From positions 1 to 64,000 of the forward strand of contig NZ_MWQI01000010.1 in assembly GCF_002210345.1 (NCBI RefSeq): a stretch of DNA of 64,000 bases, given 5' to 3'. Shown in pieces: positions 1 through 64,000 of the stretch. The position numbers and the translations under genes are program-made. The notes below the pieces were generated by a model. That model made no database searches and had not been told where the DNA came from. It was given only the letters and a program-made list of their open reading frames with translations. Position 1 is the stretch's first letter. The number at the start of each line of letters is the position of its first letter. Origin of the DNA: Fibrobacter sp. UWB4. Lineage in GTDB: Bacteria; Fibrobacterota; Fibrobacteria; Fibrobacterales; Fibrobacteraceae.

Positions 1-96
1 CAGGCTGTGAAAATCGCCTGGGCTGCCGCTGCCGATGGCCTCGAAGCCAACGACGCCGATGGGGAAGCATTCGCATTCACGACGGTTAAGGCGTAA
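1..96 (+). CDS. C-terminal tail of an unidentified protein (truncated by window edge)
   Basis: The last 31 codons of a reading frame that enters from outside the window and ends in TAA. The tail is rich in Ala and acidic residues and holds the segment GLEANDADGEAF. I do not recognise the family. The same tail recurs, diverged, at 1203-1373 and more distantly at 1072-1182, so this belongs to a small local paralogous family. Nothing can be said of function from 31 residues. Confidence 0.6.
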   Translation, partial: QAVKIAWAAAADGLEANDADGEAFAFTTVKA

Positions 97-97
97 T

Positions 98-121
98 TGT
101 CATCCCCGCGAAGGCGGGGAT
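98..121. repeat. Dispersed hairpin repeat (TGTCATCCCCGC type)
   Basis: An 8-bp perfect stem (102-109 with 114-121) around a GAAG loop, led by TGTC. Related copies in either orientation lie at 3636-3662, 7402-7430, 14568-14595, 37374-37403, 54485-54514 and 56913-56943. Stem bases change on both sides between copies. It behaves as a REP-like intergenic element. Confidence 0.75.
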
Positions 122-146
122 TTCCCAGCCAAACCAGAAATACTTT

Positions 147-180
147 ATCCCCGGAATCTAAAATTCCGGGGATATTTTTA
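147..180 (+). terminator. Rho-independent terminator after the 1-96 gene
   Basis: An 11-bp perfect stem (147-157 with 163-173), a 5-nt loop and an AT-rich tail with five T residues. The hairpin is duplicated at 1478-1511 with a compensatory base-pair change. A -10-like TATATTC follows, then a remnant start (ATGAAG, 187-192) whose frame stops after nine codons. Confidence 0.75.
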
Positions 181-233
181 TATTCATATGAAGTTGTTTT
201 GCTCCAATGTTTATTGATGTATTGTGATAAATT

Positions 234-959
234 ATGCTGAGCTTTATAAAGTATTCCTGGATTCTTATATTATTTGCTGCTTGTGCATCAAGTAATTTAG
301 AACCGTCTAAAGAATTGTCAAAAGTCCCTCCGCAAAGTGAATATAGAACGGAGTTAGTTCCTCCGACTGGTGTGGGCTATTATGTTGATTTTTACGGTCG
401 TATTAGTGACGAAGAAATATCGTGGAAAGATAAGGGGTTTTATATTCTTTTTGATAAAGATGACCAAAAGAAAATAGGCTTTATCCCATTAGACTCAAAT
501 AAAATTCGTATTTATAAGTTCCTTTACTTCCCATCTTGGGATATTGGATATCCAGATATTGGATTATGTGTAGGAGAAAGTTACACTTCCCAGGAATATG
601 AAAATTTTTTCATGGACAAATGTCGTAAAGAATACTCAATAGACTCTATGGATTACAGACTCGTTATGTCTTATTTTTCTGAAAAAAAGATGTCCATTAA
701 AAAAAGAGGAATTCCTCCACGTGAATGTGTTGGTGAAACATTGAATATCATTTACTATGACGGAAATGAATATCAATATTTCGATATGATAAGTCCTAAG
801 TGTTTTGATAGCGCCTTGAGGAATAATCCTGAGTCTTTTGAGTATAAACTTTTTTATGAGAAAATAGATGGCATTATGAAAGGTGATTTCCAAGAATGCC
901 GATGGGATAAATTTTTAGACCCTGATGTTGTGGAGAAATGTGTGTCAAAATATAGATGA
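234..959 (+). CDS. Hypothetical lipoprotein
   Basis: A 241-residue protein of unknown function. The N-terminus is a lipoprotein signal: a hydrophobic core followed by the lipobox FAAC at about residues 14-17, so the mature chain probably starts at Cys17 and is lipid-anchored. The mature part is rich in Tyr, Phe, Asp and Lys, holds several Cys residues and shows no motif I recognise. The gene is clearly more AT-rich than the ribosomal-protein genes nearby, as are the other small lipoprotein genes in this window. It stands alone, after a duplicated terminator/promoter segment. Confidence 0.7.
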   Translation: MLSFIKYSWILILFAACASSNLEPSKELSKVPPQSEYRTELVPPTGVGYYVDFYGRISDEEISWKDKGFYILFDKDDQKKIGFIPLDSNKIRIYKFLYFPSWDIGYPDIGLCVGESYTSQEYENFFMDKCRKEYSIDSMDYRLVMSYFSEKKMSIKKRGIPPRECVGETLNIIYYDGNEYQYFDMISPKCFDSALRNNPESFEYKLFYEKIDGIMKGDFQECRWDKFLDPDVVEKCVSKYR

Positions 960-1071
960 TTGTAAAATTTATAACTTTATTTATATTTATACATCATGAA
1001 GTATTTCCCGTAAAAAAGAAACCGAACTTCTTTATGTTTCCGGAAGGCTTGTTCCCGAGCCTTTGCGGTAG

Positions 1072-1182
1072 GGCGCCTCGCGCCAGACGCAAGCGAACGT
1101 TATCGTGTGGAAGGATTCTACGGCTGGTTTGCAGGAATCTGATGCAGATGGCGAAAAGGTCTTCGTCGAAGCTGTAAGATAA
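1072..1182 (+). pseudogene. Degenerate copy of the repeated gene tail (copy 2)
   Basis: A stop at 1069-1071 is followed by 36 open codons ending in TAA. The translation keeps the pattern QTQA..IVW, about 10 variable residues, then SDADGEKVF, then the stop. This lines up with QTQA..IAW and NDADGEAF of the copy at 1203-1373. No start codon or RBS is evident, so I read it as a gene remnant. Confidence 0.5.
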
Positions 1183-1202
1183 GTACATCGCAGGAGACAA
1201 CC

Positions 1203-1373
1203 TCGCAAGACGAGAGCAGCGGCCACGCTTGCGTGGACATTGCCGAGCCGAAGAGGTTGGGCACGAAGTGCCAAACGCAGGCTGTGAAAATCGCCTGGGC
1301 TGCCGCTGCCGATGGCCTCGAAGCCAACGACGCCGACGGAGAGGCATTCAGCTTCACGACGGTAAAAGCCTAG
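1203..1373 (+). pseudogene. Degenerate copy of the repeated gene tail (copy 3)
   Basis: From 1278 to 1373 the 32 codons (with stop) are nearly identical to 1-96, differing mainly near the end. The open frame extends upstream to about 1182 without a credible start or RBS. The homologous upstream DNA (CCGAGCC, then a G-rich stretch, then CGCCA.ACGCA) is shared with copy 2. It looks like a truncated duplicate rather than a functional gene. Confidence 0.55.
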
Positions 1374-1477
1374 TAAGGCGAGAGTCGCGCAATTGTCATC
1401 CTGAACCCATTCGACAGGCTCAGGGTAAACTCCGAGGCGTATCCTCGAAGTCGAAGGATCCAGACCCAAAATTCTTT

Positions 1478-1511
1478 ATCCTCGGAATCTTAATTCCGAG
1501 GATATTTTTAT
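1478..1511 (+). terminator. Terminator hairpin, duplicate of 147-180
   Basis: An 11-bp stem (1478-1488 with 1493-1503) and a short loop, then ATTTTTATATT. Relative to the copy at 147-180 one C-G pair has become T-A on both sides, so the pairing has been kept by selection. Confidence 0.75.
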
Positions 1512-1523
1512 ATTCGTAACACA

Positions 1524-2057
1524 ATGAAGTTTATTCGTACTCTCGTTCTTCTTTTTGTTCTACTTTTGCCGGATTATTCCTTGGCGCAGGTAGATTCAGT
1601 TTACACACCTAAGAAAAAAACTTCAGATTATATACCAACACCTCTTGGGTTAGAGGCGGGTGGTGGAAGTATGTTCATGGCGGGGCTGGAATGGGGGTCT
1701 CCTTTAAGTTTAGTCTATGCACAGGTACGTCCTGGAATTGCGGATGGTCTATGGACGCCGGATTATGCAATTTTATGGTCCATTCGTACCAGGTATGTTT
1801 ATGATTACATTGATCATGAACATGGCGCTTTGCTTTATCCGAATATTCAATACCTGCGTGGTCTCTTTTTCGGCATTGCCGTTGGCCCTCAGGTGGGGTG
1901 GTTTTCTTCAACGGGATTTGACTATGGAGTATCCGCCCGTTTGGACTTGATAGGCATATTCAATGTCGAAATTGGTTATTTTTTCGAAAAAAAGACCCCT
2001 TACGTGAGTTTCCTGTTCTCGTTTTCCATTTTGAGATTTGGACCTTTCGATCCCTAA
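1524..2057 (+). CDS. Hypothetical exported, probable outer-membrane beta-barrel protein
   Basis: A 177-residue protein with a Sec signal peptide (hydrophobic core about 6-18, cleavage probably after SLA near residue 21). The mature part alternates short aromatic strands with Gly-rich turns and ends in a hydrophobic strand rich in Phe, the pattern of a small outer-membrane barrel. No family recognised. It follows a duplicated terminator and is 6 nt from the AlkD-like gene, so read-through is possible although the functions look unrelated. Confidence 0.65.
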   Translation: MKFIRTLVLLFVLLLPDYSLAQVDSVYTPKKKTSDYIPTPLGLEAGGGSMFMAGLEWGSPLSLVYAQVRPGIADGLWTPDYAILWSIRTRYVYDYIDHEHGALLYPNIQYLRGLFFGIAVGPQVGWFSSTGFDYGVSARLDLIGIFNVEIGYFFEKKTPYVSFLFSFSILRFGPFDP

Positions 2058-2063
2058 TTAACT

Positions 2064-2762
2064 ATGTCTATCATCAACGAAATTCAAAAAGCGCTTTTTG
2101 CAAAACAGGATTTAAAGTTCAAGGCTTTTCATAGCAAGCTTATCCCGAAGACGGATGCAAAGTCGATTATCGGTGTGCGCACTCCAGATTTGCGTGCAAT
2201 CGCCAAGGAATACGCAGGTCACTCTGATGTGGAAAAATTCTTGACTGCGCTCCCGCATAAATATTACGACGAAAATCAAGTCCATGCATTTATCTTGTCC
2301 TTGATTAAGGACTATGATGATTGCGTTTCGCACATCGATGCATTCTTGCCGTATGTGGATAACTGGGCGACCTGCGACCAGATGCGCCCCAAGGCTTTTG
2401 CGAAAGCTGCAAACCGCAAACGCCTTTTGAAAGATGTTGAGCGCTGGATGAAAGCTCCCGTGACGGATGTTTACACGATGCGCTTTGGCATTGAATCGCT
2501 GATGTCGTTCTTTCTGGACGATGACTTTGACCCAAAGTTCTTGAAATGGGTCGCGAAAATCCGCAGCGAGGAATACTACCTCAATATGATGATCGCGTGG
2601 TTCTTTGCGACGGCACTTGCAAAGCAGTACGAGGCGACACTCCCGTTCATTGAAAAACATGCGCTTGATACATGGACGCATAACAAGACTATCCAGAAGG
2701 CGATTGAAAGCTATCGCATTACCGATGAGCAGAAAGCATATCTGAAGACCTTAAAATTATAG
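2064..2762 (+). CDS. DNA alkylation repair protein, AlkD family (HEAT-like repeats)
   Basis: A 232-residue protein of the AlkC/AlkD superfamily, glycosylases that remove N3- and N7-alkylated purines without base flipping. The entire chain is helical, as expected for stacked HEAT-like repeats. The family signature YVDNWATCD is present; Trp101 and Asp105 match the spacing of the Trp/Asp pair that contacts the lesion in characterised AlkD. Length is normal for the family. The start ATG is 6 nt after the previous stop, and the gene is followed at 12 nt by the alpha/beta hydrolase, suggesting a small transcription unit. Activity on DNA is inferred from the family. Confidence 0.88.
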   Translation: MSIINEIQKALFAKQDLKFKAFHSKLIPKTDAKSIIGVRTPDLRAIAKEYAGHSDVEKFLTALPHKYYDENQVHAFILSLIKDYDDCVSHIDAFLPYVDNWATCDQMRPKAFAKAANRKRLLKDVERWMKAPVTDVYTMRFGIESLMSFFLDDDFDPKFLKWVAKIRSEEYYLNMMIAWFFATALAKQYEATLPFIEKHALDTWTHNKTIQKAIESYRITDEQKAYLKTLKL

Positions 2763-2774
2763 TATCTTTAAAAT

Positions 2775-3584
2775 ATGATTGATTATACCGTACAGACCGT
2801 AAAAACTGACAATTTTGAAATGGACTACCTCAAGTTTGGCACGGGCGCGCGTACGCTCGTGTTGCTGCCGGGGATGAGCCTCAAGAGTACGATGGGCATT
2901 GCCTCGATGGTGGTGGATTCGTACAAGATATTTGCAGACGATTTTACGGTTTACATGTTCGACCGCAAAAAGAATTTTGGCGAATCGTACCTGATGGAAG
3001 AGATGGCTGCTGACACTGCCGAAGCGATGGATGCTCTTGGCATTGAATGCGCCTGCATCATTGGAATTTCGCAGGGTGGCATGATTTCGCAAATCATTGC
3101 GGAACAGAACCCGCAGAAGGTCGAACGTTTGGCGCTCGGCTGCAGTGCCTCCCGCTTGAACGATATGTCTCGAGCCGTGATGACGGAATGGAAACGCCTC
3201 GCGGATGCCCGCGATATCGAATCCCTCTGCTCGAATTTCATCGACAAGGTTTTTTCTGAGGAAACCGTTCGCAAGTACAAGAGGAGCCTGATGCGCATGA
3301 ACACGAACGCCACAGAACAGGACATGGCTCGATTCTGCGTCTTGGCTAAGGCTTGCCTTGCGTTCGAAGCGTACGAAGGACTCTCTAAGCTCAAGTGCCC
3401 GACATTGATTCTCGGAGCCGAGCTGGACCAGGTCTTGGGCGTAATTGCATCCCGCGAAATCGCTGAAGTGCTAAAGCAAAATGGTGTGCCTGTGGAACTC
3501 TACATTTACGAAAAATACGGTCACGCCGCCTACGACGAAGCCCCGGATTTCCGCTCGAGGATTTTGGAATTCTTGAAAAAGTAG
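2775..3584 (+). CDS. Alpha/beta hydrolase
   Basis: A 269-residue cytoplasmic hydrolase (no signal peptide). The nucleophile elbow GISQGG puts the catalytic Ser at residue 99. The likely acid is Asp218 (in GAELDQ) and the base His250 (in YGHAAY), the standard order for the fold. An oxyanion-loop LLPGMS lies near residue 30. The substrate cannot be inferred. It probably shares a transcript with the AlkD-like gene. The gene is followed by G-rich repeats rather than a clean terminator. Confidence 0.85.
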   Translation: MIDYTVQTVKTDNFEMDYLKFGTGARTLVLLPGMSLKSTMGIASMVVDSYKIFADDFTVYMFDRKKNFGESYLMEEMAADTAEAMDALGIECACIIGISQGGMISQIIAEQNPQKVERLALGCSASRLNDMSRAVMTEWKRLADARDIESLCSNFIDKVFSEETVRKYKRSLMRMNTNATEQDMARFCVLAKACLAFEAYEGLSKLKCPTLILGAELDQVLGVIASREIAEVLKQNGVPVELYIYEKYGHAAYDEAPDFRSRILEFLKK

Positions 3585-3850
3585 TGGGGGCGTTGCGGGG
3601 AACTCCCCGCTCGTGGGGGTGATGTAAGACCAATGGAGATCCCCGCTTTCGCGGGGATGACATGGGGCTGCAATCAGGGGGATTCTTCCCCCTCCTATAA
3701 AATAAAAGCGTATTTTTGCGCACTTCCTACCCCCAAAAAAACACCTTTTTCTGCATTTCCTTCCTACTTCCAACTATTTTCATTGTTTTTAAGCATATTC
3801 TTTCGTCTCTCGTCTTTCGTCTTTCGTCTATCTTTTCTATCTTTGCACTC
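3585..3850. repeat. Intergenic composite repeats and heptamer array
   Basis: No gene seen. In order: GCGTTGCGGGG (3590-3600, reverse complement of elements at about 7493-7503 and 54470-54480), the TGTCATCCCC hairpin in reverse orientation (3636-3662), a GGGGGATTCTTCCCCC palindrome (about 3676-3691, similar to 7348-7366), two TTCCTAC-type heptamers (3761-3774), then four in-phase heptamers of type TTTCGTC (3801-3828). The cluster sits between the hydrolase gene and the rpsB leader. Confidence 0.65.
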
Positions 3851-3981
3851 GTCCAAGCAATATCGCTTGGGCATAAACAATCACCGGCTTGCAAGAGTCG
3901 CTTCGGTGGCGCGGTAATTTTAACTTCGCTTTGTGGCTTAATTGCAGTCCGGGTAGTAACAACCGAAAAGGAAAATATACT
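3851..3981 (+). promoter_or_regulatory. Probable rpsB leader region
   Basis: A CCAAGC/GCTTGG hairpin (about 3852-3869) opens a GC-richer 130-nt stretch before rpsB. Leaders of rpsB often carry an autoregulatory structure that binds S2. I cannot match this one to a described motif, so this is an inference from position and the visible hairpin. The RBS is an A-rich AAAAGGA about 10 nt before the ATG. Confidence 0.35.
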
Positions 3982-4722
3982 ATGGCTAATTTGCCTTCCG
4001 TCGAAGATCTGCTTGCAGCAGGCTCCCACTTTGGTCACCAGACTCAGCGCTGGAACCCGAAAATGAAACCGTACATCTTGGCAGAAAAGAACGGCATCTA
4101 CGTTCTCAACCTCTCCAAGACTCGTGACCTCCTCGAAGAAGCTGCTAAGGCTGCTGCCAAGATTTCTGAATCTGGCAAGACCGTGCTCTTCGTTGGCACG
4201 AAGCCGACTGCACGTCAGTGCGTGCTCGACGCTGCTGCTACCTGCAACCAGTTCTCCGTCACCAACCGTTGGTTGGGCGGTATGCTCACGAACTTCCAGA
4301 CTGTCCGCAAGTCCATCAAGAAGATTGACAAGATCGACACCATGGAACAGGACGGCACCTTCCAGGCTCTCTCCAAGAAGGAAGTCCTCGACAAGACTCG
4401 TGAACGCGCCAAGCTCCTCGACGTGTTCGGTGGTATCCGTGAAATGGTGAACCTCCCGGGCCTTCTCGTCGTGACCGACCTCGCTCACGAAAAGATCGCT
4501 GTTGCAGAAGCTCGCCGTCTCCACATTCCTATCATCGGCATCTGCGACACGAACGTCGATCCGACCCTCGTGGACTACCCGATTCCGGCAAACGACGACG
4601 CTGTGAAGTCCCTCAAGCTCATTGTGGACTACATCGCTGCTAACGTCAAGCCGCGCGTCGCTGCTGAAAAGAAGGAATCCAAGGAAGAAGTGAAGAAGTT
4701 CGACAACGGCGAGGACAAGTAA
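3982..4722 (+). CDS. rpsB: 30S ribosomal protein S2
   Basis: 246 residues starting MANLPSVEDL. The S2 landmarks are present: GSHFGHQTQRWNPKM near the N-terminus, NRWLGGMLTN in the middle and IPIIGICDTNVDP followed by DYPIPANDDA. The C-terminus is a charged Lys/Glu tail. The ATG at 3982 has an AAAAGGA RBS; upstream in-frame codons lie in the leader and are not part of S2. Codon use is strongly biased, as expected for high expression. EF-Ts follows 1 nt after the stop, the conserved rpsB-tsf pair. Confidence 0.97.
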   Translation: MANLPSVEDLLAAGSHFGHQTQRWNPKMKPYILAEKNGIYVLNLSKTRDLLEEAAKAAAKISESGKTVLFVGTKPTARQCVLDAAATCNQFSVTNRWLGGMLTNFQTVRKSIKKIDKIDTMEQDGTFQALSKKEVLDKTRERAKLLDVFGGIREMVNLPGLLVVTDLAHEKIAVAEARRLHIPIIGICDTNVDPTLVDYPIPANDDAVKSLKLIVDYIAANVKPRVAAEKKESKEEVKKFDNGEDK

Positions 4723-4723
4723 T

Positions 4724-5605
4724 ATGCAGATTACCGCTTCCCTCGTTAACGAACTCCGCCAGAAGACTGGCGTCGGCATGATGCAGTGCAAGAAGGCACT
4801 CACCGAAACTGACGGCGATATGGAAAAGGCTTTGGAACTCCTCCGCAAGCAGGGTGCTGCTGTTGCTGCAAAGCGCGCAGACAAGGCTGCTAAGGAAGGC
4901 CGCGTCTATCTTATCGAAACCGCAGAAAAGGCTGCTGCTTTCGAACTCACCTGCGAAACTGAACCGGTTTCCAACAACGACGACTTCGTTGCCCTCGCAG
5001 CCCTTGCTACCAAGGCTGTTGAAACTCAGGCAATCGCTTCCGTCGAAGATCTCAAGAACGCTGTCGTTGATGGCGTCAAGATCAATGACCGCCTCCAGGA
5101 CGTCCTCGTGAAGATTCAGGAAAACATTGACTTCCGCAAGTTCGCAGAAATCAAGAAGGTCCCGAACTCCGTGTTTGGCGTTTACAGCCACATGAAGGGC
5201 AAGATCGGTGTTATCACTGAACTCGCTTTCGAAGGCTCTGCTGACGAAGCTGCTCTCAAGCAGGCTGCTAAGGACATCGCTATGCAGGCCGCTGCATTCG
5301 CTCCGGTTGCATTGAACGATGCTGCAGTTCCGGCTGAAACGATCGAAAAGGAAAAGGAAATTGCCAAGGCTCAGATCGAAGCTTCTGGCAAGCAGACCAA
5401 GCCTGAATTCATGCAGCGCCAGATTGATGGCCGCGTGGCTAAGGTCCTTAAGGAAATCGTTCTCGAAGACCAGGAATTCTTCATGTCTGAAAAGAACCCG
5501 AAGAAGCTCTCTGTCAAGGACTACCTCCAGGAAGTCGTTGCAAAGCAGCTCGGCCTTACCAGCTTGAAGGTCGTGAACTTCATCCGCTTCGAACGCGGTA
5601 ACTAA
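4724..5605 (+). CDS. tsf: Elongation factor Ts
   Basis: 293 residues; nucleotide exchange factor for EF-Tu. The diagnostic N-terminal UBA-type segment with LRQKTGVGMMQCKKAL is intact, followed by the two-subdomain core. The FIRFERGN C-terminus is typical for the family. The start is 1 nt after the rpsB stop and its SD (GAGGA) lies in the end of rpsB, so translation is probably coupled. The stop codon is followed immediately by a heptamer array. In most bacteria pyrH comes next; here pyrH is about 15 kb away. Confidence 0.97.
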   Translation: MQITASLVNELRQKTGVGMMQCKKALTETDGDMEKALELLRKQGAAVAAKRADKAAKEGRVYLIETAEKAAAFELTCETEPVSNNDDFVALAALATKAVETQAIASVEDLKNAVVDGVKINDRLQDVLVKIQENIDFRKFAEIKKVPNSVFGVYSHMKGKIGVITELAFEGSADEAALKQAAKDIAMQAAAFAPVALNDAAVPAETIEKEKEIAKAQIEASGKQTKPEFMQRQIDGRVAKVLKEIVLEDQEFFMSEKNPKKLSVKDYLQEVVAKQLGLTSLKVVNFIRFERGN

Positions 5606-5640
5606 GTTAGACGAAAGACGAGAGTCTAGAGACGAGAGAA
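5606..5640. repeat. Heptamer array, family A (GACGAGA units), starting at the tsf stop
   Basis: Five consecutive 7-bp units of consensus GASRGAC begin directly behind the tsf TAA. With 5658-5699 they form an inverted arrangement that could fold as a long hairpin ending tsf transcription. Confidence 0.7.
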
Positions 5641-5657
5641 AAAGTAATGAGATTATT

Positions 5658-5699
5658 TTTCGTCTCTCGTCTGTAGGACCTTTGGTCCGTTCTCTCGTC
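5658..5699. repeat. Heptamer array, family A in inverse orientation with nested hairpin
   Basis: Six 7-bp units. Two TCTCGTC units lie exactly 28 bp apart with the phase kept through an intervening hairpin (GGACC-AAA-GGTCC on the minus strand, 5665-5699). A 35-bp element of the same layout lies at 46448-46482 with a different but still complementary stem (GTGCC/GGCAC). Confidence 0.7.
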
Positions 5700-5801
5700 T
5701 GAGAACCTATCTTTATGAAATTGGTCGTCCCATCCGGGGCGGCCAGTTTTTTTATAGTTTATTTTGTATCTTATTACGTACACGTAAGTGAGAAAGGGAA
5801 A

Positions 5802-6623
5802 ATGAGAATTTATCTTACATTGACGATTTGTGTTTCGTTGCTTTTACTTGGATGCGGTGGGGCCCAGGTGCAAAGAGGTTCTTTTGAAGCCTTGGTTCCC
5901 GATGCGTATACCGGTCCAACATTTGCTATGGACGATGATTCTAGTGCGTGGAAAGTCAATGTGTCGATTCGAAATCCCAATGATAAACATGTGCATTTGA
6001 AAGAAATCTGGAACGATACGATTAATGGCTTTGAGTACACCTTGGATCCAGTTGCTGGCGATGTCTACTATGATTTCAAGATATTCCCAGTGGCGGCCTC
6101 TATTGACTATTTTGGTAAAAAAACTTTTTTGCTGGGAGGCATCGGTTTTGGACTTGATCCTTTCCCGTATGTACGTGTGACTGCAGGCATAAATGAACGA
6201 TATTTTGAGTTGGGAGCTTTTGCATCACTAGGATTAGCTAAAGTCTCGTATTCAGTTTATGCCCCTTATATAGATGATCAAGGAAATATGGCTGGAGCGG
6301 GAACGAGTTCTAAAGGCGTTATTGAATGCGATGATTGTAGCGAATGGAAATACAATGGGAATTTTGGTTTTTATGTAAACGCATTCCCGTTTAGCGAATT
6401 TGCGCTTTCTTATTCTTTCTCGGCATTTTGCCCCTGGTTGTACAACGAATTGCAAGAATATCCGCTGACATTTGATTTTCCCTATATCTTTTCAAATTAC
6501 TTTGGTGGAACGTACATAATCAATAATCATTATCTCGTTTCTCTAGGGGCGAATATCCACTTTGGAAACGATTTTAAAGAAACCATCTGGAATTTGGAAT
6601 TGAAGACGGCCTTTATCTTTTAA
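5802..6623 (+). CDS. Hypothetical lipoprotein
   Basis: 273 residues starting MRIYLTLTIC; the ATG at 5802 has a GAAAGGG RBS. A lipobox LLGC places the lipidated Cys near residue 18, followed by GGAQ. The mature chain is rich in aromatic residues and Gly with alternating hydrophobic strands, suggesting a membrane-associated beta structure. A CDDC pair lies in the middle. No family recognised. Convergent with the DUF4230 gene on the other strand. Confidence 0.7.
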   Translation: MRIYLTLTICVSLLLLGCGGAQVQRGSFEALVPDAYTGPTFAMDDDSSAWKVNVSIRNPNDKHVHLKEIWNDTINGFEYTLDPVAGDVYYDFKIFPVAASIDYFGKKTFLLGGIGFGLDPFPYVRVTAGINERYFELGAFASLGLAKVSYSVYAPYIDDQGNMAGAGTSSKGVIECDDCSEWKYNGNFGFYVNAFPFSEFALSYSFSAFCPWLYNELQEYPLTFDFPYIFSNYFGGTYIINNHYLVSLGANIHFGNDFKETIWNLELKTAFIF

Positions 6624-6649
6624 ACGGAATGATCTGAACGGCGCCTGTC

Positions 6650-7261
6650 TTATTCGCGCTGTTCCAGATTGACCTTGTAGCCGCGTTCAATTGTTGTTCC
6701 GAGCCGCAACTGGATTAACTTCATCGCGTGGTCGCGGGCCCTGCGCTTGAGTTCCGCGCTGTTTTCCTGCTCATATTTCTTTTGTTCGGAAATAAAGAAC
6801 TGCTTGAAGTCTTCGAAGCGGATGTTGTTGAACCAGCCCTGCTTTTCCCAAAGAATCTGGATGCTCTCGAAATCGATGCTGTGACTCAGAATTTTAGGCT
6901 CTGGCAGATAAATGAAAATGCTCTGCGTGTTCGGCTCCACGAGAATCTTGATGTCCTTCAAGTCGTAACCCAGCTTGACATCGCCCTGATAAACAAGCGA
7001 AAATTCCTTGATGGACTTGTTGATTCTCCAGTCGGGAATGTATTCGAGAAGCTTTTTCGCGTCCTGAAAGTTCGCGTTTTTGCGGTAGTGATGGTGGAGG
7101 GTTGCAAGCTCCGAAATCTCGCTGATCTGCTGCTCCACAAACTCGCTCGTGATGCTCGTCTGTTTTGTGTCGGTGTACAGCTTTTTCATGACAAGCGCAG
7201 TCGTCACGCTTGTAGCGCAAATGATGAGCAAAATCGCAACTATTTTCAGGGCTGGTTTCAT
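6650..7261 (-). CDS. DUF4230 domain membrane-anchored protein
   Basis: 203 residues with one N-terminal membrane helix (about 6-26) and no cleavage site. The rest matches the DUF4230 layout: a short helical part, a strand-rich centre with VYQGDVKLGYDLKDIKI and EPKILSH, and a long C-terminal helix ending in a basic region with arginines (RRARDHAMKLIQLRLG). The function of DUF4230 is unknown; the topology suggests a soluble domain outside the cytoplasmic membrane. Single gene, convergent with 5802-6623. Confidence 0.75.
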   Translation of the reverse strand: MKPALKIVAILLIICATSVTTALVMKKLYTDTKQTSITSEFVEQQISEISELATLHHHYRKNANFQDAKKLLEYIPDWRINKSIKEFSLVYQGDVKLGYDLKDIKILVEPNTQSIFIYLPEPKILSHSIDFESIQILWEKQGWFNNIRFEDFKQFFISEQKKYEQENSAELKRRARDHAMKLIQLRLGTTIERGYKVNLEQRE

Positions 7262-7578
7262 GCTATAAATTTATGCAAAAAAGATGCAAAAGGTTAATTT
7301 CATTGAAATTTCTTGTTATTCATGAATTCTTCATTCTCTTTATATAACGGGGGAGGAATCCCCCTCGCTCCAGCCCCGACTTACAAGTGCAAAATGCGGC
7401 ATGTCATGCCCGCCACCGAGCGGGCATCGCCTCTATCTGTCAAAAACACATCGTCGGGTCTTACGCTACCCCCACTGCGGGCTTCAGACGCCAGCCCGCA
7501 ACGCCCGGCTTGCTCCGCTCACCTATCCTTTGGAGCCTTAAAAGAGATGCTGTTTCTGGCTACTCTAGAAAATGTTGC
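7262..7578. repeat. Repeat-rich intergenic region upstream of the Abi locus
   Basis: No gene seen. It carries a GGGGGAGGAATCCCCC palindrome (7348-7366, cf. about 3676-3691), the TGTCATGCCCGCC hairpin repeat (7402-7430) and a TTCAGACGCCAGCCCGCAACG element (about 7483-7506) that recurs at 54456-54482. Open frames in this stretch run through these repeats and lack RBS and coding character. Such repeat clusters are plausible landing sites for the adjacent island. Confidence 0.6.
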
Positions 7579-7607
7579 TTGTTTTTCTCTGAAAAAGATT
7601 GTATATT
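7579..7607 (+). promoter_or_regulatory. Predicted sigma-70 promoter of the Abi-associated RNA
   Basis: TTGTTT (7579-7584), a 17-nt spacer and TATATT (7602-7607). Predicted transcription start near 7614, about 50 nt upstream of the Abi start codon. Confidence 0.5.
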
Positions 7608-7613
7608 TATAAA

Positions 7614-7666
7614 TAACAGGACCCCCCGCACCTCTCATTGATGTGTCCCAGGGGGGACATTTTTTT
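7614..7666 (+). ncRNA. Candidate ~53-nt structured RNA ending in a terminator, abutting the Abi_2 gene
   Basis: The predicted transcript holds a CCCCCC run (7622-7627) and a terminal hairpin (7644-7649 with 7654-7659, loop AGGG) followed by seven T residues (7660-7666). The run GGGGGG (7651-7656) could pair with CCCCCC, excluding the terminator or forming a pseudoknot. The Abi ATG begins at the base after the T run, so the GGGGGG segment would also have to serve as RBS. I recall a conserved RNA motif named abiF upstream of Abi_2-type genes; whether this belongs to it needs a covariance search. Confidence 0.5.
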
Positions 7667-8536
7667 ATGGAAATCAAAAAGGCGACAACGTATAGGGAGC
7701 AGGCAGAAAAGATCGAACAACGTGGCTGTTGTATCGAAAATGTTGACGATGCCATCCGCTGCCTTGAAACCATAAATTATTATAGGTTGTCTGCATATTT
7801 TCTGCCGTTTAGAAAACAAGATGGTTCCTATAATGCAGGGACGAGTTTTTCAAGAATTGTGCAGATATATGAATTCGACCGATTGTTGAGACGGTCACTT
7901 TTCTCGGCTCTTGAAGAAATAGAAATTTCTATGAGGGCGAGACTAGCGTATTTCCATGCGCATAAATATGGTCCGACGGGTTATTTGATTGAATCGAATT
8001 TTTCTCTGTCGCATAAACACCAAAGATTCTTGGAAACGTTCAATAGAGAAGTTGAACATAGTTCTAATGTTCTTTTTGTGAAGCATCATCAGGATTGCTA
8101 TGATGGTGTGTTCCCTATATGGGTGGCAGTGGAGTTGTTCTCGTTTGGCATGTTGTCCTATTTTTATGCAGACCTTGTTCTTGCAGATCAAAAGCTCTTT
8201 GCATGTCAGTATTATAAGACCATTCCGAAGAATCTAAAAAGCTGGCTAAGGTGTACGACTGACTTGCGTAATATCTGTGCCCATTACGGACGACTCTACT
8301 ATAGGATTTTCTCCGCTATTCCTGCTAATATTGAGGAAGTAGAAGAAAAAGATAATCGTTCTCTTTGGGCGGCGTTCCTTGCGGTGCGGAATTTGTATCC
8401 AAACCCCAAAAAGTGGAACGAAGAATTTCTTCCGTCAATTAAAGAATTGTTTGAAAAGTATTCGTCTGCAATTCAGTTGGAACATATTTCGTTCCCTGAG
8501 GATTGGGCTGAGAAAGCGGTTGCCAAGGAAGAATAG
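7667..8536 (+). CDS. Abi_2 family abortive-infection protein (HEPN-like RNase candidate)
   Basis: 289 residues of the AbiD/AbiF (Abi_2) family. The N-terminal half has the typical opening (Y.EQ..KIEQRGC, then INYYRLSAYFLPF), followed by the acidic-helical block FDRLLRRSLFSALEEIEISMRA. Near the C-terminus RNICAH (Arg201-His206) is an RX4H motif as in HEPN ribonucleases, within RNICAHYGRLY. I chose ATG 7667; a GTG at 7643 in frame would put the start inside the terminator hairpin. The family acts against phage, probably by cleaving RNA when released from control; that is family knowledge, not shown here. Confidence 0.85.
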   Translation: MEIKKATTYREQAEKIEQRGCCIENVDDAIRCLETINYYRLSAYFLPFRKQDGSYNAGTSFSRIVQIYEFDRLLRRSLFSALEEIEISMRARLAYFHAHKYGPTGYLIESNFSLSHKHQRFLETFNREVEHSSNVLFVKHHQDCYDGVFPIWVAVELFSFGMLSYFYADLVLADQKLFACQYYKTIPKNLKSWLRCTTDLRNICAHYGRLYYRIFSAIPANIEEVEEKDNRSLWAAFLAVRNLYPNPKKWNEEFLPSIKELFEKYSSAIQLEHISFPEDWAEKAVAKEE

Positions 8537-8774
8537 TGGTGGTTAATTCCCACAAAAAAGACCAATTCCCCAAAAGTGGAAGTGTCAATTATACTTTTAA
8601 AATTTATATACCTATATATGATTTCCCCATTTAGGCGAAATTGTTTTTGAACTAGTTAAATATGTTTATCGCTTTTTTCTGCTTAGTGAAGGTCGACTCT
8701 ATGCCGTGTATTTCATTGGAATACCTAGCCGTTGATGGAGCTACTCTTTCAGTTCTTCTATTATATTTGACGAT
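8537..8774. other. AT-rich intergenic region before the TDP1-like/helicase operon
   Basis: 238 nt without a gene. Several AT-rich candidate -10 sites occur (for example around 8611-8622). One TATATT lies at 8762-8767, exactly where a -10 would give a transcript starting at the ATG of 8775, which also lacks an SD; the message could be leaderless. No strong -35 accompanies it. Confidence 0.4.
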
Positions 8775-10001
8775 ATGAATGATTTATTCTTAATTCCATC
8801 GCCAGAAAGTTTTGAAAATAGCAGATTGACTGTTGATTTCGGCTTAAGAACAGCACTTTTGAAGCACAGAACTGCCGTCGTCCCCTGCATTGGTACTGTT
8901 CAATTTCTGAGGCAGATGACATGGTCTCTGGCAGCCATATATCTTTGTACTGAAAGCTTTGACGAAAGAACGCGTCGAATACAACGAATTTCGGCAACAG
9001 TTGTTGCGAATGCTATTGAGGCGTTAGCATGTAAAGCAATGTATAATTATGCATCGCGCGATTCATTTGACTTTTATGGTAGCAGGGCTTTTGGAAGAGA
9101 ATGCTCGGATGGGATTTTTGAGCGACGAGATGTTTGGACGTTTGGTTGGCTTGGTCAAACCAAGAATTATGTACAGAATACATATAGGCAAAGTGCCTCT
9201 GCTGCAATATATGCATTAGGATTGACGGAAGGTTCATCTAGATTTAACTCAATGAAATTGACCCCTGAGGGGCGAAATATTGCCATAGAATTTCTGCAAC
9301 AGAAGGTTGGCGATAAGACTTTGAAATCTTTCCTGTCTTCTTGGATATGTAACCCGAAATGGGTTCCGTCTGCTAATTCATCTGCATGGAAAGAATTTCT
9401 TGGCTCAGTAAATCCGACTCTGCAGACGGTCTCCGAACGGATGCTGTATGCAGCTGTTTTTGAAAAACAAGTTCGTTATAATGGTAAGCAAATATTGATG
9501 CCTCGAATGAAAAAATGCGGTTCAGAAAAGGATTTGTTGGCGAATTTAAAACAATCAAAAGAAGAACGTTACCATACTGAAATTCTGGCTGCGAAGGCAT
9601 TTGATGAATTCCATAATGCGGTCAAGAAGCTTTTTTCAGGATGTGTTAAGCTAATGGATTCTAACATATATAACTTGAAGGATATTGAAGGTAGACTAAA
9701 ACTCGAAATTAAGGATGTGAAAGAGAGGGGCGAGTCTTATCTAAAGTTCAAGGAATTTGCTTATGGAAAAGTTGAGGTTGGGGAAATAATAAAATCTAAG
9801 TTTAGGAAAATGCTTGATTTGATTATCTCAAATAACAAGTCTATTCTTATCAAAACCGATATGGTAATGAAGGGGCCTCTGTATGCTGCAGCAAAGGATT
9901 GGTCTTTTGAATTAGATCGACAGAAGAATAATGATAAAAAATGGCCCTTATCAAGATTGCGTCAATGGCGAAATTTGTGTATTGATTGTGGAATTTGCTG
10001 A
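8775..10001 (+). CDS. Unknown protein, first gene of the putative defence operon
   Basis: 408 residues, predicted mostly alpha-helical and without signal peptide or membrane helix. I do not recognise a domain. Visible features: a basic central region, a long charged helix at about 265-340 (KEERYHTEILAAKAFDEF and onward) and a C-terminus ending WRNLCIDCGIC with three Cys in eight residues. Low-GC codon use differs from the flanking housekeeping genes. The stop overlaps the next start (TGATG), which ties it to the PLD and helicase genes. By analogy with multi-gene helicase/nuclease defence loci it may be a recognition or adaptor subunit; that is inference. Confidence 0.7.
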   Translation: MNDLFLIPSPESFENSRLTVDFGLRTALLKHRTAVVPCIGTVQFLRQMTWSLAAIYLCTESFDERTRRIQRISATVVANAIEALACKAMYNYASRDSFDFYGSRAFGRECSDGIFERRDVWTFGWLGQTKNYVQNTYRQSASAAIYALGLTEGSSRFNSMKLTPEGRNIAIEFLQQKVGDKTLKSFLSSWICNPKWVPSANSSAWKEFLGSVNPTLQTVSERMLYAAVFEKQVRYNGKQILMPRMKKCGSEKDLLANLKQSKEERYHTEILAAKAFDEFHNAVKKLFSGCVKLMDSNIYNLKDIEGRLKLEIKDVKERGESYLKFKEFAYGKVEVGEIIKSKFRKMLDLIISNNKSILIKTDMVMKGPLYAAAKDWSFELDRQKNNDKKWPLSRLRQWRNLCIDCGIC

Positions 10002-11917
10002 TGAAGACTCTTTCTCAATTGTTTACGCCTCCTGATGGCTATGTAGGGCAGATTTGTGTCGCAAGTGCCTTGAGTGCAGATGTGCGTTTTTTGGATAGTA
10101 TGTTGACTGAATTTACCCGCATGTCAAATTCCAAACGTCGCGGATGTGGTAATGTGAGTTTACTGCTAATGTTAGATGCAAAAGCTGATCGTCTTGATAT
10201 GGATGCTGCCTCTGGCTTCATTCAATTGCAACCCAATGGCAAAAGTAAATGGGATAAGATTGCTTGTATGCATGCCAAGGTCGCTTTGATGCAATTTGGC
10301 AAGTCAAATACAGTTCAGTCTCGTAATAAGACTGTAGATTTGATATGGCGTCTTATTATCTGTACCGGTAACTGGACTGAGGCTTGTGCGATTCGTCAAA
10401 TGGAAATGGCTTGGTCAACGGATTATGATTGCGATGGTAAGCCAAAGGATTACAAATCTTTGTCAGATATGGTCTGTGCAGTAAGATTTCTAAGAAAGCT
10501 CCATCAAAACTATGCTGTGGATGAGCGAATGTGGGTTCCTGCTGAAATTATGTTCAATGGTATAGAAAATTGTGCTGCTGAGGTTACTTCATTACCAACG
10601 CCAAGAATGTTTACCACTTTTAGCGATAAAACAATGCTAGATTCTATCGCAGCTCGTTTTCGCGGTGTTAAACCCAATTATGTAATAGCAGGTTCGGGTT
10701 TCTATGAGCAGGATGATGGCAAGAAGGGTAAACCTATAACGATTGAAAAAATTGAGCAAAAACTCAAACTTGCAGAAATCGGCAAGGCAGACAGGCATTT
10801 GGTTGTTAATCCAGATACAGCAGGCAAAATTGCTACATGGTCGGGAAGCATTTTGCGTGATTGGAGTCTTCATTTACCATTGGATCTTATGGCAGAAAGA
10901 TTTATGCATGCCAAGTATATCTACGCAGGCGTTAAGAAACGAACTTCAGTTGGTGAAGGAAGGCTGTATCTAGGTTCAGGAAATCTGTCTGCAATGGGGT
11001 TACTTGGGTATGCTAGTGGCAAGGCAAAGAATATTGAGGCGGGAGTTGTGATAACTCAGTCTGACTTTAGCGGTGAGGAACGGTCTTCTCAAGAAAAAAT
11101 GTTTAAAACATTGCTTTGTGGGATGGAAAAATCATCCTATGAACTTAAGCCATTAAATGAATCTTTTGATGAACCTGGTTTTAGAGAGGATGATGCTTGT
11201 TATAAAGACCCTTGCCCTTTGTTGGCTTTTGAACTTATTTTTCAGGATGATAAATACATGCTTCGTCCTGTTTGGCTTGAAGATATCCCTGTGAAGGGTG
11301 TTATACATAAAAGAACTGGAGCGGAACTTGGGAAAAAGGATGTTTCTATTATGGACATCCCTTCTGGATATGATTCTGTTCAGTGGAAAGGTGAAAACTA
11401 TCAAGTTCCTGTAATTGTGATGAATGATAAATTTGCAAGGCTATCCGCACCTGCAGAGACTGTGCTCACGCTAGAAGAAATGCTGTCTCAATTAGAATCA
11501 GCCATGAATGGTAGGGATGCAGAAGATGATGATGGAGATGATGATCAGGAAGATCCTAATGGAGAAAAAAGAAGGAATGATTATGCAAACAGATTGATGA
11601 AAGAAAAATCTTACAAATACCAATCCGCTATGACCTTGGTAGAGACCATTGCTGAATATAGTCAAGAACGCTTTGAAAAGTACGAAAATGTGTGTGTGGA
11701 AGATATTATGGATTGGATCTCGATGATAGATTCAAAATTGCGAAATCTGTCAAAGGAACTTGTTGCAGAATGGCAATCACTTGAGGTTGATTTCATTTCA
11801 GTTTTGGCTAGGGATAATTTTGCGCCACCATGCAAGGGCAAGGCTAGGACTCTGTGGAACAGCTATGTTAAAAAATGGTGTAGAAAGTGGCGCCTTGATA
11901 AGTATGAGATGCTGTAG
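10001..11917 (+). CDS. TDP1-like phospholipase D superfamily protein with two HKN motifs
   Basis: 638 residues from the ATG at 10001, which overlaps the previous stop as TGATG; an in-frame TTG 15 nt upstream is less likely. Two PLD half-sites are visible: MHAKVALM with CTGNWTE (His91, Lys93, Asn124) and MHAKYIYA with LGSGNLS (His303, Lys305, Asn328). Asn instead of Asp after each HxK, and the TGN/SGN context, resemble tyrosyl-DNA phosphodiesterase 1 rather than bacterial HKD enzymes. The C-terminal third has an acidic Asp-rich stretch near residue 505 and a helical end. Likely a phosphodiesterase acting on nucleic-acid ends, working with the downstream helicase. Confidence 0.78.
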   Translation: MKTLSQLFTPPDGYVGQICVASALSADVRFLDSMLTEFTRMSNSKRRGCGNVSLLLMLDAKADRLDMDAASGFIQLQPNGKSKWDKIACMHAKVALMQFGKSNTVQSRNKTVDLIWRLIICTGNWTEACAIRQMEMAWSTDYDCDGKPKDYKSLSDMVCAVRFLRKLHQNYAVDERMWVPAEIMFNGIENCAAEVTSLPTPRMFTTFSDKTMLDSIAARFRGVKPNYVIAGSGFYEQDDGKKGKPITIEKIEQKLKLAEIGKADRHLVVNPDTAGKIATWSGSILRDWSLHLPLDLMAERFMHAKYIYAGVKKRTSVGEGRLYLGSGNLSAMGLLGYASGKAKNIEAGVVITQSDFSGEERSSQEKMFKTLLCGMEKSSYELKPLNESFDEPGFREDDACYKDPCPLLAFELIFQDDKYMLRPVWLEDIPVKGVIHKRTGAELGKKDVSIMDIPSGYDSVQWKGENYQVPVIVMNDKFARLSAPAETVLTLEEMLSQLESAMNGRDAEDDDGDDDQEDPNGEKRRNDYANRLMKEKSYKYQSAMTLVETIAEYSQERFEKYENVCVEDIMDWISMIDSKLRNLSKELVAEWQSLEVDFISVLARDNFAPPCKGKARTLWNSYVKKWCRKWRLDKYEML

Positions 11918-11918
11918 T

Positions 11919-14441
11919 ATGGATTGGAAACAAGTAAGGAAAAATCTATTCGATGTCATTCATGAAATGACTATGAGTGATAACGGCAAGCCTGTATATG
12001 GTCAGGATGCTGCCGCTATGGCTGTCATGAATCGTTTATCTCAAAATGGGGTTATTCTTGCAGATGATGTTGGTCTCGGAAAAACCCGAGTCGCTTTAAT
12101 GCTTATGGAGAGCGTTTCTCGTGCGGGTGGAACAGTTGCAGTAATTTCACCTTCGAATTTGATACACCAATGGATTGATGAAGCTAGATCATTTTTGGAA
12201 ACACTGAAGAATAGTTCATTGGATGCACAACCGTTCTCTCTACAGAGTGTTGCTAAGCTGAATAAGGATCTTACGTATCCATTATGTTATAATAATGGCC
12301 AATTAAACCGTTGGCTCATCGTGTCTCAGCAATTCGGTTTAGTAGGTAATAAGAGTCTTAAGATTGGCGGAGACAGAAATAATAGAGATGCTCAGAAGCA
12401 GAAATCTTTCTTTAGGTCTACAATCAAGGGGATGATTAAACAGGGATGTGTTGCAAACGATGAATATACCAATGAGGCGGCTTGGTTAATTGGAACTTTG
12501 ATTGGTAAGGTTGATTTACTTGTTGTTGACGAAGCACATAAGAGCCGTCACTTGGAAGATGCTGAAGAAGAATGCAAGAATATGCCGAGACTACACTTCT
12601 TGTTGTCTAAAATAATACAACGCAAGAATGATTCAAGATGTCTTTGCATGACTGCGACCCCTGTGGAAATGGGTGTTGATCAGTGGCAGGCATTATTAGA
12701 ACGTTGTGGAGGCATCAAGAATAACAAGACTGCAATACTTGAGCATGTTAAGATGTTTTCTGAGAAATTGGACAAGGCGAATGCTGCTCCAGAGAACACA
12801 AAAACTGTAAAAAATCTAATTGAAGCGGCGAAAATCTTACATGGAGACCTTAAAAATTATGTGGTCCGTCGTCGTCGAACAAATCAGAACGAGTATAAGA
12901 ACTTAATTTCACAACTCCCAGATAAGGGAGGTTGTCACCCTCATAGGGAACTTAATCCAGTTAATGTCAAGACTGATGACTTAAGTGGTGATTGGAAGTC
13001 TATTGTCTTATGTATGGAAGGAATTTCCTGTGCAGCAAAGAAGAGTGACGCAAGCTACCGCGATAAACTTCTTCGTTGTCATTATGCCGCGGGTATGTTA
13101 AACATGAAACAAGGTGATGCACTACGCGACTTGAACAATGCTATAAATAGGGAACGTAAGCAGGATGCTGCTAAAGCAGGTAGATTGGACTATTGGAAGG
13201 CTAAACTAGCCCAATATGAGGAAAACGATCTATTTCTACTTGAACATCCGCGAATTCAGACTACTGCAGACCATATTGAAGCTGTTTGTCGTAAGGGTGA
13301 AAAAGTTCTTGTTTTTGGAACGTTTATAGAACCCATGGAGGCTTTGCGAAATGAATTGAATTACAGGCATATTTTGCAACGTATGGAGGATGGCTTGCCA
13401 GTTGCTTTGACTAGGGTTTCCATGGACGCTCTGTGGCATGTCTATGAACGCTTGAAGGTAAAGAACAATTGGAAACGATGGGGTAATAAGAAATCCTTTC
13501 GAGAACGATTTAAAGAAGAACGCGATAGATTTAGCGATGCTACGACTTGGCTAAAGGATTATGTGTTTGGAAATTCTGCTTGGCTAAATATGCTATCCGA
13601 ACATCCCATGTATTCTTTAACCCGATATTTTGTATTCTTAGAAGCGTTGAAAGGTCTTTCTGAAGAAAAGATTAGGCCAATTGCTGAAAAATTACGTTGG
13701 GATCTATTGGAATCTATCTACCAATCTAACTCCAAGTTTTCCTTTAGTGGTAAGCCTTCGAAGAGGGAACGAAATGATTTGATAATGTTGTTAGCAGATG
13801 TAATTGACGTATATCTCAATTGTGGAAAAGATGATGGACTACCAGTTTGTCTGAAAAAGTTTTCGTTGACTGATTTTGTTAAAACCATGATGTATGACGA
13901 TGCTATTGGACGTCATGATTCTTTCTGCGCAATGATGTCGGGAAAAGATGATATGAATACCCGTAGACCGTTGCTTACTAAACGTTTCAATATGAAAAAT
14001 ACATTCCCACAGGTCCTTATTGCTCAGTCTCGTGTGGGGCGTGAAGGTTTGAATCTTCATAAGGCCTGTAGTCATGTGGTTATCTTCAATACAGAATGGA
14101 ATCCTGCGGTTGTTGAACAAGAAATTGGTCGAGTTGACAGAATCAGTTCGCTGTGGAATGAACAGATGGTTATGTGGAATTCTGAGGATCCTAAAGATCG
14201 CTGTGATCCACCTAAGATTAAGGTCGATTTTGTTGTATTTGATGAAACTTATGATCTATATCAGTATGAAGTTTTTGCTCACCGTCGACGAGAAATATCT
14301 AGTCAGTTGTTTGGAACCTTACTAGATGAGGAAACTCTGAAAAGGGTTCCTAAAGAATTTCGTGATCACAATGAAAATGAGCTTGTGTCTGCTTTTGATT
14401 TTGACCCTGTAAGAGAATTTGAGGGTATGCTAAAAAGATGA
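11919..14441 (+). CDS. SNF2-type (SF2) helicase/translocase
   Basis: 840 residues from ATG 11919, one base after the previous stop. Helicase motifs in order: Walker A GLGKT (52-56), motif Ia around SPSNLIHQW, DEAH (204-207), motif III TAT (245-247), and in the second RecA domain VGREGLNLH and QEIGRVDR (about 734-741, motif VI). The closest general type is the SNF2/HepA-like DEAH family. A long insertion (about 330-640) separates the two halves. It would translocate on DNA or RNA using ATP. Together with the TDP1-like gene it forms the core of the cassette. A strong terminator follows. Confidence 0.85.
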   Translation: MDWKQVRKNLFDVIHEMTMSDNGKPVYGQDAAAMAVMNRLSQNGVILADDVGLGKTRVALMLMESVSRAGGTVAVISPSNLIHQWIDEARSFLETLKNSSLDAQPFSLQSVAKLNKDLTYPLCYNNGQLNRWLIVSQQFGLVGNKSLKIGGDRNNRDAQKQKSFFRSTIKGMIKQGCVANDEYTNEAAWLIGTLIGKVDLLVVDEAHKSRHLEDAEEECKNMPRLHFLLSKIIQRKNDSRCLCMTATPVEMGVDQWQALLERCGGIKNNKTAILEHVKMFSEKLDKANAAPENTKTVKNLIEAAKILHGDLKNYVVRRRRTNQNEYKNLISQLPDKGGCHPHRELNPVNVKTDDLSGDWKSIVLCMEGISCAAKKSDASYRDKLLRCHYAAGMLNMKQGDALRDLNNAINRERKQDAAKAGRLDYWKAKLAQYEENDLFLLEHPRIQTTADHIEAVCRKGEKVLVFGTFIEPMEALRNELNYRHILQRMEDGLPVALTRVSMDALWHVYERLKVKNNWKRWGNKKSFRERFKEERDRFSDATTWLKDYVFGNSAWLNMLSEHPMYSLTRYFVFLEALKGLSEEKIRPIAEKLRWDLLESIYQSNSKFSFSGKPSKRERNDLIMLLADVIDVYLNCGKDDGLPVCLKKFSLTDFVKTMMYDDAIGRHDSFCAMMSGKDDMNTRRPLLTKRFNMKNTFPQVLIAQSRVGREGLNLHKACSHVVIFNTEWNPAVVEQEIGRVDRISSLWNEQMVMWNSEDPKDRCDPPKIKVDFVVFDETYDLYQYEVFAHRRREISSQLFGTLLDEETLKRVPKEFRDHNENELVSAFDFDPVREFEGMLKR

Positions 14442-14533
14442 TGAGGCGTGTAAAGGTCTTTGAAATGTTCTAATAACGAGAACGAGTTGCCGATGTTTGG
14501 GAAAGTTTTTAGAGCATGTCCTGCAATAAGAAA

Positions 14534-14561
14534 AACCTCGGTTCATCACCGAGGTTCTTTT
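14534..14561. terminator. Terminator at the end of the defence operon
   Basis: An 8-bp perfect stem (14534-14541 with 14549-14556), then CTTTT. A-runs upstream make it usable in both directions, also for the convergent acyl-CoA dehydrogenase operon. A TGTCATCCCC hairpin repeat in reverse orientation follows at 14568-14595. Confidence 0.75.
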
Positions 14562-14605
14562 GTAAAGGGAGATCCCCGCCTTCGCGGGGATGACACCTGC
14601 GAGGC

Positions 14606-16318
14606 TTATGCCTGCTTGTAGCTTTCGAGCGATTCCACGCGGAGGCTCTTCACAAAGTTGTAGTGCTTTGCGACTTCAGCTTCGGCGAGGTTCAAGTACA
14701 CCTTCATGCTCTTGTCGAACAGTTCTGGTGCCTTGGTGGCGTCGCGGAGGAGCAACTGGGTCATCACGCAGTTGGCGGCGAGTTCGTACAAGTGACGGCT
14801 GCAGAGGTCGGTGAATTCGTTGTTTTCAACGGACTTCACGTATTCGATAGCTTCGTTGTACTTTTCGTCCATAGCCTTGGCGCGGGCCTTGAGGCTTTCG
14901 TATTCCGGGCGAACGTCCATAGCTTCGAGTTCTTCGAGCATGAGGCCGTAGCTGCCGGTAGTGATGTGTGGAAGTGCTGCAACCGTCTGGAGCTGCGTTG
15001 TACCTTCGTAAATGGAGGTGATACGAGCATCGCGGTAGAGGCGCTGGCAAGCGTATTCAAGCATGTAGCCCGAACCGCCGTGAACCTGGATACAGTCGTA
15101 GCTGTTCTGGTTTGCGTATTCGGAGTTCATGCCCTTTGCAAGCGGTGTGCAAGCGGAAGCGAGCTTCTGGTAAAGCTTGAGTTCCTTCTTTTCGTCGTCG
15201 GTGAGCTTGCGGGTGCGTTCGATGTCTTCGAGGCACTTGTAGATATCGACGTAACGAGCTGTCTGGTACAAGAGGGCGCGGCCTGCATCGAGGCGAGCCT
15301 TGATGTTCGAGATCATTTCGTAGACGGCCGGGAAGTTCACGATAGCCTGACCGAACTGCTTACGGTCCTTGGCGTAGGCGAGAGCTTCGTTGTAAGCCAT
15401 CTGGCTGATACCCACAGACTGAGCGGCAATGCCGAGGCGTGCGCCGTTCATGAGGGCCATCACATACTTGATGAGACCGAACTTGCGGCGACCGCAGAGT
15501 TCAGCCTTGGCGTTCTTGTAGACAAGTTCGCAAGTCGGGCTTCCGTGAATACCGAGCTTGTTTTCGATGCGGCGAACGTCAACGCCACCGTCACGCTTGT
15601 CGTAAATGAACATGGAAAGACCACGACCATCGTGCGTGCCTTCTTCGGAGCGGGCGAGCACCAGGTGAATGTCGGAGTCGCCGTTCGTGATGAAGCGCTT
15701 CACGCCGTTCAAGTACCAGCACTTGTCAGCTTCGCTGTAGGTGGCCTTGAGCATTACGCGCTGCAAGTCAGAACCTGCATCCGGTTCGGTCAAATCCATG
15801 GACATCGTTTCGCCGGCGCAGATGCGCGGGATGAAACGGGAACGCTGGTCTTCGTCGCCGAATTCATAGAGCGTTTCAATGCAGTCCTGGAGGGACCAGA
15901 TGTTCTCGAAACCGGCGTCTGCAGAGGCGATCATTTCGTTGATGGCCGTGTAGGCGGTAATCGGGAAGTTGAGACCGCCAAAGCGGCGCGGCATCGTAAC
16001 ACCGTTGAGGCCAGCCTTGCGGGTGGCTTCGAGGTTTTCGTAGGTCTTGGATGCGTAGCGGACGCGGCCGTTTTCGCAGTGCGGGCCTTCGGCATCCACG
16101 TCTTCGGAGTTCGGGAAGACCGTGTTTGCGGTGATGTCGCCAGCGACTTCGAGCACGCGGTTGTAGTTGTCCATAGCGTCGGCAAAATCTTCCGGCGCAT
16201 AGTCGAAATTGTCCTTGTCAGCAAAGCCGTTTTCCTTGAGCTCGACAATGCGCTGCATCAAGGGGCTGCTTTCGAGGTTGAATTTAATCTCGGGGTGATC
16301 TGTGTAGAAATTTGCCAT
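14606..16318 (-). CDS. Acyl-CoA dehydrogenase, large form
   Basis: 570 residues; FAD-dependent alpha,beta-desaturation of an acyl-CoA thioester with electrons passed to ETF. The core fold is visible from about 60 to 450: MDLTEPDAGSD (substrate/FAD region), NGVKRFITNGD, and IYEGTTQLQ, where the Glu is at the usual catalytic-base position. The chain is about 190 residues longer than the classic family, with a C-terminal helical extension, as in bacterial FadE5/AcdA-like forms. It is the last gene of an operon with etfA 5 nt and etfB further upstream, so these are its electron acceptors. The acyl-chain preference cannot be read from sequence. Confidence 0.92.
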   Translation of the reverse strand: MANFYTDHPEIKFNLESSPLMQRIVELKENGFADKDNFDYAPEDFADAMDNYNRVLEVAGDITANTVFPNSEDVDAEGPHCENGRVRYASKTYENLEATRKAGLNGVTMPRRFGGLNFPITAYTAINEMIASADAGFENIWSLQDCIETLYEFGDEDQRSRFIPRICAGETMSMDLTEPDAGSDLQRVMLKATYSEADKCWYLNGVKRFITNGDSDIHLVLARSEEGTHDGRGLSMFIYDKRDGGVDVRRIENKLGIHGSPTCELVYKNAKAELCGRRKFGLIKYVMALMNGARLGIAAQSVGISQMAYNEALAYAKDRKQFGQAIVNFPAVYEMISNIKARLDAGRALLYQTARYVDIYKCLEDIERTRKLTDDEKKELKLYQKLASACTPLAKGMNSEYANQNSYDCIQVHGGSGYMLEYACQRLYRDARITSIYEGTTQLQTVAALPHITTGSYGLMLEELEAMDVRPEYESLKARAKAMDEKYNEAIEYVKSVENNEFTDLCSRHLYELAANCVMTQLLLRDATKAPELFDKSMKVYLNLAEAEVAKHYNFVKSLRVESLESYKQA

Positions 16319-16323
16319 AGCGC

Positions 16324-17349
16324 TTACTTGTTGTTTGCCTTGTAATACTTGATCATCTTCGGGAGAACTTCTTCGACGGTGCCGTTGATCACGTAATCAG
16401 CGATAGCGTTGATCGGAGCTTCGGGGTCGGAGTTCACGGAGATGATGATACCTGAATCCTGCATACCAGCGAGATGCTGGATTTGGCCGGAAATGCCGAA
16501 AGCGATATAGACCTTCGGGCGGACCGTCACGCCAGTCTGACCGATCTGACGGTCATGATCGACGAAACCTGCGTCCACAGCGGCGCGGCTAGCACCGACT
16601 TCAGCGTGGAGTTCCTTGGCAAGTTCGAACAGCATGTCGAAGTTTTCCTTGGAGCCCATGCCGTAACCACCGGCGACCACGATCGGAGCGCCCTTGAGGT
16701 TGTGCTTGGCCTTTTCCACATGGCGTTCGAGCACCTTGACCACGTATTCCGTTTCCGGAACGTACTTGGCCACGTCGTGCTTGATGACTTCGCCCTTGTA
16801 GTTCGGGTCCACGATTTCCTTCTTCATCACGCCTTCACGGACGGTAGCCATCTGCGGGCGGTGTTCCGGGTTCACAATCGTTGCGACGATGTTACCGCCG
16901 AATGCCGGACGGATCTGGCAGAGCTGGTTTTCGTAGAACTTCTTCACGCCACCGATGCTCATTTCGAAGCTGTCGATTTCGAGTTCGGTGCAGTCAGCGG
17001 TAAGGCCGCTGTGCATGGCGCTAGAGATGCGCGGGCCGAGGTCACGGCCGATAACCGTTGCACCGAGCAAGCAAATCTGCGGCTGTTCTTCCTTGAAGAG
17101 GTTCACCACGAGAGAAGCGTGCGGGTTGGTCGTGTAGGGGAACAGGCCTTCGGCGTCGAACACATGAACCTTGTCCACACCGTAAGGGAACACCTGTTTT
17201 TCAATGCCATCAAGGCCCTTGCCAGCGCAAATGCACTCGAGCTGAACGCCGAGAGTGTTGGCCAACTTGCGACCCTTAGAAAGCAGTTCAAGGGAAACGT
17301 CAACGACGGTGGTTCCCTCAATTTCGCAATATACAAATACGTTATTCAT
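16324..17349 (-). CDS. etfA: Electron transfer flavoprotein, alpha subunit
   Basis: 341 residues. The C-terminal FAD domain is typical: GASRAAVDAGFV, then GQTGVTVRPKVYIAFGISG with IQHLAGM, and a SVNSDPEAPI stretch. The N-terminal half is the alpha-subunit Rossmann-like domain. It pairs with EtfB (3 nt upstream) and delivers electrons from the acyl-CoA dehydrogenase 5 nt downstream. Whether this ETF bifurcates to ferredoxin, as in many anaerobes, or is a simple carrier cannot be decided by eye. Confidence 0.95.
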   Translation of the reverse strand: MNNVFVYCEIEGTTVVDVSLELLSKGRKLANTLGVQLECICAGKGLDGIEKQVFPYGVDKVHVFDAEGLFPYTTNPHASLVVNLFKEEQPQICLLGATVIGRDLGPRISSAMHSGLTADCTELEIDSFEMSIGGVKKFYENQLCQIRPAFGGNIVATIVNPEHRPQMATVREGVMKKEIVDPNYKGEVIKHDVAKYVPETEYVVKVLERHVEKAKHNLKGAPIVVAGGYGMGSKENFDMLFELAKELHAEVGASRAAVDAGFVDHDRQIGQTGVTVRPKVYIAFGISGQIQHLAGMQDSGIIISVNSDPEAPINAIADYVINGTVEEVLPKMIKYYKANNK

Positions 17350-17352
17350 AGG

Positions 17353-18234
17353 TTAGCCAATAATCTTCCCGTCTAAAAGTTCCTTGATAAGTCCTTCAAT
17401 GTCGGCGTCGCTTGCGGAGAGCGTGCGGCTTTCCTTGGCCTTGAACACGATGTTCTTGACGGCCTTCACGTTCGTCGGCGAGCCTGCCTTACCGATCTGA
17501 GCCGGGTCGGCGTCGATATCGGCTGCACCCCACTGCGGGATGTCGAGGTAGGGCTTCTTAGCGATGAGAGCTGCGTACTTGTCAGCATCTTCCGGCTTGC
17601 GTTCGGCAACTGCAGTAGCGTTCTTGAACTTCATGATGCGCTTTGCATTGCGCGGACGGCACGGAGCAGCACTGCCGTTCACGGTCACGACCAGCGGGAG
17701 CGGTGCTTCCACAGTTTCGACACCACCGTCGATGTGGCGGCGGATCACGACCTTGCGTGCCTGTTCGTCGAGCTTCAAGATTTCTTCGGCGTAAGTGACC
17801 TGAGTAAGTCCGAGCTTTTCTGCAATCTGCGGACCGACCTGTGCGGTATCGCCGTCGATAGCCTGGCGGCCACCGAGGATAATGTCGTAGTCACCGATCT
17901 TCTTCACTGCCTGGGCGAGCGTGTAGCTCGTAGCGAGCGTGTCAGCACCACCGAGCGGGCGGTCCGTCACGACGTAACCGCAGTCAGCACCGCGGTACAA
18001 AGCTTCGCGGACGACTTCGGCAGACTTCGGGAGACCCATGGTCAACACGGAGATGGTGGAACCAGGGAACTGGTCCTTCAAACGAAGGGCTTGCTCCAGG
18101 GCGTTCAGGTCTTCGGGGTTGAAGACCGCGGGCAATGCGGCACGATTGATAGTACCCTGCGGCGTCATAGCGTCCGGGCCTACGTTTCGTGTATCAGGTA
18201 CTTGCTTTGCAAGCACAACGATTTTAAGACTCAT
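17353..18234 (-). CDS. etfB: Electron transfer flavoprotein, beta subunit
   Basis: 293 residues; first gene of the etfB-etfA-acd operon. It starts MSLKIVVLAKQVPDT, the standard EtfB N-terminus, with NPEDLNALEQALRLKD and the nucleotide-binding GGRQAIDGDTAQVGPQIA segment. In bifurcating ETFs this subunit binds a second FAD instead of AMP; the DGDTAQVGPQ segment is the place to test that. The 169-nt region upstream, 18235-18403, is AT-rich and presumably holds the operon promoter; I see no clean -35/-10 pair in it. Confidence 0.95.
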   Translation of the reverse strand: MSLKIVVLAKQVPDTRNVGPDAMTPQGTINRAALPAVFNPEDLNALEQALRLKDQFPGSTISVLTMGLPKSAEVVREALYRGADCGYVVTDRPLGGADTLATSYTLAQAVKKIGDYDIILGGRQAIDGDTAQVGPQIAEKLGLTQVTYAEEILKLDEQARKVVIRRHIDGGVETVEAPLPLVVTVNGSAAPCRPRNAKRIMKFKNATAVAERKPEDADKYAALIAKKPYLDIPQWGAADIDADPAQIGKAGSPTNVKAVKNIVFKAKESRTLSASDADIEGLIKELLDGKIIG

Positions 18235-18403
18235 ATTACTATAGTGTTTTAATTTAACGGTTAATTGAAAATCCTGCTACTCTGCAAAATTTTACGGATA
18301 CAAGATAAAATTATTAAGCCCGCCGGATTTCTGAATATGCTCCGAACGGGCCGAAAATAACTCCATTTTAAGATTTGTGTAATAATTTTGTGATAAGCGG
18401 CTT

Positions 18404-20350
18404 TTACTTCGCTATTTCCACGTAAACGCCTTTAGGCAGGTCGGGCAATTCGCCTGAATCAGTCCTTTTGCCGACGGGCTTGCCGAGTGCGTTGAAAATC
18501 ACATTCCCGGGTTTGCCATGCTTTGAACTGCGGATGTTTGAAATCCTTGTCGTCATTTGCTGTATCGTGACTCTGATTTCAAAAGTGACCTGCTTGTTTT
18601 CGTATGTGACCGCTTGTCGCACGGTGAATGTATCGCCCGCATAGACTTTATTCGGCATGTGTCCGATTTTGGTCGTCATTGTCGAAAGGTCTGCATTTGA
18701 ATAAACGATGCTCGAACCGTTTGGATCCCAGGCGACGATTTTGCCGTCCTTGTCAAACCAGTGTCCGGTCCCTTCGCCGGTGGTACGGCTGTTGAGCGAA
18801 CCGTCTGGTTCTACGCCGTAGAACTTGACTTTATCTGCGATTTCGCTTTTCTTGATGTTCAAAATTTTTGCTACATCGTCACCTTTCAAGTCGAGCGTGA
18901 CGTAAGCATAATTGTTGTCTATCGGGAGCGTCACGTCAAATGCAATTTTTTCGATTTTCATTTCGACGGCGCTGCTGCTCTCGGGCTTCGGCACACTCGA
19001 GGAACTTGAAACAATTGCGCTGGACGAACTCGACGCGATCCCCGTTGAACTTGACGATTCCTGTGCGGGGCAGTTCCCGCCGATGCAGAACGTGAGCGTT
19101 TCGCCGGGCGTTCCGATGTCTGTGATTTTGAGTCCTGTCTTGGAACCGTTGTACCAGCGGATGGCGGGGTACTTGTCATCCGAAAATTCAGGGTAGGCGC
19201 TGTAACTGAAGAACGTGTTTGCTGTACTGCCAGGGCTTGGCCATTGGTCTGAAACGTTATCCGTAGATTTGCCTGCTGCACTTGCATGTACGATTCTTAA
19301 ACCGAGCTTGTCGGCGGAGGAATTGGCGCCGATCGAAAAATCGTAGTGCTGCATCAAGAGTCCGCTACCTTTAAGAACTTTGTTGCGGCCTGTGTTGCGT
19401 ACATAGGACCATACCAAGCCTTCTTTGTCCGGCCTTGCGGGGTTCTTGTAGCGGTAGCACACTTCGCCAGGCTTTGTGGTTTCGAGGCTTATATCTTCGC
19501 TAGTCACGTCCACGAACGGGATCCATCCTTGGTCCGCACGGTAAAAATCGTTGATGGCGACGGGGTTCAAGTCGTTTGCGCGGTTGCCCATGGTGCAGTA
19601 GTCGCCGTACCAGTAAAGGTCCGGCCAGCCAAAAATCATGTGGCCGCTTTCATGCACAAAGACGTAAATGGAAAACTTTCCCGGCATGTCCGTCATCTGG
19701 TGGTGCGTGAGCTTCACGCCGTCGCGTTTTTCGTTGGACCATCCCGAGTGGGGCCATAAGCCTTGTCCCCATGTTTGCCCGGCGCCAGCGTACACGATGT
19801 TGATCGCTTCGGTGGTGCCGTCCTTGTCGTTGTCGTAGCGGGAAAAATCAACTTGCGGATCGAAATAGTCAAAGACTTCCTTCATCAGCGAATCCGATCC
19901 CGTGTACCCTTGCAGGCTCTCGTACCAGGACTTGGGATGCTTTGCGCGGTACCAGCCGTAGACTTCGTTGGTGAGGTCGAGTTGCCCGTTTGAAACGTCC
20001 AGATAGTAATCGCGGACGGATCCGTTGCAGCCGTCCCTGTTGAATCCTTCCTTGTTCAGCCATTCTTCAATGTCGGCAACCGAGACAGGCGCCTTCTGGT
20101 CCGAAAAATCAACGAGAAGCGTCAGGCTGTAAATTTTGCCTTTGGGGGCAGCGTAATGGCTTTGGGTCTGTGTTGCGGACGTTCTTGCCAAAATAAAGCT
20201 GGGCTTGTTGGCGCTTGAACCGTTGAATGTCGGCCGAGCTTCTTCTGGCCATTCCTGGACCCTTTTCCCTTGATATACGATGTCTGCGAAAAGCATCGTC
20301 GGTAGCAACAATAAGCTTGATAATAAGCCAAATACAATTTTGGTTTTCAT
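18404..20350 (-). CDS. Secreted M6-family zinc metalloprotease
   Basis: 648 residues from the ATG at 20350, chosen because AAAGGAAAGGG lies just upstream. A signal peptide (about 1-22) precedes an immune-inhibitor-A-like M6 peptidase domain: YVFVHESGHMIFGWPD has the zinc motif HExxH and a downstream Asp, followed by YCTMGNR. A Ser-rich linker (about 410-450) leads to a strand-rich domain. The C-terminal about 35 residues (NALGKPVGKR... LPKGVYVEIAK) look like a type A sorting tail of the type IX secretion kind. Expected to be an exported protease on or outside the cell surface. Confidence 0.85.
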   Translation of the reverse strand: MKTKIVFGLLSSLLLLPTMLFADIVYQGKRVQEWPEEARPTFNGSSANKPSFILARTSATQTQSHYAAPKGKIYSLTLLVDFSDQKAPVSVADIEEWLNKEGFNRDGCNGSVRDYYLDVSNGQLDLTNEVYGWYRAKHPKSWYESLQGYTGSDSLMKEVFDYFDPQVDFSRYDNDKDGTTEAINIVYAGAGQTWGQGLWPHSGWSNEKRDGVKLTHHQMTDMPGKFSIYVFVHESGHMIFGWPDLYWYGDYCTMGNRANDLNPVAINDFYRADQGWIPFVDVTSEDISLETTKPGEVCYRYKNPARPDKEGLVWSYVRNTGRNKVLKGSGLLMQHYDFSIGANSSADKLGLRIVHASAAGKSTDNVSDQWPSPGSTANTFFSYSAYPEFSDDKYPAIRWYNGSKTGLKITDIGTPGETLTFCIGGNCPAQESSSSTGIASSSSSAIVSSSSSVPKPESSSAVEMKIEKIAFDVTLPIDNNYAYVTLDLKGDDVAKILNIKKSEIADKVKFYGVEPDGSLNSRTTGEGTGHWFDKDGKIVAWDPNGSSIVYSNADLSTMTTKIGHMPNKVYAGDTFTVRQAVTYENKQVTFEIRVTIQQMTTRISNIRSSKHGKPGNVIFNALGKPVGKRTDSGELPDLPKGVYVEIAK

Positions 20351-20479
20351 AGAACATCCCTTTCCTTTCAACTCTTTTTATAAATACATTAATTAGTGGT
20401 AAGAAGGCGTTTCGTATGAAAAAAGCAAGGACTTTTAGTGTTGGCCATAGCCTATTTTTATTACATTTCCTCTGAGACA

Positions 20480-20514
20480 CTAAAAACTAATGACCAATAA
20501 CTAGTGACCAACTT
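20480..20514 (+). repeat. Heptamer array, family C, abutting the pyrH start
   Basis: Five in-phase 7-bp units (consensus CYARTRA, for example CTAGTGA) end at the base before the pyrH ATG. No purine-rich Shine-Dalgarno is left in the last 20 nt. The family is related to those before frr and tyrS. Confidence 0.7.
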
Positions 20515-21219
20515 ATGAAATTCAAACGCATTCTTCTCAAGCTCAGTGGCGAAGCCCTCGCAGGCGAAAAGGGCCACGGCATCGACAACCAGATTCTTTC
20601 TGACATGGCCTCCGAAATTGCTTCTATCGTCAAGCAGGGTGTGCAAGTCGCTCTCGTGATTGGCGGTGGCAACCTCGTTCGTGGCATTTCCGCTTCTGCA
20701 GGCGGCATGAACCGCGCCCAGGGCGATGCTATGGGTATGCTCGGCACCGTGATGAACGGCCTTGCCATGCAGGACGCTCTCGACAAGCAGGGCATCGACT
20801 CCGTCGTGATGTCCGCTATCCGTATGGAACCGGTTTGCGAATTCTTCGACCGTCGCAAGGCTCTCAAGCTTTTGTCCGCTGGTTCCGTGGTCATCTTCTC
20901 TGCCGGTACTGGCAATCCGTTCTTCACGACGGACAGCTGTGCTGCTCTCCGCGCTATCGAAAGCGAATGCGACGTGATCATGAAGGCCACCAAGGTTGAC
21001 GGCATCTACACTGCAGACCCGGTCAAGGACCCGACGGCAACGCGCTTTGACGACATCAGCTACAAGGAAGTCATCTCCCGCGGCCTCAAGGTCATGGACA
21101 CCGCAGCAGTCGCTCTCTGCATGGAAAACAACATGCCTATTTTCGTGTTCAAGATGGAAAAGGGCAACCTCACGCGCGCTGCCGTCGAAGGCGACCTCGG
21201 TACGCTTGTCCACTGCTAA
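20515..21219 (+). CDS. pyrH: UMP kinase
   Basis: 234 residues; phosphorylates UMP to UDP for nucleotide synthesis. Landmarks of the amino-acid-kinase fold: [14 protein letters not shown] at the N-terminus, [29 protein letters not shown] and the [11 protein letters not shown] loop. Normal length, hexameric enzyme by family. The start has no Shine-Dalgarno; a heptamer array runs into the ATG. It begins the second piece of the rpsB-tsf-pyrH-frr-uppS-cdsA block, about 15 kb from tsf. Confidence 0.96.
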
Positions 21220-21242
21220 ATTATAAATAACTTACAATTATG

Positions 21243-21270
21243 CACCCTTGCGATTGCGGGGGTGTTTTTG
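21243..21270 (+). terminator. Terminator-like hairpin after pyrH
   Basis: CACCC (21243-21247) pairs with GGGTG with a small inner GC stem, followed by TTTTTG. It implies that frr has its own promoter in the 21271-21340 region. Confidence 0.55.
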
Positions 21271-21340
21271 TGTTTTAAATAGGCCGAAAATGTAATACTA
21301 GCCTTGCTTTTATTTATATTTAGCCTCTAGAAGATATCAC

Positions 21341-21403
21341 TAAAACCTTTAACCTTTTACCTAGTAACTATCATCTAGTAACTAGTAACTAAAAACTACT
21401 ATG
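21341..21403 (+). repeat. Nine-unit heptamer array, family C, running into the frr start codon
   Basis: Nine consecutive 7-bp units (core unit TAGTAAC, more degenerate at the 5' end) occupy 63 bp, the last unit including the frr ATG. No Shine-Dalgarno is visible. Exact TAGTAAC copies occur at units 4, 6 and 7. Confidence 0.75.
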
Positions 21404-21934
21404 GCAGATTATTCTGAAAAAATGGACAAGGCCATCGAGGCCACCGAACGTGAATTTTCCAAGATCCGTGCTGGCCAGGCTAGCCCGGCTATCCTCAACG
21501 GTGTGCGCATCGACTACTACGGCACTCCGACTCCGATCTCTCAGGTCGCAAAGATTTCTGTGCCTGAACCGCGTATGCTGCTCGTGACCCCGTGGGAAAA
21601 GCAGCTCGTCGATACGATCGACAAGGCTATCCTCGCCGCTAACATCGGCCTTACCCCGATGAAGGACGGCAACTGCATCCGCGTGACGCTCCCGATCCTC
21701 ACGACCGAACGCCGTAAGGAACTCGCTAAGATCGCCCGCAAGCATGCTGAAGACGGCCGCGTGGCTATCCGCAACATTCGCCGTGATGCTAACGACGCCC
21801 TCAAGAAGAACAAGGAACTCTCCGAAGACGACGTCAAGAAGCAGCAGGACGAAATCCAGAAGGCAACTGACAAGGCTATCGCACAGATCGACGCTCTCCT
21901 TGCTGAAAAGGAAGCCGACATCCTCAAGGTGTAA
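21401..21934 (+). CDS. frr: Ribosome recycling factor
   Basis: 177 residues, slightly shorter than the usual 185. RRF releases ribosomes after termination together with EF-G. Family marks: FSKIRAGQASPAILNGVRIDYYG near the N-terminus, the RRKELAKIARKHAEDGRVAIRNIRRDAND helix and a coiled-coil C-terminal half. The ATG at 21401 has no SD; it is preceded directly by the heptamer array. uppS follows after 8 nt. Confidence 0.97.
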   Translation: MADYSEKMDKAIEATEREFSKIRAGQASPAILNGVRIDYYGTPTPISQVAKISVPEPRMLLVTPWEKQLVDTIDKAILAANIGLTPMKDGNCIRVTLPILTTERRKELAKIARKHAEDGRVAIRNIRRDANDALKKNKELSEDDVKKQQDEIQKATDKAIAQIDALLAEKEADILKV

Positions 21935-21942
21935 TAGGTTCT

Positions 21943-22653
21943 ATGGCCAATCAGCTTAGACATATTGCCATCATCATGGACGGTAATGGCCGTTGGGCCC
22001 GCCGTCGCGGTCTGGAACGGTTCCTGGGGCACCGCAAGGGCACGGAATCAACAATTGACGCTGTGGAAATGGGCGTGAACCTCAAGCTCGAACACATGAC
22101 ATTGTATGTGTTCAGCTCGGAAAACTGGGGCCGCCCGTCCAAGGAAGTGGATTACCTGATGAACCTCCTCATCGAGATGGTTTACAAGGAAATTCCGGAC
22201 CTCATGGAAAAGAATGTGAAGCTGATTGTCATCGGAGACATCAGCCGCTTGCCCGAGAAGCCGCGTACCAACTTGCAGATGGCGATTGATAAGACGGCGA
22301 ACAATACGGGTATGCAGCTGAACCTTGCCATCTCCTATGGCGGTCGTCAGGAAATCGTCGAAGCGGCAAAGCACATTGCGGCAGAAGTTGCTGCAGGCAA
22401 GCTCTCTATCGACGAAATCAACGACGACGTTTTTGCAAAACACTTGTACCTGAAGGGCGCTCCCGATCCGGACCTGATTATCCGCACGGGTGGCGAATTC
22501 AGGCTTTCCAACTACCTTCTGTGGCAGGCCGCCTATAGCGAGTTCTATGTGACGGACACGCTCTGGCCTGATTTCACGAAGGAAGAGTTCATGAAGGCGG
22601 TCGAGTTCTATAATACTCGCGAACGCCGTTTTGGGAAGGTTCTTCATGAGTAA
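21943..22653 (+). CDS. uppS: Undecaprenyl diphosphate synthase
   Basis: 236 residues; cis-prenyltransferase that makes the C55 carrier for peptidoglycan and other envelope polymers. The catalytic opening IAIIMDGNGRWA with its Asp is intact, followed by GHRKG, TLYVFSSENWGRP and the C-terminal PDPDLIIRTGGEFRLSNYL. The gene lies between frr and cdsA, its conserved place. Its stop overlaps the cdsA start by 8 nt. Confidence 0.97.
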   Translation: MANQLRHIAIIMDGNGRWARRRGLERFLGHRKGTESTIDAVEMGVNLKLEHMTLYVFSSENWGRPSKEVDYLMNLLIEMVYKEIPDLMEKNVKLIVIGDISRLPEKPRTNLQMAIDKTANNTGMQLNLAISYGGRQEIVEAAKHIAAEVAAGKLSIDEINDDVFAKHLYLKGAPDPDLIIRTGGEFRLSNYLLWQAAYSEFYVTDTLWPDFTKEEFMKAVEFYNTRERRFGKVLHE

Positions 22654-23533
22654 TTTGGCTCAGCGATTGATCACTGCATTTATTGCAATTCCAATCGTTT
22701 TTGTTTTACTTTGGTTCAACGACTTTAGTCGCATTGGACTGATGTGTTTTCTGGGCGCTGTGGGCGCCTGGGAGTGGGCCGGTATGGCTTCCAAGATGTA
22801 TGCAGGCCCGGACATGCGCTATCTCTCGTTTGCATCGACTATGGCGTTGACGCTTGCGTGGGCGCTTTCGAAGGGCGGCTACTTTGGCCTCCCGGCTGTA
22901 CCTTACGTTGTCGGCATGACGTTCCTCGCCATTTTCGCGATTTACATTGGCGTCGCCTATGCGAAGGTTGAGATTGACCACTTGTTCCCATGGCTTGTGA
23001 TGCAGCTTGGCGCTCCGCTGTACGTGGGGTTCTGGGGCGGCATGAATGTGCTCATGATGGGCAACGGCCAGGGCTTTGAACATTGCTACCCGTTCATCCT
23101 CGTGATGACGGCGGTGTGGCTCTGTGACACGGTTGCTTACTTCTTTGGAAAGTTCGCTGCAGGAAAGGGGCCGTTTGGCCGTCATCCTTTTGCTCCGAGC
23201 ATCAGCCCGAAGAAAACTTGGGAAGGCTCGATTGCAGGCTCCATCGCTACGATTGCCTGGGTTGCGTACTGGGTCAAGTGCAGCGCTGCTCTCAGCTCTT
23301 TCGAAATGAATTTCACATGGACATCGGCAATCGTCATTGGCCTCCTCATCACGGTAGCTGGCCAGGTGGGCGACCTCTTGATGTCTGCTCTCAAGCGCTG
23401 GAGCGGCACAAAGGATTCTGGGAACTTGTTTGTTGGGCACGGCGGTGTGCTTGACCGTTGCGACTCGTTCCTCCTCGCAGCACCTGCCCTATACATCTTC
23501 ATGGACTTCTTGAAGAGCGTCGTCCATCCATGA
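22646..23533 (+). CDS. cdsA: Phosphatidate cytidylyltransferase (CDP-diglyceride synthase)
   Basis: 295 residues from ATG 22646, overlapping the uppS stop. An integral membrane enzyme with about seven to eight hydrophobic helices; it converts phosphatidate and CTP to CDP-diacylglycerol for phospholipid synthesis. The C-terminal family signature is present: SALKRWSGTKDSGNLFVGHGG followed by VLDRCDS (about 245-275). The final 35 nt overlap the 3' end of the convergent histidine phosphatase gene on the minus strand, an unusual arrangement for an essential gene. Confidence 0.95.
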   Translation: MSNLAQRLITAFIAIPIVFVLLWFNDFSRIGLMCFLGAVGAWEWAGMASKMYAGPDMRYLSFASTMALTLAWALSKGGYFGLPAVPYVVGMTFLAIFAIYIGVAYAKVEIDHLFPWLVMQLGAPLYVGFWGGMNVLMMGNGQGFEHCYPFILVMTAVWLCDTVAYFFGKFAAGKGPFGRHPFAPSISPKKTWEGSIAGSIATIAWVAYWVKCSAALSSFEMNFTWTSAIVIGLLITVAGQVGDLLMSALKRWSGTKDSGNLFVGHGGVLDRCDSFLLAAPALYIFMDFLKSVVHP

Positions 23534-24629
23534 AAATGGCAAGATAGTCGATAACGCCTGATGCAGCTCCCTTCACGGGAACATAACGCATACTGTTGTC
23601 TGTTCCGATGATGATTGCAAGTCCGGCAATGTAATTTATCCAATGGTAGTCCACGTGGTATTTGAGGGCTACTTTTTTGTTTGAACCGAATACGGTGAGT
23701 GGCATCACGAGAATGTCGTGCGAGACCATTATGCTCACGCGCTTCCATTTGGATAAATTCTTGAGGATGACTTTCTGCATGAATTCTTCGGCGCGGGGCG
23801 CGAGTTCATAGAGTACGTCGGGGTAGCCGCCATCGTATGCCCAATGAGCCATGAGTTCGACAGAACTGCCTTTCATGTTGAGCTTGGTGGCGTACTGTGC
23901 GAGCGAATCTGCTGAAATTTTCAGGAACCAGTTTCCGGTGATGTCGTAGTTGGTGATGAGTTTCGGGAGACTTGCTTCTCCGCGGCCTTTTGAAATGTTG
24001 TTTGCGGTTTCATTAGTGCGCACAAATCCAGAAGTGATGTATGAAAATTCTTCATCGCTTTTGAGGGTGGCGCCTAGGTCTTGGGCCATCTTTACGCCAT
24101 TGGCGGTGAGTTCCGTTTCTATAGCGACGTCATCTTCGCGTTCGGAATGTCGAATGATGAATACCGCTTTTTCGTCTGCGGTAAGACTCTTGTAGACGTC
24201 GGCGACAGTTGCAAAACCGTTCTCGTCGAGCGAAATCTCTTTTGCTGGTAGCGATGTTTGCGAGGAACTGGAAGATTTTGCTACATCTGAAGACGAAGAA
24301 ACTGGCGTGTCTTGCGAAGATGAAATTATGGATGAGCTTGTTTGTGCTACAGAAGACGAAGATCGTCGATGGCTGCTTCGTGATGAACTGGAATTATTTT
24401 TTGTTCCACTTGACGACGAGCTTTGTTGAATTGCTGAGCCGGATGATTCAACGGTTGCGACCTCCGATGACGATAGTTCCTCAGTTGTTGTTGAGGATGA
24501 AGCGATGCTTTCAGGAGCTGTTGAGAATGTGGTGTCGCTACAGGCTGAAAGCATCGCTGTGAATGAGATTGCGACAAATAGGGGCTTTGTCGCAATTGCG
24601 CGGAGCACGCTATGGTTGAGTTTTTGCAT
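23499..24629 (-). CDS. Ser-rich lipoprotein with histidine phosphatase domain
   Basis: 376 residues. A signal sequence with lipobox LSAC (Cys near 30), then a very Ser-rich linker to about residue 130, then a phosphoglycerate-mutase-like domain: FIIRHSERED has the RH catalytic His, SGFVRTNETA the second Arg motif, and VSHDI the second His near the end. The substrate is unknown; the export signal and linker place it on the cell surface. The ATG directly follows the stop of the upstream gene (TAA-ATG), so the two are translationally coupled. Its 3' end overlaps cdsA by 35 nt. Confidence 0.8.
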   Translation of the reverse strand: MQKLNHSVLRAIATKPLFVAISFTAMLSACSDTTFSTAPESIASSSTTTEELSSSEVATVESSGSAIQQSSSSSGTKNNSSSSRSSHRRSSSSVAQTSSSIISSSQDTPVSSSSDVAKSSSSSQTSLPAKEISLDENGFATVADVYKSLTADEKAVFIIRHSEREDDVAIETELTANGVKMAQDLGATLKSDEEFSYITSGFVRTNETANNISKGRGEASLPKLITNYDITGNWFLKISADSLAQYATKLNMKGSSVELMAHWAYDGGYPDVLYELAPRAEEFMQKVILKNLSKWKRVSIMVSHDILVMPLTVFGSNKKVALKYHVDYHWINYIAGLAIIIGTDNSMRYVPVKGAASGVIDYLAIFMDGRRSSRSP

Positions 24630-26609
24630 TTACGAACCCCACTGGTAATCGCCTGCTTTGTAGACGGGTTCTTCTCCGTTGAAGCCTCGTGGGCGTTTAA
24701 TCTTGTCGTCGAATAAAGTCTTGTTGAATATGCGGAAATCTCCACGTTCGTAGCTCTGGAAAGAAATATGACAGAAAATGGGGCCTGCCGGCATGTACTC
24801 GCTATAACTCATGGTGCGTTCACCGGCCGTGTAGAGGTAGTTGTAATATTTTCCGTTAAATATAATGTGCAGTCCGATATTTCCGACCGTGAACCAGCGG
24901 CCTTTTGCAAGGATGTTTTCGTGGTGGGTGTCGTCGTAATCCATGACGACGAATTCTGCATCGCCATTCTTGTCGAGGTGGAAACGGTACTTGTGGTTTC
25001 CACCGCAGCAACGCCCGTCAAAGAACCAGGTGTAACCACTTGCAGCCGCAATGCGCGGGTCTCGCACACTAGTATCGGGGTGGGCGAGCTGTTCATCGCT
25101 CACGATTCGTTCGGGTTCCACGGCTGCGATAAGCTGTGCCAATGTTTTGGGGTTGCTTACCGTGGGGATACTCACTTTGCTCTTCGCTTCGCTTGCGGCT
25201 CGGCGGTACAGACGATAGGGAATGCCATCGTCACTGATCATCGTGAGTTCATCTTCGCTGAACACGTAATAAGCGTAAGTTTTGGTGCCGTTCTTGGTGA
25301 CAACGTTAAAGCTGCGGTTGTTGAGCGTGTACCATTGTCCTGAAACATTCGGGAATCCGGACACGGCCGCTATCCCGTCTTCGTTGATGATTACGGTGTA
25401 ATCGTCGCTGATCCAGGCTTCGTCAGAAGCTGTGATTAAACGGCAGTCGCGGTTCTTGTCGCCTTGGCAGACGGCGGCCGATGGGTTTGCAGCTTCGCAA
25501 GGGCTGACCATTCCCGGCGGGAGCTTTGTGGACATGCCGAGTCTGAACCCCATGTCGGCGGCGCCATCGCGGCTGCGGATGGCGCGACGGCTCACTCGCG
25601 CGAACTCTGCGGGTTCCCCGTAGCTTCCGCCTCGACGCGTCTTGTTGCCGGAACCAGTGAGCTGTACCGGGTTCACCTTGTCGTCAGATGTATAGCCTAC
25701 GAGCCAGTCGTACACCCATTCCCAGGAATTTCCGCTCATGTCGTAAAGTCCTAGCTTGTTTGGCTTCTTGGTCGCTACATCGTGCGATTTTCCGCCGCTG
25801 TTTTCGGAATACCATGCCACATCATCGACGTTGTTGCTTCCTGAAAACTTAAACTTGTCTGAAACGCCGTCCTTGCCGCCCCGTGCCGCAAATTCCCATT
25901 CGCCGTCCGTGAGCAAACGGTACTGACGCCTTGTCTGTTGCGAAAGCTTGCAGGCGAAATTGTTGGCGTCAAACCAGCTTACTCCAATTTTGGGGGCCTT
26001 GTCCGATTCCCAGGCGCTCTTTTTACCGCCCATTACAGCGTTCCATTGTGCAATAGTCACTTCGGTATTGGCAATGAAGTATTCATCGACTGTTACTTTG
26101 TGTGATGGACTCTCGTAAATTTTATCTTGTTCGGCGCAATTGTCGCAGCCTCGTGTATAAGAACCGCCTGTTACATAGACCATGTTGAATACAACGCCGT
26201 TTACCGTATCGGCGAAATTTGCAGGCGAGGTGTAGACAAAAGACTCTTCGCTGGAACTAGAATTTACTTGAAGTCCAGACGATTTTCCTTGCTCGGAACT
26301 CGAAGATGAACTCCGGTGGACATGTCTACTCGAAGAACTTTTGTGCGAATCTGTGGACATGCCCGGCGATGTTCCCGACGAGCTTTCAGATACACTTGTA
26401 ATGGATGATGACGAATTTGTTCCGCCATTTTCGGCAGAATAGTTTTTGTCTGGTGAATCGCCTGCCTCGGAAGACCCGGAATAGTCGACAGACGATGAAA
26501 TATTGATGTCCGATCCGGAAATGTCATTGCTTGACGAATCCGAACAGCTCCAAAGCACCCCGACTGCGCAACAACACGCAGCATATACACCCGAGGAAAG
26601 TATGCGCAT
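24630..26609 (-). CDS. Ser-rich lipoprotein with SUMF1/FGE-like domain
   Basis: 659 residues from ATG 26609, placed by AGGAGG five bases upstream. Lipobox WSC near residue 22 and a Ser-rich linker to about 125. Residues 130-345 are a sulfatase-modifying-factor-like fold: VYVTGGSYTRGCDNC, EVTIAQWNAVMGG, YRLLTDGEWEFAARGG, YDMSGNSWEWVYDW, RRGGSY and MGFRLGMS. The catalytic Cys pair of true formylglycine-generating enzymes is missing in the RRGGSY to GFRLG part, so it is probably a binding or structural version. A 300-residue C-terminal region, with a CC pair and many aromatic residues, is unassigned. Confidence 0.8.
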   Translation of the reverse strand: MRILSSGVYAACCCAVGVLWSCSDSSSNDISGSDINISSSVDYSGSSEAGDSPDKNYSAENGGTNSSSSITSVSESSSGTSPGMSTDSHKSSSSRHVHRSSSSSSEQGKSSGLQVNSSSSEESFVYTSPANFADTVNGVVFNMVYVTGGSYTRGCDNCAEQDKIYESPSHKVTVDEYFIANTEVTIAQWNAVMGGKKSAWESDKAPKIGVSWFDANNFACKLSQQTRRQYRLLTDGEWEFAARGGKDGVSDKFKFSGSNNVDDVAWYSENSGGKSHDVATKKPNKLGLYDMSGNSWEWVYDWLVGYTSDDKVNPVQLTGSGNKTRRGGSYGEPAEFARVSRRAIRSRDGAADMGFRLGMSTKLPPGMVSPCEAANPSAAVCQGDKNRDCRLITASDEAWISDDYTVIINEDGIAAVSGFPNVSGQWYTLNNRSFNVVTKNGTKTYAYYVFSEDELTMISDDGIPYRLYRRAASEAKSKVSIPTVSNPKTLAQLIAAVEPERIVSDEQLAHPDTSVRDPRIAAASGYTWFFDGRCCGGNHKYRFHLDKNGDAEFVVMDYDDTHHENILAKGRWFTVGNIGLHIIFNGKYYNYLYTAGERTMSYSEYMPAGPIFCHISFQSYERGDFRIFNKTLFDDKIKRPRGFNGEEPVYKAGDYQWGS

Positions 26610-26767
26610 AAGCACCTCCTTCGAGCAACAAACCTAACCCATATTCAATATACACTAATTTTTTTTATTGAAATGTAAAATGTTGTAATTGTCTCAACGC
26701 AAGCATATATATGGATAAATCGTTTATCTCCATATGTATGTTACCCTAGAATTTAAAGCTTGCTTTC

Positions 26768-26796
26768 TTGGCGGGATCATCTCTTTATTCTATCTT
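26768..26796 (+). promoter_or_regulatory. Predicted promoter of dxr
   Basis: TTGGCG (26768-26773), a 17-nt spacer and TATCTT (26791-26796), 30 nt before the dxr start. The remainder of 26610-26767 is AT-rich with nothing else recognised. Confidence 0.5.
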
Positions 26797-26826
26797 TACC
26801 GAAAAAGCAATCACTGAGGTTCTTAA

Positions 26827-27975
26827 ATGAAAAACGTTGTTCTTTTGGGTGCCACCGGTTCTATCGGTACCTCTAGCGTCGATGTCATTCACCAGCATTC
26901 GGATATCTTCAACCTTTACGCCGTGGCTGCCAATAGCAGTGTCGAGAAGGTTGCTGAAATCGTGCGCAAGTACAATGTCGAACGTGTTTGCATGTTCAAC
27001 GAAGCTGCCGCCAAGGAACTCGAAGGTATGCTTGACAAGAAGGTGCTTGCCGGTATGGATGGCCTCTGCGAACTTGCTGCTGACCCGAAGGCGGACATCA
27101 TCATCAACGCCTTGATGGGCGCTGTGGGTTGCCTCCCGACGATTACCGCTATTGAACATGGCAAGCATGTCGCCCTTGCAAACAAGGAAACGATGGTGAT
27201 GGCAGGCCCTGTCATTTGGGACAAGCTTGCTGAAAATCCGAAGTCATTCATCACGCCGATTGACTCCGAACATAGCGCCATTTTCCAGTGTCTCGAAGGT
27301 GGCAAGCGCGAATCCGAAGTGGAATTCCTCGAAATCACGGCTTCGGGTGGCCCGTTCCGCGAATGGCCTATTGAAAAGTTCGAAAACATCACCGTCGCCG
27401 ATGCCCTCAATCACCCTGTGTGGAGCATGGGCAAGAAGATTACGATTGACTCTGCTTCCATGATGAACAAGGGCCTTGAAGTGCTCGAAGCTCATTTCCT
27501 CTTCCACATTCCGTATGACCAGATCAAGGTTGTGGTTCACCCGCAGTCTATGGTGCATTCTTTGGTGCAGTTCCGCGATGGTTCCTTGATGGCTCAGCTC
27601 GGCGCTCCCGACATGCGCATCCCTATCCAGGTGGCGCTCACGTGGCCCGACCGCCTCAAGCTCGAAACCAAGCGCCTCGACTTGCCGACGCTTGCAAAGC
27701 TCACGTTCTTCGAACCGGATTTCAACAAGTTCCGTTGCCTTGCCCTCGCCTTTGAAGCCGGCCGCCGTGGCGGTATCGTGCCGTCGATGATGAACGCCGC
27801 AAACGAAGTCCTCGTGGACCGTTTCCTCAAGGGTAACCTCAAGTTCACTGATATTCCGAAGTACGTGGAAATGGTGATGGAAAAAGCCCCGAATGTCACC
27901 GGTCACCTTTCGCTCGAACAAGTTCTCGAAGCTGACAAGGAAGCCCGCCTCATGACAGAAGGCTTCTTGAAGTAA
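26827..27975 (+). CDS. dxr: 1-deoxy-D-xylulose 5-phosphate reductoisomerase
   Basis: 382 residues; second step of the non-mevalonate isoprenoid pathway (DXP to MEP, NADPH and divalent metal). Marks: GATGSIG (8-14) for NADPH, NALMGAVG, the ANKETMVMAG segment, DSEHSAIFQ with the metal-binding Asp and Glu, ASGGPF, and MNKGLEVLEAHFLF. The product feeds UppS 4 kb upstream. In the common gene order dxr lies between cdsA and rseP; here 3.3 kb and 7.9 kb are inserted on its two sides. Confidence 0.97.
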   Translation: MKNVVLLGATGSIGTSSVDVIHQHSDIFNLYAVAANSSVEKVAEIVRKYNVERVCMFNEAAAKELEGMLDKKVLAGMDGLCELAADPKADIIINALMGAVGCLPTITAIEHGKHVALANKETMVMAGPVIWDKLAENPKSFITPIDSEHSAIFQCLEGGKRESEVEFLEITASGGPFREWPIEKFENITVADALNHPVWSMGKKITIDSASMMNKGLEVLEAHFLFHIPYDQIKVVVHPQSMVHSLVQFRDGSLMAQLGAPDMRIPIQVALTWPDRLKLETKRLDLPTLAKLTFFEPDFNKFRCLALAFEAGRRGGIVPSMMNAANEVLVDRFLKGNLKFTDIPKYVEMVMEKAPNVTGHLSLEQVLEADKEARLMTEGFLK

Positions 27976-28014
27976 TCGCCTTATGCGGTTTTGTTGCAAA
28001 TAATGCGTTTGTTT

Positions 28015-28042
28015 AGCACGGCTTCGGTCGTGCTTTTTTTTG
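28015..28042 (+). terminator. Terminator after dxr
   Basis: AGCACG (28015-28020) pairs with CGTGCT (28029-28034) around GCTTCGGT, followed by a run of eight T. Confidence 0.85.
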
Positions 28043-28075
28043 TATATTCTGTGCAATTTGTTTAAGGAAAAATTT

Positions 28076-30181
28076 ATGAGAAATTCATGGCGTGTTGCGG
28101 GTTTGTCTGTAGCTGTTCCTTTGCTTGCTTTTTTTGCAGGTTGTTCCGAAAATCCGACGAGTCAACTTGATGAACCGGGCAAGAATCCCGCATCGCATTC
28201 GGGGGATGAGTCATCGTTTGAAACTTTGCTTTGCTCTTCGCCTGTGGGCGGTGCTGTAACGCCTGAACCCGAATATCTGAATGTGGGGTCGATGACCGCC
28301 GTCATTCGCGACTTCCAGCCGAATCATTCGGACTTTGAAAACTTCTCGGAAGAAGCGACGACACAACTGGAGTACGAATCCATTGCACATCTGGATCTCA
28401 TTTATAACTATGTCACGCGCACTGGTGTTGCGATGAAGGATAATGGCTACGGTGATGATTGGTATACCGCTGTTCCTTATCACGCTTCTTGCGGAACCGT
28501 GAGTGCCAATGCCCAGTATGGCTCGGGAACGCAAATAGGTGTCGACGGTCTTCCTATGGACGAAAATACGAATTTGCCGGAATACCTCCGACAGACCTCC
28601 GCAGGTCCGGTGCTGCAGTTTGGTGAATGTCAGGAGAGACTTTTGGGTAACAACAGGATTTTACGCGGGTATGCGAATGCGCTTGAATCCATTGACTACT
28701 ATGATTGCCCCAATGGCAAAACGGTTTGGTCGAACCCTGTGATTGCCACGACGGGTATGGTGCAACCTTACTTGAAGTTTGCTGCTGGCGCTGACGGCAA
28801 AATTGACATGATCGATGGCGTCACGATTAGTAAGCAGAATGAACGCTGCGATAACGCCAACTTTGATCAGTGGTTTACCGATGTTCCGTCCGTGAATAAG
28901 CGAGTCAACACGACGCTCGATCTTGTTAAGAAAGAGGATTCCGAAGATTACATTTACGGTCGCGGCTATAATGATGTTGGATTCTTCCCGCTGGATAGCA
29001 TCAATCCGATTACTCATGAATGGGTGATGAATAAGCCCTGCGATCCGTCGTTACAGCCGAGTGGCACTTGTGAACAGTTCTTGCCACAGTCTCTTTCCAT
29101 TTTTTGCCCGCCGTACAATTACATGTACGCATCGACTCAAGTGGATGAATTTGGAAATAATACCGCTCAGCTTTGTAATGAATGGTTGAATCAGGGTGGG
29201 CCGCGTGCCGCTGATCCCAAGGGCACTGGATATAGTGCTGCTTGGCTTGCTATGGTGTCCATGGCGGAAATGGGGTACAAGACTGGTATGCAGCACCTTC
29301 GCAATTTCCATTTTACGATGATGGCCTATTCGACCTTCAAGTATGATGCCGCCAAGCAGGCCACATTTCCGCAGAATCTCGAATTTATCAGTAGCGGTGA
29401 TATGTGGGTCTTTGTGGATGGCGTGCTTGTTGCCGATATGGGGGGCGACCACATGCCTGTCCCGAGCCAGGTGAACCTTCAGGTGCTTGCCGCAAACAAC
29501 CACGGATGCCATGAAGGCGAACCTCTTGCCGCTTACGAAAACTGCAATGGCTCTACGGAAAAGGATGGCTGGGCTGATGGTTCCATTCACCACTTGCACA
29601 TCTTCTATGCAAACCGCCAGACGAACGGTTCCGAAATCTACATCCGCACGATTCCTGTAGAACGTGCAACGCGCCGTGTTGAACCGCTTTCGATGAACAA
29701 GCTCGAAGTGGTAAAGGATTCTCGCGGCAATACGCAGAACCGCATTTACATGAATCTTCCGTTTGCAGATTCTACCGTTGCGGCTATGACCTCGCGGAAT
29801 TTGCCGTCGATGATCGTGCTCCGCGACGATGCTGAGGGCAAAACAAAGGTGTTTGGTCTTTATCTGCTCTCGTTGACGGATTCGACGGCCAACGAAAATG
29901 GAGAACCGATGTACCAGTTCGAAGGTGTCCTGAAGGATGTTAATGGTAACACTGTTGAGGGCGGGTTGCGTAGTTTGGACCGCGTTGCTTTCAATGTTCC
30001 CTGGAGTGAGGCTCTTGAAAATGGAAACGATGCGGACATGTATTTGGGCGATGTCTGGAAGCAGATGATGGCCTGGTCTAAGATGATGCCGACCTACATA
30101 GCTTCTTCGTCTGGGAAACAGATTGTGACCTTTACCGCGAATAACGCACTGAACAAGCTGATCAATTCATGTGCTGAATAA
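28076..30181 (+). CDS. Fibro-slime domain lipoprotein
   Basis: 701 residues from ATG 28076 (AAGGA RBS). Lipobox FAGC near residue 23. The fibro-slime domain, first described from Fibrobacter and slime-mould proteins, is recognisable by YGRGYNDVGFFPLD, FTMMAYSTFKY, GDMWVFVDGVLVADMGG and the closing HHLHIFYANRQ about 480 residues in. Many Cys residues suggest disulfides outside the cell. Fibro-slime proteins of F. succinogenes have been linked to cellulose adhesion; that role here is by analogy. It precedes the esterase and GH9 genes. Confidence 0.88.
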   Translation: MRNSWRVAGLSVAVPLLAFFAGCSENPTSQLDEPGKNPASHSGDESSFETLLCSSPVGGAVTPEPEYLNVGSMTAVIRDFQPNHSDFENFSEEATTQLEYESIAHLDLIYNYVTRTGVAMKDNGYGDDWYTAVPYHASCGTVSANAQYGSGTQIGVDGLPMDENTNLPEYLRQTSAGPVLQFGECQERLLGNNRILRGYANALESIDYYDCPNGKTVWSNPVIATTGMVQPYLKFAAGADGKIDMIDGVTISKQNERCDNANFDQWFTDVPSVNKRVNTTLDLVKKEDSEDYIYGRGYNDVGFFPLDSINPITHEWVMNKPCDPSLQPSGTCEQFLPQSLSIFCPPYNYMYASTQVDEFGNNTAQLCNEWLNQGGPRAADPKGTGYSAAWLAMVSMAEMGYKTGMQHLRNFHFTMMAYSTFKYDAAKQATFPQNLEFISSGDMWVFVDGVLVADMGGDHMPVPSQVNLQVLAANNHGCHEGEPLAAYENCNGSTEKDGWADGSIHHLHIFYANRQTNGSEIYIRTIPVERATRRVEPLSMNKLEVVKDSRGNTQNRIYMNLPFADSTVAAMTSRNLPSMIVLRDDAEGKTKVFGLYLLSLTDSTANENGEPMYQFEGVLKDVNGNTVEGGLRSLDRVAFNVPWSEALENGNDADMYLGDVWKQMMAWSKMMPTYIASSSGKQIVTFTANNALNKLINSCAE

Positions 30182-30211
30182 GTTTTGGGGGTTGTAATCC
30201 TGAACAACGAA

Positions 30212-30243
30212 ATTGAGGCTCCGCTTTGTAGCGGGGCTTTTAT
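30212..30243 (+). terminator. Terminator after the fibro-slime gene
   Basis: GGCTCCGC and GCGGGGCT (about 30217-30238) form a stem with one mismatch around TTTGTA, followed by TTTATT. Confidence 0.7.
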
Positions 30244-30302
30244 TGTATATAAATTTATTAAAGCTGGTTCCGGTGTTAGGGACGGTGTTGATTGGAGTGG
30301 AT

Positions 30303-31586
30303 ATGAAAAAGATGACAATGGCGGTATGCATTGCCACTGTTTCTGCGTTCGCCCAGTGGGGCGGCGGTGGTGGCTTTGGCGGCCCACAAGGTGGTGGGAG
30401 CGTATCTAATGCCGATAAGACTGCCGATGTAAACTATGTAGGCGACGGAAAGGCCTACCATACGCTGGATATTTATATTCCAAAGGAAGCGAAGGAATCG
30501 TATCCGGTGGTTATCCATACTTATGGTAGTGCCTGGAGCTTTAACAACATGAAAGGCTCTGCGGATTTGAGCACCATCTGTTCCGCATATGTCAAGGCGG
30601 GCTATGCCGTCGTGACTCCGAATCACCGTTCTGCAAGTGACGCCAAGTATCCGGCGCAGCTTCACGACATCAAGGCTGTGGTCCGTTTTGTCCGTGGCAA
30701 TGCAGCTAAGTACAAGTTTGACACGAATTTTGTGGCTGTGTCCGGCTTCTCGTCGGGAGGTCACCTTTCGAGCCTTACTGCGACAACCTGCGGCTTGAAA
30801 GAAGGCAAGTCGGGTTCGGTGACGGTGGACTTGGTGGGTGACCTCGGCGAATTTACGTCATTCAGCAGTTGCGTGGATGGTGCCGTGCTTTGGTCTCCTC
30901 CGACGGATATTTATACCATGAACCCTATTAGCATGGGTGGTTCTGGAACAATGGAAGGAGCCTTCATCGGTGTCGAGCGCGAAGGAAACAAGGATAAGTG
31001 GATGGTTGCAAGTTCTCCCTATTATGCAAGCGATGACGATCCGCCGATAATCATGTTTCATGGCACGTCCGATAATATTGTGAATATCGAACAGAGTGAG
31101 GAACTTTATGATTCCCTCAAGAATCATAATGTGGTAACGGAATTTGTCAAGGTGCCAGGCGGTTCCCATGGCGGCGACAAGATGAATGCGACTGAAAACC
31201 TGAACAAGGCGGTCGCTTTCCTTGACAAGGCTCGCGAGGCGAAGGCGGCAAGCGTCCCGCCGGATACGGTGGCTGGGGATACGTCCGTGATAGATACTTC
31301 TGCAAGGGATACTGCTAGGACGGATACGAGTAAGGTGGATTCCGGCAGGACCGTGTTGCCGGAATTTGCAAAGTCCCATGGTGTAGAGATTTATGGAAAT
31401 CGCTTAACGGTTCAGGGATCTATGGCGGTGTTCCGTTATACGGTGATTTCTGTAGACGGGGCGCGTAAAGTTAGCGGATTCTTCCGTAAGGAACTTGACT
31501 TGTCCCTATTGCCGGTGGGCGTTTACGGGATTATGGTGGAATCGCCTTCGGGTGTGACAAGCATCATAAAATTTGCGAAAAAATAA
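30303..31586 (+). CDS. Secreted esterase/lipase-like alpha/beta hydrolase with C-terminal sorting-type tail
   Basis: 427 residues from ATG 30303, preceded by GGAGTGG. A signal peptide (about 1-15) and a Gly-rich start lead to an acetyl-esterase-like hydrolase: HTYGSAWSF (oxyanion region), GFSSGGHL with the nucleophile Ser, FHGTSDNIV with the acid, and GGSHGGD with the His. A Thr/Asp-rich linker with repeated DTS/DTA units spans about 315-345. The last 70 residues (ending VGVYGIMVESPSG... FAKK) resemble a type A sorting domain. By context next to two cellulases it may deacetylate plant polysaccharide. Confidence 0.82.
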   Translation: MKKMTMAVCIATVSAFAQWGGGGGFGGPQGGGSVSNADKTADVNYVGDGKAYHTLDIYIPKEAKESYPVVIHTYGSAWSFNNMKGSADLSTICSAYVKAGYAVVTPNHRSASDAKYPAQLHDIKAVVRFVRGNAAKYKFDTNFVAVSGFSSGGHLSSLTATTCGLKEGKSGSVTVDLVGDLGEFTSFSSCVDGAVLWSPPTDIYTMNPISMGGSGTMEGAFIGVEREGNKDKWMVASSPYYASDDDPPIIMFHGTSDNIVNIEQSEELYDSLKNHNVVTEFVKVPGGSHGGDKMNATENLNKAVAFLDKAREAKAASVPPDTVAGDTSVIDTSARDTARTDTSKVDSGRTVLPEFAKSHGVEIYGNRLTVQGSMAVFRYTVISVDGARKVSGFFRKELDLSLLPVGVYGIMVESPSGVTSIIKFAKK

Positions 31587-31610
31587 TACATTGGGTACAG
31601 TTGTAACCAG

Positions 31611-31644
31611 ATTGTCCAACAAAAGTTGGGCAATTCTTTTTTTT
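31611..31644 (+). terminator. Terminator before celE
   Basis: A 9-bp stem (31612-31620 with 31625-31633), loop AAAA, followed by TTC and eight T. Confidence 0.85.
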
Positions 31645-31684
31645 AGGGGTAAATTTATATTGTGAAAATGGAAAGGAGTGTCTT

Positions 31685-33547
31685 ATGAAGGTTTCATTTG
31701 GCTTAAAGCAGTATATCCCCCTCGCAGCTACGGTTCTTTCGCTTGCTACGGCTGCGACCGCTGCGACTGCCTATATCAACCAGGTTGGCTACCGTACCAC
31801 AGATCCTAAGGAATTTACTCTTTTTGAAGGTTCTGGTGATATCGAAATTGTAGATGCCGCCGGTCAAACTGTACTTCAGGCTACTCCGAAAGCGGCATCC
31901 CGCTGGAATCCGAGCGGTCAGGATGTGCAGCTTGTCGATTTCTCCGCCTTGACTGTTCCTGGAACTTATTCCATCAAGCAGGGTGGGCAGGTGCTCCGTT
32001 CCGATTTGGTAATTGCCGAGAAGCCGTTTGAAAATGTTACTAAGGCTGCTTTGAAGTGGTACTATTATCAGCGGGCTTCCATGGAACTGGAAGAACAGTA
32101 TGCGGGGCAGTGGAAACGCGCTGCTGGCCATACGAACTCGACGGCGACGCTCCACAGTTCTACGGGTGCTTCGGGAACGATTGAATCGAGCAAGGGCTGG
32201 TACGATGCTGGTGACTATGGCCGCTATATCGTGAACTCGGGTATTACGACTTATACGCTCCTTTCTCTTTACGAGCATTTCCCGGACTATTTCAAGACTT
32301 TCAAGTGGAACATTCCGGCCGACGGAACCCTCCCGGATTTGCTTGCTGAAATCAAGTACAATCTTGACTGGATGCTTACCATGCAGGCAGAAGATGGCGG
32401 TGTCTATCACAAGCTTACGACGCTTCAGTTCCCGGGCGACGTGATGCCCGCGAAGGATACGGAAAAGCTTTATGTGATTGGCAAGGGAACTGCGGCCGCG
32501 TTTGATTTTGCGGCGGTGATGGCTACTGCATATCGTGTGTACAAGCCGTTTGACGCAACTTACGCAACGAAGTGCCTTGAAGCTGCCAAGAAGGCTTATG
32601 CCTGGGGCGCTCAGAACCCAGAAAAGGCTTTCAACAATCCGATGGATGTGGCTACGGGTTCTTATAGCGATGGCAAGCTGGATGACGAAAAGGTCTTTGC
32701 AGGTATGGAATTGTTTATTTCTACGGGCGAAGCCTCCTATAAGCCGACTTTGAATCCGAACGAAACGAGCATTGTTCCTGCATGGCCTGAAGTGTATGGC
32801 CTTGCTGTTTATGGTGCCGCAACTCATGCGACGGAACTTGGTGCTGACGCCGCTACGGCAAAGAAAATGCTTACGGACTATGCTAATGAATTTGCATATG
32901 AAGCCTCGAAGGGCTTTGGCGTTGTTATGTCTCAAGACGATTTTGTCTGGGGATCGAATGCTGTTGCTGGCAACCAGGGCGTATTCCTTCTTCATGCTTA
33001 CTATATCACGGGCGAACAGAAGTATTACGAAGCTGCAAAGAAGGTGGTGGACTACTTGCTTGGCAAGAATCCGCTCGATATGTCTTTCTTGACGGGTTTC
33101 GGTACCAAGTCCGCCAAACTCCCGCACCATCGTCCGAGTACTGCTGACAAGGTAACGGATCCTGTCCCGGGCATGATCGTTGGCGGTCCGCAGCCGGGTG
33201 GAGAAGATATCGGTTCCAAGTCCTGGGAATGCAAGGACTATACTTCTGGCAAGAAGCCTGCGACGGCTTACATCGATGACCGTTGCAGCTATGCCACGAA
33301 CGAAGTGGCCATCAACTGGAATGCTCCGTTTGCATACTTGGTTGGCGCTATGGAAGCCTTGAATGCTGGTTACGCTCCGTCCTTTGCTGTAGAAGGTGTT
33401 GCAAAGGGAACCTCTGCGATCAAGCCTTCCGTTTCAAGAAGTCGTATGAAAGCAAACGATGGTGTTCGTCTTCGTTTTGCTGATCAGAAGGTGTTTATCG
33501 AAAAGAGCGGCAAGCGCTTTGACCTCAAGGGTCACCGCATGAAATAG
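31685..33547 (+). CDS. celE: GH9 endoglucanase (celE-type)
   Basis: 620 residues; hydrolyses beta-1,4-glucan. ATG 31685 follows AAAGGAGTG. Signal peptide about 1-28, then an Ig-like CelD_N domain (about 29-110, AYINQVGYR start) and the GH9 (alpha/alpha)6 catalytic domain. Asp174 and Asp177 in WYDAGDYGRY are the base pair, HHRPS (His481-482) lines the site and Glu540 in YATNEVAINWN is the proton donor. A basic C-terminal tail (RLRFADQKVFIEKSGKRF) is shared with the next gene. Upstream partner of a tandem pair in the order celE-celD known in F. succinogenes S85; the symbol rests on that arrangement. Confidence 0.92.
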   Translation: MKVSFGLKQYIPLAATVLSLATAATAATAYINQVGYRTTDPKEFTLFEGSGDIEIVDAAGQTVLQATPKAASRWNPSGQDVQLVDFSALTVPGTYSIKQGGQVLRSDLVIAEKPFENVTKAALKWYYYQRASMELEEQYAGQWKRAAGHTNSTATLHSSTGASGTIESSKGWYDAGDYGRYIVNSGITTYTLLSLYEHFPDYFKTFKWNIPADGTLPDLLAEIKYNLDWMLTMQAEDGGVYHKLTTLQFPGDVMPAKDTEKLYVIGKGTAAAFDFAAVMATAYRVYKPFDATYATKCLEAAKKAYAWGAQNPEKAFNNPMDVATGSYSDGKLDDEKVFAGMELFISTGEASYKPTLNPNETSIVPAWPEVYGLAVYGAATHATELGADAATAKKMLTDYANEFAYEASKGFGVVMSQDDFVWGSNAVAGNQGVFLLHAYYITGEQKYYEAAKKVVDYLLGKNPLDMSFLTGFGTKSAKLPHHRPSTADKVTDPVPGMIVGGPQPGGEDIGSKSWECKDYTSGKKPATAYIDDRCSYATNEVAINWNAPFAYLVGAMEALNAGYAPSFAVEGVAKGTSAIKPSVSRSRMKANDGVRLRFADQKVFIEKSGKRFDLKGHRMK

Positions 33548-33579
33548 AATTCCCCAAAATCCATATTCATAGAATGCAG

Positions 33580-33611
33580 AAACGGCGCCCCTTCCGGGAC
33601 GCCGTTTTTTG
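33580..33611 (+). terminator. Terminator after celE
   Basis: AACGGCG pairs with CGCCGTT (33581-33587, 33600-33606), followed by T residues. The sequence TATTCATAGAATG before it and the hairpin itself are repeated after celD (35800-35847), so the duplication of the GH9 genes included the 3' region. Confidence 0.85.
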
Positions 33612-33766
33612 TGGCATTTCGTCATCCTCCGTTAGGAGGAACCATAATTTCCTACCAAACACTTGCTACACTTTTCTGTAAAATAACGTTCTCGCGGGTG
33701 GGAAATGCGTTCAAACGGCTCTATATTATATGGACCAAAAACTTGCACTTTTTTACGAGGATGTTT

Positions 33767-35785
33767 GTGAAAAATCATGCGTTAAAGTCCGTCGCGCTTG
33801 CCGCGCTCGTCGCAGCCCCAGCTTTCGCAGTGACTGCCTATATCAATCAAATTGGCTACCGTCCGGGCGACTTCAAGGAACTCGCCTTGGTCGATGCTAA
33901 TGGCAGCGTGGATTTCGTAAATGCTGCCGGTCAGGTGGTTCTCTCCGTGACGCCTAAGGCCGCTTCTTACTGGGATGCGAGCGGTCAGAATGTCCAGCTC
34001 GTTGATTTCTCCAAGCTCGCTGAAGCGGGCAAGTACAGCATCAAGGTAAACGGCAATGTGCTCCGTTCCGACCTCGTCGTGAAATCCCAGACGTACGAAG
34101 AAATCGTCAAGGCTTCCATCAAGTGGTTCTACTACCAGCGCGCTTCCATGGCTCTCGAAAGCCAGTACGCAGGCAAGTGGGCCCGCGCAGCCGGCCACAC
34201 GAATCCGACTGCCGAACTTCACAATTCTACGGGTGCTTCGGGCACGATCAATTCTACCAAGGGCTGGTACGATGCTGGCGACTACGGCCGTTACATTGTG
34301 AACTCGGGCATCACGACCTACACGCTCCTCTCTCTTTACGAACACTTCCCACAGTATTTCAAGACGCTCAAGTGGAACATCCCGGCTGAAGGCTCCCTAC
34401 CGGATTTGCTTGCTGAAATCAAGTACAATCTCGACTGGATGCTCACCATGCAGGCTTCTGACGGTGGCGTCTACCACAAGCTTACCTCTCTCGGATTCCC
34501 GGGCGATGTGATGCCGGCGCAGGACAATTCCAAACTTTACGCCATCGGCAAGAGCACGGCGGGCACGTTTGACTTTGCTGCCGTGATGGCAATGGCTTCC
34601 CGCATTTACAAGCCGTTCGACGCGACTTATGCTTCCAAGTGCCTTGAAGCCGCTAAAAAAGCTTACGCTTGGGGCCAGCAGAACCCGAGCCGCAACTATC
34701 TTGCCAATCCGTCGGATGTCTCGACGGGTGCCTATGAAAACGACAATCCGAACGACGAAAAGGTTCTTGCCGGGACAGAACTCTTCATCACGACGGGTGA
34801 TGCTTCTTACAAGCAGTCCGGCTCTTCGGAATACGTCTCTTACTGGGGCGATGTCATGGGCCTTGCCACGTACGAAAAGGCTACGCATCAGGCGCAATTT
34901 GGTGGCGATGCAAACGAAGCCAAGCAAAAGATTTTGGGCACGGCAGACAACTTTGCTAACCGCGCTGAAAAAGGCTTTGGCGTTGTGATGGCAAAGGATG
35001 ACTTTGTATGGGGTTCCAATGCGGTTGCCTCCAATCAGGGCGTTTGGCTGTTGCATGCCTACTACCTCACGGGCGAACAGAAGTATTACAAGGCTGCCGT
35101 CAAGGTTCTTGATTACCTCCTTGGCAAGAACCCGCTCGACATGTCTTTTGTGACCGGTTACGGCACCAAGTCTCCGAAAATGCCGCACCACCGCCCGAGT
35201 ACTTCGGATAACGTAGAAGAACCGATTCCGGGTATGCTTGTGGGTGGCCCGCAGCCGGGCGGCGAAGACGTTGGCTCTGCCGCCGAATGGAAGTGCGCTG
35301 ATTATCGCAAGGGCCAGGCGGCAACCGCTTACACCGATCAGCGTTGCAGCTACGCCACGAACGAAGTCGCTATCAACTGGAACGCTCCTCTTGCATACCT
35401 CGCTGGCGCTATCGAAGCCATCAACGCGGGCTATGCACCAGAATTTGCAGCCGCAGGCGTCGCAAGACAAGACGTGCCGGCCTCTAGTTCTTCTGATGTT
35501 CCCGCAAGCTCATCTTCGAGCGTACCGCAGAGTTCCTCCTCTGAAGTTGCAAGTAGTTCTTCCGCGATTTCTGGCAATTCCTCCTCTTCCGAGATGCCCG
35601 CAAGCTCCTCTAGCTCTTCTGCAAGCATTGAATCTTCCAGTTCGCAGGGCACGATTGCAATTCACGCTACGGTGGATTACAAGGCTGTTCGCTCGACGCA
35701 GCCGCGCCTCCGTTTCGACGACCAGAAGCTCTTCGTTGAAAAGGACGGCAAGCGCTTTGACTTGAAGGGACATAGAATTAAGTAA
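33767..35785 (+). CDS. celD: GH9 endoglucanase (celD-type) with Ser-rich linker
   Basis: 672 residues if translation starts at GTG 33767: the SD-like GAGG (33757-33760) touches the ATG at 33761 but is 6 nt from this GTG, and the result is a normal signal peptide ending AAPAFA. The domain order equals celE: Ig-like domain, GH9 domain with WYDAGDYGRY, HHRPS and YATNEVAINWN. A Ser-rich linker of about 65 residues separates it from the conserved basic tail RLRFDDQKLFVEKDGKRF. Most of the catalytic domain is near-identical to the upstream gene, a recent paralogue. In S85 the celD product releases mainly glucose; whether this holds here is untested. Confidence 0.92.
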   Translation: MKNHALKSVALAALVAAPAFAVTAYINQIGYRPGDFKELALVDANGSVDFVNAAGQVVLSVTPKAASYWDASGQNVQLVDFSKLAEAGKYSIKVNGNVLRSDLVVKSQTYEEIVKASIKWFYYQRASMALESQYAGKWARAAGHTNPTAELHNSTGASGTINSTKGWYDAGDYGRYIVNSGITTYTLLSLYEHFPQYFKTLKWNIPAEGSLPDLLAEIKYNLDWMLTMQASDGGVYHKLTSLGFPGDVMPAQDNSKLYAIGKSTAGTFDFAAVMAMASRIYKPFDATYASKCLEAAKKAYAWGQQNPSRNYLANPSDVSTGAYENDNPNDEKVLAGTELFITTGDASYKQSGSSEYVSYWGDVMGLATYEKATHQAQFGGDANEAKQKILGTADNFANRAEKGFGVVMAKDDFVWGSNAVASNQGVWLLHAYYLTGEQKYYKAAVKVLDYLLGKNPLDMSFVTGYGTKSPKMPHHRPSTSDNVEEPIPGMLVGGPQPGGEDVGSAAEWKCADYRKGQAATAYTDQRCSYATNEVAINWNAPLAYLAGAIEAINAGYAPEFAAAGVARQDVPASSSSDVPASSSSSVPQSSSSEVASSSSAISGNSSSSEMPASSSSSSASIESSSSQGTIAIHATVDYKAVRSTQPRLRFDDQKLFVEKDGKRFDLKGHRIK

Positions 35786-35815
35786 GTTCTATTTTCTAAT
35801 ATTCATAGAATGTCA

Positions 35816-35847
35816 AATGGCGCCCTGTCTGGGGCGCCGTTTTTTTC
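35816..35847 (+). terminator. Terminator after celD
   Basis: GGCGCC (35819-35824) pairs with GGCGCC (35833-35838) around a C..TGTCT..GG loop, followed by GT and seven T. Paralogous to 33580-33611. Confidence 0.85.
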
Positions 35848-35859
35848 TACATTGACCGT

Positions 35860-37242
35860 ATGATGTCGAGTATCTTAAATAATTTGTTGATGTTCGTTTT
35901 GGGGCTTCTGGCGTTGAGCTTTCTCGTGACCATTCACGAATTAGGCCATTTTATTGTCGCCAAGTGGAACAAAGTCCGAGTGAACACGTTCTCTGTAGGC
36001 TTTGGCAAAAAGCTTTTCCGATTCAAGAAAGGCGAAACGGAATATTGCATTTCGGCAATTCCCTTTGGCGGTTACGTCGCCATGGCTGGCGAAAATCCAG
36101 ATAGCATTGAAGATGGTAAGCTTCCATCGCAAGATGATTTTTTGGGAAAGTCGGTTGGCGCTCGAGCGGCGATTGCTTTTGCGGGGCCGTTCGTGAATAT
36201 CGCATTTGCATTTATCCTTCTGATTTTCCTTTATATGGTTGGCGTTCAGGAACCTGATAATAAGAGTCTCATTATCGGTTTTGTTGCGAAAAATTCGTCT
36301 GCTGAAATTGCAGGCATCCAGCCGGGTGATACGATCACGTCTATCAATGGCAAGGAAACGCAAGGATGGGATGATTTTCGTGAACAGATTGGCGTGAGCC
36401 TTGGTGCTGATGTGATGCTCGAAGTGCATCGTGGCGGTGAACCGCTTGCCATCAAGGTTGTTCCGCAAGAACTCGTGATCCCGGCGGCGGATTCCGCTTC
36501 AGAACCTATAAAGATGGGAATTGGCGATATCGGTATTTATCCGCGCAACCGCGTGATTGTGCGCCTGCCGCCTAAAGAAGGTTCTGCGGCGCAGAAGGCT
36601 GGCATCATGCGCGGTGATACGCTCTTTGAAATTAATGGTGAACACATTTCCCGTTACGAAGATGTTATTCGCCTCATTGATGGTTCCAAGGGGGCCGAAG
36701 TCAACGTGACGCTTTTGCGCAGTGGCGAAAAGGTCAACGTGAAGATGACTCCTGCTTACAATGAGGAATTCAAACGCTACATCGTCGGAATCCAGATGGG
36801 CTATGTGATGTTCAGCGAAACGCACCTCGTGCGCCGTGGCCCGATCGAAGCGTTCGAGAAGACCTGTGCCACGAGCTGGAAAATGACGACGAGCATATTC
36901 CGCTATTTCAAGCGCTTGTTCCAGGGACAGGTCAAGGTCGATGCTTTCTCCGGCCCGGTCTCGATTGTCGCCGTGATGGGCAACGTGTGGATGAGCGGTT
37001 TTCAGGACTTCCTCATGCTCCTTGCACTTATCAGCATTAACCTCGGCGTCATGAACTTGCTCCCACTTGCGATTACCGATGGCGGTCTCCTCTTGTTCCT
37101 TGGCATAGAAAAAGTGCGTGGCAAGCCGTTAAGCCTCAAGACGCAATCCGTGATCCAGAACGTCGCGGCGGCATTCTTCATCAGCTTCTTCGTTTTTATC
37201 ACGATTCTCGATTTCGGGAAAATCTCGCTCTTCTTGAAATAG
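35860..37242 (+). CDS. rseP: Site-2 zinc protease RseP
   Basis: 460 residues; intramembrane metalloprotease that cleaves anti-sigma factors and signal-peptide remnants. HELGH (His26, Glu27, His30) lies in the first membrane helix. Two PDZ domains follow (IAGIQPGDTITSINGKE; KAGIMRGDTLFEINGEH). The second metal-ligand site NLLPLAITDGG is near residue 400, in place of the more usual NLLPIPxLDGG. Four membrane helices overall. Two start codons in a row (35860, 35863) cannot be separated. It is the last member of the dispersed rpsB-rseP block. Confidence 0.95.
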   Translation: MMSSILNNLLMFVLGLLALSFLVTIHELGHFIVAKWNKVRVNTFSVGFGKKLFRFKKGETEYCISAIPFGGYVAMAGENPDSIEDGKLPSQDDFLGKSVGARAAIAFAGPFVNIAFAFILLIFLYMVGVQEPDNKSLIIGFVAKNSSAEIAGIQPGDTITSINGKETQGWDDFREQIGVSLGADVMLEVHRGGEPLAIKVVPQELVIPAADSASEPIKMGIGDIGIYPRNRVIVRLPPKEGSAAQKAGIMRGDTLFEINGEHISRYEDVIRLIDGSKGAEVNVTLLRSGEKVNVKMTPAYNEEFKRYIVGIQMGYVMFSETHLVRRGPIEAFEKTCATSWKMTTSIFRYFKRLFQGQVKVDAFSGPVSIVAVMGNVWMSGFQDFLMLLALISINLGVMNLLPLAITDGGLLLFLGIEKVRGKPLSLKTQSVIQNVAAAFFISFFVFITILDFGKISLFLK

Positions 37243-37245
37243 AAA

Positions 37246-37267
37246 ATGGCGGCCTCGGCCGCCTTTA
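37246..37267. terminator. Terminator-like hairpin after rseP
   Basis: GGCGGC (37248-37253) and GCCGCC (37258-37263) around CTCG, then TTTACT. The next 130 nt carry GTCATTCC repeats, a 9-bp palindrome with a 2-nt loop (37336-37355) and the TGTCATTCCCGCC hairpin (37374-37403). Confidence 0.65.
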
Positions 37268-37405
37268 CTGTCATTCCTCTTCGAGACCCTCTTGTCATTC
37301 CCCTAACGGGGCTTGACATGTTCGCCTCGGATATAGAAACATGCAAGCATGTTTCTGCATCGCTCGGCTCCATTGTCATTCCCGCCTCCGAGCGGGAATC
37401 TCCAT

Positions 37406-37771
37406 TTATCTCGCTTGCATGTACGCGTACGCGAAATTCATCGGCGGTGTACTGATGCAAATGTATTCGAAAATCTCGGGACCCATATTGCGCAGCCCGT
37501 GAATTTCCTTCTCTGCAAATCGCACGACATCGCCTGCTTCAAACGGAACTTCCTTATCGTCGGCAAGCAACAAAACGCCACGGCCTTGAACCGCGACCCA
37601 AACCTGTTCCGACGTATAATGCTTATGGCGCGGCTGTTCTGCACCCGGCATGACAGAAACTTTCGTGACCGAAACCTTTTCTGATCTGCTGTTCTCGGGC
37701 GTGAGCATCTGTGCAGATTCCACTCCTGGGTTGCACAAAACCGTTATGTCGTACTTTTTAATCAGTTCCAT
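37406..37771 (-). CDS. Cupin-domain protein
   Basis: 121 residues, single cupin barrel. Motif 1 is seen as PRHKHYTSEQVWVAVQG with the metal-binding His, His and Glu, and motif 2 around AGDVVRFAEKEIHGLRN with the last His. Small stand-alone cupins of this kind include binding proteins, isomerases and dioxygenases; the substrate cannot be inferred. No signal peptide. Followed upstream, on the same strand, by the TSCPD gene 74 nt away. Confidence 0.82.
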   Translation of the reverse strand: MELIKKYDITVLCNPGVESAQMLTPENSRSEKVSVTKVSVMPGAEQPRHKHYTSEQVWVAVQGRGVLLLADDKEVPFEAGDVVRFAEKEIHGLRNMGPEIFEYICISTPPMNFAYAYMQAR

Positions 37772-37845
37772 TTCGTGTACAAAGATAGCTCTTTATTGTG
37801 CACAAATGGCTCAATGCTGTGCTAATCTTCTGTATTTTGCAGGTT

Positions 37846-38091
37846 TTAGGCTTCCATCCCGAGAACGGCACGGGCGAGCTGGTCTGCGCAAGAGGTTGGC
37901 TTTCCGCCGCAGGTGTTGCCGAGCAACTTGGCTGCAATGTCTTCGGCCTTCATGCCTTCGCAAAGTTTTGCAATGGCCTTGAGGTTTCCGTTGCATCCAC
38001 CCGTAAAGCGGATGTTGCGGATAATGTCTCCGTCACGCGTGAACTGAATCGTCGTTGCGCATGTACCTTTTGTCTTAAATGTCTCTTCCAT
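37846..38091 (-). CDS. TSCPD-domain protein (TIGR03905-like)
   Basis: 81 residues from ATG 38091; a longer in-frame version would extend into a dispersed repeat and is unlikely. The chain matches the small TSCPD family: FKTKGTCATTIQFTRDGDII, RFTGGCNGNLKAI, and LLGNTCGGKPTSCADQLARA, with five conserved Cys. The related domain occurs at the C-terminus of some B12-dependent ribonucleotide reductases. Function of the stand-alone form is not established. Confidence 0.82.
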   Translation of the reverse strand: MEETFKTKGTCATTIQFTRDGDIIRNIRFTGGCNGNLKAIAKLCEGMKAEDIAAKLLGNTCGGKPTSCADQLARAVLGMEA

Positions 38092-38274
38092 AGTAAACCC
38101 GTTGTTGTGATTTGTAATGTCTGCGCGTCTCGTCATCCTGAGCAACGCGAAGGATCCAGTGAAGTCTTGATTTGCATTAAATATAGAATGTCTTGTCATA
38201 CCGCGTGGCGACTTAGCGATCGCTAGTTATTTTTTATAGATTATAGCAACAAACTATATGGCAATGGTTTAGGT
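38092..38274. other. Divergent intergenic region with dispersed repeat
   Basis: Between the TSCPD gene and the flavin oxidoreductase gene. Holds a GTCATCCTGAGC...GAAGGATCC repeat (38132-38159), related to about 1397-1465, and the 12-bp perfect palindrome TAGCGATCGCTA (38214-38225). The AT-rich 38226-38270 presumably carries the promoter of the plus-strand gene. Confidence 0.55.
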
Positions 38275-38808
38275 ATGAATATTCTTGTTCTTTCGGGTAG
38301 CCCGCGCAAGGGCTGCAATACGGATTTGCTGGTGGAATCGTTCGTAAAGGGCGCTTCGCAAAAGCACCAAGTCGAAGTCGTTTCTGTTCACGATTACAAG
38401 GTCAATCCTTGCATCGGTTGCAATTCGTGCTTTGCCCGCGATGACCACAAGTGCTGCCAGAAAGATGATATGCAAATCGTCTACGACAAAATGGCGAATG
38501 CCGAAATGCTCGTGATTGCATCGCCGGTTTATTTCTACGGCTTGAGCGCACAGCTGAAAGCAGTCATCGACCGTTTCCACAATCCGATCCGCGATACGTT
38601 TCACATCCACAAGATGGCTTTGCTTCTGGTCGGTGCGGCTTCGCTTCCGGAACTGTTCGATGGCATCCTCACGCAGTACAAGCTTTGCTTGAATTTCTTC
38701 AAGTTGCAGGACATGGGCCAAGTGCTTGTGCGTGGCGCAAAAGATAAAGGCGATGTCAAGAACGGAGATGCGCTCCAAAAAGCTTTTGAGTTAGGACAAA
38801 GTCTTTAA
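38275..38808 (+). CDS. NAD(P)H-dependent FMN reductase / flavodoxin-fold oxidoreductase
   Basis: 177 residues. The flavodoxin-like fold is shown by VLSGSPRKGCNTDLL (FMN phosphate loop), then NPCIGCNSCFARDDHKC with a CxxC pair, and SPVYFYGLSAQLKAVIDRF. This is the common iron-sulfur-flavoprotein-like/NADPH-dependent FMN reductase group of anaerobes. Likely a cytoplasmic reductase; substrate unknown. 19 nt separate it from the methyltransferase-like gene. Confidence 0.87.
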   Translation: MNILVLSGSPRKGCNTDLLVESFVKGASQKHQVEVVSVHDYKVNPCIGCNSCFARDDHKCCQKDDMQIVYDKMANAEMLVIASPVYFYGLSAQLKAVIDRFHNPIRDTFHIHKMALLLVGAASLPELFDGILTQYKLCLNFFKLQDMGQVLVRGAKDKGDVKNGDALQKAFELGQSL

Positions 38809-38827
38809 AAATATGTAAGGAGGGAAA

Positions 38828-39307
38828 ATGAAACGTTTTCGTGATTTTATCGGCTATTTGTTAGGTGGGATTCTCTTTGTGATGCTCATCCCGACAATCA
38901 TGTGGCTTGCATCTGGAATGCCCGCGCTTTGGCCTGTTGATGCTTGGCGCTGCGTTGTGGCGCCTGTCGTGATGCTTGTGGGCCTTGTGCTGAGTGTTTG
39001 GACTATCGTCTACATGCGCAATCGCGGCAAGGGCAATCCGATGGATGCTTTTGGCCACGAAGTGGCCCCGCGTACGCAGCACCTGATGGTCGAAGGCCCG
39101 TATAAAATCAATCGCAACCCGATGCTGACCGGGACTCTCGTTTACCTCGTGGGTGCCGCCGTGTGGCTGTGGACTTGGCAATCGTGCGTCGTATTTGTCG
39201 CCTTCTTTGCCATCATGATGGTGCAGGTGCTGAGCGAAGAAAAACGCCTCCGCCGCGACTTCGGCGAAGAATACGAAGAGTATTGCAAACACTCACGCCG
39301 GTTCTAA
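38828..39307 (+). CDS. Isoprenylcysteine-methyltransferase-family membrane protein
   Basis: 159 residues with three to four membrane helices (about 8-28, 40-60, 100-135). The ICMT/PEMT-type SAM-binding end is seen as VEGPYKINRNPMLTG followed by EEKRLRRDFGEEYEEYCKHSRRF, the hallmark RxPxY...EE pattern of the family. An AAGGAGGG RBS precedes the ATG. Bacterial members methylate unknown lipids or small molecules. Probably co-transcribed with the FMN reductase gene. Confidence 0.87.
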   Translation: MKRFRDFIGYLLGGILFVMLIPTIMWLASGMPALWPVDAWRCVVAPVVMLVGLVLSVWTIVYMRNRGKGNPMDAFGHEVAPRTQHLMVEGPYKINRNPMLTGTLVYLVGAAVWLWTWQSCVVFVAFFAIMMVQVLSEEKRLRRDFGEEYEEYCKHSRRF

Positions 39308-39334
39308 AATTTGAGATTTTGTATGTAATTCATT

Positions 39335-39865
39335 TTACAGCTTGAACTTTACACCCCAAGCCATGAAACCGGCCTGCCCGATTCCAAACTGCCAAAAGAA
39401 GGATGTGTCCTTTCCAAATTCAAATCCCGCAAGGGACAAATGCCAAAGTGTATTTGCTTTAAATTCTTCACTGTTGAAAAGGAATACGGTTCCAATTGCC
39501 AGTAGAGAGTAAAAACGAAAATTAGATTCGTTAATCCAGTTAATTTTAGCTTTGGGCATGAACGTAATGGTGTGATTGTTATAACCGGAACCGACATACG
39601 AATATGTCAGTATGCCGCCGGTTTCCAATTTTCCCCATAGCTCGTATCCATATGCGACATTGAACGAACTCATTGTTAAAAGATTGACATCTTTTAGGTC
39701 TTCTTTGTCACCACCAAAGTAACTGACTAGCGCATTTGCTGCCATGACGCTTGCTCCAGTCGTGTTTAAAAGACCGTAGCTAAGGCTCACGCTGTGGGCT
39801 CCATTTTCACTGGCGAATAAAACAGAAACTGTAAACAGCAAACAGAGAATAAACGATTTCTTCAT
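39335..39865 (-). CDS. Hypothetical exported outer-membrane barrel-like protein
   Basis: 176 residues: signal peptide (about 1-18, VLFAS end), then alternating amphipathic strands with Gly/Asn turns and a terminal strand MAWGVKFKL ending in a hydrophobic residue, as in outer-membrane barrels. No family recognised. Its stop lies 28 nt from the convergent methyltransferase-like gene. Confidence 0.6.
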   Translation of the reverse strand: MKKSFILCLLFTVSVLFASENGAHSVSLSYGLLNTTGASVMAANALVSYFGGDKEDLKDVNLLTMSSFNVAYGYELWGKLETGGILTYSYVGSGYNNHTITFMPKAKINWINESNFRFYSLLAIGTVFLFNSEEFKANTLWHLSLAGFEFGKDTSFFWQFGIGQAGFMAWGVKFKL

Positions 39866-40165
39866 ATAACAGACAATATAAAAAAGTTTATTTGTTACGG
39901 CTTTGTCGAAAAATACTCCCGTAATTTCTGCAGATTCTAAAGATTACGTTCATAAGCTCGTATAAATGATAGTCATAATTGTGTTTAAATATAACATTGT
40001 TGACGGCGCTGCCATGAAATGATGAATTTTTCTTGTGTGCTTGCCGATGTGCATTAATGTAATGTGCTAAAATGAATAATCTGCATAATATTCTGAAATG
40101 ATTATGCAAATTTTGTGACTTTTCTGCATAAAAAAGCTATATTATATGCAGAAAAGAATACGATT
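39866..40165. other. 300-nt AT-rich divergent intergenic region before fic
   Basis: No gene seen. Several TGCATAAT/ATTATGCA half-sites occur (40081-40110, 40164-40173) around the perfect inverted repeat at 40119-40156. The left half should hold the promoter of the minus-strand barrel-like gene. Confidence 0.5.
40119..40156. promoter_or_regulatory. Palindromic operator overlapping the fic promoter
   Basis: Perfect 12-bp inverted repeat CTTTTCTGCATA (40119-40130) and its complement (40145-40156) with a 14-nt spacer. The spacer contains the probable -10 TATATT (40138-40143). A dimeric repressor bound here would block the promoter; the Fic protein's own C-terminal winged helix is a candidate. 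Confidence 0.7.
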
Positions 40166-41212
40166 ATGCATAAATTTGATTATTCATTCCTGAAAAATGG
40201 GCTTTTGCCCGCAAATTTGGTCAATACGACGTCCTCTATTGCGTCGTTAAAGACGATGGCGTCGTTTCGCAAGGAATCCTATCAGGAAATTTTCACGGAA
40301 CTTGAATCCATAGCCAAGGTCCAGTCCGTCAAGAGTTCAAATGCGATTGAGGGTATCATTACTAGCGATGATCGAATTGCACAAATCGTGAACCAGAACA
40401 GCGCTCCGCTTAATCACGATGAAGCCGAAATCGCTGGCTATCGTGATGCGCTTTCGCTTATCCATACCGGCTATAGTGATATTCCGTTTTCTGTGCAGAG
40501 CATGCTCTCGCTGCACCGGACTCTTCTCGCACAAGTCGCCCAAAGTCGCGGAGGCGTGTTCAAAAACGAAGACAACGTGATTCTGGAAATCGACAAGTCG
40601 GGAATGCGCAAGATTCGCTTTGCTCCAGTGAGTGCTGCTGAAACGCAAAAGGCGATGGAACAACTTGAACTTGCTTACATGGATGCTGCGGCTGATGACT
40701 CGATAAGCAAACTGTTGCTGATTCCATGCGTGATGCTTGATTTCCTGTGCATTCATCCATTTAGGAACGGAAACGGCAGAATGTCACGATTGCTCTCGCT
40801 ACTTCTTTTGTACAAGAATGACTACGATGTCGGCAAGTACATTTCTTATGAAGAACAAATCAACAAGGATAAGTCGTGGTATTACGAATCGTTGCGGGAA
40901 TCTTCCGTGAATTGGCACGAGAGTCGCAATGATTATTTCCCGTTCGTTCAGCATTTTTTAAGTATGCTTTATCAGTGCTATCAGGAATTGGATAAACGCT
41001 TTGCGACTGTAAATTCTAATAAGATCACCAAGTCTTCCCGCATCGAGGCAACTGTCTTGAATAGCCTTCTCCCGATATCGAAATCCGAGATATGCAAAAT
41101 TCTTCCCGATGTCAGCCCGACTACCGTCGAATATGTTTTGGGAAAGATGCTGAAGAGCGGAGTCGTCACGACTGTCGGCGCCGGGCGCGGCACAAAGTAT
41201 CTGAAGAAGTAA
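40166..41212 (+). CDS. Class II Fic protein with C-terminal winged helix
   Basis: 348 residues from ATG 40166. The Fic core motif HPFRNGNGR (His197 to Arg205) is intact, so AMP transfer from ATP to a target hydroxyl is expected. An N-terminal inhibitory motif SNAIEG (Ser58 to Gly63) fits (S/T)xxxE(G/N) of class II enzymes, which are auto-inhibited in cis. The C-terminal 70 residues (KSEICKILPDVSPTTVEYVLGKMLKSG) form a winged helix, the usual build of bacterial Fic/DUF4172-type regulators. A perfect inverted repeat overlaps the promoter, suggesting autoregulation. The next small gene starts 39 nt downstream. Confidence 0.92.
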   Translation: MHKFDYSFLKNGLLPANLVNTTSSIASLKTMASFRKESYQEIFTELESIAKVQSVKSSNAIEGIITSDDRIAQIVNQNSAPLNHDEAEIAGYRDALSLIHTGYSDIPFSVQSMLSLHRTLLAQVAQSRGGVFKNEDNVILEIDKSGMRKIRFAPVSAAETQKAMEQLELAYMDAAADDSISKLLLIPCVMLDFLCIHPFRNGNGRMSRLLSLLLLYKNDYDVGKYISYEEQINKDKSWYYESLRESSVNWHESRNDYFPFVQHFLSMLYQCYQELDKRFATVNSNKITKSSRIEATVLNSLLPISKSEICKILPDVSPTTVEYVLGKMLKSGVVTTVGAGRGTKYLKK

Positions 41213-41251
41213 CGACATCTCGTGGATTTTTATGGAGAAGGTAGAAACTAT

Positions 41252-41548
41252 ATGAAATTTTTAGCAGTATTCCTTTTGACGCTTTCGTTGGTGGCGACAA
41301 GTTCTTTTGCGGTGTCTCTGAATTCTCCGTTGGTTTTGTCAATGCAGGAATACGAAGGTACTATGACCTCCGACGATTTTGACTATAATGAAAGATCGGA
41401 GGCTGATTTCGGTTTCTTTAAACCCTTTGTGGGTGTGATTTCGTTTATGCTTGTTATTTTCGGGTTTTCTTGGGGTGTGCTGGGGGCAAAGGAACTCAAG
41501 GACGGGGTGATGGTGGAGGTGCGATGCTTGGTGAAGGCTTGGGCATAA
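41252..41548 (+). CDS. Hypothetical small exported/membrane protein
   Basis: 98 residues from ATG 41252, after GGAGAAGG. A signal peptide (about 1-20, ATSSFA) and one membrane helix (about 55-77, GVISFMLVIFGFSWGVLGA). The segment between is acidic. No family recognised. It may share a transcript with fic. Confidence 0.5.
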   Translation: MKFLAVFLLTLSLVATSSFAVSLNSPLVLSMQEYEGTMTSDDFDYNERSEADFGFFKPFVGVISFMLVIFGFSWGVLGAKELKDGVMVEVRCLVKAWA

Positions 41549-41583
41549 CTGTTTTAGGGGGCTTGGGCCTATACTGGGCATTT

Positions 41584-41609
41584 TGAAAAAAATGCAGCGG
41601 AACGCTGCA
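41584..41609 (-). terminator. Terminator of the 41614-42138 gene
   Basis: TGCAGCG (41593-41599) pairs with CGCTGCA (41603-41609); on the minus strand the hairpin is followed by a T-rich run. Confidence 0.7.
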
Positions 41610-41613
41610 CTAT

Positions 41614-42138
41614 CTATTTTGAAACGTTTTCGACGTAAAGAATTAGATTGTAAAGCCGTGTATCTGCTTTGGACGATTCCATTGAACGATGTTCAATTTG
41701 TGTGAAGTAGGTTGAATCGGTTGTGTAGTATGTTAAAGGAATTGCGTCTAACTCTTCGTTGTTGGAAATCGGCTTTATTATATAGCGGTCATTGATAGTG
41801 CCGTTCTTGTCTCGGTATGGGAAAAACATCGCTTTCAAGTCATGTGGCTTTTTGGAAATGTGAATGGTTTCGTACATTTGATATTCTTGGTCGGCATCTG
41901 TTTTCTTGTAGATGTTGTATTCAAAATACAAACTGTCATTATTGATGCCTATAGCGTTGTGAATGCCTTCATAATGTGCTGTGTCGTCAACGGCAAGGAA
42001 AATACAAGCTTCGGGGGCTGAAGTTGCTTTTTGGGAAATGCTGGGTAGTGCATGATAGCCTTTTGCCGTTGCACAACCGCATATTGATAAGGTGATAATG
42101 CCTAAAATTGTAACTGCCCAGTAGCGGGTTCTTTTCAT
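41614..42138 (-). CDS. Hypothetical lipoprotein
   Basis: 174 residues. The N-terminus MKRTRYWAV, a hydrophobic stretch and lipobox ICGC (Cys about 22) mark a lipoprotein. The mature chain has no recognised motif. AT-rich like the other lone lipoprotein genes here. An AGGAAAATATG start context provides the RBS (TCTGGAGGAAAA upstream). Confidence 0.65.
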   Translation of the reverse strand: MKRTRYWAVTILGIITLSICGCATAKGYHALPSISQKATSAPEACIFLAVDDTAHYEGIHNAIGINNDSLYFEYNIYKKTDADQEYQMYETIHISKKPHDLKAMFFPYRDKNGTINDRYIIKPISNNEELDAIPLTYYTTDSTYFTQIEHRSMESSKADTRLYNLILYVENVSK

Positions 42139-42265
42139 ATTTTCCTCCAGAGATGACGTGTTGAGGGGCTTGGATAACTCTAATTATACATTATTCCGTA
42201 TGTTGGCAGATTTCTTATAATGCATTTTTCTACATTTCCCCCCGTACAAAGATAAGGATTCGCTT

Positions 42266-43552
42266 ATGAATATTCTCGTCGTTGGTAGCGGTGGTCGCGA
42301 ACATGCCATCGCTCTTGCAGTCAAGAAGTCGCCGCTGTGCGACACTCTCGTGTGCGCTCCGGGCAACCCGGGCATGGCTAACCTCGGCAAGTGCGTACCG
42401 GTGGATGTGGCCGACCCGAAAGCCATTGCCGACCTCGCGGTTGCCGAAAAGATTGACCTCGCGGTCATCGGCCCCGAAATTCCGCTGGTCGCTGGCGTGG
42501 TGGATGAATTCCGCGCTCGCGGTCTCCGTGCTTTCGGCCCGACTGCGGCTGCTGCCGCGCTCGAAGGCTCCAAGGCCTTCAGCAAGGATATCATGAAGAA
42601 GTACAACGTGCCGACGGCAGCCTTCGAGACCTTCACCGATCTCGCCTCTGCCAAGAAGTTCCTTGCCGAACACCCGGCTCCGATCGTGGTGAAGGCGTCG
42701 GGCCTCGCTGCGGGCAAGGGCGCTATCGTCTGCATGACCGACAAGGAAGCGAACGACGCAGTCGAAGAAATGCTCGGCGACAAGGCGGTCTTCGGCGAAT
42801 CTGGCAAGACGGTCGTGATCGAAGAATTCATGGACGGCGAAGAAGCTTCCATCTTCGTGGTTTGCGACGGCAAGGACTACGTGATTCTCTCCTCTGCCCA
42901 GGACCACAAGCGCGTCTTTGACGACGACAAGGGCCCGAACACGGGTGGCATGGGCGCTTACAGCCCGGCTCCGGTAGTCACGGACGCTCTCCTCGACGAA
43001 GTGAAGAAGACGATTATCGAACCGACCCTCAAGGGCATGGCCGCCGAAGGCAAGCCCTACACGGGCGTGCTTTACGTGGGCATCATGGTGACTGCGAAGG
43101 GCCCGAAGGTCGTGGAATACAACTGCCGCCTCGGCGACCCCGAATGCCAGATTGTGCTTCCGCTCTACGACGGCGACGTGCTCGCTCTGTTCGACGCTGC
43201 CGAAAAGGGCGAACTCGCCAAGCTCGGTGCCCCGAAGGCTCCGAAGGGCAGCTCCGCTATCGTCGTGCTTGCCAGCGCTGGTTATCCGGGCTCCTACGAA
43301 AAGGGCAAGGTCGTCACGGGTATCGAAGAAGCCGAAAAGAACGGCGCCCAGGTGCTCCATGCCGGTACCAAGATGGTGGACGGCAAGCTGGTCACGAACG
43401 GTGGCCGCGTGTTTGGCGTGGTGGGCCATGGCGAAACGCTCCAGGCTGCTCTCGACATCGCTTACGAAGCCGCCGAAAAGGTTCAGTTCGAAGGCAAGTT
43501 CTACCGCAAGGACATTGGCAAGAAGGGCCTTGCAAGACTCGCTAAGAAGTAG
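42266..43552 (+). CDS. purD: Phosphoribosylamine-glycine ligase
   Basis: 428 residues; ATP-grasp enzyme, second step of de novo purine synthesis (5-phosphoribosylamine + glycine to GAR). Marks: VVGSGGREHAIA at the N-terminus, APGNPGMA, VIGPEIPLV, the ATP-grasp VVKASGLAAGKGA, QDHKRVFDDDKGPNTGGMGAYSP and EYNCRLGDPECQ. The heavy codon bias produces long antisense open frames that are not genes. The stop codon lies inside a heptamer array that leads into purE. Confidence 0.97.
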   Translation: MNILVVGSGGREHAIALAVKKSPLCDTLVCAPGNPGMANLGKCVPVDVADPKAIADLAVAEKIDLAVIGPEIPLVAGVVDEFRARGLRAFGPTAAAAALEGSKAFSKDIMKKYNVPTAAFETFTDLASAKKFLAEHPAPIVVKASGLAAGKGAIVCMTDKEANDAVEEMLGDKAVFGESGKTVVIEEFMDGEEASIFVVCDGKDYVILSSAQDHKRVFDDDKGPNTGGMGAYSPAPVVTDALLDEVKKTIIEPTLKGMAAEGKPYTGVLYVGIMVTAKGPKVVEYNCRLGDPECQIVLPLYDGDVLALFDAAEKGELAKLGAPKAPKGSSAIVVLASAGYPGSYEKGKVVTGIEEAEKNGAQVLHAGTKMVDGKLVTNGGRVFGVVGHGETLQAALDIAYEAAEKVQFEGKFYRKDIGKKGLARLAKK

Positions 43553-43579
43553 GAAGTAAGAAGTAGACAGTAGGAAGTA
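43545..43579 (+). repeat. Heptamer array, family B (GGAAGTA units), across the purD stop
   Basis: Five perfect-phase 7-bp units of consensus RGAAGTA start inside the last purD codons, supply its TAG stop, and end 3 nt before the purE ATG. The last unit, GGAAGTA, provides the AGGAAG Shine-Dalgarno for purE. Related arrays: 54377-54397 and, inverted, 57911-57938 and 3761-3774. Confidence 0.8.
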
Positions 43580-43582
43580 AAT

Positions 43583-44062
43583 ATGCAGATTAATGAAGTT
43601 CCGAATGCAAAGGTCGGTATCGTTGCGGGTAGCAAGTCCGACCAGGAAACTGTAGACAAAATCACCGCTGTGCTCGACCAGTTCGGCATCACGTGGGAAT
43701 ACAACATCCTCTCTGCACACCGCACCCCGAATGCGACCGCGAAGTATGCTCGCGAAGCCGCCGGGCGAGGCCTCCAGGTCCTCATCGGTGTGGCTGGCCT
43801 CGCTGCAGCCCTTCCGGGTGTGCTCGCAGGGCACACGATTCTTCCGGTGATTGGTCTGCCCTGCGCGGGCGGCCCGCTCAACGGCGTCGATGCACTGCAC
43901 TCTATCGTGCAGATGCCCCCGGGAATCCCGGTGGCAACAGTCGGCATCGGCAACGGCAAGAATGCCGGTTTCCTCGCTGTCCACATCGTCGCCCTCTCTG
44001 ACGCAAGCGTCCGCGAAAAGCTCGTTGCTTACCGCAAGGGCCTCGGGGATATCGAAGGCTAA
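43583..44062 (+). CDS. purE: N5-carboxyaminoimidazole ribonucleotide mutase, PurE
   Basis: 159 residues; rearranges N5-CAIR to CAIR in purine synthesis. The class I PurE marks are seen: VGIVAGSKSDQETV near the N-terminus, the catalytic SAHRTP and AGLAAALPGVLAGHT, then PVATVGIGNGKNAGF. The gene is 30 nt after purD and translated from an SD contained in the heptamer array. The partner PurK is not in the window. Confidence 0.95.
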   Translation: MQINEVPNAKVGIVAGSKSDQETVDKITAVLDQFGITWEYNILSAHRTPNATAKYAREAAGRGLQVLIGVAGLAAALPGVLAGHTILPVIGLPCAGGPLNGVDALHSIVQMPPGIPVATVGIGNGKNAGFLAVHIVALSDASVREKLVAYRKGLGDIEG

Positions 44063-44080
44063 GTCTTCTAATTCCGAATT

Positions 44081-44114
44081 AAAAAAAACGCTGGCGTTTC
44101 GTCAGCGTTTTTTG
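44081..44114 (+). terminator. Terminator after purE
   Basis: A-rich CGCTG and CAGCG arms (44089-44093, 44103-44107) extended by A8/T6, giving a long stem and a T run. Works in either direction. Confidence 0.85.
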
Positions 44115-44228
44115 CTTTTTTGTCACAGTCTCTTTGATTTTACTCACATGTAGCCGTATCTATCGCTTTCGACTTTTATATATTGTCTTTATCTTAAATT
44201 TTATCCATTATAAAGAGTATTGGGGTCT

Positions 44229-45155
44229 ATGTTTTACCGTGCTTTGAAAAGTGTTTTGTTGCTTGCGTTTACTTTGTCGGTTTCGTCTATGGCGGCGGAA
44301 TCTTCGGATTCGTCTTCGTCTGTGCAGTCCCAAAGTGCGGCGAATCTCGACAAACTGCCTCAGTCTTCGGCGACTCTCGAATCGCAGACCCCAGGCGTTC
44401 AGCCGTCCTCAAGTGCTAGTGCGCCTGCAAAGCCTCTTTCCAAGTGGCAGACCCTTCCCGAAGTCAATGCCTCGTGGATGAATGGCGAACGTCTTGAATA
44501 TGAACTCAGCTGGGGTTTTATTACGGCTGGCTACGCTACTCTCGAAGTCAAACCGCGCAAGGATGGCAAGGTCGAGTTCCTCACATTTGCAACCGCCAAC
44601 AAGACGGTCAATAAATTTTACCCTGTCCATGATACCGTCTATACGCTTGTTCACAAGAAAGGCCTCATGACGGATGTATTCCGCAAGTCCCTTCACGAGG
44701 GTACTTTCCACAACAAGTCGCTTATTAGGTTTAATCGCGATGGCAAGAAGGCCGTTCTTTCCGATACGGTATTTAAGGACCCGGTCAAGCACTATGTCAA
44801 GCGCTCTGCAGATACGTCTGTGACGATTGATGGGCTTGAACACAGCATTATGTCGGCGTTTTATCTTGTGCGTACGCTTCCGCTTAAAGAGGGTGAAACA
44901 TCTCGTTTTTCGGCGGTAAGCGGGAAAAAGCGCTATGAACTGAAGGTGATTATTCACAAACGAGAAACGATCAAAACGGATTTGGGCACGTTCAAGACCG
45001 TTAAAGTAGAACCTGTCCTGGATGGTGACGGCATTTTCAATTCCAGCGGTCGCATTTTCATCTGGTTTACTGACGATGAAAAGCGACTTCCAGTGCTCAT
45101 GCAGTGCGAAATTAAGCTTGGTTCGATTAAGGCAGAGCTGAAAAAGGCTAAATAG
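44229..45155 (+). CDS. DUF3108 domain exported protein
   Basis: 308 residues from ATG 44229. Signal peptide about 1-20, a Ser/Gln-rich linker to about 75, then a DUF3108 domain: GERLEYELSWGFITAGYATLEV is the typical opening, followed by strand-rich sequence and FIWFTDDEKRLPVLMQCEIKLGSIKAELK at the end, a very characteristic closing motif. The family is periplasmic or outer-membrane associated and of unknown function. Monocistronic by spacing. Confidence 0.85.
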   Translation: MFYRALKSVLLLAFTLSVSSMAAESSDSSSSVQSQSAANLDKLPQSSATLESQTPGVQPSSSASAPAKPLSKWQTLPEVNASWMNGERLEYELSWGFITAGYATLEVKPRKDGKVEFLTFATANKTVNKFYPVHDTVYTLVHKKGLMTDVFRKSLHEGTFHNKSLIRFNRDGKKAVLSDTVFKDPVKHYVKRSADTSVTIDGLEHSIMSAFYLVRTLPLKEGETSRFSAVSGKKRYELKVIIHKRETIKTDLGTFKTVKVEPVLDGDGIFNSSGRIFIWFTDDEKRLPVLMQCEIKLGSIKAELKKAK

Positions 45156-45278
45156 TCATACTAGAATCTTACGAAATTGTAAAATCAAACGAAAAAACAA
45201 GTTTTACAAGAAGTTTTCGAAAAAAACTTCTATAAAAAGTTATATTCCAAGCGTGGTTATTTATCCGAGGCTTTTTTA

Positions 45279-46271
45279 ATGCTGAAAAAATTGTTGTTGC
45301 TGTTGTGTCTTTCGAGTTTGGTTGCATGGGCTGCTCCTGCAAAAGCGCGTAAAGCTAAGTCTAAAAAGGCTGCTCCTGTAGCAGAACAGACCGTTGAAGC
45401 TCCTGCTGCTCCTGCGGAATCCGATGATGGCTTTATGTCTGTTTCCGAGGCTCCTTCTTCTTCTGCGGCAAAAGCTGTCGATGATGATGACGAGGAAGAA
45501 AATGCCGAAGCGTCTATGGCTGGCATGAATGCCGCACAGAAAAAGGACTTCCTTTCCCGTAAAAAGTTTGAAGAAGAACAGCGCTTGGACGAATATGCAA
45601 ACTCCGAACGCCGTCGTGACTGGCTCAAGGACCGTCTCGTTTTTGAATTGGGACTTGGTTCCCGTATGCCGTTCATGGGTGAATCTGGCATGGGCATGGG
45701 CCTTGGCGCTGGCGTCGAATATATCACTCGCTGGCATGTAGGCGCTTTTGCCTCCTTCGGTTTCTTGCCGAAGGTCAAGGACAGTGAATTTGATTATATG
45801 GAACTTGAAGGTGGTACGGGTTACAAGATCGGTATTAACTACTACTTCTTCCCGAAGATTCCTATCCACCTGGGCTTGTCCGCTTCTTACGGTACGGTCT
45901 ACTTTGACCACGATATGGAACCGGATGACAGTGGTCTTCGCCGCTTGATTTCTGTAAAGGGCTACCAGTTTGATATCCTGGTGTCTTACCTCTCGAATGA
46001 ATGGTATTATTTGCAGTTCTCTTTTGGTTTCTACTATTCTCCGGAACTTGCCAAGCCTCGTGAATCGAACCCGAGCTTCAAGGAAACGAAGGACTCCAAG
46101 ACGGAAACCGAAGTTACTTATGCTTCTCGCGTCGTGAACAAGCCTAACGGCATGGACAAGACCGGCATCGTGTTCGGCATTACCATCGGTTATTCCTTCC
46201 CGGAATTCTTCCCGGACGATACCGAAAAGCGTCGCCGTCAGCGTGAAAAGGAACGCAAGAACGCCAAGTAA
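45279..46271 (+). CDS. Hypothetical exported outer-membrane barrel-like protein
   Basis: 330 residues. Signal peptide (about 1-18), an Ala/Lys/Pro-rich and then acidic segment to about 80, a charged helix (about 85-118), and a strand-rich C-terminal domain with ELGLGSRMPF, GLGAGVEYITRWHVGAFASFGF and a late GIVFGITIGYSF strand, as in small outer-membrane barrels. The last 20 residues are strongly basic (KRRRQREKERKNAK), unusual for a barrel end. No family recognised. A strong terminator follows. Confidence 0.65.
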   Translation: MLKKLLLLLCLSSLVAWAAPAKARKAKSKKAAPVAEQTVEAPAAPAESDDGFMSVSEAPSSSAAKAVDDDDEEENAEASMAGMNAAQKKDFLSRKKFEEEQRLDEYANSERRRDWLKDRLVFELGLGSRMPFMGESGMGMGLGAGVEYITRWHVGAFASFGFLPKVKDSEFDYMELEGGTGYKIGINYYFFPKIPIHLGLSASYGTVYFDHDMEPDDSGLRRLISVKGYQFDILVSYLSNEWYYLQFSFGFYYSPELAKPRESNPSFKETKDSKTETEVTYASRVVNKPNGMDKTGIVFGITIGYSFPEFFPDDTEKRRRQREKERKNAK

Positions 46272-46292
46272 TCCGCATCTAGCTTAAGTGCT

Positions 46293-46329
46293 AAAAAGCC
46301 CGCCAGTTCATCGAACGGCGGGCTTTTTG
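46293..46329. terminator. Bidirectional terminator between 45279 gene and tRNA-Arg
   Basis: A 12-bp stem AAAAAGCCCGCC/GGCGGGCTTTTT (46293-46304, 46317-46325 region) with A and T runs on both sides, serving the plus-strand gene and the minus-strand tRNA. Confidence 0.85.
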
Positions 46330-46340
46330 TTTGCTTTTAA

Positions 46341-46412
46341 TACCCATGTCCGGAATCGAACCGGAATACCTTCCTTCGGAGGGAAGGACACTATCCATTG
46401 TGATACACGGGC
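46341..46412 (-). tRNA. tRNA-Arg (anticodon CCG)
   Basis: 72 nt on the minus strand fold as a cloverleaf: acceptor GCCCGTG/CATGGGT (first pair G-U), D arm with AATGGATA loop as in other arginine tRNAs, anticodon stem CTTCC/GGAAG with loop CTCCGAA giving anticodon CCG, and T arm TCCGG-TTCGATT-CCGGA. CCA is not encoded. The AT-rich 46431-46446 upstream probably holds the promoter. Confidence 0.93.
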
Positions 46413-46447
46413 GTGAGCCTTTAAGGCGGGTATAATATAATAATTTA

Positions 46448-46482
46448 GACGAGAGAATGTGCCTACGGCACTACAGATGACA
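46448..46482 (+). repeat. Heptamer-phased element with nested hairpin
   Basis: 35 bp of five 7-bp steps: GACGAGA, then a hairpin GTGCC-TAC-GGCAC, then CTACA and a GACGAGA-like end. It aligns along its full length with the minus strand of 5665-5699, where the hairpin is GGACC-AAA-GGTCC. Confidence 0.65.
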
Positions 46483-46566
46483 AATGCAAAAGGCGAATGC
46501 TGCAGGGCTGCTTGCAGACCTATAACTGAGCCGAGCATTTGGGGCTTGCCCAAAGACGAAAGTATC

Positions 46567-46594
46567 TCTCGTCTCTCGTCTTTAGTCTCTAGTC
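46567..46594. repeat. Heptamer array, family A, overlapping the rimO stop
   Basis: Four in-phase units of type TCTCGTC/TCTAGTC on the plus strand. Read on the minus strand it begins inside the last rimO codons, contains its TAG stop and continues downstream, the same placement as behind tsf, purD and yqeY. Confidence 0.75.
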
Positions 46595-47902
46595 TATCAA
46601 TTTGACCACAAGTTCGTGCGGTTCGGCATCCACGACGAGTGCGTTGTGGAACTCTCCCACGTCGCCATCGCCCTCGATGACCTTCACGATATCGTCGTTC
46701 TCCATCGAGTTGCCTTCCGTGCGTCCGTAGAAGTGGTATTCGCTTTCTTCGGCGACCTGGTCGATGATGATCTTGACTGTCTTTCCGATCATGTTCTCGG
46801 CGTATTCGGCGGCAAGTTCTTCCTGGTAGTCCGTGACTGCTTCGAGCCTTGCGCGGGCATCGCTTTCGTCCACGGCGGGGAGGTCCATGTCCATCACCGG
46901 GGTTCCTTCTTCGGGGCTGAACACGAATCCGCCCAAGTGGTCAAATTGCACATCCTGCAAAAGTTCCATCAGCTCTTCGAAATCTTCGTGCGTTTCACCG
47001 GGGAACCCGACGAGCACGGTGCTGCGGAGCGTCACGCCCGGGATGCGTTCGCGGATCTTGTGCAGAAGGTCAACAAGTTCCTTTTTGCGGTAATTGCGCT
47101 TCATGTACTTGAGCATCTTGTCGCTTGCATGCTGGATCGGCATGTCCACGTACTTCACGAGGCGCGGTTCTTTGGCCATCAAGTCCAGAAGTTCATCGTC
47201 CACGAACATCGGGTACCAATAGAGCATACGGATCCACGGGATGCTCGTGTTGTCCAAGAGAGCGCGCAAAAGTTCGACAAGCGTACCGTCCTTCTTGCCC
47301 TTTTCACGTCCAAAGTAGGTTGTGTCCTGTGCGATCAAAGTAATTTCCTTGACGCCCTGGGCTTCGAGGTCCTTTGCCTCTGCGACGATGTCTTCAATGG
47401 AGCGGGAATCCTGCTTGCCGCGAATGAGCGGGATGGCGCAGTAGGCGCAACGGCGGTTGCATCCTTCCGCGATTTTCAGGTAGGCATGGTGCGAAAATCC
47501 GCCCAGGTTCATGCGGGGGAGGTTCTCGGCGTCGCAGCTCTGCGGTGCGACAATGCCCATCTTCTTTAAAAGTTCGCCTGGCTTGTACGTGCCGACCCAG
47601 TAGTCCACTTCGGGCAGTTCCTTCATCAGCTCTTCGCCATAGCGGCCGCTGAGGCAGCCCGAAACAATCAGTTTCTGCTTGGCCTTCTTTGCTTTGGCCT
47701 GTGCAAGAATCGCATTGATGGATTCTTCCTTTGCGGCTTCGATAAAACCGCACGTGTTCACGAGGATGTAGTCCGCCTTTCCGGCGGTATCGCAGGTTGC
47801 AAAACCTGCATGGAGCATTTCGCCGACGAGGTTTTCTGCGTCGACCTGGTTCTTGGCGCATCCGAGATGCACGACAAAGACTTTGGGCTTTTTTGTAGGC
47901 AT
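46589..47902 (-). CDS. rimO: Ribosomal protein S12 methylthiotransferase RimO
   Basis: 437 residues from ATG 47902. A radical SAM methylthiotransferase that adds a methylthio group to an Asp of S12. Order of domains: UPF0004 domain with VVHLGCAKNQVDAE, LVNTCGFI and VSGCLSGRYGEEL (three cluster Cys); radical SAM domain with GCNRRCAYCAIP (CxxxCxxC); C-terminal TRAM domain. The HLGCAKNQVD start is characteristic of RimO rather than MiaB. Its end is overlapped by a heptamer array. Confidence 0.93.
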   Translation of the reverse strand: MPTKKPKVFVVHLGCAKNQVDAENLVGEMLHAGFATCDTAGKADYILVNTCGFIEAAKEESINAILAQAKAKKAKQKLIVSGCLSGRYGEELMKELPEVDYWVGTYKPGELLKKMGIVAPQSCDAENLPRMNLGGFSHHAYLKIAEGCNRRCAYCAIPLIRGKQDSRSIEDIVAEAKDLEAQGVKEITLIAQDTTYFGREKGKKDGTLVELLRALLDNTSIPWIRMLYWYPMFVDDELLDLMAKEPRLVKYVDMPIQHASDKMLKYMKRNYRKKELVDLLHKIRERIPGVTLRSTVLVGFPGETHEDFEELMELLQDVQFDHLGGFVFSPEEGTPVMDMDLPAVDESDARARLEAVTDYQEELAAEYAENMIGKTVKIIIDQVAEESEYHFYGRTEGNSMENDDIVKVIEGDGDVGEFHNALVVDAEPHELVVKLID

Positions 47903-48044
47903 GGCACAAATATAGAATTTGAGGCAAGGGGTGCTTCGACGACGTGTTCGGGAGCTGTTTTTTTTCAATGATGGCTTTAAAGCTGTGCTTCTGTATCTTT
48001 TTTTTATATTTTCCAAATAACAAAATAATAAGGAGAGTATTTAT

Positions 48045-48509
48045 ATGAAAAAAATTATCCTTGCATCAGCAATTATGCTTGCTATGACCGCTTGCGATAC
48101 TGGTACCAGTGCTAATGCTGACTCCGGAAAAGTCGTGAACGGTTTTTCGTGCAAAGTGACTCGAACGGCCAATTCCGTTACGCTTTCTGAAACGTATGTG
48201 CTGGGAACCTATAAACAAACGCAAACGGTTTATCAGGATCAATATGGTTTTGATTATTCCATTTGGGCTTCGGACATTGTTTTCACTGATCTTGAAGAAG
48301 CCGCTGAGGTATGCGCGGACGAAAGGGATGAAGCCAGGAGCTGGAGAGATGGCAGCTACCAGGTGGAATGCTCGTCGAATTCTGTGCATGTGAAACAGCG
48401 TGATGATAGCACTCGAGAGGATCTGGAAGAAACCGCTGCCGAGTACCAGGCCCAGTGTGACGATGGTTACCGGAGAGCCCAAAACGGCACTCTTTACGAA
48501 TACGATTGA
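48045..48509 (+). CDS. Hypothetical lipoprotein
   Basis: 154 residues; AAGGAGAG RBS before ATG 48045. Signal sequence with lipobox MTAC (Cys17). The mature chain carries four further Cys residues and an acidic, helical C-terminal half (EEAAEVCADERDEA, EDLEETAAEYQAQC). Unknown family. Shares a bidirectional terminator with the convergent SPOR gene. Confidence 0.7.
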   Translation: MKKIILASAIMLAMTACDTGTSANADSGKVVNGFSCKVTRTANSVTLSETYVLGTYKQTQTVYQDQYGFDYSIWASDIVFTDLEEAAEVCADERDEARSWRDGSYQVECSSNSVHVKQRDDSTREDLEETAAEYQAQCDDGYRRAQNGTLYEYD

Positions 48510-48534
48510 TCCTGTTTTCGTTAGGTTTTAAATG

Positions 48535-48562
48535 AAAAAGGCTCCGCAAAGTGCGGGGCCTT
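48535..48562. terminator. Bidirectional terminator between two lipoprotein genes
   Basis: AAGGCTCCGCA and TGCGGGGCCTT (about 48539-48562) pair with one mismatch; A and T runs flank it on one side each. Confidence 0.75.
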
Positions 48563-48585
48563 AACAGTTCGTTGTTCTTGTAAAA

Positions 48586-49128
48586 TTACATATCTTCGCT
48601 TCCGCCCGGCTGGCCGATGCGGTCGTTCTTGCGGTTGTCCACCCATCCGGCATAACCCTGCGGAGCGAGGACTTCCTTGCCGAACTGCTGGGCGTTTGCA
48701 ATCGTGGAGAAATACCCGACGCGTACACGGTAGAACGTGCCTTCGAGTTCTCCCGGGTTTTCAACTTCGGCGACGTATGCCTTGATGCCCTGGTCGGAGA
48801 GCTTGCTCACGACGTTGTTGGCGGCTTTTCTGGAGGGCTGGATGCTTACCTGGATTACGAATGGGCCGGAGGCTTCTTGTTCGACGCTGGATACCGGAGC
48901 TGGGGTTTCGACAGGAGCGGGCTTTTCTTCGCTAAGGGATTGGATCGGAACGAGTGCCGGTTCTTCCTGGACTGGTTCTGGAGCCGCTTCTTGCACTGGA
49001 GCGGGTTCTTCGACGACGGGTTTTACCTCGACTTGTGGAGCAGGCTGTTCTTCCTTGCTACCGCAAGCAGAAAGTAGGGCGATGGAAAGGGTGAATGCCC
49101 CAAGTAAAGAAACCGATTGCAATTTCAT
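48586..49128 (-). CDS. SPOR-domain lipoprotein
   Basis: 180 residues. Lipobox LSAC (Cys22), a Pro/Glu-rich spacer with PAPV repeats (about 28-85), and a C-terminal SPOR domain: FVIQVSIQPSRKAANNVVSKL, then YRVRVGYFSTIANAQQFGKEV. SPOR domains bind denuded peptidoglycan glycan strands at division sites, so this is likely an outer-membrane lipoprotein of the septum or cell wall. A single gene; no division partner is adjacent. Confidence 0.88.
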   Translation of the reverse strand: MKLQSVSLLGAFTLSIALLSACGSKEEQPAPQVEVKPVVEEPAPVQEAAPEPVQEEPALVPIQSLSEEKPAPVETPAPVSSVEQEASGPFVIQVSIQPSRKAANNVVSKLSDQGIKAYVAEVENPGELEGTFYRVRVGYFSTIANAQQFGKEVLAPQGYAGWVDNRKNDRIGQPGGSEDM

Positions 49129-49394
49129 GGTCGTACTCCGCTAAAAAAATAGTTCTCCGGCAATTTGGAAAATCTTACAAATAATATACATAAGTCTTTG
49201 ATACTTCGCAAGTTATGAAGATTTATTTTTCTGAAAAAAGTCCATATTTTACAAAAAATTACGAGGAAATTTTGATTATTTATTTAGTTTTAGTGCTCAA
49301 ATGTTTATGCATGCTGTAAAGCAGAAGCCCTGGAAAAATTTCCAGGGCCTCGTAATTTAAAGCGGATTGTTCTTCTTAAGAATCGCAATACCCG
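49129..49394. other. AT-rich intergenic region between SPOR and S8 protease genes
   Basis: No gene seen. A 10-bp hairpin GCCCTGGAAA (49327-49348) lies 47 nt past the S8 stop and may end that transcript, although no T run follows on the minus strand. The AT-rich part near 49140-49200 should carry the SPOR gene promoter. Confidence 0.45.
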
Positions 49395-51260
49395 TTACGG
49401 AACTCTCGACATGTGGAAGCCCATGATCATTTGATCGTCCGGGGCGTCGTTCTGAGTGCAAGCGAGCTTGAGAATGATCTTTCCGGATGCCGGAACCGTG
49501 AACGAATGGAGAATGTACGGTTCGCGGATTTCCTGCATGGATGCGCTAGAGTATTCATAGCTGGACTTGGAGGTGAATTCGGTACCGTTCTGGAAGAGGT
49601 GTGCTTCCATCTTGATCGGCAACTTGCCCAAGGACTTGATCGTGTTGCCCTTCATGAGCCATGTCACAGCGAGCTTGTACTTTTCACCAGCCACTAAACC
49701 GTCGATGAGGACGTTTTGCGTCTTGTTGTTTCCGTTAGCGTCCTTGAAGAGAGACGTGTAGTTTGCTCGGTTCCAGTAGCCGGAGAAGGACTTGTTGGAT
49801 GCCATGAGGTTGAATGCCGGAACGCCCGGAACTGCACCGCCATCGGAATCTCTGTCTTCAATGAGGTTGCCAAGAGTAGAAGTCAGGAATACGGGCTTGA
49901 CCATTTCCGGGTGACCCTTGAAGAACGGGTGCTTGCTCATCAAGACTGCGCCCATGGCTGCAGAATACGGTGTCGATGCGCTCGTTCCGTTAAAGATGTC
50001 GCCGTATGCATCCGGGAAAATGGGGTCTGTGAAGTTCGTGAGGTTCATGATATCGGGCTTCGTATTGCCGATATTGGAGTTGATGTAGTTGCTGTACGGC
50101 AAGTAGAAATAGGCCGGTCCTTCCGGAGTTGTACTTGGAAGCGGGTTCACGGCGCCGACAGTAATGACGTTTGCTGCCTTGCCCGGGGAATGGATGGTCG
50201 GTTCGGGCTGCAAGCTTTCGCTCTTGAGGTTACCTGCGTTCACGAATTCGGTAACGCTGGTTTCATAGACGTAGTTGTCGTACTGGGCGTCGATGACTTC
50301 GTAGTTATTGCGGTACTGGCCGTTATAGTAGAAGCCCAGGGAAGTTGTACCAATGTAGATCTTCGGGCTGAACGAAGACGGGTCTGCAGGACCATCGTGG
50401 CTGTTCAGGACCGTGTAGTCATAGCCGTAGACGTTTACGTTCGGTGCAAAAAGCTGGAGGACGCCAGTCACGCCGGTAGCGTGGTCGCTGGTGCCGGAGC
50501 ATCCCGGCGTGGAGTGCTTGGACGGGTCCGGAATTTCACTTACTCTTGCGCAACCCTGTTCCAGATAGTAGACGCCGACGTCATTTCCCTTGTATCCGTC
50601 AGCGTGTGCAAAGTTGAGCTGGGAAATTTCGAGAGCTTCGTCACGCGTTACGTAATTGGCGGTGTAATAGCCGTAGCCACGAGTGTAGTCTGTAACGGTG
50701 AGGTAGTTCGGTTCGACCTGCAATTCTTCGCTTTCGATGTAGATTGCATCCGAAGACTTGAGCTTCTTTTCGATTTCAGTAGGAGTCAAGAAAGCCTTGT
50801 AAGATTTCTTGAGCGGCTTGCGCTTCTTTGCACGGCGCTTTTCCCAGTCTTCTGTTTTCTTGAAGAACGACTTTCTGTCGATTGTCTTGCCGTTCAGCCA
50901 GAACTTTTCTTCCTTGGAATCGCCATTGAAGGAATAGAATGCGCTGATCGGTTCGATATCAATGTTGTCCACCTTCAAGTCCGTGACGGTGACTTCCATT
51001 TTTGGTTCGATTTCATCTTCAACCATGTAGACGGTGGAATCGCGGAACTGACCTTTTTTGGATTTGCGGCCGAGAATATCGCTCTTGAGGACAACTTTTC
51101 TCTTTTGTGCGTTGATTTTTTTATTAGCCTTTTCTGCTTTGTATTTTTCAACAAATTCCCTAGCTTTTGGGGACAAGCGGTCTAGATGATTGTCTGCTAA
51201 ACCTGCTTGCGCAGAGACTACTCCAGCAAGTGAAAGTACCAATAAAGTCTTGGTATTCAT
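49395..51260 (-). CDS. Secreted S8-family (subtilisin-like) peptidase with altered Asp site
   Basis: 621 residues. Signal peptide about 1-19 (VSAQA), a long basic pro-region to about 190, then an S8-type domain. The Ser motif NGTSASTPYSAAMG is canonical and DHATGVTGVL fits the His motif. The Asp motif is unusual: where V.VIDTG is expected the chain reads VGVYYLEQG, so Glu may replace Asp or the site may be inactive. The C-terminal 130 residues form a strand-rich domain, as in P-type or pre-peptidase domains. Divergent from the PP2C phosphatase gene. Confidence 0.75.
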   Translation of the reverse strand: MNTKTLLVLSLAGVVSAQAGLADNHLDRLSPKAREFVEKYKAEKANKKINAQKRKVVLKSDILGRKSKKGQFRDSTVYMVEDEIEPKMEVTVTDLKVDNIDIEPISAFYSFNGDSKEEKFWLNGKTIDRKSFFKKTEDWEKRRAKKRKPLKKSYKAFLTPTEIEKKLKSSDAIYIESEELQVEPNYLTVTDYTRGYGYYTANYVTRDEALEISQLNFAHADGYKGNDVGVYYLEQGCARVSEIPDPSKHSTPGCSGTSDHATGVTGVLQLFAPNVNVYGYDYTVLNSHDGPADPSSFSPKIYIGTTSLGFYYNGQYRNNYEVIDAQYDNYVYETSVTEFVNAGNLKSESLQPEPTIHSPGKAANVITVGAVNPLPSTTPEGPAYFYLPYSNYINSNIGNTKPDIMNLTNFTDPIFPDAYGDIFNGTSASTPYSAAMGAVLMSKHPFFKGHPEMVKPVFLTSTLGNLIEDRDSDGGAVPGVPAFNLMASNKSFSGYWNRANYTSLFKDANGNNKTQNVLIDGLVAGEKYKLAVTWLMKGNTIKSLGKLPIKMEAHLFQNGTEFTSKSSYEYSSASMQEIREPYILHSFTVPASGKIILKLACTQNDAPDDQMIMGFHMSRVP

Positions 51261-51465
51261 CCTTTTCTCCTAATTTAATTGTAATTGATTATTTTACATT
51301 TTGTTAGCAAAATGTTGTATGAATATAATTTATTCTTTGAAACAAATGAATATGATGGGTTGTAAAATGTGAAATATTAAAAATATTTTACATAAAACAG
51401 GCTGAGTATGAGTGTGGCACCATTGTTTTAATCCCTTTAAAAGCCTCAAAACATGAAAAATGGTT

Positions 51466-51494
51466 TTGACAACCCCCTGAATTATTTCTATTTG
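51466..51494 (+). promoter_or_regulatory. Predicted promoter of the PP2C phosphatase gene
   Basis: TTGACA (51466-51471), a 17-nt spacer and TATTTG (51489-51494). The rest of the 277-nt divergent region 51261-51537 is very AT-rich and presumably also serves the S8 protease gene. Confidence 0.55.
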
Positions 51495-51537
51495 TAATAA
51501 AAAACAATTTTTGTTGTAACAAAAAGAAAAGGTTTAT

Positions 51538-53472
51538 ATGGGCTTCAACATGCACGGGCTGGCGTTCAAACAGTCCATGATGACCCTGGTCGGTTTCAGC
51601 ATCGTGTTTGCGACGCTGTTTGGGGTTCTCAGTTTTAAGGTGCAAAGCGAGCTTTCGACGTTGCTCACGGAAAAAGGCGAAGAGATCAGTCTTGCAAATG
51701 TCGCCATAATCGAAAAGCTTTTCGAAAAAGGCAAAAAGCTCGGCGATGAATATGCTGAAGTGCTTGGTAAGGAAATGCTTTCGGGCAAGGACCTTGATGA
51801 CTTTCTGACGCAGGCGGTCTTTGACGCGCGGCAGACGCTTCCGCAGGTGCTGGCTGTTGTGGTTGCCTATGAACCGGGGATGGCGCCTAAGGCAAAATGG
51901 CATCAGGAAGTGATGCGGCTGGCCCAGTATTCGGGTAATGACATCAAGCTCTTGAAGGGGAAGGATTATCTGGAGAAAACTTGGTACAAAAGTACCAAGA
52001 ACTTGCAGAAAGGGCTTTGGCAAGAACCTTTTATCGGAGACTTTATCAAGGAACCCATTGCAATTTATACGGCTCCGATTTACCAGAAAGATGCTTATGG
52101 AAACACCGTCTTTGCGGGTGTTCTCTGTGTTGATATGTCGATTGCCTTCCTTAAAGAAACGGTAGCCTCGATCCCGGTGTCGAATTCCGGGTATGTGGTC
52201 GTCCTGTCTGCAAATAATACTGTTATCGCGCACCCTAAGAACGAAATTGTTTTCAAGGAGAGCTTGTCCGATCTCTCGGGAGGGATGGGAGTTCGTACGG
52301 TCACGGAATTTGAGAAGGCTGTGCAGAGCATGAAAAAGGGGCTTTTCATGGGGAGCACACCCGATGGCAAAGAGGCGGTTATCTACTTCAAGGCGATGGA
52401 TGCGAATGGATGGACGTTCATGATCGTGTGGCCCGCGCATGAATATATGGAAAGCCAGCGTTCCCTGGAAAAAATGTTCGCGTGGATGAGCGTTGCGGGC
52501 TATGTTGTGATGTTGTTTTTGATATTTGTAATTTCGTCCAGGGTGTCCCGCCCGCTCAAGGAGCTGGCTGTGGCTGCAAATAAAATGGGGCAGGGCGATT
52601 TCGATGTGGAAATTCCGCACCTCTCTGGCCGCGATGAAATTGCTCAGTTTGCGTGGGCGTTCCTGAACATGCGCACGTCGCTCAAGGAACATATCGAGAA
52701 ACAGAAGGACTTGGACCGCATTGAAAGCGAGCTAGATTTCGCGAAGGATATTCAGCTTGGGTTCCTTTCGATGACGGAAAAAGAGGAAAATTCTGAGGAC
52801 TCGCTCCATGAACTCACTCCGTTCCTGCAACCGGCGAAGGAGGTCGGTGGTGATTTTTATGATTTCTTCAAGCTGGATGATGGACGTTTGTGTGTAGTCG
52901 TGGGCGATGTGTCGGGCAAGGGAGTCCCGGCTGCGCTGTTTATGATGGTGTCGCGCATTGTGCTCCGTACGACGGCTAGAAACTTGCAGTCTGTTGTTGA
53001 AACTTTTGAGAAGGCTAATTACGAGTTGGCGAAACGTAACCGCGCGAACATGTTTGTAACCGTCTGGATGGGGTTTGTCGATTTGCAGACGGGGCGTATA
53101 GAGTTTGCATCGGCGGGGCATAATCCGCCGGTGATTCGCCATAAGGATGGCTCGGTTGAACTTGCGAAGAGCAAGGCGGGGGTCGTTATGGCGGCTATGG
53201 AAAACTCGCGCTACAAAATGCAGACGCTTGAGCTTGCCCCGGGCGATACACTGTTTCTCTATACCGATGGCGTGACCGAAGCGACCAACGAGCATAACGA
53301 GCTGTTCGGCAATGACCGGTTGCTTGATGCCGTTTCGCTTGGTGGCGGGCGGGGTACTAAAGAAATTTGTCGCTTTGTCAAACGCCAAATTGACGCTTTT
53401 ACAAGAAATGCCCCGCAATTTGACGACATTACCATGCTGGCGATGGAATATAAAGGGGGTAATGACCGGTAA
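51538..53472 (+). CDS. Membrane-bound PP2C/SpoIIE-type phosphatase with sensor and HAMP domains
   Basis: 644 residues. TM helix 1 (about 14-32), an extracytoplasmic Cache-like sensor domain (about 35-310, with APIYQKDAYGNTVFAGVLCVDMS and GYVVVLSANNTVIAHP), TM helix 2 (about 318-340), HAMP (SRPLKELAVAANKMGQGDFD), a coiled segment, and a C-terminal SpoIIE/PP2C domain with KEVGGDFYDFF, VVGDVSGKGVPAALFM, FASAGHNPP and LYTDGVTEA, including the metal-binding Asp residues. It would dephosphorylate an anti-sigma-factor antagonist or similar protein after sensing a ligand; no partner is adjacent. Confidence 0.9.
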   Translation: MGFNMHGLAFKQSMMTLVGFSIVFATLFGVLSFKVQSELSTLLTEKGEEISLANVAIIEKLFEKGKKLGDEYAEVLGKEMLSGKDLDDFLTQAVFDARQTLPQVLAVVVAYEPGMAPKAKWHQEVMRLAQYSGNDIKLLKGKDYLEKTWYKSTKNLQKGLWQEPFIGDFIKEPIAIYTAPIYQKDAYGNTVFAGVLCVDMSIAFLKETVASIPVSNSGYVVVLSANNTVIAHPKNEIVFKESLSDLSGGMGVRTVTEFEKAVQSMKKGLFMGSTPDGKEAVIYFKAMDANGWTFMIVWPAHEYMESQRSLEKMFAWMSVAGYVVMLFLIFVISSRVSRPLKELAVAANKMGQGDFDVEIPHLSGRDEIAQFAWAFLNMRTSLKEHIEKQKDLDRIESELDFAKDIQLGFLSMTEKEENSEDSLHELTPFLQPAKEVGGDFYDFFKLDDGRLCVVVGDVSGKGVPAALFMMVSRIVLRTTARNLQSVVETFEKANYELAKRNRANMFVTVWMGFVDLQTGRIEFASAGHNPPVIRHKDGSVELAKSKAGVVMAAMENSRYKMQTLELAPGDTLFLYTDGVTEATNEHNELFGNDRLLDAVSLGGGRGTKEICRFVKRQIDAFTRNAPQFDDITMLAMEYKGGNDR

Positions 53473-53499
53473 GCTTAAAGTGCTTACAAAATGTTACCC

Positions 53500-53528
53500 T
53501 TGACGGATTTAGAATATTTAGGTATATT
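53500..53528 (+). promoter_or_regulatory. Predicted promoter of rpsU
   Basis: TTGACG (53500-53505), a 17-nt spacer and TATATT (53523-53528), a near-consensus site 40 nt before the gene. Confidence 0.65.
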
Positions 53529-53567
53529 TGGCTATCCAAAAACTGAATTTTTAACCAAAGGATTATC

Positions 53568-53777
53568 GTGATCGGCGTTATTGTTAAGTCCAACGAACCT
53601 TTCGAACGCGCACTCAAGCGTTTCACCAAGTCTTGCGAAAAGAATGGTATCATTTCCGACGTCAAGAAGCGTCAGCGTTTCGAAAAGCCCTCCGAAGAAA
53701 AGAAGCGTATTGAAACGGCTGCTCGTCGCAAGCGTCTCAAAGAGATTGCTGACCAGAACCGCAAGCGTCTCTACTAA
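53568..53777 (+). CDS. rpsU: 30S ribosomal protein S21
   Basis: 69 residues starting with GTG (53568), with AAAGGATT as RBS. The S21 pattern is clear: VIVKSNEPFERALKRFTKSCEKNGI at the N-terminus and a highly basic C-terminal helix ending RKRLY. It binds the 30S platform near the anti-SD region and is needed for natural mRNA initiation in many bacteria. yqeY follows 126 nt downstream, a conserved neighbour. Confidence 0.96.
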   Translation: MIGVIVKSNEPFERALKRFTKSCEKNGIISDVKKRQRFEKPSEEKKRIETAARRKRLKEIADQNRKRLY

Positions 53778-53903
53778 TTCGATTCAATAATCGGAAATTT
53801 GCTAAGCTTTAATGAGTTGTCGGCTGGTGCTGATGACTCATTAGGTGTTTTATAACAAATCTTCATCGCTTGGAGCGAAGCGTTATAATCGCTCGAGGTC
53901 AAT
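53778..53903 (+). other. Structured spacer between rpsU and yqeY
   Basis: A hairpin TAATGAGT/ACTCATTA (about 53811-53848) with an inner CGGC/GCTG part and a T-rich tail could attenuate rpsU transcripts; a second small hairpin CGCTTGGAGCGAAGCG (53868-53884) lies before the yqeY start. Confidence 0.45.
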
Positions 53904-54374
53904 ATGAGTTGTGCATTGCTTACCCAGATTCTCGACGACATCAAGACCGCCATGAAGGCTCACGATGCCGAAACTCTCGGAACTCTTCGTACGCTCCATT
54001 CTGACATCAAGAACGAAGCTATGAAGTCTGGTGCCACTCCGGCACAGATTACCGAAAGCATTACCGATGCCATGTGCATCGACGTTCTCGCCAAGAGCGT
54101 GAAGCAGAAGCAGGAATCCATCGAAATCCTCAAGAAGGGCGGATTCCTGGACAAGATCCCGGCCGAAGAAGCTGTCATTGCCATCTACCGCAAGTATATG
54201 CCGGCCGAGATGACCGAAGACGAAGTCAAGGCTCTCATCGCTGAAATCAAGGCTGCAACGGGCGCCTCTTCTCCGAAGGACATGGGAAAGATCATGAAGG
54301 AACTTTCCCCGAAGGTCAAGGGCCGCTTTGATTCCAAGCGCGCTTCTGCCCTCGTACAGGAAGCGTTGAAATAG
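53904..54374 (+). CDS. yqeY: GatB/YqeY domain protein
   Basis: 156 residues; matches the YqeY family: LLTQILDDIKTAMKAHD, TLRTLHSDIKNEAM, SVKQKQESIEILKKGG, IYRKYMPAEMTEDEV, and DMGKIMKELSPKVKGRFDSKRASALVQE, with the helical tail related to GatB. Found next to rpsU in many genomes. Suggested links to tRNA amidation are not proven. A family B heptamer array begins at its stop codon. Confidence 0.93.
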   Translation: MSCALLTQILDDIKTAMKAHDAETLGTLRTLHSDIKNEAMKSGATPAQITESITDAMCIDVLAKSVKQKQESIEILKKGGFLDKIPAEEAVIAIYRKYMPAEMTEDEVKALIAEIKAATGASSPKDMGKIMKELSPKVKGRFDSKRASALVQEALK

Positions 54375-54376
54375 TC

Positions 54377-54444
54377 GGAAGTAGACGGTAGGAAGTAGGA
54401 GGGGAACGTTTTCCCCTGACTCGTACTTCGTGACTCGTCACCCC
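54377..54444. repeat. Two heptamer arrays behind yqeY (families B and D)
   Basis: 54377-54397: three perfect-phase units of GGAAGTA/GACGGTA starting two bases after the yqeY stop. 54417-54437: three units TGACTCG, TACTTCG, TGACTCG, a distinct family. Then a CCTCAGACGCCGG element (54456-54482, cf. about 7483-7506) and the TGTCATGCCCGCC hairpin (54485-54514). Confidence 0.65.
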
Positions 54445-54595
54445 TTCTAGCGTGGCCTCAGACGCCGGCCCCGCAACGCCCCGCTGTCATGCCCGCCACT
54501 GAGCGGGCATCTCCTTTTTTTATACAGCTAAAAAAATTATATTTCCTTCATCAATCATTTGTTGTAATTCATTGAAATATCCAAAGGTTTGCTTT

Positions 54596-55318
54596 ATGCG
54601 CAAATTATCTTTTTTCATGTTGATTGTGTTCGCCATTCAGTTGACTGGTTGCTTGGGCTTGGCTTATCGCATGAGTTCGTTGGAAAAAACGACGTTTGCG
54701 CCATCTCTTTCTGACGCCTACAAAAAAAATATAGGGCTTGATACAGTTTACAATGTTGGCGCAGGTGGAATGACCATTGAACAAATTCAAGAGAAAACAC
54801 ATCCTGCGGTACGAGATTTTCTTTTAGAATTTATTCAGAAAGATGAATTTGATTACAAAAAATATCTGAAGTTTAATTTGGTTGAAGGCTTTATTATGGA
54901 TGCCGTCATGAAAAAGGATGATGACGAAAATGCCACGGTTTATTTGGTGCATGTGAATTATGGTGGAGAAAAAGATGATTCTTTGCGTGAAAAACTGAAA
55001 GCTGTTTATGATTTATGGTACATTAATGGACGCGTCACGAGGCTGATGCGTCGTATTGGTGACAAAATTATTTATGACATGGATGTTGAAAAAAAGTATG
55101 AATTAGAATATTACGATGATGGTCAAGTCATGTCCGAATATCGAGGTGAATTTTTAAATGATACTGATGGTGCTTCTAGATATAATGGGACATATACCAT
55201 ATATTCCGAAAGGGGTAAAAAGGCTATTGAATGTGAAATTAGCGATTTGCGAGTGGAAAAAGAATCTTGTAAAAAATGGGATGAAAAAGTAGATTTAAAC
55301 AAGGTTTTTAACCATTAA
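54596..55318 (+). CDS. Hypothetical lipoprotein
   Basis: 240 residues from ATG 54596 (AAAGG RBS). Lipobox LTGC (Cys18). The mature chain is rich in Asp, Lys and Tyr; a C-terminal stretch (YYDDGQVMSEYRGEF, then YNGTYTIYSERGKKA) resembles the toxin_YwqK/MORN-like repeats seen in exported proteins, but only weakly. AT-rich. 35 nt upstream of the sigma-54 activator-like gene. Confidence 0.65.
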   Translation: MRKLSFFMLIVFAIQLTGCLGLAYRMSSLEKTTFAPSLSDAYKKNIGLDTVYNVGAGGMTIEQIQEKTHPAVRDFLLEFIQKDEFDYKKYLKFNLVEGFIMDAVMKKDDDENATVYLVHVNYGGEKDDSLREKLKAVYDLWYINGRVTRLMRRIGDKIIYDMDVEKKYELEYYDDGQVMSEYRGEFLNDTDGASRYNGTYTIYSERGKKAIECEISDLRVEKESCKKWDEKVDLNKVFNH

Positions 55319-55353
55319 TCCGTTTACTCAAAACGTATTTACTGAAAAAATCA

Positions 55354-56886
55354 ATGACTTCTGGTGAAGAAAGACGAATTCAAGAACTGGAGCTGCTCTA
55401 CAAGATCAGCTCTATTTTGAACCAGAGTCTTGATTTCGAAACGGTGGCGCATCCTGTATTGCAGACCGTCGAATCGGTGATGGGCGTCGAGCATGCGACC
55501 CTCACATTGTACAACCGCCATACCGGCGAAATTTCCATTGAAATTGCAGAAGGCTTGAGCAGCCGCCAGGCGAGCAAGGGCCGCTATAAGGTGGGCGAAG
55601 GCATCACGGGCCGCGTCGTTGAAACAGGCAAGCCCATCATCATTCCGTCTGTCGCGAAAGACCCGGACTTCTTGGATCGCACGGGCCGTGGCAAGACCGA
55701 GGACAAGGCTTTCCTTTGCGTTCCGATTATCATGGAACAGGAAGTCGTTGGCGCCTTGAGTGCCGACGAACACAACCCCGACGAGGCAAACCTCAACGAC
55801 CAGATTCATTTGCTCGAAATCATCGCGCAGATGCTTGCAACTGCCGTGAAACTCCGCCGCCAAGCCCGAGAAGAAAACGAAATCCTCAAGGCCGAAAACG
55901 AACGTATGGCGATGGAGCTTAAGGCCAGATTCCAGCCGGACAACATCATCGGAAAAACGCCCGAAATGCAACAGGTCTATACGCAAATCGACCAGGTTGC
56001 CAAAAGCCCGCTCCCAGCGCTGATTGTGGGCGAGGTGGGAACTGGCAAAGGTCTTGTTGCAGAAGCAATCCATTTCCGTTCCGACCGCAATTTAGGGCCG
56101 TTCGTGCGAGTGCATTGCGCGGCCCTCCCGGAGTCCGTTCTGGACCGGGAACTTTTCGGTAGCGAAAAGGGCGCCTTGGTTGGCGTCGTCAACGAGGCGC
56201 CGGGCCGCGTCGAGCAGGCCGAAGGCGGAACGCTATTCCTCGATGAAGTTGCAGAACTTACGCCGAACTTGCAGATAAAGTTGCTTCGCCTTTTGCAGCA
56301 GGGCGAAATGGAACGCGTGGGCGCTCGATTCCCGAAAAAAGTGAACGTGCGCGTGATTTGCGCAACGACTAAGAACTTGCAGCAGATGGTCTCGGATGGA
56401 ACCTTCCGTGAAGACTTGTACTACCAGCTTCACATTGTTCCAATTTACGTGCCGCCTCTTCGCAAGCGCCGCACCGACATTGTGCTCTTGGCTGATTACT
56501 TTGTGGATCATTACTGCCGCTTGGTCGGCAAAAACGTGCGCCGCCTTGCTCGCGGGACGATTGAAATGCTCATGAGTTACCCGTGGCCGGGCAATGTGCG
56601 TGAACTCGAGAATGCGATTGAACGTGCGGTGCTCTTGACTGAAGAAGATGTTATCTACCCGCATCATTTCCCGCCGACCATCCAGACGGATGAAACGAGC
56701 GGAACGCCTGTGAGCGGGAACCTCAAGCTCATGGTCGAGGCGTACGAACGCGATATCATCTGCGATGCCCTTAAAAGTTCTAGGGGTAAAATGGCTGCTG
56801 CAGCCCGCAGTCTCTCGACCACTCCGCGCATCCTCACGTACAAAATCAAGCAGCTCGGCATCGACCTCGCGGCGTTTACCAAGTAG
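55354..56886 (+). CDS. GAF-AAA+-Fis regulator (NtrC/NifA-type) with non-canonical GAFTGA loop
   Basis: 510 residues. An N-terminal GAF domain (about 18-165, with VGEGITGRVVETGKP and CVPIIMEQEVVGAL), a linker helix, a sigma-54-activator AAA+ domain (about 196-430: Walker A GEVGTGKG 226-233, Walker B GGTLFLDE, R-finger region REDLYYQL) and a Fis-type HTH at the end (SSRGKMAAAARSLSTTPRIL). The L1 loop that should read GAFTGA reads GALVGV (273-278), and the Glu after Walker A GK is replaced by Gly. Such changes usually abolish sigma-54 contact, so it may act without it. No partner sensor gene is adjacent. Confidence 0.88.
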   Translation: MTSGEERRIQELELLYKISSILNQSLDFETVAHPVLQTVESVMGVEHATLTLYNRHTGEISIEIAEGLSSRQASKGRYKVGEGITGRVVETGKPIIIPSVAKDPDFLDRTGRGKTEDKAFLCVPIIMEQEVVGALSADEHNPDEANLNDQIHLLEIIAQMLATAVKLRRQAREENEILKAENERMAMELKARFQPDNIIGKTPEMQQVYTQIDQVAKSPLPALIVGEVGTGKGLVAEAIHFRSDRNLGPFVRVHCAALPESVLDRELFGSEKGALVGVVNEAPGRVEQAEGGTLFLDEVAELTPNLQIKLLRLLQQGEMERVGARFPKKVNVRVICATTKNLQQMVSDGTFREDLYYQLHIVPIYVPPLRKRRTDIVLLADYFVDHYCRLVGKNVRRLARGTIEMLMSYPWPGNVRELENAIERAVLLTEEDVIYPHHFPPTIQTDETSGTPVSGNLKLMVEAYERDIICDALKSSRGKMAAAARSLSTTPRILTYKIKQLGIDLAAFTK

Positions 56887-56971
56887 CGATCAAGTTGTCG
56901 CGCCTGCCTGAATGTCATGCCCGCCGCTGAGCGGGCACCTCCCTCTCGTCTAAAAACCTATATTGCTACAC
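56887..56971. repeat. TGTCATGCCCGCC hairpin and leaderless-type promoter
   Basis: The dispersed hairpin repeat lies at 56913-56943. A TATATT at 56959-56964 would start transcription at about the LysR ATG, which has no SD, so that mRNA could be leaderless; no -35 is evident. Confidence 0.45.
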
Positions 56972-57862
56972 ATGGAACTGACTCAGCTTAAATACTTCTT
57001 GGAGGTGGCCCGCACGGAGCATGTCACGCAAAGTGCAAAGAACCTCTGCATCGTCCAGCCGGCACTTACGCAAGCTATCCACAAGCTCGAAGATGAGCTG
57101 GGCGTATCGCTGTTCAAAAACTCCGGGCGAAACATCAAGCTCACCGATAGCGGAAAGTTCTTTTACGAAAAGCTCCAGCCGCTTTATGAAAACATGATGG
57201 CGCTCCCGGCGCTACTCAAGGAGACTGCAGATAAGCAGAATAACAACGTCAAGCTGAATGTCCTTGCGGCATCCACGCTCATCACAAGCGCTGTGATTGA
57301 GTATAAACGTGGTAATTCCGATATTGACGTGGACATTGTGCAAAATGAGGAGACAAGCGTCTTTGATATTTGCGTTCGCACTTACGCCAATTACAAGCCG
57401 GAACTTGATAATACCGAAAGTGATGAAACGTTTGTCCATTCTGAAAAAATTTTCTTGGCTGTTCCCAATACGGCGCAGTATAAAAAGCTCGATTCCATCT
57501 CGCTATTTGACTTGAAAGACGAAAAATTCATTCGTCTTTATGGATCTAAGCAGTATAGACAAATTTGTAATGAACTTTGCGATAGTATTGGATTTCATAC
57601 AAATGTTACATTTGAAAGTGATAACGCCGCTGTTGTCAAGGAAGCTGTTGCCGCTGGCATTGGCGTTGGTTTCTGGCCGGAACTCTCGTGGGGCAAGATG
57701 GACCACAAGCGCGTCAAGCTTCTTGAAATTACCGATACGGATTTCAAGCGCGATATCGTGGTGTCGCTCCGCCGCAACAAGCAGGACAATTCTAAGACGG
57801 AACAGTTCTATAATTTTTTGACGAAGTACATTCTCCAGTGCCAATCCAAAAAGCGGAAGTAA
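56972..57862 (+). CDS. LysR-family transcriptional regulator
   Basis: 296 residues from ATG 56972. The N-terminal winged helix is typical: MELTQLKYFLEVARTEHVTQSAKNLCIVQPALTQAIHKLEDELGVSLF with the recognition helix, GRNIKLTDSG after it. The rest is a periplasmic-binding-protein-like effector domain. The middle of the gene is less codon-biased than its neighbours. LysR proteins often regulate a divergent gene; here the upstream neighbour is co-directional and the target is not evident. Confidence 0.92.
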   Translation: MELTQLKYFLEVARTEHVTQSAKNLCIVQPALTQAIHKLEDELGVSLFKNSGRNIKLTDSGKFFYEKLQPLYENMMALPALLKETADKQNNNVKLNVLAASTLITSAVIEYKRGNSDIDVDIVQNEETSVFDICVRTYANYKPELDNTESDETFVHSEKIFLAVPNTAQYKKLDSISLFDLKDEKFIRLYGSKQYRQICNELCDSIGFHTNVTFESDNAAVVKEAVAAGIGVGFWPELSWGKMDHKRVKLLEITDTDFKRDIVVSLRRNKQDNSKTEQFYNFLTKYILQCQSKKRK

Positions 57863-57910
57863 CTTTGCGTAGATTGCCAAAGTTTTCCAATTTTACTGTT
57901 TACAGCCTGC

Positions 57911-57938
57911 TATCAACTTCCTACTTCCAACTTCCTAC
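57911..57938. repeat. Heptamer array, family B inverted
   Basis: Four units in perfect 7-bp phase, TATCAAC, TTCCTAC, TTCCAAC, TTCCTAC; the reverse complement is the GGAAGTA/GTAGGAA family of purD-purE. It is followed 34 nt later by the family C array before tyrS. Confidence 0.7.
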
Positions 57939-57971
57939 GGCCGACTAATTGCTATCTTTACCCCGTAAATT

Positions 57972-58006
57972 AACTAACAACTATCAACTATTAACTAGTA
58001 ACTAAA
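57972..58006 (+). repeat. Heptamer array, family C, abutting the tyrS start
   Basis: Five in-phase units of type AACTAGT/AACTATC/AACTAAA end at the base before the tyrS ATG. No Shine-Dalgarno is visible. The last two units equal units in the frr array in the same order. Confidence 0.75.
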
Positions 58007-59224
58007 ATGCAATTCCGTCCTGTTAAAGAACAGCTTGAAATTTTGATGCGCGGCGTTACCGACATCGTGCCGCAAGACGAACTCGAAAAGAAACTCCAGA
58101 AGTCCTACGAAACGGGCAAGCCCCTCCGTATCAAGATGGGTGTGGATCCGACGGCTCCGGACGTCCATTTCGGCCATACGGTCGTGATGCGCAAGCTCCG
58201 CCAGTTCCAGGACCTCGGTCATACGGTCGTCCTCATCGTGGGTGACTACACCGCGCAGATTGGTGACCCGAGCGGCCGTAACAAGGCCCGTCCGCGCCTC
58301 ACGCACGAACAGGTGCTCGAAAACGCCAAGGAATATCAGGAACAGTTCTTCAAGGTCGTCCGCCGCGACCAGGTCGAAATCCACTACAACGGCGAATGGT
58401 TCTCCAAGCTCCCGTTCAGCAAGGTCACCGAACTCATGGGCCAGTTCACTGTCGCCCAGATGCTCGAACGCGAAGACTTCCACAACCGCTATGCCGCCAA
58501 TACGCCGATCAGCCTCCACGAATTCATGTACCCGATGATGCAGGGTTACGATTCCGTCGCTATCCAGAGTGACGTGGAACTCGGCGGCACCGACCAGAAG
58601 TTCAACGTGCTTCGTGGTCGCGACCTCCAGATTTTTGAAGGCATGGAACCGCAGATCGGTCTCTTCATGCCGATTTTGCTCGGTACTGATGGCAAGGTCA
58701 AGATGTCCAAGTCCATCGGCAACTACGTTGGCCTCAATGAACCGGCTGACGTGATGTACCACAAGATTTACAGCCTCGCCGACAGCATCGTCGAGAACTG
58801 GTATGAACTTTTGACCAACATCCCGCTCGACGAAGTCAAGCAGATGATGGCAGACATCGCCGCGGGCAAGATGAACCCGAACGAAGCCAAGCACCGCCTT
58901 GCTATTGACATCGTGACGCAGTACTACGGTGCCGAAGCTGCCGAAGCCGCTGCCGCCAAGGAACGCGAAATCCATAGCGGTAACGCCATCCCGAGCGATG
59001 CTGCTGAATGCTCTGTTGATGCTGGCTCGTATGGCGCCCTCGATCTCCTCGTGAACATCAAGGCTTTTGCTTCCAAGGGCGAAGCTCGCCGCATGGTGCA
59101 GAACGGCGGTGTGAAGATTGGCGGTGAAAAGCTCGCTGATCCGCAGGCCCAGATCGAAATCAAGGGTGGCGACCAGATTGTCGTTCAGGTGGGCAAGCGC
59201 AAGTTCTTCAAGGTGAACTTCTAA
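58007..59224 (+). CDS. tyrS: Tyrosyl-tRNA synthetase
   Basis: 405 residues; charges tRNA-Tyr. Class I marks: HFGH (54-57, HIGH equivalent) in GVDPTAPDVHFGHTVVMRKL and KMSKS (232-236). The DPTAPDVHFGH form belongs to the shorter bacterial TyrS type (TyrZ-like). An S4 RNA-binding domain ends the protein (ASKGEARRMVQNGGVKIGGEKL). The start is preceded directly by a heptamer array. A PfkB kinase gene starts 8 nt after the stop. Confidence 0.96.
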   Translation: MQFRPVKEQLEILMRGVTDIVPQDELEKKLQKSYETGKPLRIKMGVDPTAPDVHFGHTVVMRKLRQFQDLGHTVVLIVGDYTAQIGDPSGRNKARPRLTHEQVLENAKEYQEQFFKVVRRDQVEIHYNGEWFSKLPFSKVTELMGQFTVAQMLEREDFHNRYAANTPISLHEFMYPMMQGYDSVAIQSDVELGGTDQKFNVLRGRDLQIFEGMEPQIGLFMPILLGTDGKVKMSKSIGNYVGLNEPADVMYHKIYSLADSIVENWYELLTNIPLDEVKQMMADIAAGKMNPNEAKHRLAIDIVTQYYGAEAAEAAAAKEREIHSGNAIPSDAAECSVDAGSYGALDLLVNIKAFASKGEARRMVQNGGVKIGGEKLADPQAQIEIKGGDQIVVQVGKRKFFKVNF

Positions 59225-59232
59225 GGTAAGCG

Positions 59233-60189
59233 ATGTCAAGGGAAATCTTAGTTCTCGGTTTGAATCCTGCCTGGCAGAGGGTGTTCTTTCTGGACAAGTT
59301 TACTCCAGGCGAAGTGCACCGCATCTCCAAGGTCAAGGAATACGCGTCGGGCAAGGGCATCAACTGCTGCCGAGTGTTGCAGCTCTTGGGCGGTACTCCC
59401 CGCTTGATGCATTTCCTTGGTGCCGGGAACGGAGAAAAAATCTTTGACGAGCTTTCGGCTTGCGGCATCCAGCAGGTGCCAATCTGGATTCGCGAGAATA
59501 CGCGCATCTGCACGACGATTGCCTGCAATGGCGATACCACAGAGCTTGTGGAACCGTCCCCGATGCTTGCGGATTCCGAGAACGAAGACTTCACGCAAAC
59601 GCTGAATGAATACTGGGATTCTACGCAGTACATCGCCTTGTGCGGAACATTCCCGCAAGGCTTTAACGCAAAGATATTCAATGACCTTGATTTCAGCGAC
59701 AAGCACATCTTTGTTGATGCCATTGACGGCATTGACGAACTCCTCGCGAAAGGCGTGGACGTCCTGAAAATCAACATGCTGGAATACTGCAAGCTCCTGG
59801 AGCGCATGGGTATTCCGCAGGTCAAGTCGAGTCCGCAGTTCTGGAAGATGACGGCAACGGCAGTTCTCGAGCGCCTCCCGATCAAGAATCTCATCGTGAC
59901 CGAAGAAGACGCCCCTGTACGTGCTTTCCGCCTCATGGAAAAGAAGTTCCAGGGAATCCAGTTGCAGCCGCCGACCATCAACGTAAAAAATGATATTGGC
60001 GCCGGAGACTCGTTCTTTGCGGGCTGGCTCTATGCGTTCGAACAGAACTTGAGTTTTGAAAGCTGCTTGGCGAAGGCTACAGCCGTGGCAAGTGCCCGTT
60101 GCGAAGTCGAACGCCCGTGGAACTTGAGCCTCGACCGCGTTGCCGAACTTGAAAACGAACTCTCGACAAAGGTCGAACGTCTCGAATAA
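59233..60189 (+). CDS. PfkB-family sugar kinase (1-phosphofructokinase/tagatose-6-phosphate kinase-like)
   Basis: 318 residues of the ribokinase fold. LNPAWQRVFFLDKF at the start and SGKGINCCRVLQLLGG correspond to the sugar-binding part of the hexose-phosphate kinase (LacC/FruK) branch; GAGDSFFAG contains the catalytic base Asp259. The exact sugar phosphate cannot be read from the sequence. 8 nt after tyrS and 9 nt before mqnB, so the three are probably one transcript with no obvious common pathway. Confidence 0.88.
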   Translation: MSREILVLGLNPAWQRVFFLDKFTPGEVHRISKVKEYASGKGINCCRVLQLLGGTPRLMHFLGAGNGEKIFDELSACGIQQVPIWIRENTRICTTIACNGDTTELVEPSPMLADSENEDFTQTLNEYWDSTQYIALCGTFPQGFNAKIFNDLDFSDKHIFVDAIDGIDELLAKGVDVLKINMLEYCKLLERMGIPQVKSSPQFWKMTATAVLERLPIKNLIVTEEDAPVRAFRLMEKKFQGIQLQPPTINVKNDIGAGDSFFAGWLYAFEQNLSFESCLAKATAVASARCEVERPWNLSLDRVAELENELSTKVERLE

Positions 60190-60198
60190 GGGCGTGTT

Positions 60199-60909
60199 AT
60201 GGAAGACAACTTTGTTCCTTTGTTTGCCTTTGCGTCAAACTTGGAATTCTTTGGCGTCTTTCCAGAATGCAAGTCCTTTGTCCAAAGTGACATTCGTTTA
60301 GGCGAAATCGTCGAACTGCCCGAAGGGCGCGGCTTTGCCGTAGTCCTTGGCGTGGGCTTGCTTGAATTTGCAACAAATTTATCTGTATTGCTTTCTCGGT
60401 TTGCTGCCGAAGGGCCTTTTACGCATGTGGTGCTTGCGGGAATCTGTGGTGCCTATCCTGGTCGCGGATTGGACGTTGGCGATGTAATTCGCGTCGATTC
60501 TGAAGTTGTTGGGGACCTTGGCGTTGTCGAATGTGATGGATCGTTTACGCCGTGGCACAAGGTTTGCGCAGCTTCTGTGAACGGTTCTGCCTCTCAAGTG
60601 CCTGCGCCTGTCTACGAATCCTCGTCGCTACGGGGTGTTCCCGCCTGGCTTTCGAATTTAAAGCCTACCGCCGGTCTCAGCGTCAATTGCTGCACGGGAA
60701 CCGCCTCCATGGCGAAAGAACGTAGCGAAAACTTCAATGTCGATGTCGAATCGATGGAAGGGGCGGCCTGCTTTTCGGTTTGCCACGCCTTTTGCATTCC
60801 CTGCTACGAAATCCGTGCCGTAAGCAACTTTGCCACTACCCGCGATAAATCTGCCTGGCGCATCAAGGAAGCCCTGGACAGGCTCCGGGTTGCTATTGCT
60901 GCGATGTAA
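60199..60909 (+). CDS. mqnB: Futalosine hydrolase
   Basis: 236 residues of the nucleoside phosphorylase/hydrolase fold. The central GICGAYPGRGLDVGDV and the C-terminal ESMEGAACFSVCHAF with the family's MEG motif fit MqnB, which cleaves futalosine to dehypoxanthinyl futalosine and hypoxanthine in the alternative menaquinone pathway. The presence of MqnD 0.5 kb downstream supports this over a generic nucleosidase. Coupled closely to the PfkB kinase gene. Confidence 0.85.
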   Translation: MEDNFVPLFAFASNLEFFGVFPECKSFVQSDIRLGEIVELPEGRGFAVVLGVGLLEFATNLSVLLSRFAAEGPFTHVVLAGICGAYPGRGLDVGDVIRVDSEVVGDLGVVECDGSFTPWHKVCAASVNGSASQVPAPVYESSSLRGVPAWLSNLKPTAGLSVNCCTGTASMAKERSENFNVDVESMEGAACFSVCHAFCIPCYEIRAVSNFATTRDKSAWRIKEALDRLRVAIAAM

Positions 60910-61007
60910 TTTTTTTGTAGCCAAGCCTATCGAAAAATATTTTGTATCGCGTATGTTTTTCTTATGTTATTTTTGTAAATAATTTATCGTTAAACAAGGA
61001 GTTTAAA

Positions 61008-61430
61008 ATGAAAAAAATTGTTTTTTTGGCATTGTCCGTGCTTGCTTTGGTAGCTTGCTCTTCGGATTCTAAAGTTTCCGAACCTGAACCTTTGACTATC
61101 CAGTGGTCTCTATCGGGGACTTTTGGCGGTTCCGTTCTTGATTCTCTCCGTAGCGACATGAACTTGACGGGAAATGTGAACCGTTCCGCTTCGACGACCT
61201 TGCATTTGAACGGTTATGATACGACTTATTTCGAAAACAAGATTGTCGTTGAACATGTTATGAACGGCATTAAAAGGGAAGCCGAAATCGATGAAGCCGG
61301 TAATTTTACATTCCGCAATGCGGATGCTATCGTCTTGCAAGGGCGTAACGATGTTCGGTTTACTCCGCGAGCCAAGGGAAATGTGAATCTCAGTCCGTGG
61401 TCTGTGACTGTCCGTGCCATGGTTTATTAG
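61008..61430 (+). CDS. Hypothetical lipoprotein
   Basis: 140 residues from ATG 61008 with an AAGGAG RBS. Lipobox LVAC (Cys18) and a mature chain of mainly strand-type sequence (LTIQWSLSGTFGGSVLDSL at its start). No known family. It sits between mqnB and mqnD; its own good RBS and the AT-rich 60910-61000 suggest a separate promoter. Confidence 0.7.
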   Translation: MKKIVFLALSVLALVACSSDSKVSEPEPLTIQWSLSGTFGGSVLDSLRSDMNLTGNVNRSASTTLHLNGYDTTYFENKIVVEHVMNGIKREAEIDEAGNFTFRNADAIVLQGRNDVRFTPRAKGNVNLSPWSVTVRAMVY

Positions 61431-61444
61431 TTTTCTGTATTTTT

Positions 61445-62236
61445 ATGCAACTCTCTCTTGGTATTTCCACTTGCCCAAACGACACCTTCATCTACGAAGC
61501 TTTGCTCCAGGGGCTTGAAAATTCCCCATTTGAATGGAAAGTGACGTTTGCCGACGTACAGACCCTCAACGAGATGGTTCTGCGAGGTGAACTCGATGTC
61601 GCAAAGATCAGCGCCCAGGTCTATCCCCAAATTGCCGAAACGTACCGTTGCCTCGGTTGCGGGGGCGCCATCGGGTACGGCTGTGGTCCGCTTTTGCTCT
61701 CTTCTCAGTCTGATACGTTCAATCCTGAACTCCCGACAACGCTTCCGGGCGCAAATACGACCGCAGCGCTTCTTTTCAAGTTCTGGTATGCGCACCATTT
61801 CAAAAACGCTCCAAAACTCGAATATGCCCTCTTTGACGAGGTGTATCGTGGACTCCTTGCCAAAGGCGTTCCCCAGGGCGTTACAATCCACGAACACCGC
61901 TTTACGTGGAAAAGGGACGGCCTCCATCTTTTGCAGGATCTGGGGGCGTTTTGGGAGCAGGAGACGGGTTCTCCGATTCCGCTGGGGATCGCCGTTGCAA
62001 AAAAGGAATTGGGGTATGCGACTATCGAATCCGTTGAAAAAGAGATTCGGCATAGCCTCCAGATTGCCCGTCAAAGGCATGATCCGGTGACCCCGTTTAT
62101 CGTCGAAAAAGCACAGATCGATGACGATGAAGTCATCAAGTCCCACATCGCCATGTTCGTGAATGACTTCTCCGAAAATGTTGGGGAGGCCGGTTTTCGG
62201 GCTCTTGAGAATCTGTGGCGGTTATCACACTGTTAA
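61445..62236 (+). CDS. mqnD: 1,4-dihydroxy-6-naphthoate synthase
   Basis: 263 residues from ATG 61445; longer upstream readings overlap the lipoprotein end. LGISTCPNDTFIYEALL is diagnostic of MqnD, followed by DVQTLNE, LDVAKISAQVYP and GCGPLLLS. It converts cyclic DHFL to 1,4-dihydroxy-6-naphthoate. With mqnB this shows that menaquinone is made by the futalosine route, which would serve fumarate respiration in a succinate-producing anaerobe. MqnA and MqnC are not in the window. Confidence 0.95.
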   Translation: MQLSLGISTCPNDTFIYEALLQGLENSPFEWKVTFADVQTLNEMVLRGELDVAKISAQVYPQIAETYRCLGCGGAIGYGCGPLLLSSQSDTFNPELPTTLPGANTTAALLFKFWYAHHFKNAPKLEYALFDEVYRGLLAKGVPQGVTIHEHRFTWKRDGLHLLQDLGAFWEQETGSPIPLGIAVAKKELGYATIESVEKEIRHSLQIARQRHDPVTPFIVEKAQIDDDEVIKSHIAMFVNDFSENVGEAGFRALENLWRLSHC

Positions 62237-62362
62237 TAAGTTGTTGAATTAACCCAAACCTATGTAATAGTTTGTAAACGTAAACATAATTTTGCAAAAC
62301 GGCGAATTTTTAGCAAAAACTTTATTTATTTTCCAAAAAGCATCTTTTTTTGGAGTTTGCTT

Positions 62363-62566
62363 ATGAGTTTAGTAAACGATCTCGAACTAGAAATTGAAAA
62401 TTTCAAACGCGAATACGAGAAATTCGAACGCGGCAACAAATCTGCTGGCACACGCGCTCGCAAGGTCTTGCAGAACATCAAGAAGACCTGCCAAGAGATT
62501 CGTGTTTCAATTCAAGGTGCAAAGAAGGAGGAGGAAAAGGAGGACGATCTTCCGAGTGAGGATTGA
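62363..62566 (+). CDS. Histone H1-like (Hc1-type) small DNA-binding protein
   Basis: 67 residues from ATG 62363 (GGAG 9 nt upstream). The pattern YEKFERGNKSAGTRARKVL followed by a helix with IKKTCQEIR resembles the Hc1-type histone H1-like proteins of Bacteroidetes and Chlamydiae (core GNKAAGTRxRK). The protein is one helical hairpin with a C-terminal acidic tail instead of the common basic tail. A nucleoid role is inferred from the family. A GTGTA/TACAC hairpin with a T-rich loop (62596-62610) may end the transcript. Confidence 0.82.
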   Translation: MSLVNDLELEIENFKREYEKFERGNKSAGTRARKVLQNIKKTCQEIRVSIQGAKKEEEKEDDLPSED

Positions 62567-62638
62567 CAGATAAATTTTCCCTAAAGGCTATACCTGTGTA
62601 TTTTTTACACGAAAAATGGCGTTTTTGACGAAAAGTAT

Positions 62639-62667
62639 TTGACTAAAGTCATTTTTGAAGGTATATT
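62639..62667 (+). promoter_or_regulatory. Predicted promoter of the beta-helix/OmpA gene
   Basis: TTGACT (62639-62644), a 17-nt spacer and TATATT (62662-62667), a near-consensus site. The 5' leader of about 75 nt contains a TTGCC/GGCAA hairpin (around 62688-62702). Confidence 0.65.
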
Positions 62668-62750
62668 CCCACATGGGTTTTGTGTTTGCCAAACTGGCAA
62701 GCGTATGTTTAACGAATTTAAGTGTTCTATGATTGGAGAAACGTAGCAGT

Positions 62751-64000
62751 ATGACCCTAAAGAAACTGGTCTTAATTACGGCCGGGGCGATGCTTCTTTC
62801 AGGAACCGCCATGGCAAAGAATATCAACGTGCCTGGCGATTTCGCAAAGATTGCAGATGCTCTCGGAAATGCGGATGCCGGGGATACAATCCTTGTCAAA
62901 CGCGGTGTTTATAATGAAAACATCACCTTGATCATGGGTGTTGTTCTTAAGGGCGAGGACCCATTGTCTACCATCATCGATGGTGGCCGCCGTGGTCCGA
63001 CCGTCATGGGTACTTCAGGCGCCGAAATGTCGCACTTCACAGTGAGGAACGGTCTCGAAGGTATCCTTTGCGAAAACGCTGCCCCTTACATTCATCATTG
63101 CTATGTGATCGATAACCACGCAACGGGTATCGGTGCTTTCATTTCTCTGCCGTGGCTCCGCAACAACGTGGTCTACGGTAACCGCTGGTCTGGTATTCTC
63201 GCTTGGGGTGCTAAGTCTCTCGATGCTTACATCGAACAGAACGTCGTTCTCCGCAACGGCTATTCCGGCCTCGCTTTGAAGGGACCGACCAACGTGGTCG
63301 CCCGTAACAACATCTTCATGGAAAACCACTATTACGGTGTGTTTGCTGACCCGGCTGCCGGTCAGACGAAGGTGGAATACAACAACATTTACAAGAACTA
63401 CTACCCGTTCAACCAGTTCATCAAGGTGAACCGCACGAACGTGTCCTTGGACCCGAAGTTCATCAGCCCGTCTATCGGCAACCCGAACTTCTTCTGCCAG
63501 TCTACCTCTCCGATGCTCAAGCGCGGTAAGGGCAAGCTGGATATTGGTCTTACTGCAACTGACGTCGTTAAGGAAGAAGAAGCTGTCGAAGAAACTCGCA
63601 ATCCGGACACTGATGGCGATGGCCTCTGCGATCCGTGGGTTTCCGAAGAAGGTCTCTCCGAAAAGTACGCTGGCGTTTGCACCGGTTTCGACAACTGCCC
63701 GGAAGAAGCTGAAGACTTCGATGGCTTCCAGGATGACGATGGCTGCCCGGATGCAGACAACGACCGCGACGGTCTCTGCGACCCGTGGGTTGAAGCTAAG
63801 GGTATGCTCTCCCAGTACGCTCACATCTGTAAGGGTGTGGACCTCTGCCCGGAACAGGCTGAATCTCTGAACAACTACAAGGACGATGATGGTTGCCCGG
63901 ATGAAGTTCCGCAGCCGCCGAAGAAGGTCTTCGTTCTTGAAGGTGTGAACTTCGAATCTGGTAAGTCCACGATTACTCAGGACTCCTACATCTCCTTGAT
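62751..64000 (+). CDS. Exported beta-helix / thrombospondin type 3 repeat / OmpA-type protein (runs off the window)
   Basis: An open frame of at least 416 codons, continuing beyond the end. Signal peptide (about 1-22, SGTAMA). Residues 25-255 form a right-handed parallel beta-helix (short strands with N/G turns: DAGDTILVKRGVYNENITL, YIHHCYVIDNHATGIG, ARNNIFMENHYYGVFA). Two Ca-binding type 3 repeats follow (DTDGDGLCDPW, DNCPEEAEDFDGFQDDDGCPD, and a second set). The last residues in the window, VFVLEGVNFESGKSTIT, start an OmpA peptidoglycan-binding domain. Likely a cell-wall-anchored outer-membrane protein of the Fibrobacter OmpA type. Confidence 0.85.
   Translation, partial: MTLKKLVLITAGAMLLSGTAMAKNINVPGDFAKIADALGNADAGDTILVKRGVYNENITLIMGVVLKGEDPLSTIIDGGRRGPTVMGTSGAEMSHFTVRNGLEGILCENAAPYIHHCYVIDNHATGIGAFISLPWLRNNVVYGNRWSGILAWGAKSLDAYIEQNVVLRNGYSGLALKGPTNVVARNNIFMENHYYGVFADPAAGQTKVEYNNIYKNYYPFNQFIKVNRTNVSLDPKFISPSIGNPNFFCQSTSPMLKRGKGKLDIGLTATDVVKEEEAVEETRNPDTDGDGLCDPWVSEEGLSEKYAGVCTGFDNCPEEAEDFDGFQDDDGCPDADNDRDGLCDPWVEAKGMLSQYAHICKGVDLCPEQAESLNNYKDDDGCPDEVPQPPKKVFVLEGVNFESGKSTITQDSYISL

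Follow-up and report, generated by a model that had tools for sequence, protein, structure and literature searches.

Organisation of the locus

The window, by which is meant the entire 64,000-nucleotide stretch of DNA that was analysed, contains three adjacent genes (G1, G2 and G3, collectively the trio), which were shown by an open reading frame check to lie on the plus strand and to be translationally coupled. These genes and the features that border them are as follows.

7643..8536, plus strand: AbiD/Abi_2 gene, upstream neighbour, outside the module
8775..10001, plus strand: G1, ATG start, 408 aa; helical protein, proposed DNA-binding or target-recognition subunit
10001..11917, plus strand: G2, ATG start, 638 aa; two-domain PLD-superfamily protein, proposed nuclease
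11919..14441, plus strand: G3, ATG start, 840 aa; SNF2/RapA-like helicase-fold ATPase, proposed dsDNA motor
14534..14556, plus strand: intrinsic terminator-like hairpin, 9 pairs plus T tract, ~90 bp past G3

The stop codon of G1 overlaps the start codon of G2 within the sequence TGATG, and a single base separates G2 from G3 (TAG-T-ATG), as described in the initial annotation of overlapping or 1-nt-spaced genes. The same annotation had portrayed the cassette as AT-rich, adjoined by an Abi_2 gene and closed by a terminator, all of which is apparent in the DNA. Thus, the G+C content of the trio is ∼38–42%, compared to ∼47–57% in most of the flanking kilobases on both sides and 43–45% directly upstream; the upstream gene is identified as AbiD by PADLOC (E 1.5e-98) and as Abi_2 by Pfam (1.3e-49); and the hairpin downstream of G3 is the strongest terminator-like site.

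Properties of the three proteins

The first gene had been recorded as unrecognised, and G1 was indeed matched by no family of Pfam, PADLOC or NCBIfam; nor was it significantly similar to any PDB sequence. The AF2 model of G1 is weak (pLDDT 60) and nearly all-helical, and Foldseek returned no match to it with E < 0.4. In a second structural comparison, winged-helix proteins (DtxR/IdeR, MukF and MarR) clustered over residues ∼42–218 but, since the associated Z scores of ∼5 are within background, these matches are considered a lead only. The segment ALGLTEGSSRFNSMKLTPEG resembles the recognition helix and wing of winged-helix proteins, and the middle of G1 (∼135–195) may, again as a lead only, be read as an element of this type. 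It is proposed that G1 could serve as a DNA-binding or target-recognition subunit. G1 and G2 are encoded in one open frame in Paracoccus, which could reflect either a genuine fusion or an error in sequencing.

G2 is not recognised as a PLD protein by Pfam. When its homologues were aligned, two sets of HxK...N residues proved invariant: H91/K93/N124 and, further along, H303/K305/N328, after which come N344 and E346. When a structural model of middling quality (built from seven sequences; pLDDT 58) was compared with solved structures using Foldseek, the best 18 matches were all to TDP1 (tyrosyl-DNA phosphodiesterase 1), with E values of ∼3e-8 to 3e-7, and PLD3/PLD4 came next. The earlier description of a TDP1-like PLD protein with two HKN sets is therefore confirmed with respect to both fold and motifs. 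TDP1 resembles G2 in having two HKN half-sites and is its closest solved fold; however, the two share only ∼10–14% identity, and G2 differs in having an additional C-terminal helical region and in being encoded in a bacterial operon together with a motor. Since HKN motifs are also employed by some PLD-type restriction enzymes, their presence does not fix the substrate of G2. The protein is proposed to be a nuclease, with the modelled fold suggesting that the substrate may be DNA.

The third gene was annotated as an SNF2 helicase, and G3 is accordingly identified as an SNF2/RapA-like ATPase (Pfam SNF2-rel_dom, 5.9e-10; Helicase_C, 2e-8) with intact Walker A, DEAH, GREGLNLH and GRVDR motifs, the last two of which are conserved in the family.

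Distribution and genomic context

Plasmids, genomes and viral contigs were searched for further loci, followed by local HMM searches. G1, G2 and G3 were found in one order, with gene ends that nearly always overlap, at 16 loci from at least four phyla. In addition to the window, these are in Desulfosarcina, Pantoea, Fuscovulum, Paracoccus, Haematobacter, Leisingera, Variovorax, Asaia, Acetobacter, Rubellimicrobium, Sinisalibacter, a Hyphomicrobiaceae MAG, a Planctomycetota MAG, one contig of the viral-collection set (viral_contigs) and Novosphingobium; discounting several near-copies, they represent about eleven separate lineages. The phages collection yielded no match. A search of plasmids using G1 alone as the query returned seven records, all seven of which are trio loci, and the sole genome in which G1 was found unaccompanied, drawn from the same group as the Planctomycetota MAG, carries a remnant that is interrupted by a transposase gene. 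Hence the first gene, which the initial annotation had allowed might prove unrelated to the other two elsewhere, belongs with them, and recurrence of all three genes in one order at 16 loci is more than chance: the three genes form a module that is conserved and inherited together, as had been supposed.

The module is also rare and horizontally spread. The G1 profile detected one of the 151 genomes examined from the phylum of the window, this being the window genome itself, while the other 150 are without G1. Equivalent searches in three other groups detected 1/337, 2/246 and 1/321 genomes, in each case including the genome on which the search was centred. Trio loci are found on plasmids, and the site in the window is variable among relatives. 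Five relatives of the same genus retain the acyl-CoA dehydrogenase gene that adjoins the trio in the window, but their neighbouring DNA differs and no trio is present at the site. The closest of the relatives, with flanks that are ∼97% identical, has neither AbiD nor the trio, whereas relative L135 has AbiD at the same site and lacks the trio. The differing content at this position therefore indicates that the module was gained (or lost) recently within a variable site. These data bear also on the idea that the upstream AbiD gene is part of a four-gene system, which might be entertained from its orientation on the same strand, its proximity (239 bp) and its lowish G+C content. However, the occurrence of AbiD in L135 at this site minus the trio places the gene outside the module, other upstream genes are present at trio loci elsewhere, and a four-gene system was rejected as highly improbable.

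The initial annotation had placed the locus next to an Abi_2 gene, and known defence genes were read off beside several of the other loci. In Haematobacter the trio is preceded by BrxL and followed by a UG/DRT-type reverse transcriptase, in Novosphingobium it is preceded by PglZ and BrxL, and in Variovorax it is followed by type I R-M genes; several loci thus adjoin genes of BREX or type I R-M systems or for reverse transcriptases, which is suggestive of a role in defence. Additionally, many of the alphaproteobacterial loci adjoin PD-(D/E)XK (AddB-like) and UvrD genes, and genes for an AAA+ ATPase and a WYL protein are present at the loci of Pantoea, Desulfosarcina, Fuscovulum and the viral-collection contig.

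Comparison with known defence systems

The trio as a system has no match in PADLOC 2.0.0, Pfam, NCBIfam or the open-access papers searched. DISARM resembles it in combining a PLD nuclease (DrmC) with an SNF2-type helicase (DrmD), but differs in having DrmA, DrmB and a methylase, all of which are missing from the trio module, and in the size of DrmC, for which the PADLOC model spans 153 positions compared to the two-domain, 638-aa G2. No DrmB (DUF1998) is present among the three genes, and weak matches to DrmA and DrmD are confined to helicase motifs. Mokosh likewise combines a helicase with a PLD domain; no MkoA or MkoB is present among the PADLOC matches listed for the window proteins (for G3, the best 25 of 47). 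The initial separation of the trio from DISARM and Mokosh therefore stands, and DISARM, Mokosh, Dpd and Zorya were each rejected as the identity of the module, with only helicase motifs held in common.

Two systems that the initial annotation missed in setting the trio apart from named systems are closer. Azaca comprises ZacA (DUF6361), ZacB (PLD-like) and ZacC (SNF2 helicase), represented in PADLOC by PDLC03828–03830; the Zac names stand for Azaca. PDC-M27 is a PADLOC phage-defence candidate comprising M27A, M27B (PLD) and M27C (SNF2). The Azaca loci that were compared encode a DUF6361 protein, a PLD protein and an SNF2 helicase in order, mostly with overlapping genes as in the trio, and PDC-M27 loci have the same plan and order, with a 460-aa uncharacterised protein in first place. 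A PLD-like domain in Azaca is noted in PMC10952713, which cites Millman et al. 2022. Among the open-access papers searched, DUF6361, PDC-M27 and ZacABC are not mentioned by name and no description of the trio was found; no mechanism was found in this literature for any of the three.

Evidence for kinship with these systems differs between the three proteins. The only significant PADLOC match of G2 is to ZacB, over short stretches and with E values from 3.7e-5 (window) to 4e-9 (Leisingera); the PADLOC M27B model does not match G2. Profile comparison gave 95% (E 2.7e-8) for G2 and ZacB, 86% for G2 and M27B, and 93% for ZacB and M27B. An N-terminal L-x-PP-x-GY stretch, located outside the catalytic motifs, is common to most members of G2 and ZacB. 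Judged by these comparisons, G2 is a distant homologue of both ZacB and M27B.

The helicase is less informative. M27C is the top PADLOC match of G3, at 68 bits as opposed to ∼1500 for a true M27C member, and the match to ZacC (1.9e-15) is one that other SNF2 families equal or better. Profile comparison gave 99.7% for G3 with M27C and 97.6% with ZacC, and the G3 profile scored M27C no higher than some generic SNF2 proteins. In a tree that included 26 generic SNF2 proteins as a fourth group, G3, ZacC and M27C formed three clean groups (supports of 100, 100 and 99); G3 joined neither of the other two, and the four groups radiated without a recovered order. Since the tree and the HMM scores agree, the helicase alone provides no argument for common descent. 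G3 (∼840 aa), a separate clade, is also shorter than ZacC (∼1050–1100 aa).

For G1, the PADLOC ZacA and M27A models matched neither the protein nor three of its homologues, Pfam gave no ZacA/DUF6361 match, and profile comparison gave 0.15% with ZacA and 0.11–0.13% with M27A. The best-scoring segment shared with ZacA is the G1 N-terminus, DFGLRTALLKHRTAVVPCIGTVQF, whose alignment to the motif that is invariant in ZacA, ELGIGIVRDGFANILFPGTSTIQT, is free of gaps; this score was equalled by 8/150 column shuffles. Windowed profile comparisons of other G1 segments against ZacA and M27A revealed nothing significant. Common ancestry of G1 with ZacA or M27A was not adopted, since nothing significant emerged when profiles were compared over their full length and in windows against shuffled controls. 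To the eye, short motifs of G1, ZacA and M27A look alike and follow one another in a common order, but the statistics give no support for homology.

Accessory genes provide a further link. The AAA+ ATPase beside the Pantoea trio shares 43% identity over 684 aa with that beside M27ABC in Rhodoferax, and the respective WYL proteins share 60% identity over 321 aa; the same cassette is therefore attached to trio and M27 cores. Some Azaca loci, like some trio loci, have PD-(D/E)XK and UvrD genes directly upstream. The UvrD proteins of the two are ∼26–31% alike, and the PD-(D/E)XK genes gave no BLAST match to each other. The shared AAA+/WYL cassette is the strongest link of all, and the link to Azaca via PD-(D/E)XK and UvrD is weaker.

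By present models, then, the trio is neither Azaca nor PDC-M27, because gene 1 fails both. The initial proposal of a separate, undescribed module holds in so far as the trio has a first gene of its own and matches no named system, but is not supported in setting the trio apart from named systems, given that Azaca and PDC-M27 have the same plan, that G2 is homologous to ZacB and M27B, and that an AAA+/WYL cassette is common to a trio and an M27 locus.

Proposed function

Since the trio has the build of Azaca and PDC-M27 together with protein families of its own, the most probable reading is a phage defence of a known kind, in a variant not yet named. On balance it seems fairly likely that the trio forms the core of an anti-phage module that is rare, spreads horizontally and belongs to the Azaca/PDC-M27 class, of which it would be a third, unnamed core type, and it probably works as those systems do. 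We infer that the three proteins form a complex, directed against phage and acting on DNA, in which the G3 translocase would act as a motor that is powered by ATP and runs on the double-stranded DNA of invaders, G1 would be a helical adaptor or DNA-binding subunit responsible for directing or licensing the complex, and G2 would be the subunit that cuts DNA with the two HKN half-sites of its TDP1-like fold. Overall, the module would most likely be a methylase-free, restriction-like motor-nuclease. Since there is no methylase in the module, self DNA is probably spared either by the form of DNA that is attacked, which may be ends or replication or packaging intermediates, or by licensing through other genes, for which the AAA+/WYL or AddB/UvrD-like genes beside the trio elsewhere would be candidates.

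Other relationships to Azaca could feasibly apply. The trio might be a deeply diverged Azaca subtype, with G1, G2 and G3 orthologous to ZacA, ZacB and ZacC, respectively, and gene 1 having drifted beyond recognition. The shared gene order, the similar sizes of the first two genes, the homology of G2 to ZacB and the in-register N-terminal motif of G1 speak for this relationship, whereas the failure of the ZacA model to find anything in G1, the equalling of the motif match by 8/150 column shuffles, a proximity of G3 to ZacC that does not exceed that of generic SNF2 proteins, and the additional ∼200 aa of ZacC speak against, and we regard it as possible but doubtful. It is rather unlikely that the trio is instead an independent system, in which G1 would represent a new fold or family, G2 would attack protein-linked or terminal phage DNA, the likeness to Azaca and M27 would reflect convergent assembly of PLD and SNF2 proteins, and the AAA+/WYL and AddB/UvrD-like genes would be exchangeable licensing cassettes.

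With respect to function, the main rivals are abortive action and a role in repair. SNF2 proteins clear proteins from DNA, and TDP1, with HKN at both half-sites, is the closest solved fold to G2, so that the operon might be envisaged as pairing a TDP1-like phosphodiesterase with an SNF2 remodeller to clear protein–DNA adducts in genome maintenance. The rare and patchy distribution of the trio in the four genome groups, its presence on plasmids and at a variable site, and its defence neighbours make this quite improbable. Abortive infection, in which a triggered nuclease would destroy the nucleic acids of both host and phage and the cell would die, instead of the invader alone being restricted, is an unlikely alternative mode of action for a module of this build. 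Nuclease–motor pairs can act in this manner, Hachiman being described in PMC12278908 as a helicase-gated nuclease complex, and an Abi gene is located upstream in the window; however, AbiD is independent of the trio, and the related multi-gene helicase system ARMADA is described in PMC12458937 as having a direct, non-abortive mechanism.

The reading of the trio as a third core type suggests that Azaca does not stand alone and that there are at least three core types, Azaca among them, each comprising an uncharacterised A protein, a PLD nuclease and an SNF2 motor, among which accessory cassettes may be partly exchangeable. A panel of the three types would permit a direct test of the role of the variable A protein, and of how the host is spared by a methylase-free motor-nuclease.

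Variable site and its occupants

Comparison of the window with the corresponding loci in five relatives of the same genus (L131-L135) established that the following stretch is a variable site:

window 5606-14606, variable site, adjoining acyl-CoA dehydrogenase/Etf genes

Other genes occupy the site beside the acyl-CoA dehydrogenase/Etf genes in all five relatives, among them genes for a 1953-aa protein and a 2025-aa protein, and in three of the five tsf also lies close by. In one relative (L135, 3857-4816) an AbiD gene is present at the site of the window's AbiD gene, with 86% identity at the DNA level, and the trio is absent.

Elsewhere in the window's genome (G000:C7; L122 2661-10983), further coding sequences lie between the genes of a locus resembling type I R-M: by eye, one for a PLD protein, one for a DUF262-like protein and two for a receiver/histidine-kinase-like pair.

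Atypical copies of the trio

Two atypical copies of the trio were located as follows:

L005 6756-9770, Paracoccus versutus, helical-protein (G1) and PLD (G2) genes in a single open frame of 1004 aa
L124 13658-15900, Novosphingobium, interrupted PLD gene

The Paracoccus versutus frame is possibly a natural fusion, or else a sequencing frameshift. The Novosphingobium gene is divided by approximately 2.2 kb of DNA resembling an insertion element. In a genome from the Planctomycetota search (L121 5998-7397), a G1 remnant comprises approximately the first half only and ends at a transposase-like gene. All three genes in Asaia platycodi (L009 6575-12543), and the PLD and SNF2 genes in Rubellimicrobium (L011 6446-12676), are scattered across several frames, reflecting either decay or poor sequence.

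Related systems

Azaca is carried, with gene order unchanged, on a haloarchaeal plasmid of Halomarina (L106 7013-13307). A very divergent M27-like trio is present on a Parcubacteria contig (L017 2759-9692; M27A 4e-16, M27B 3e-14). In Siccibacter (L050 222-10447), PDC-M27 lies in a gene run that also encodes a UvrD helicase, whose N-terminus looks RelE-like by eye, and a protein of the MrfA Zn-binding-domain type. This run resembles parts of ARMADA (PMC12458937), and PDC-M27 and ARMADA may be linked.
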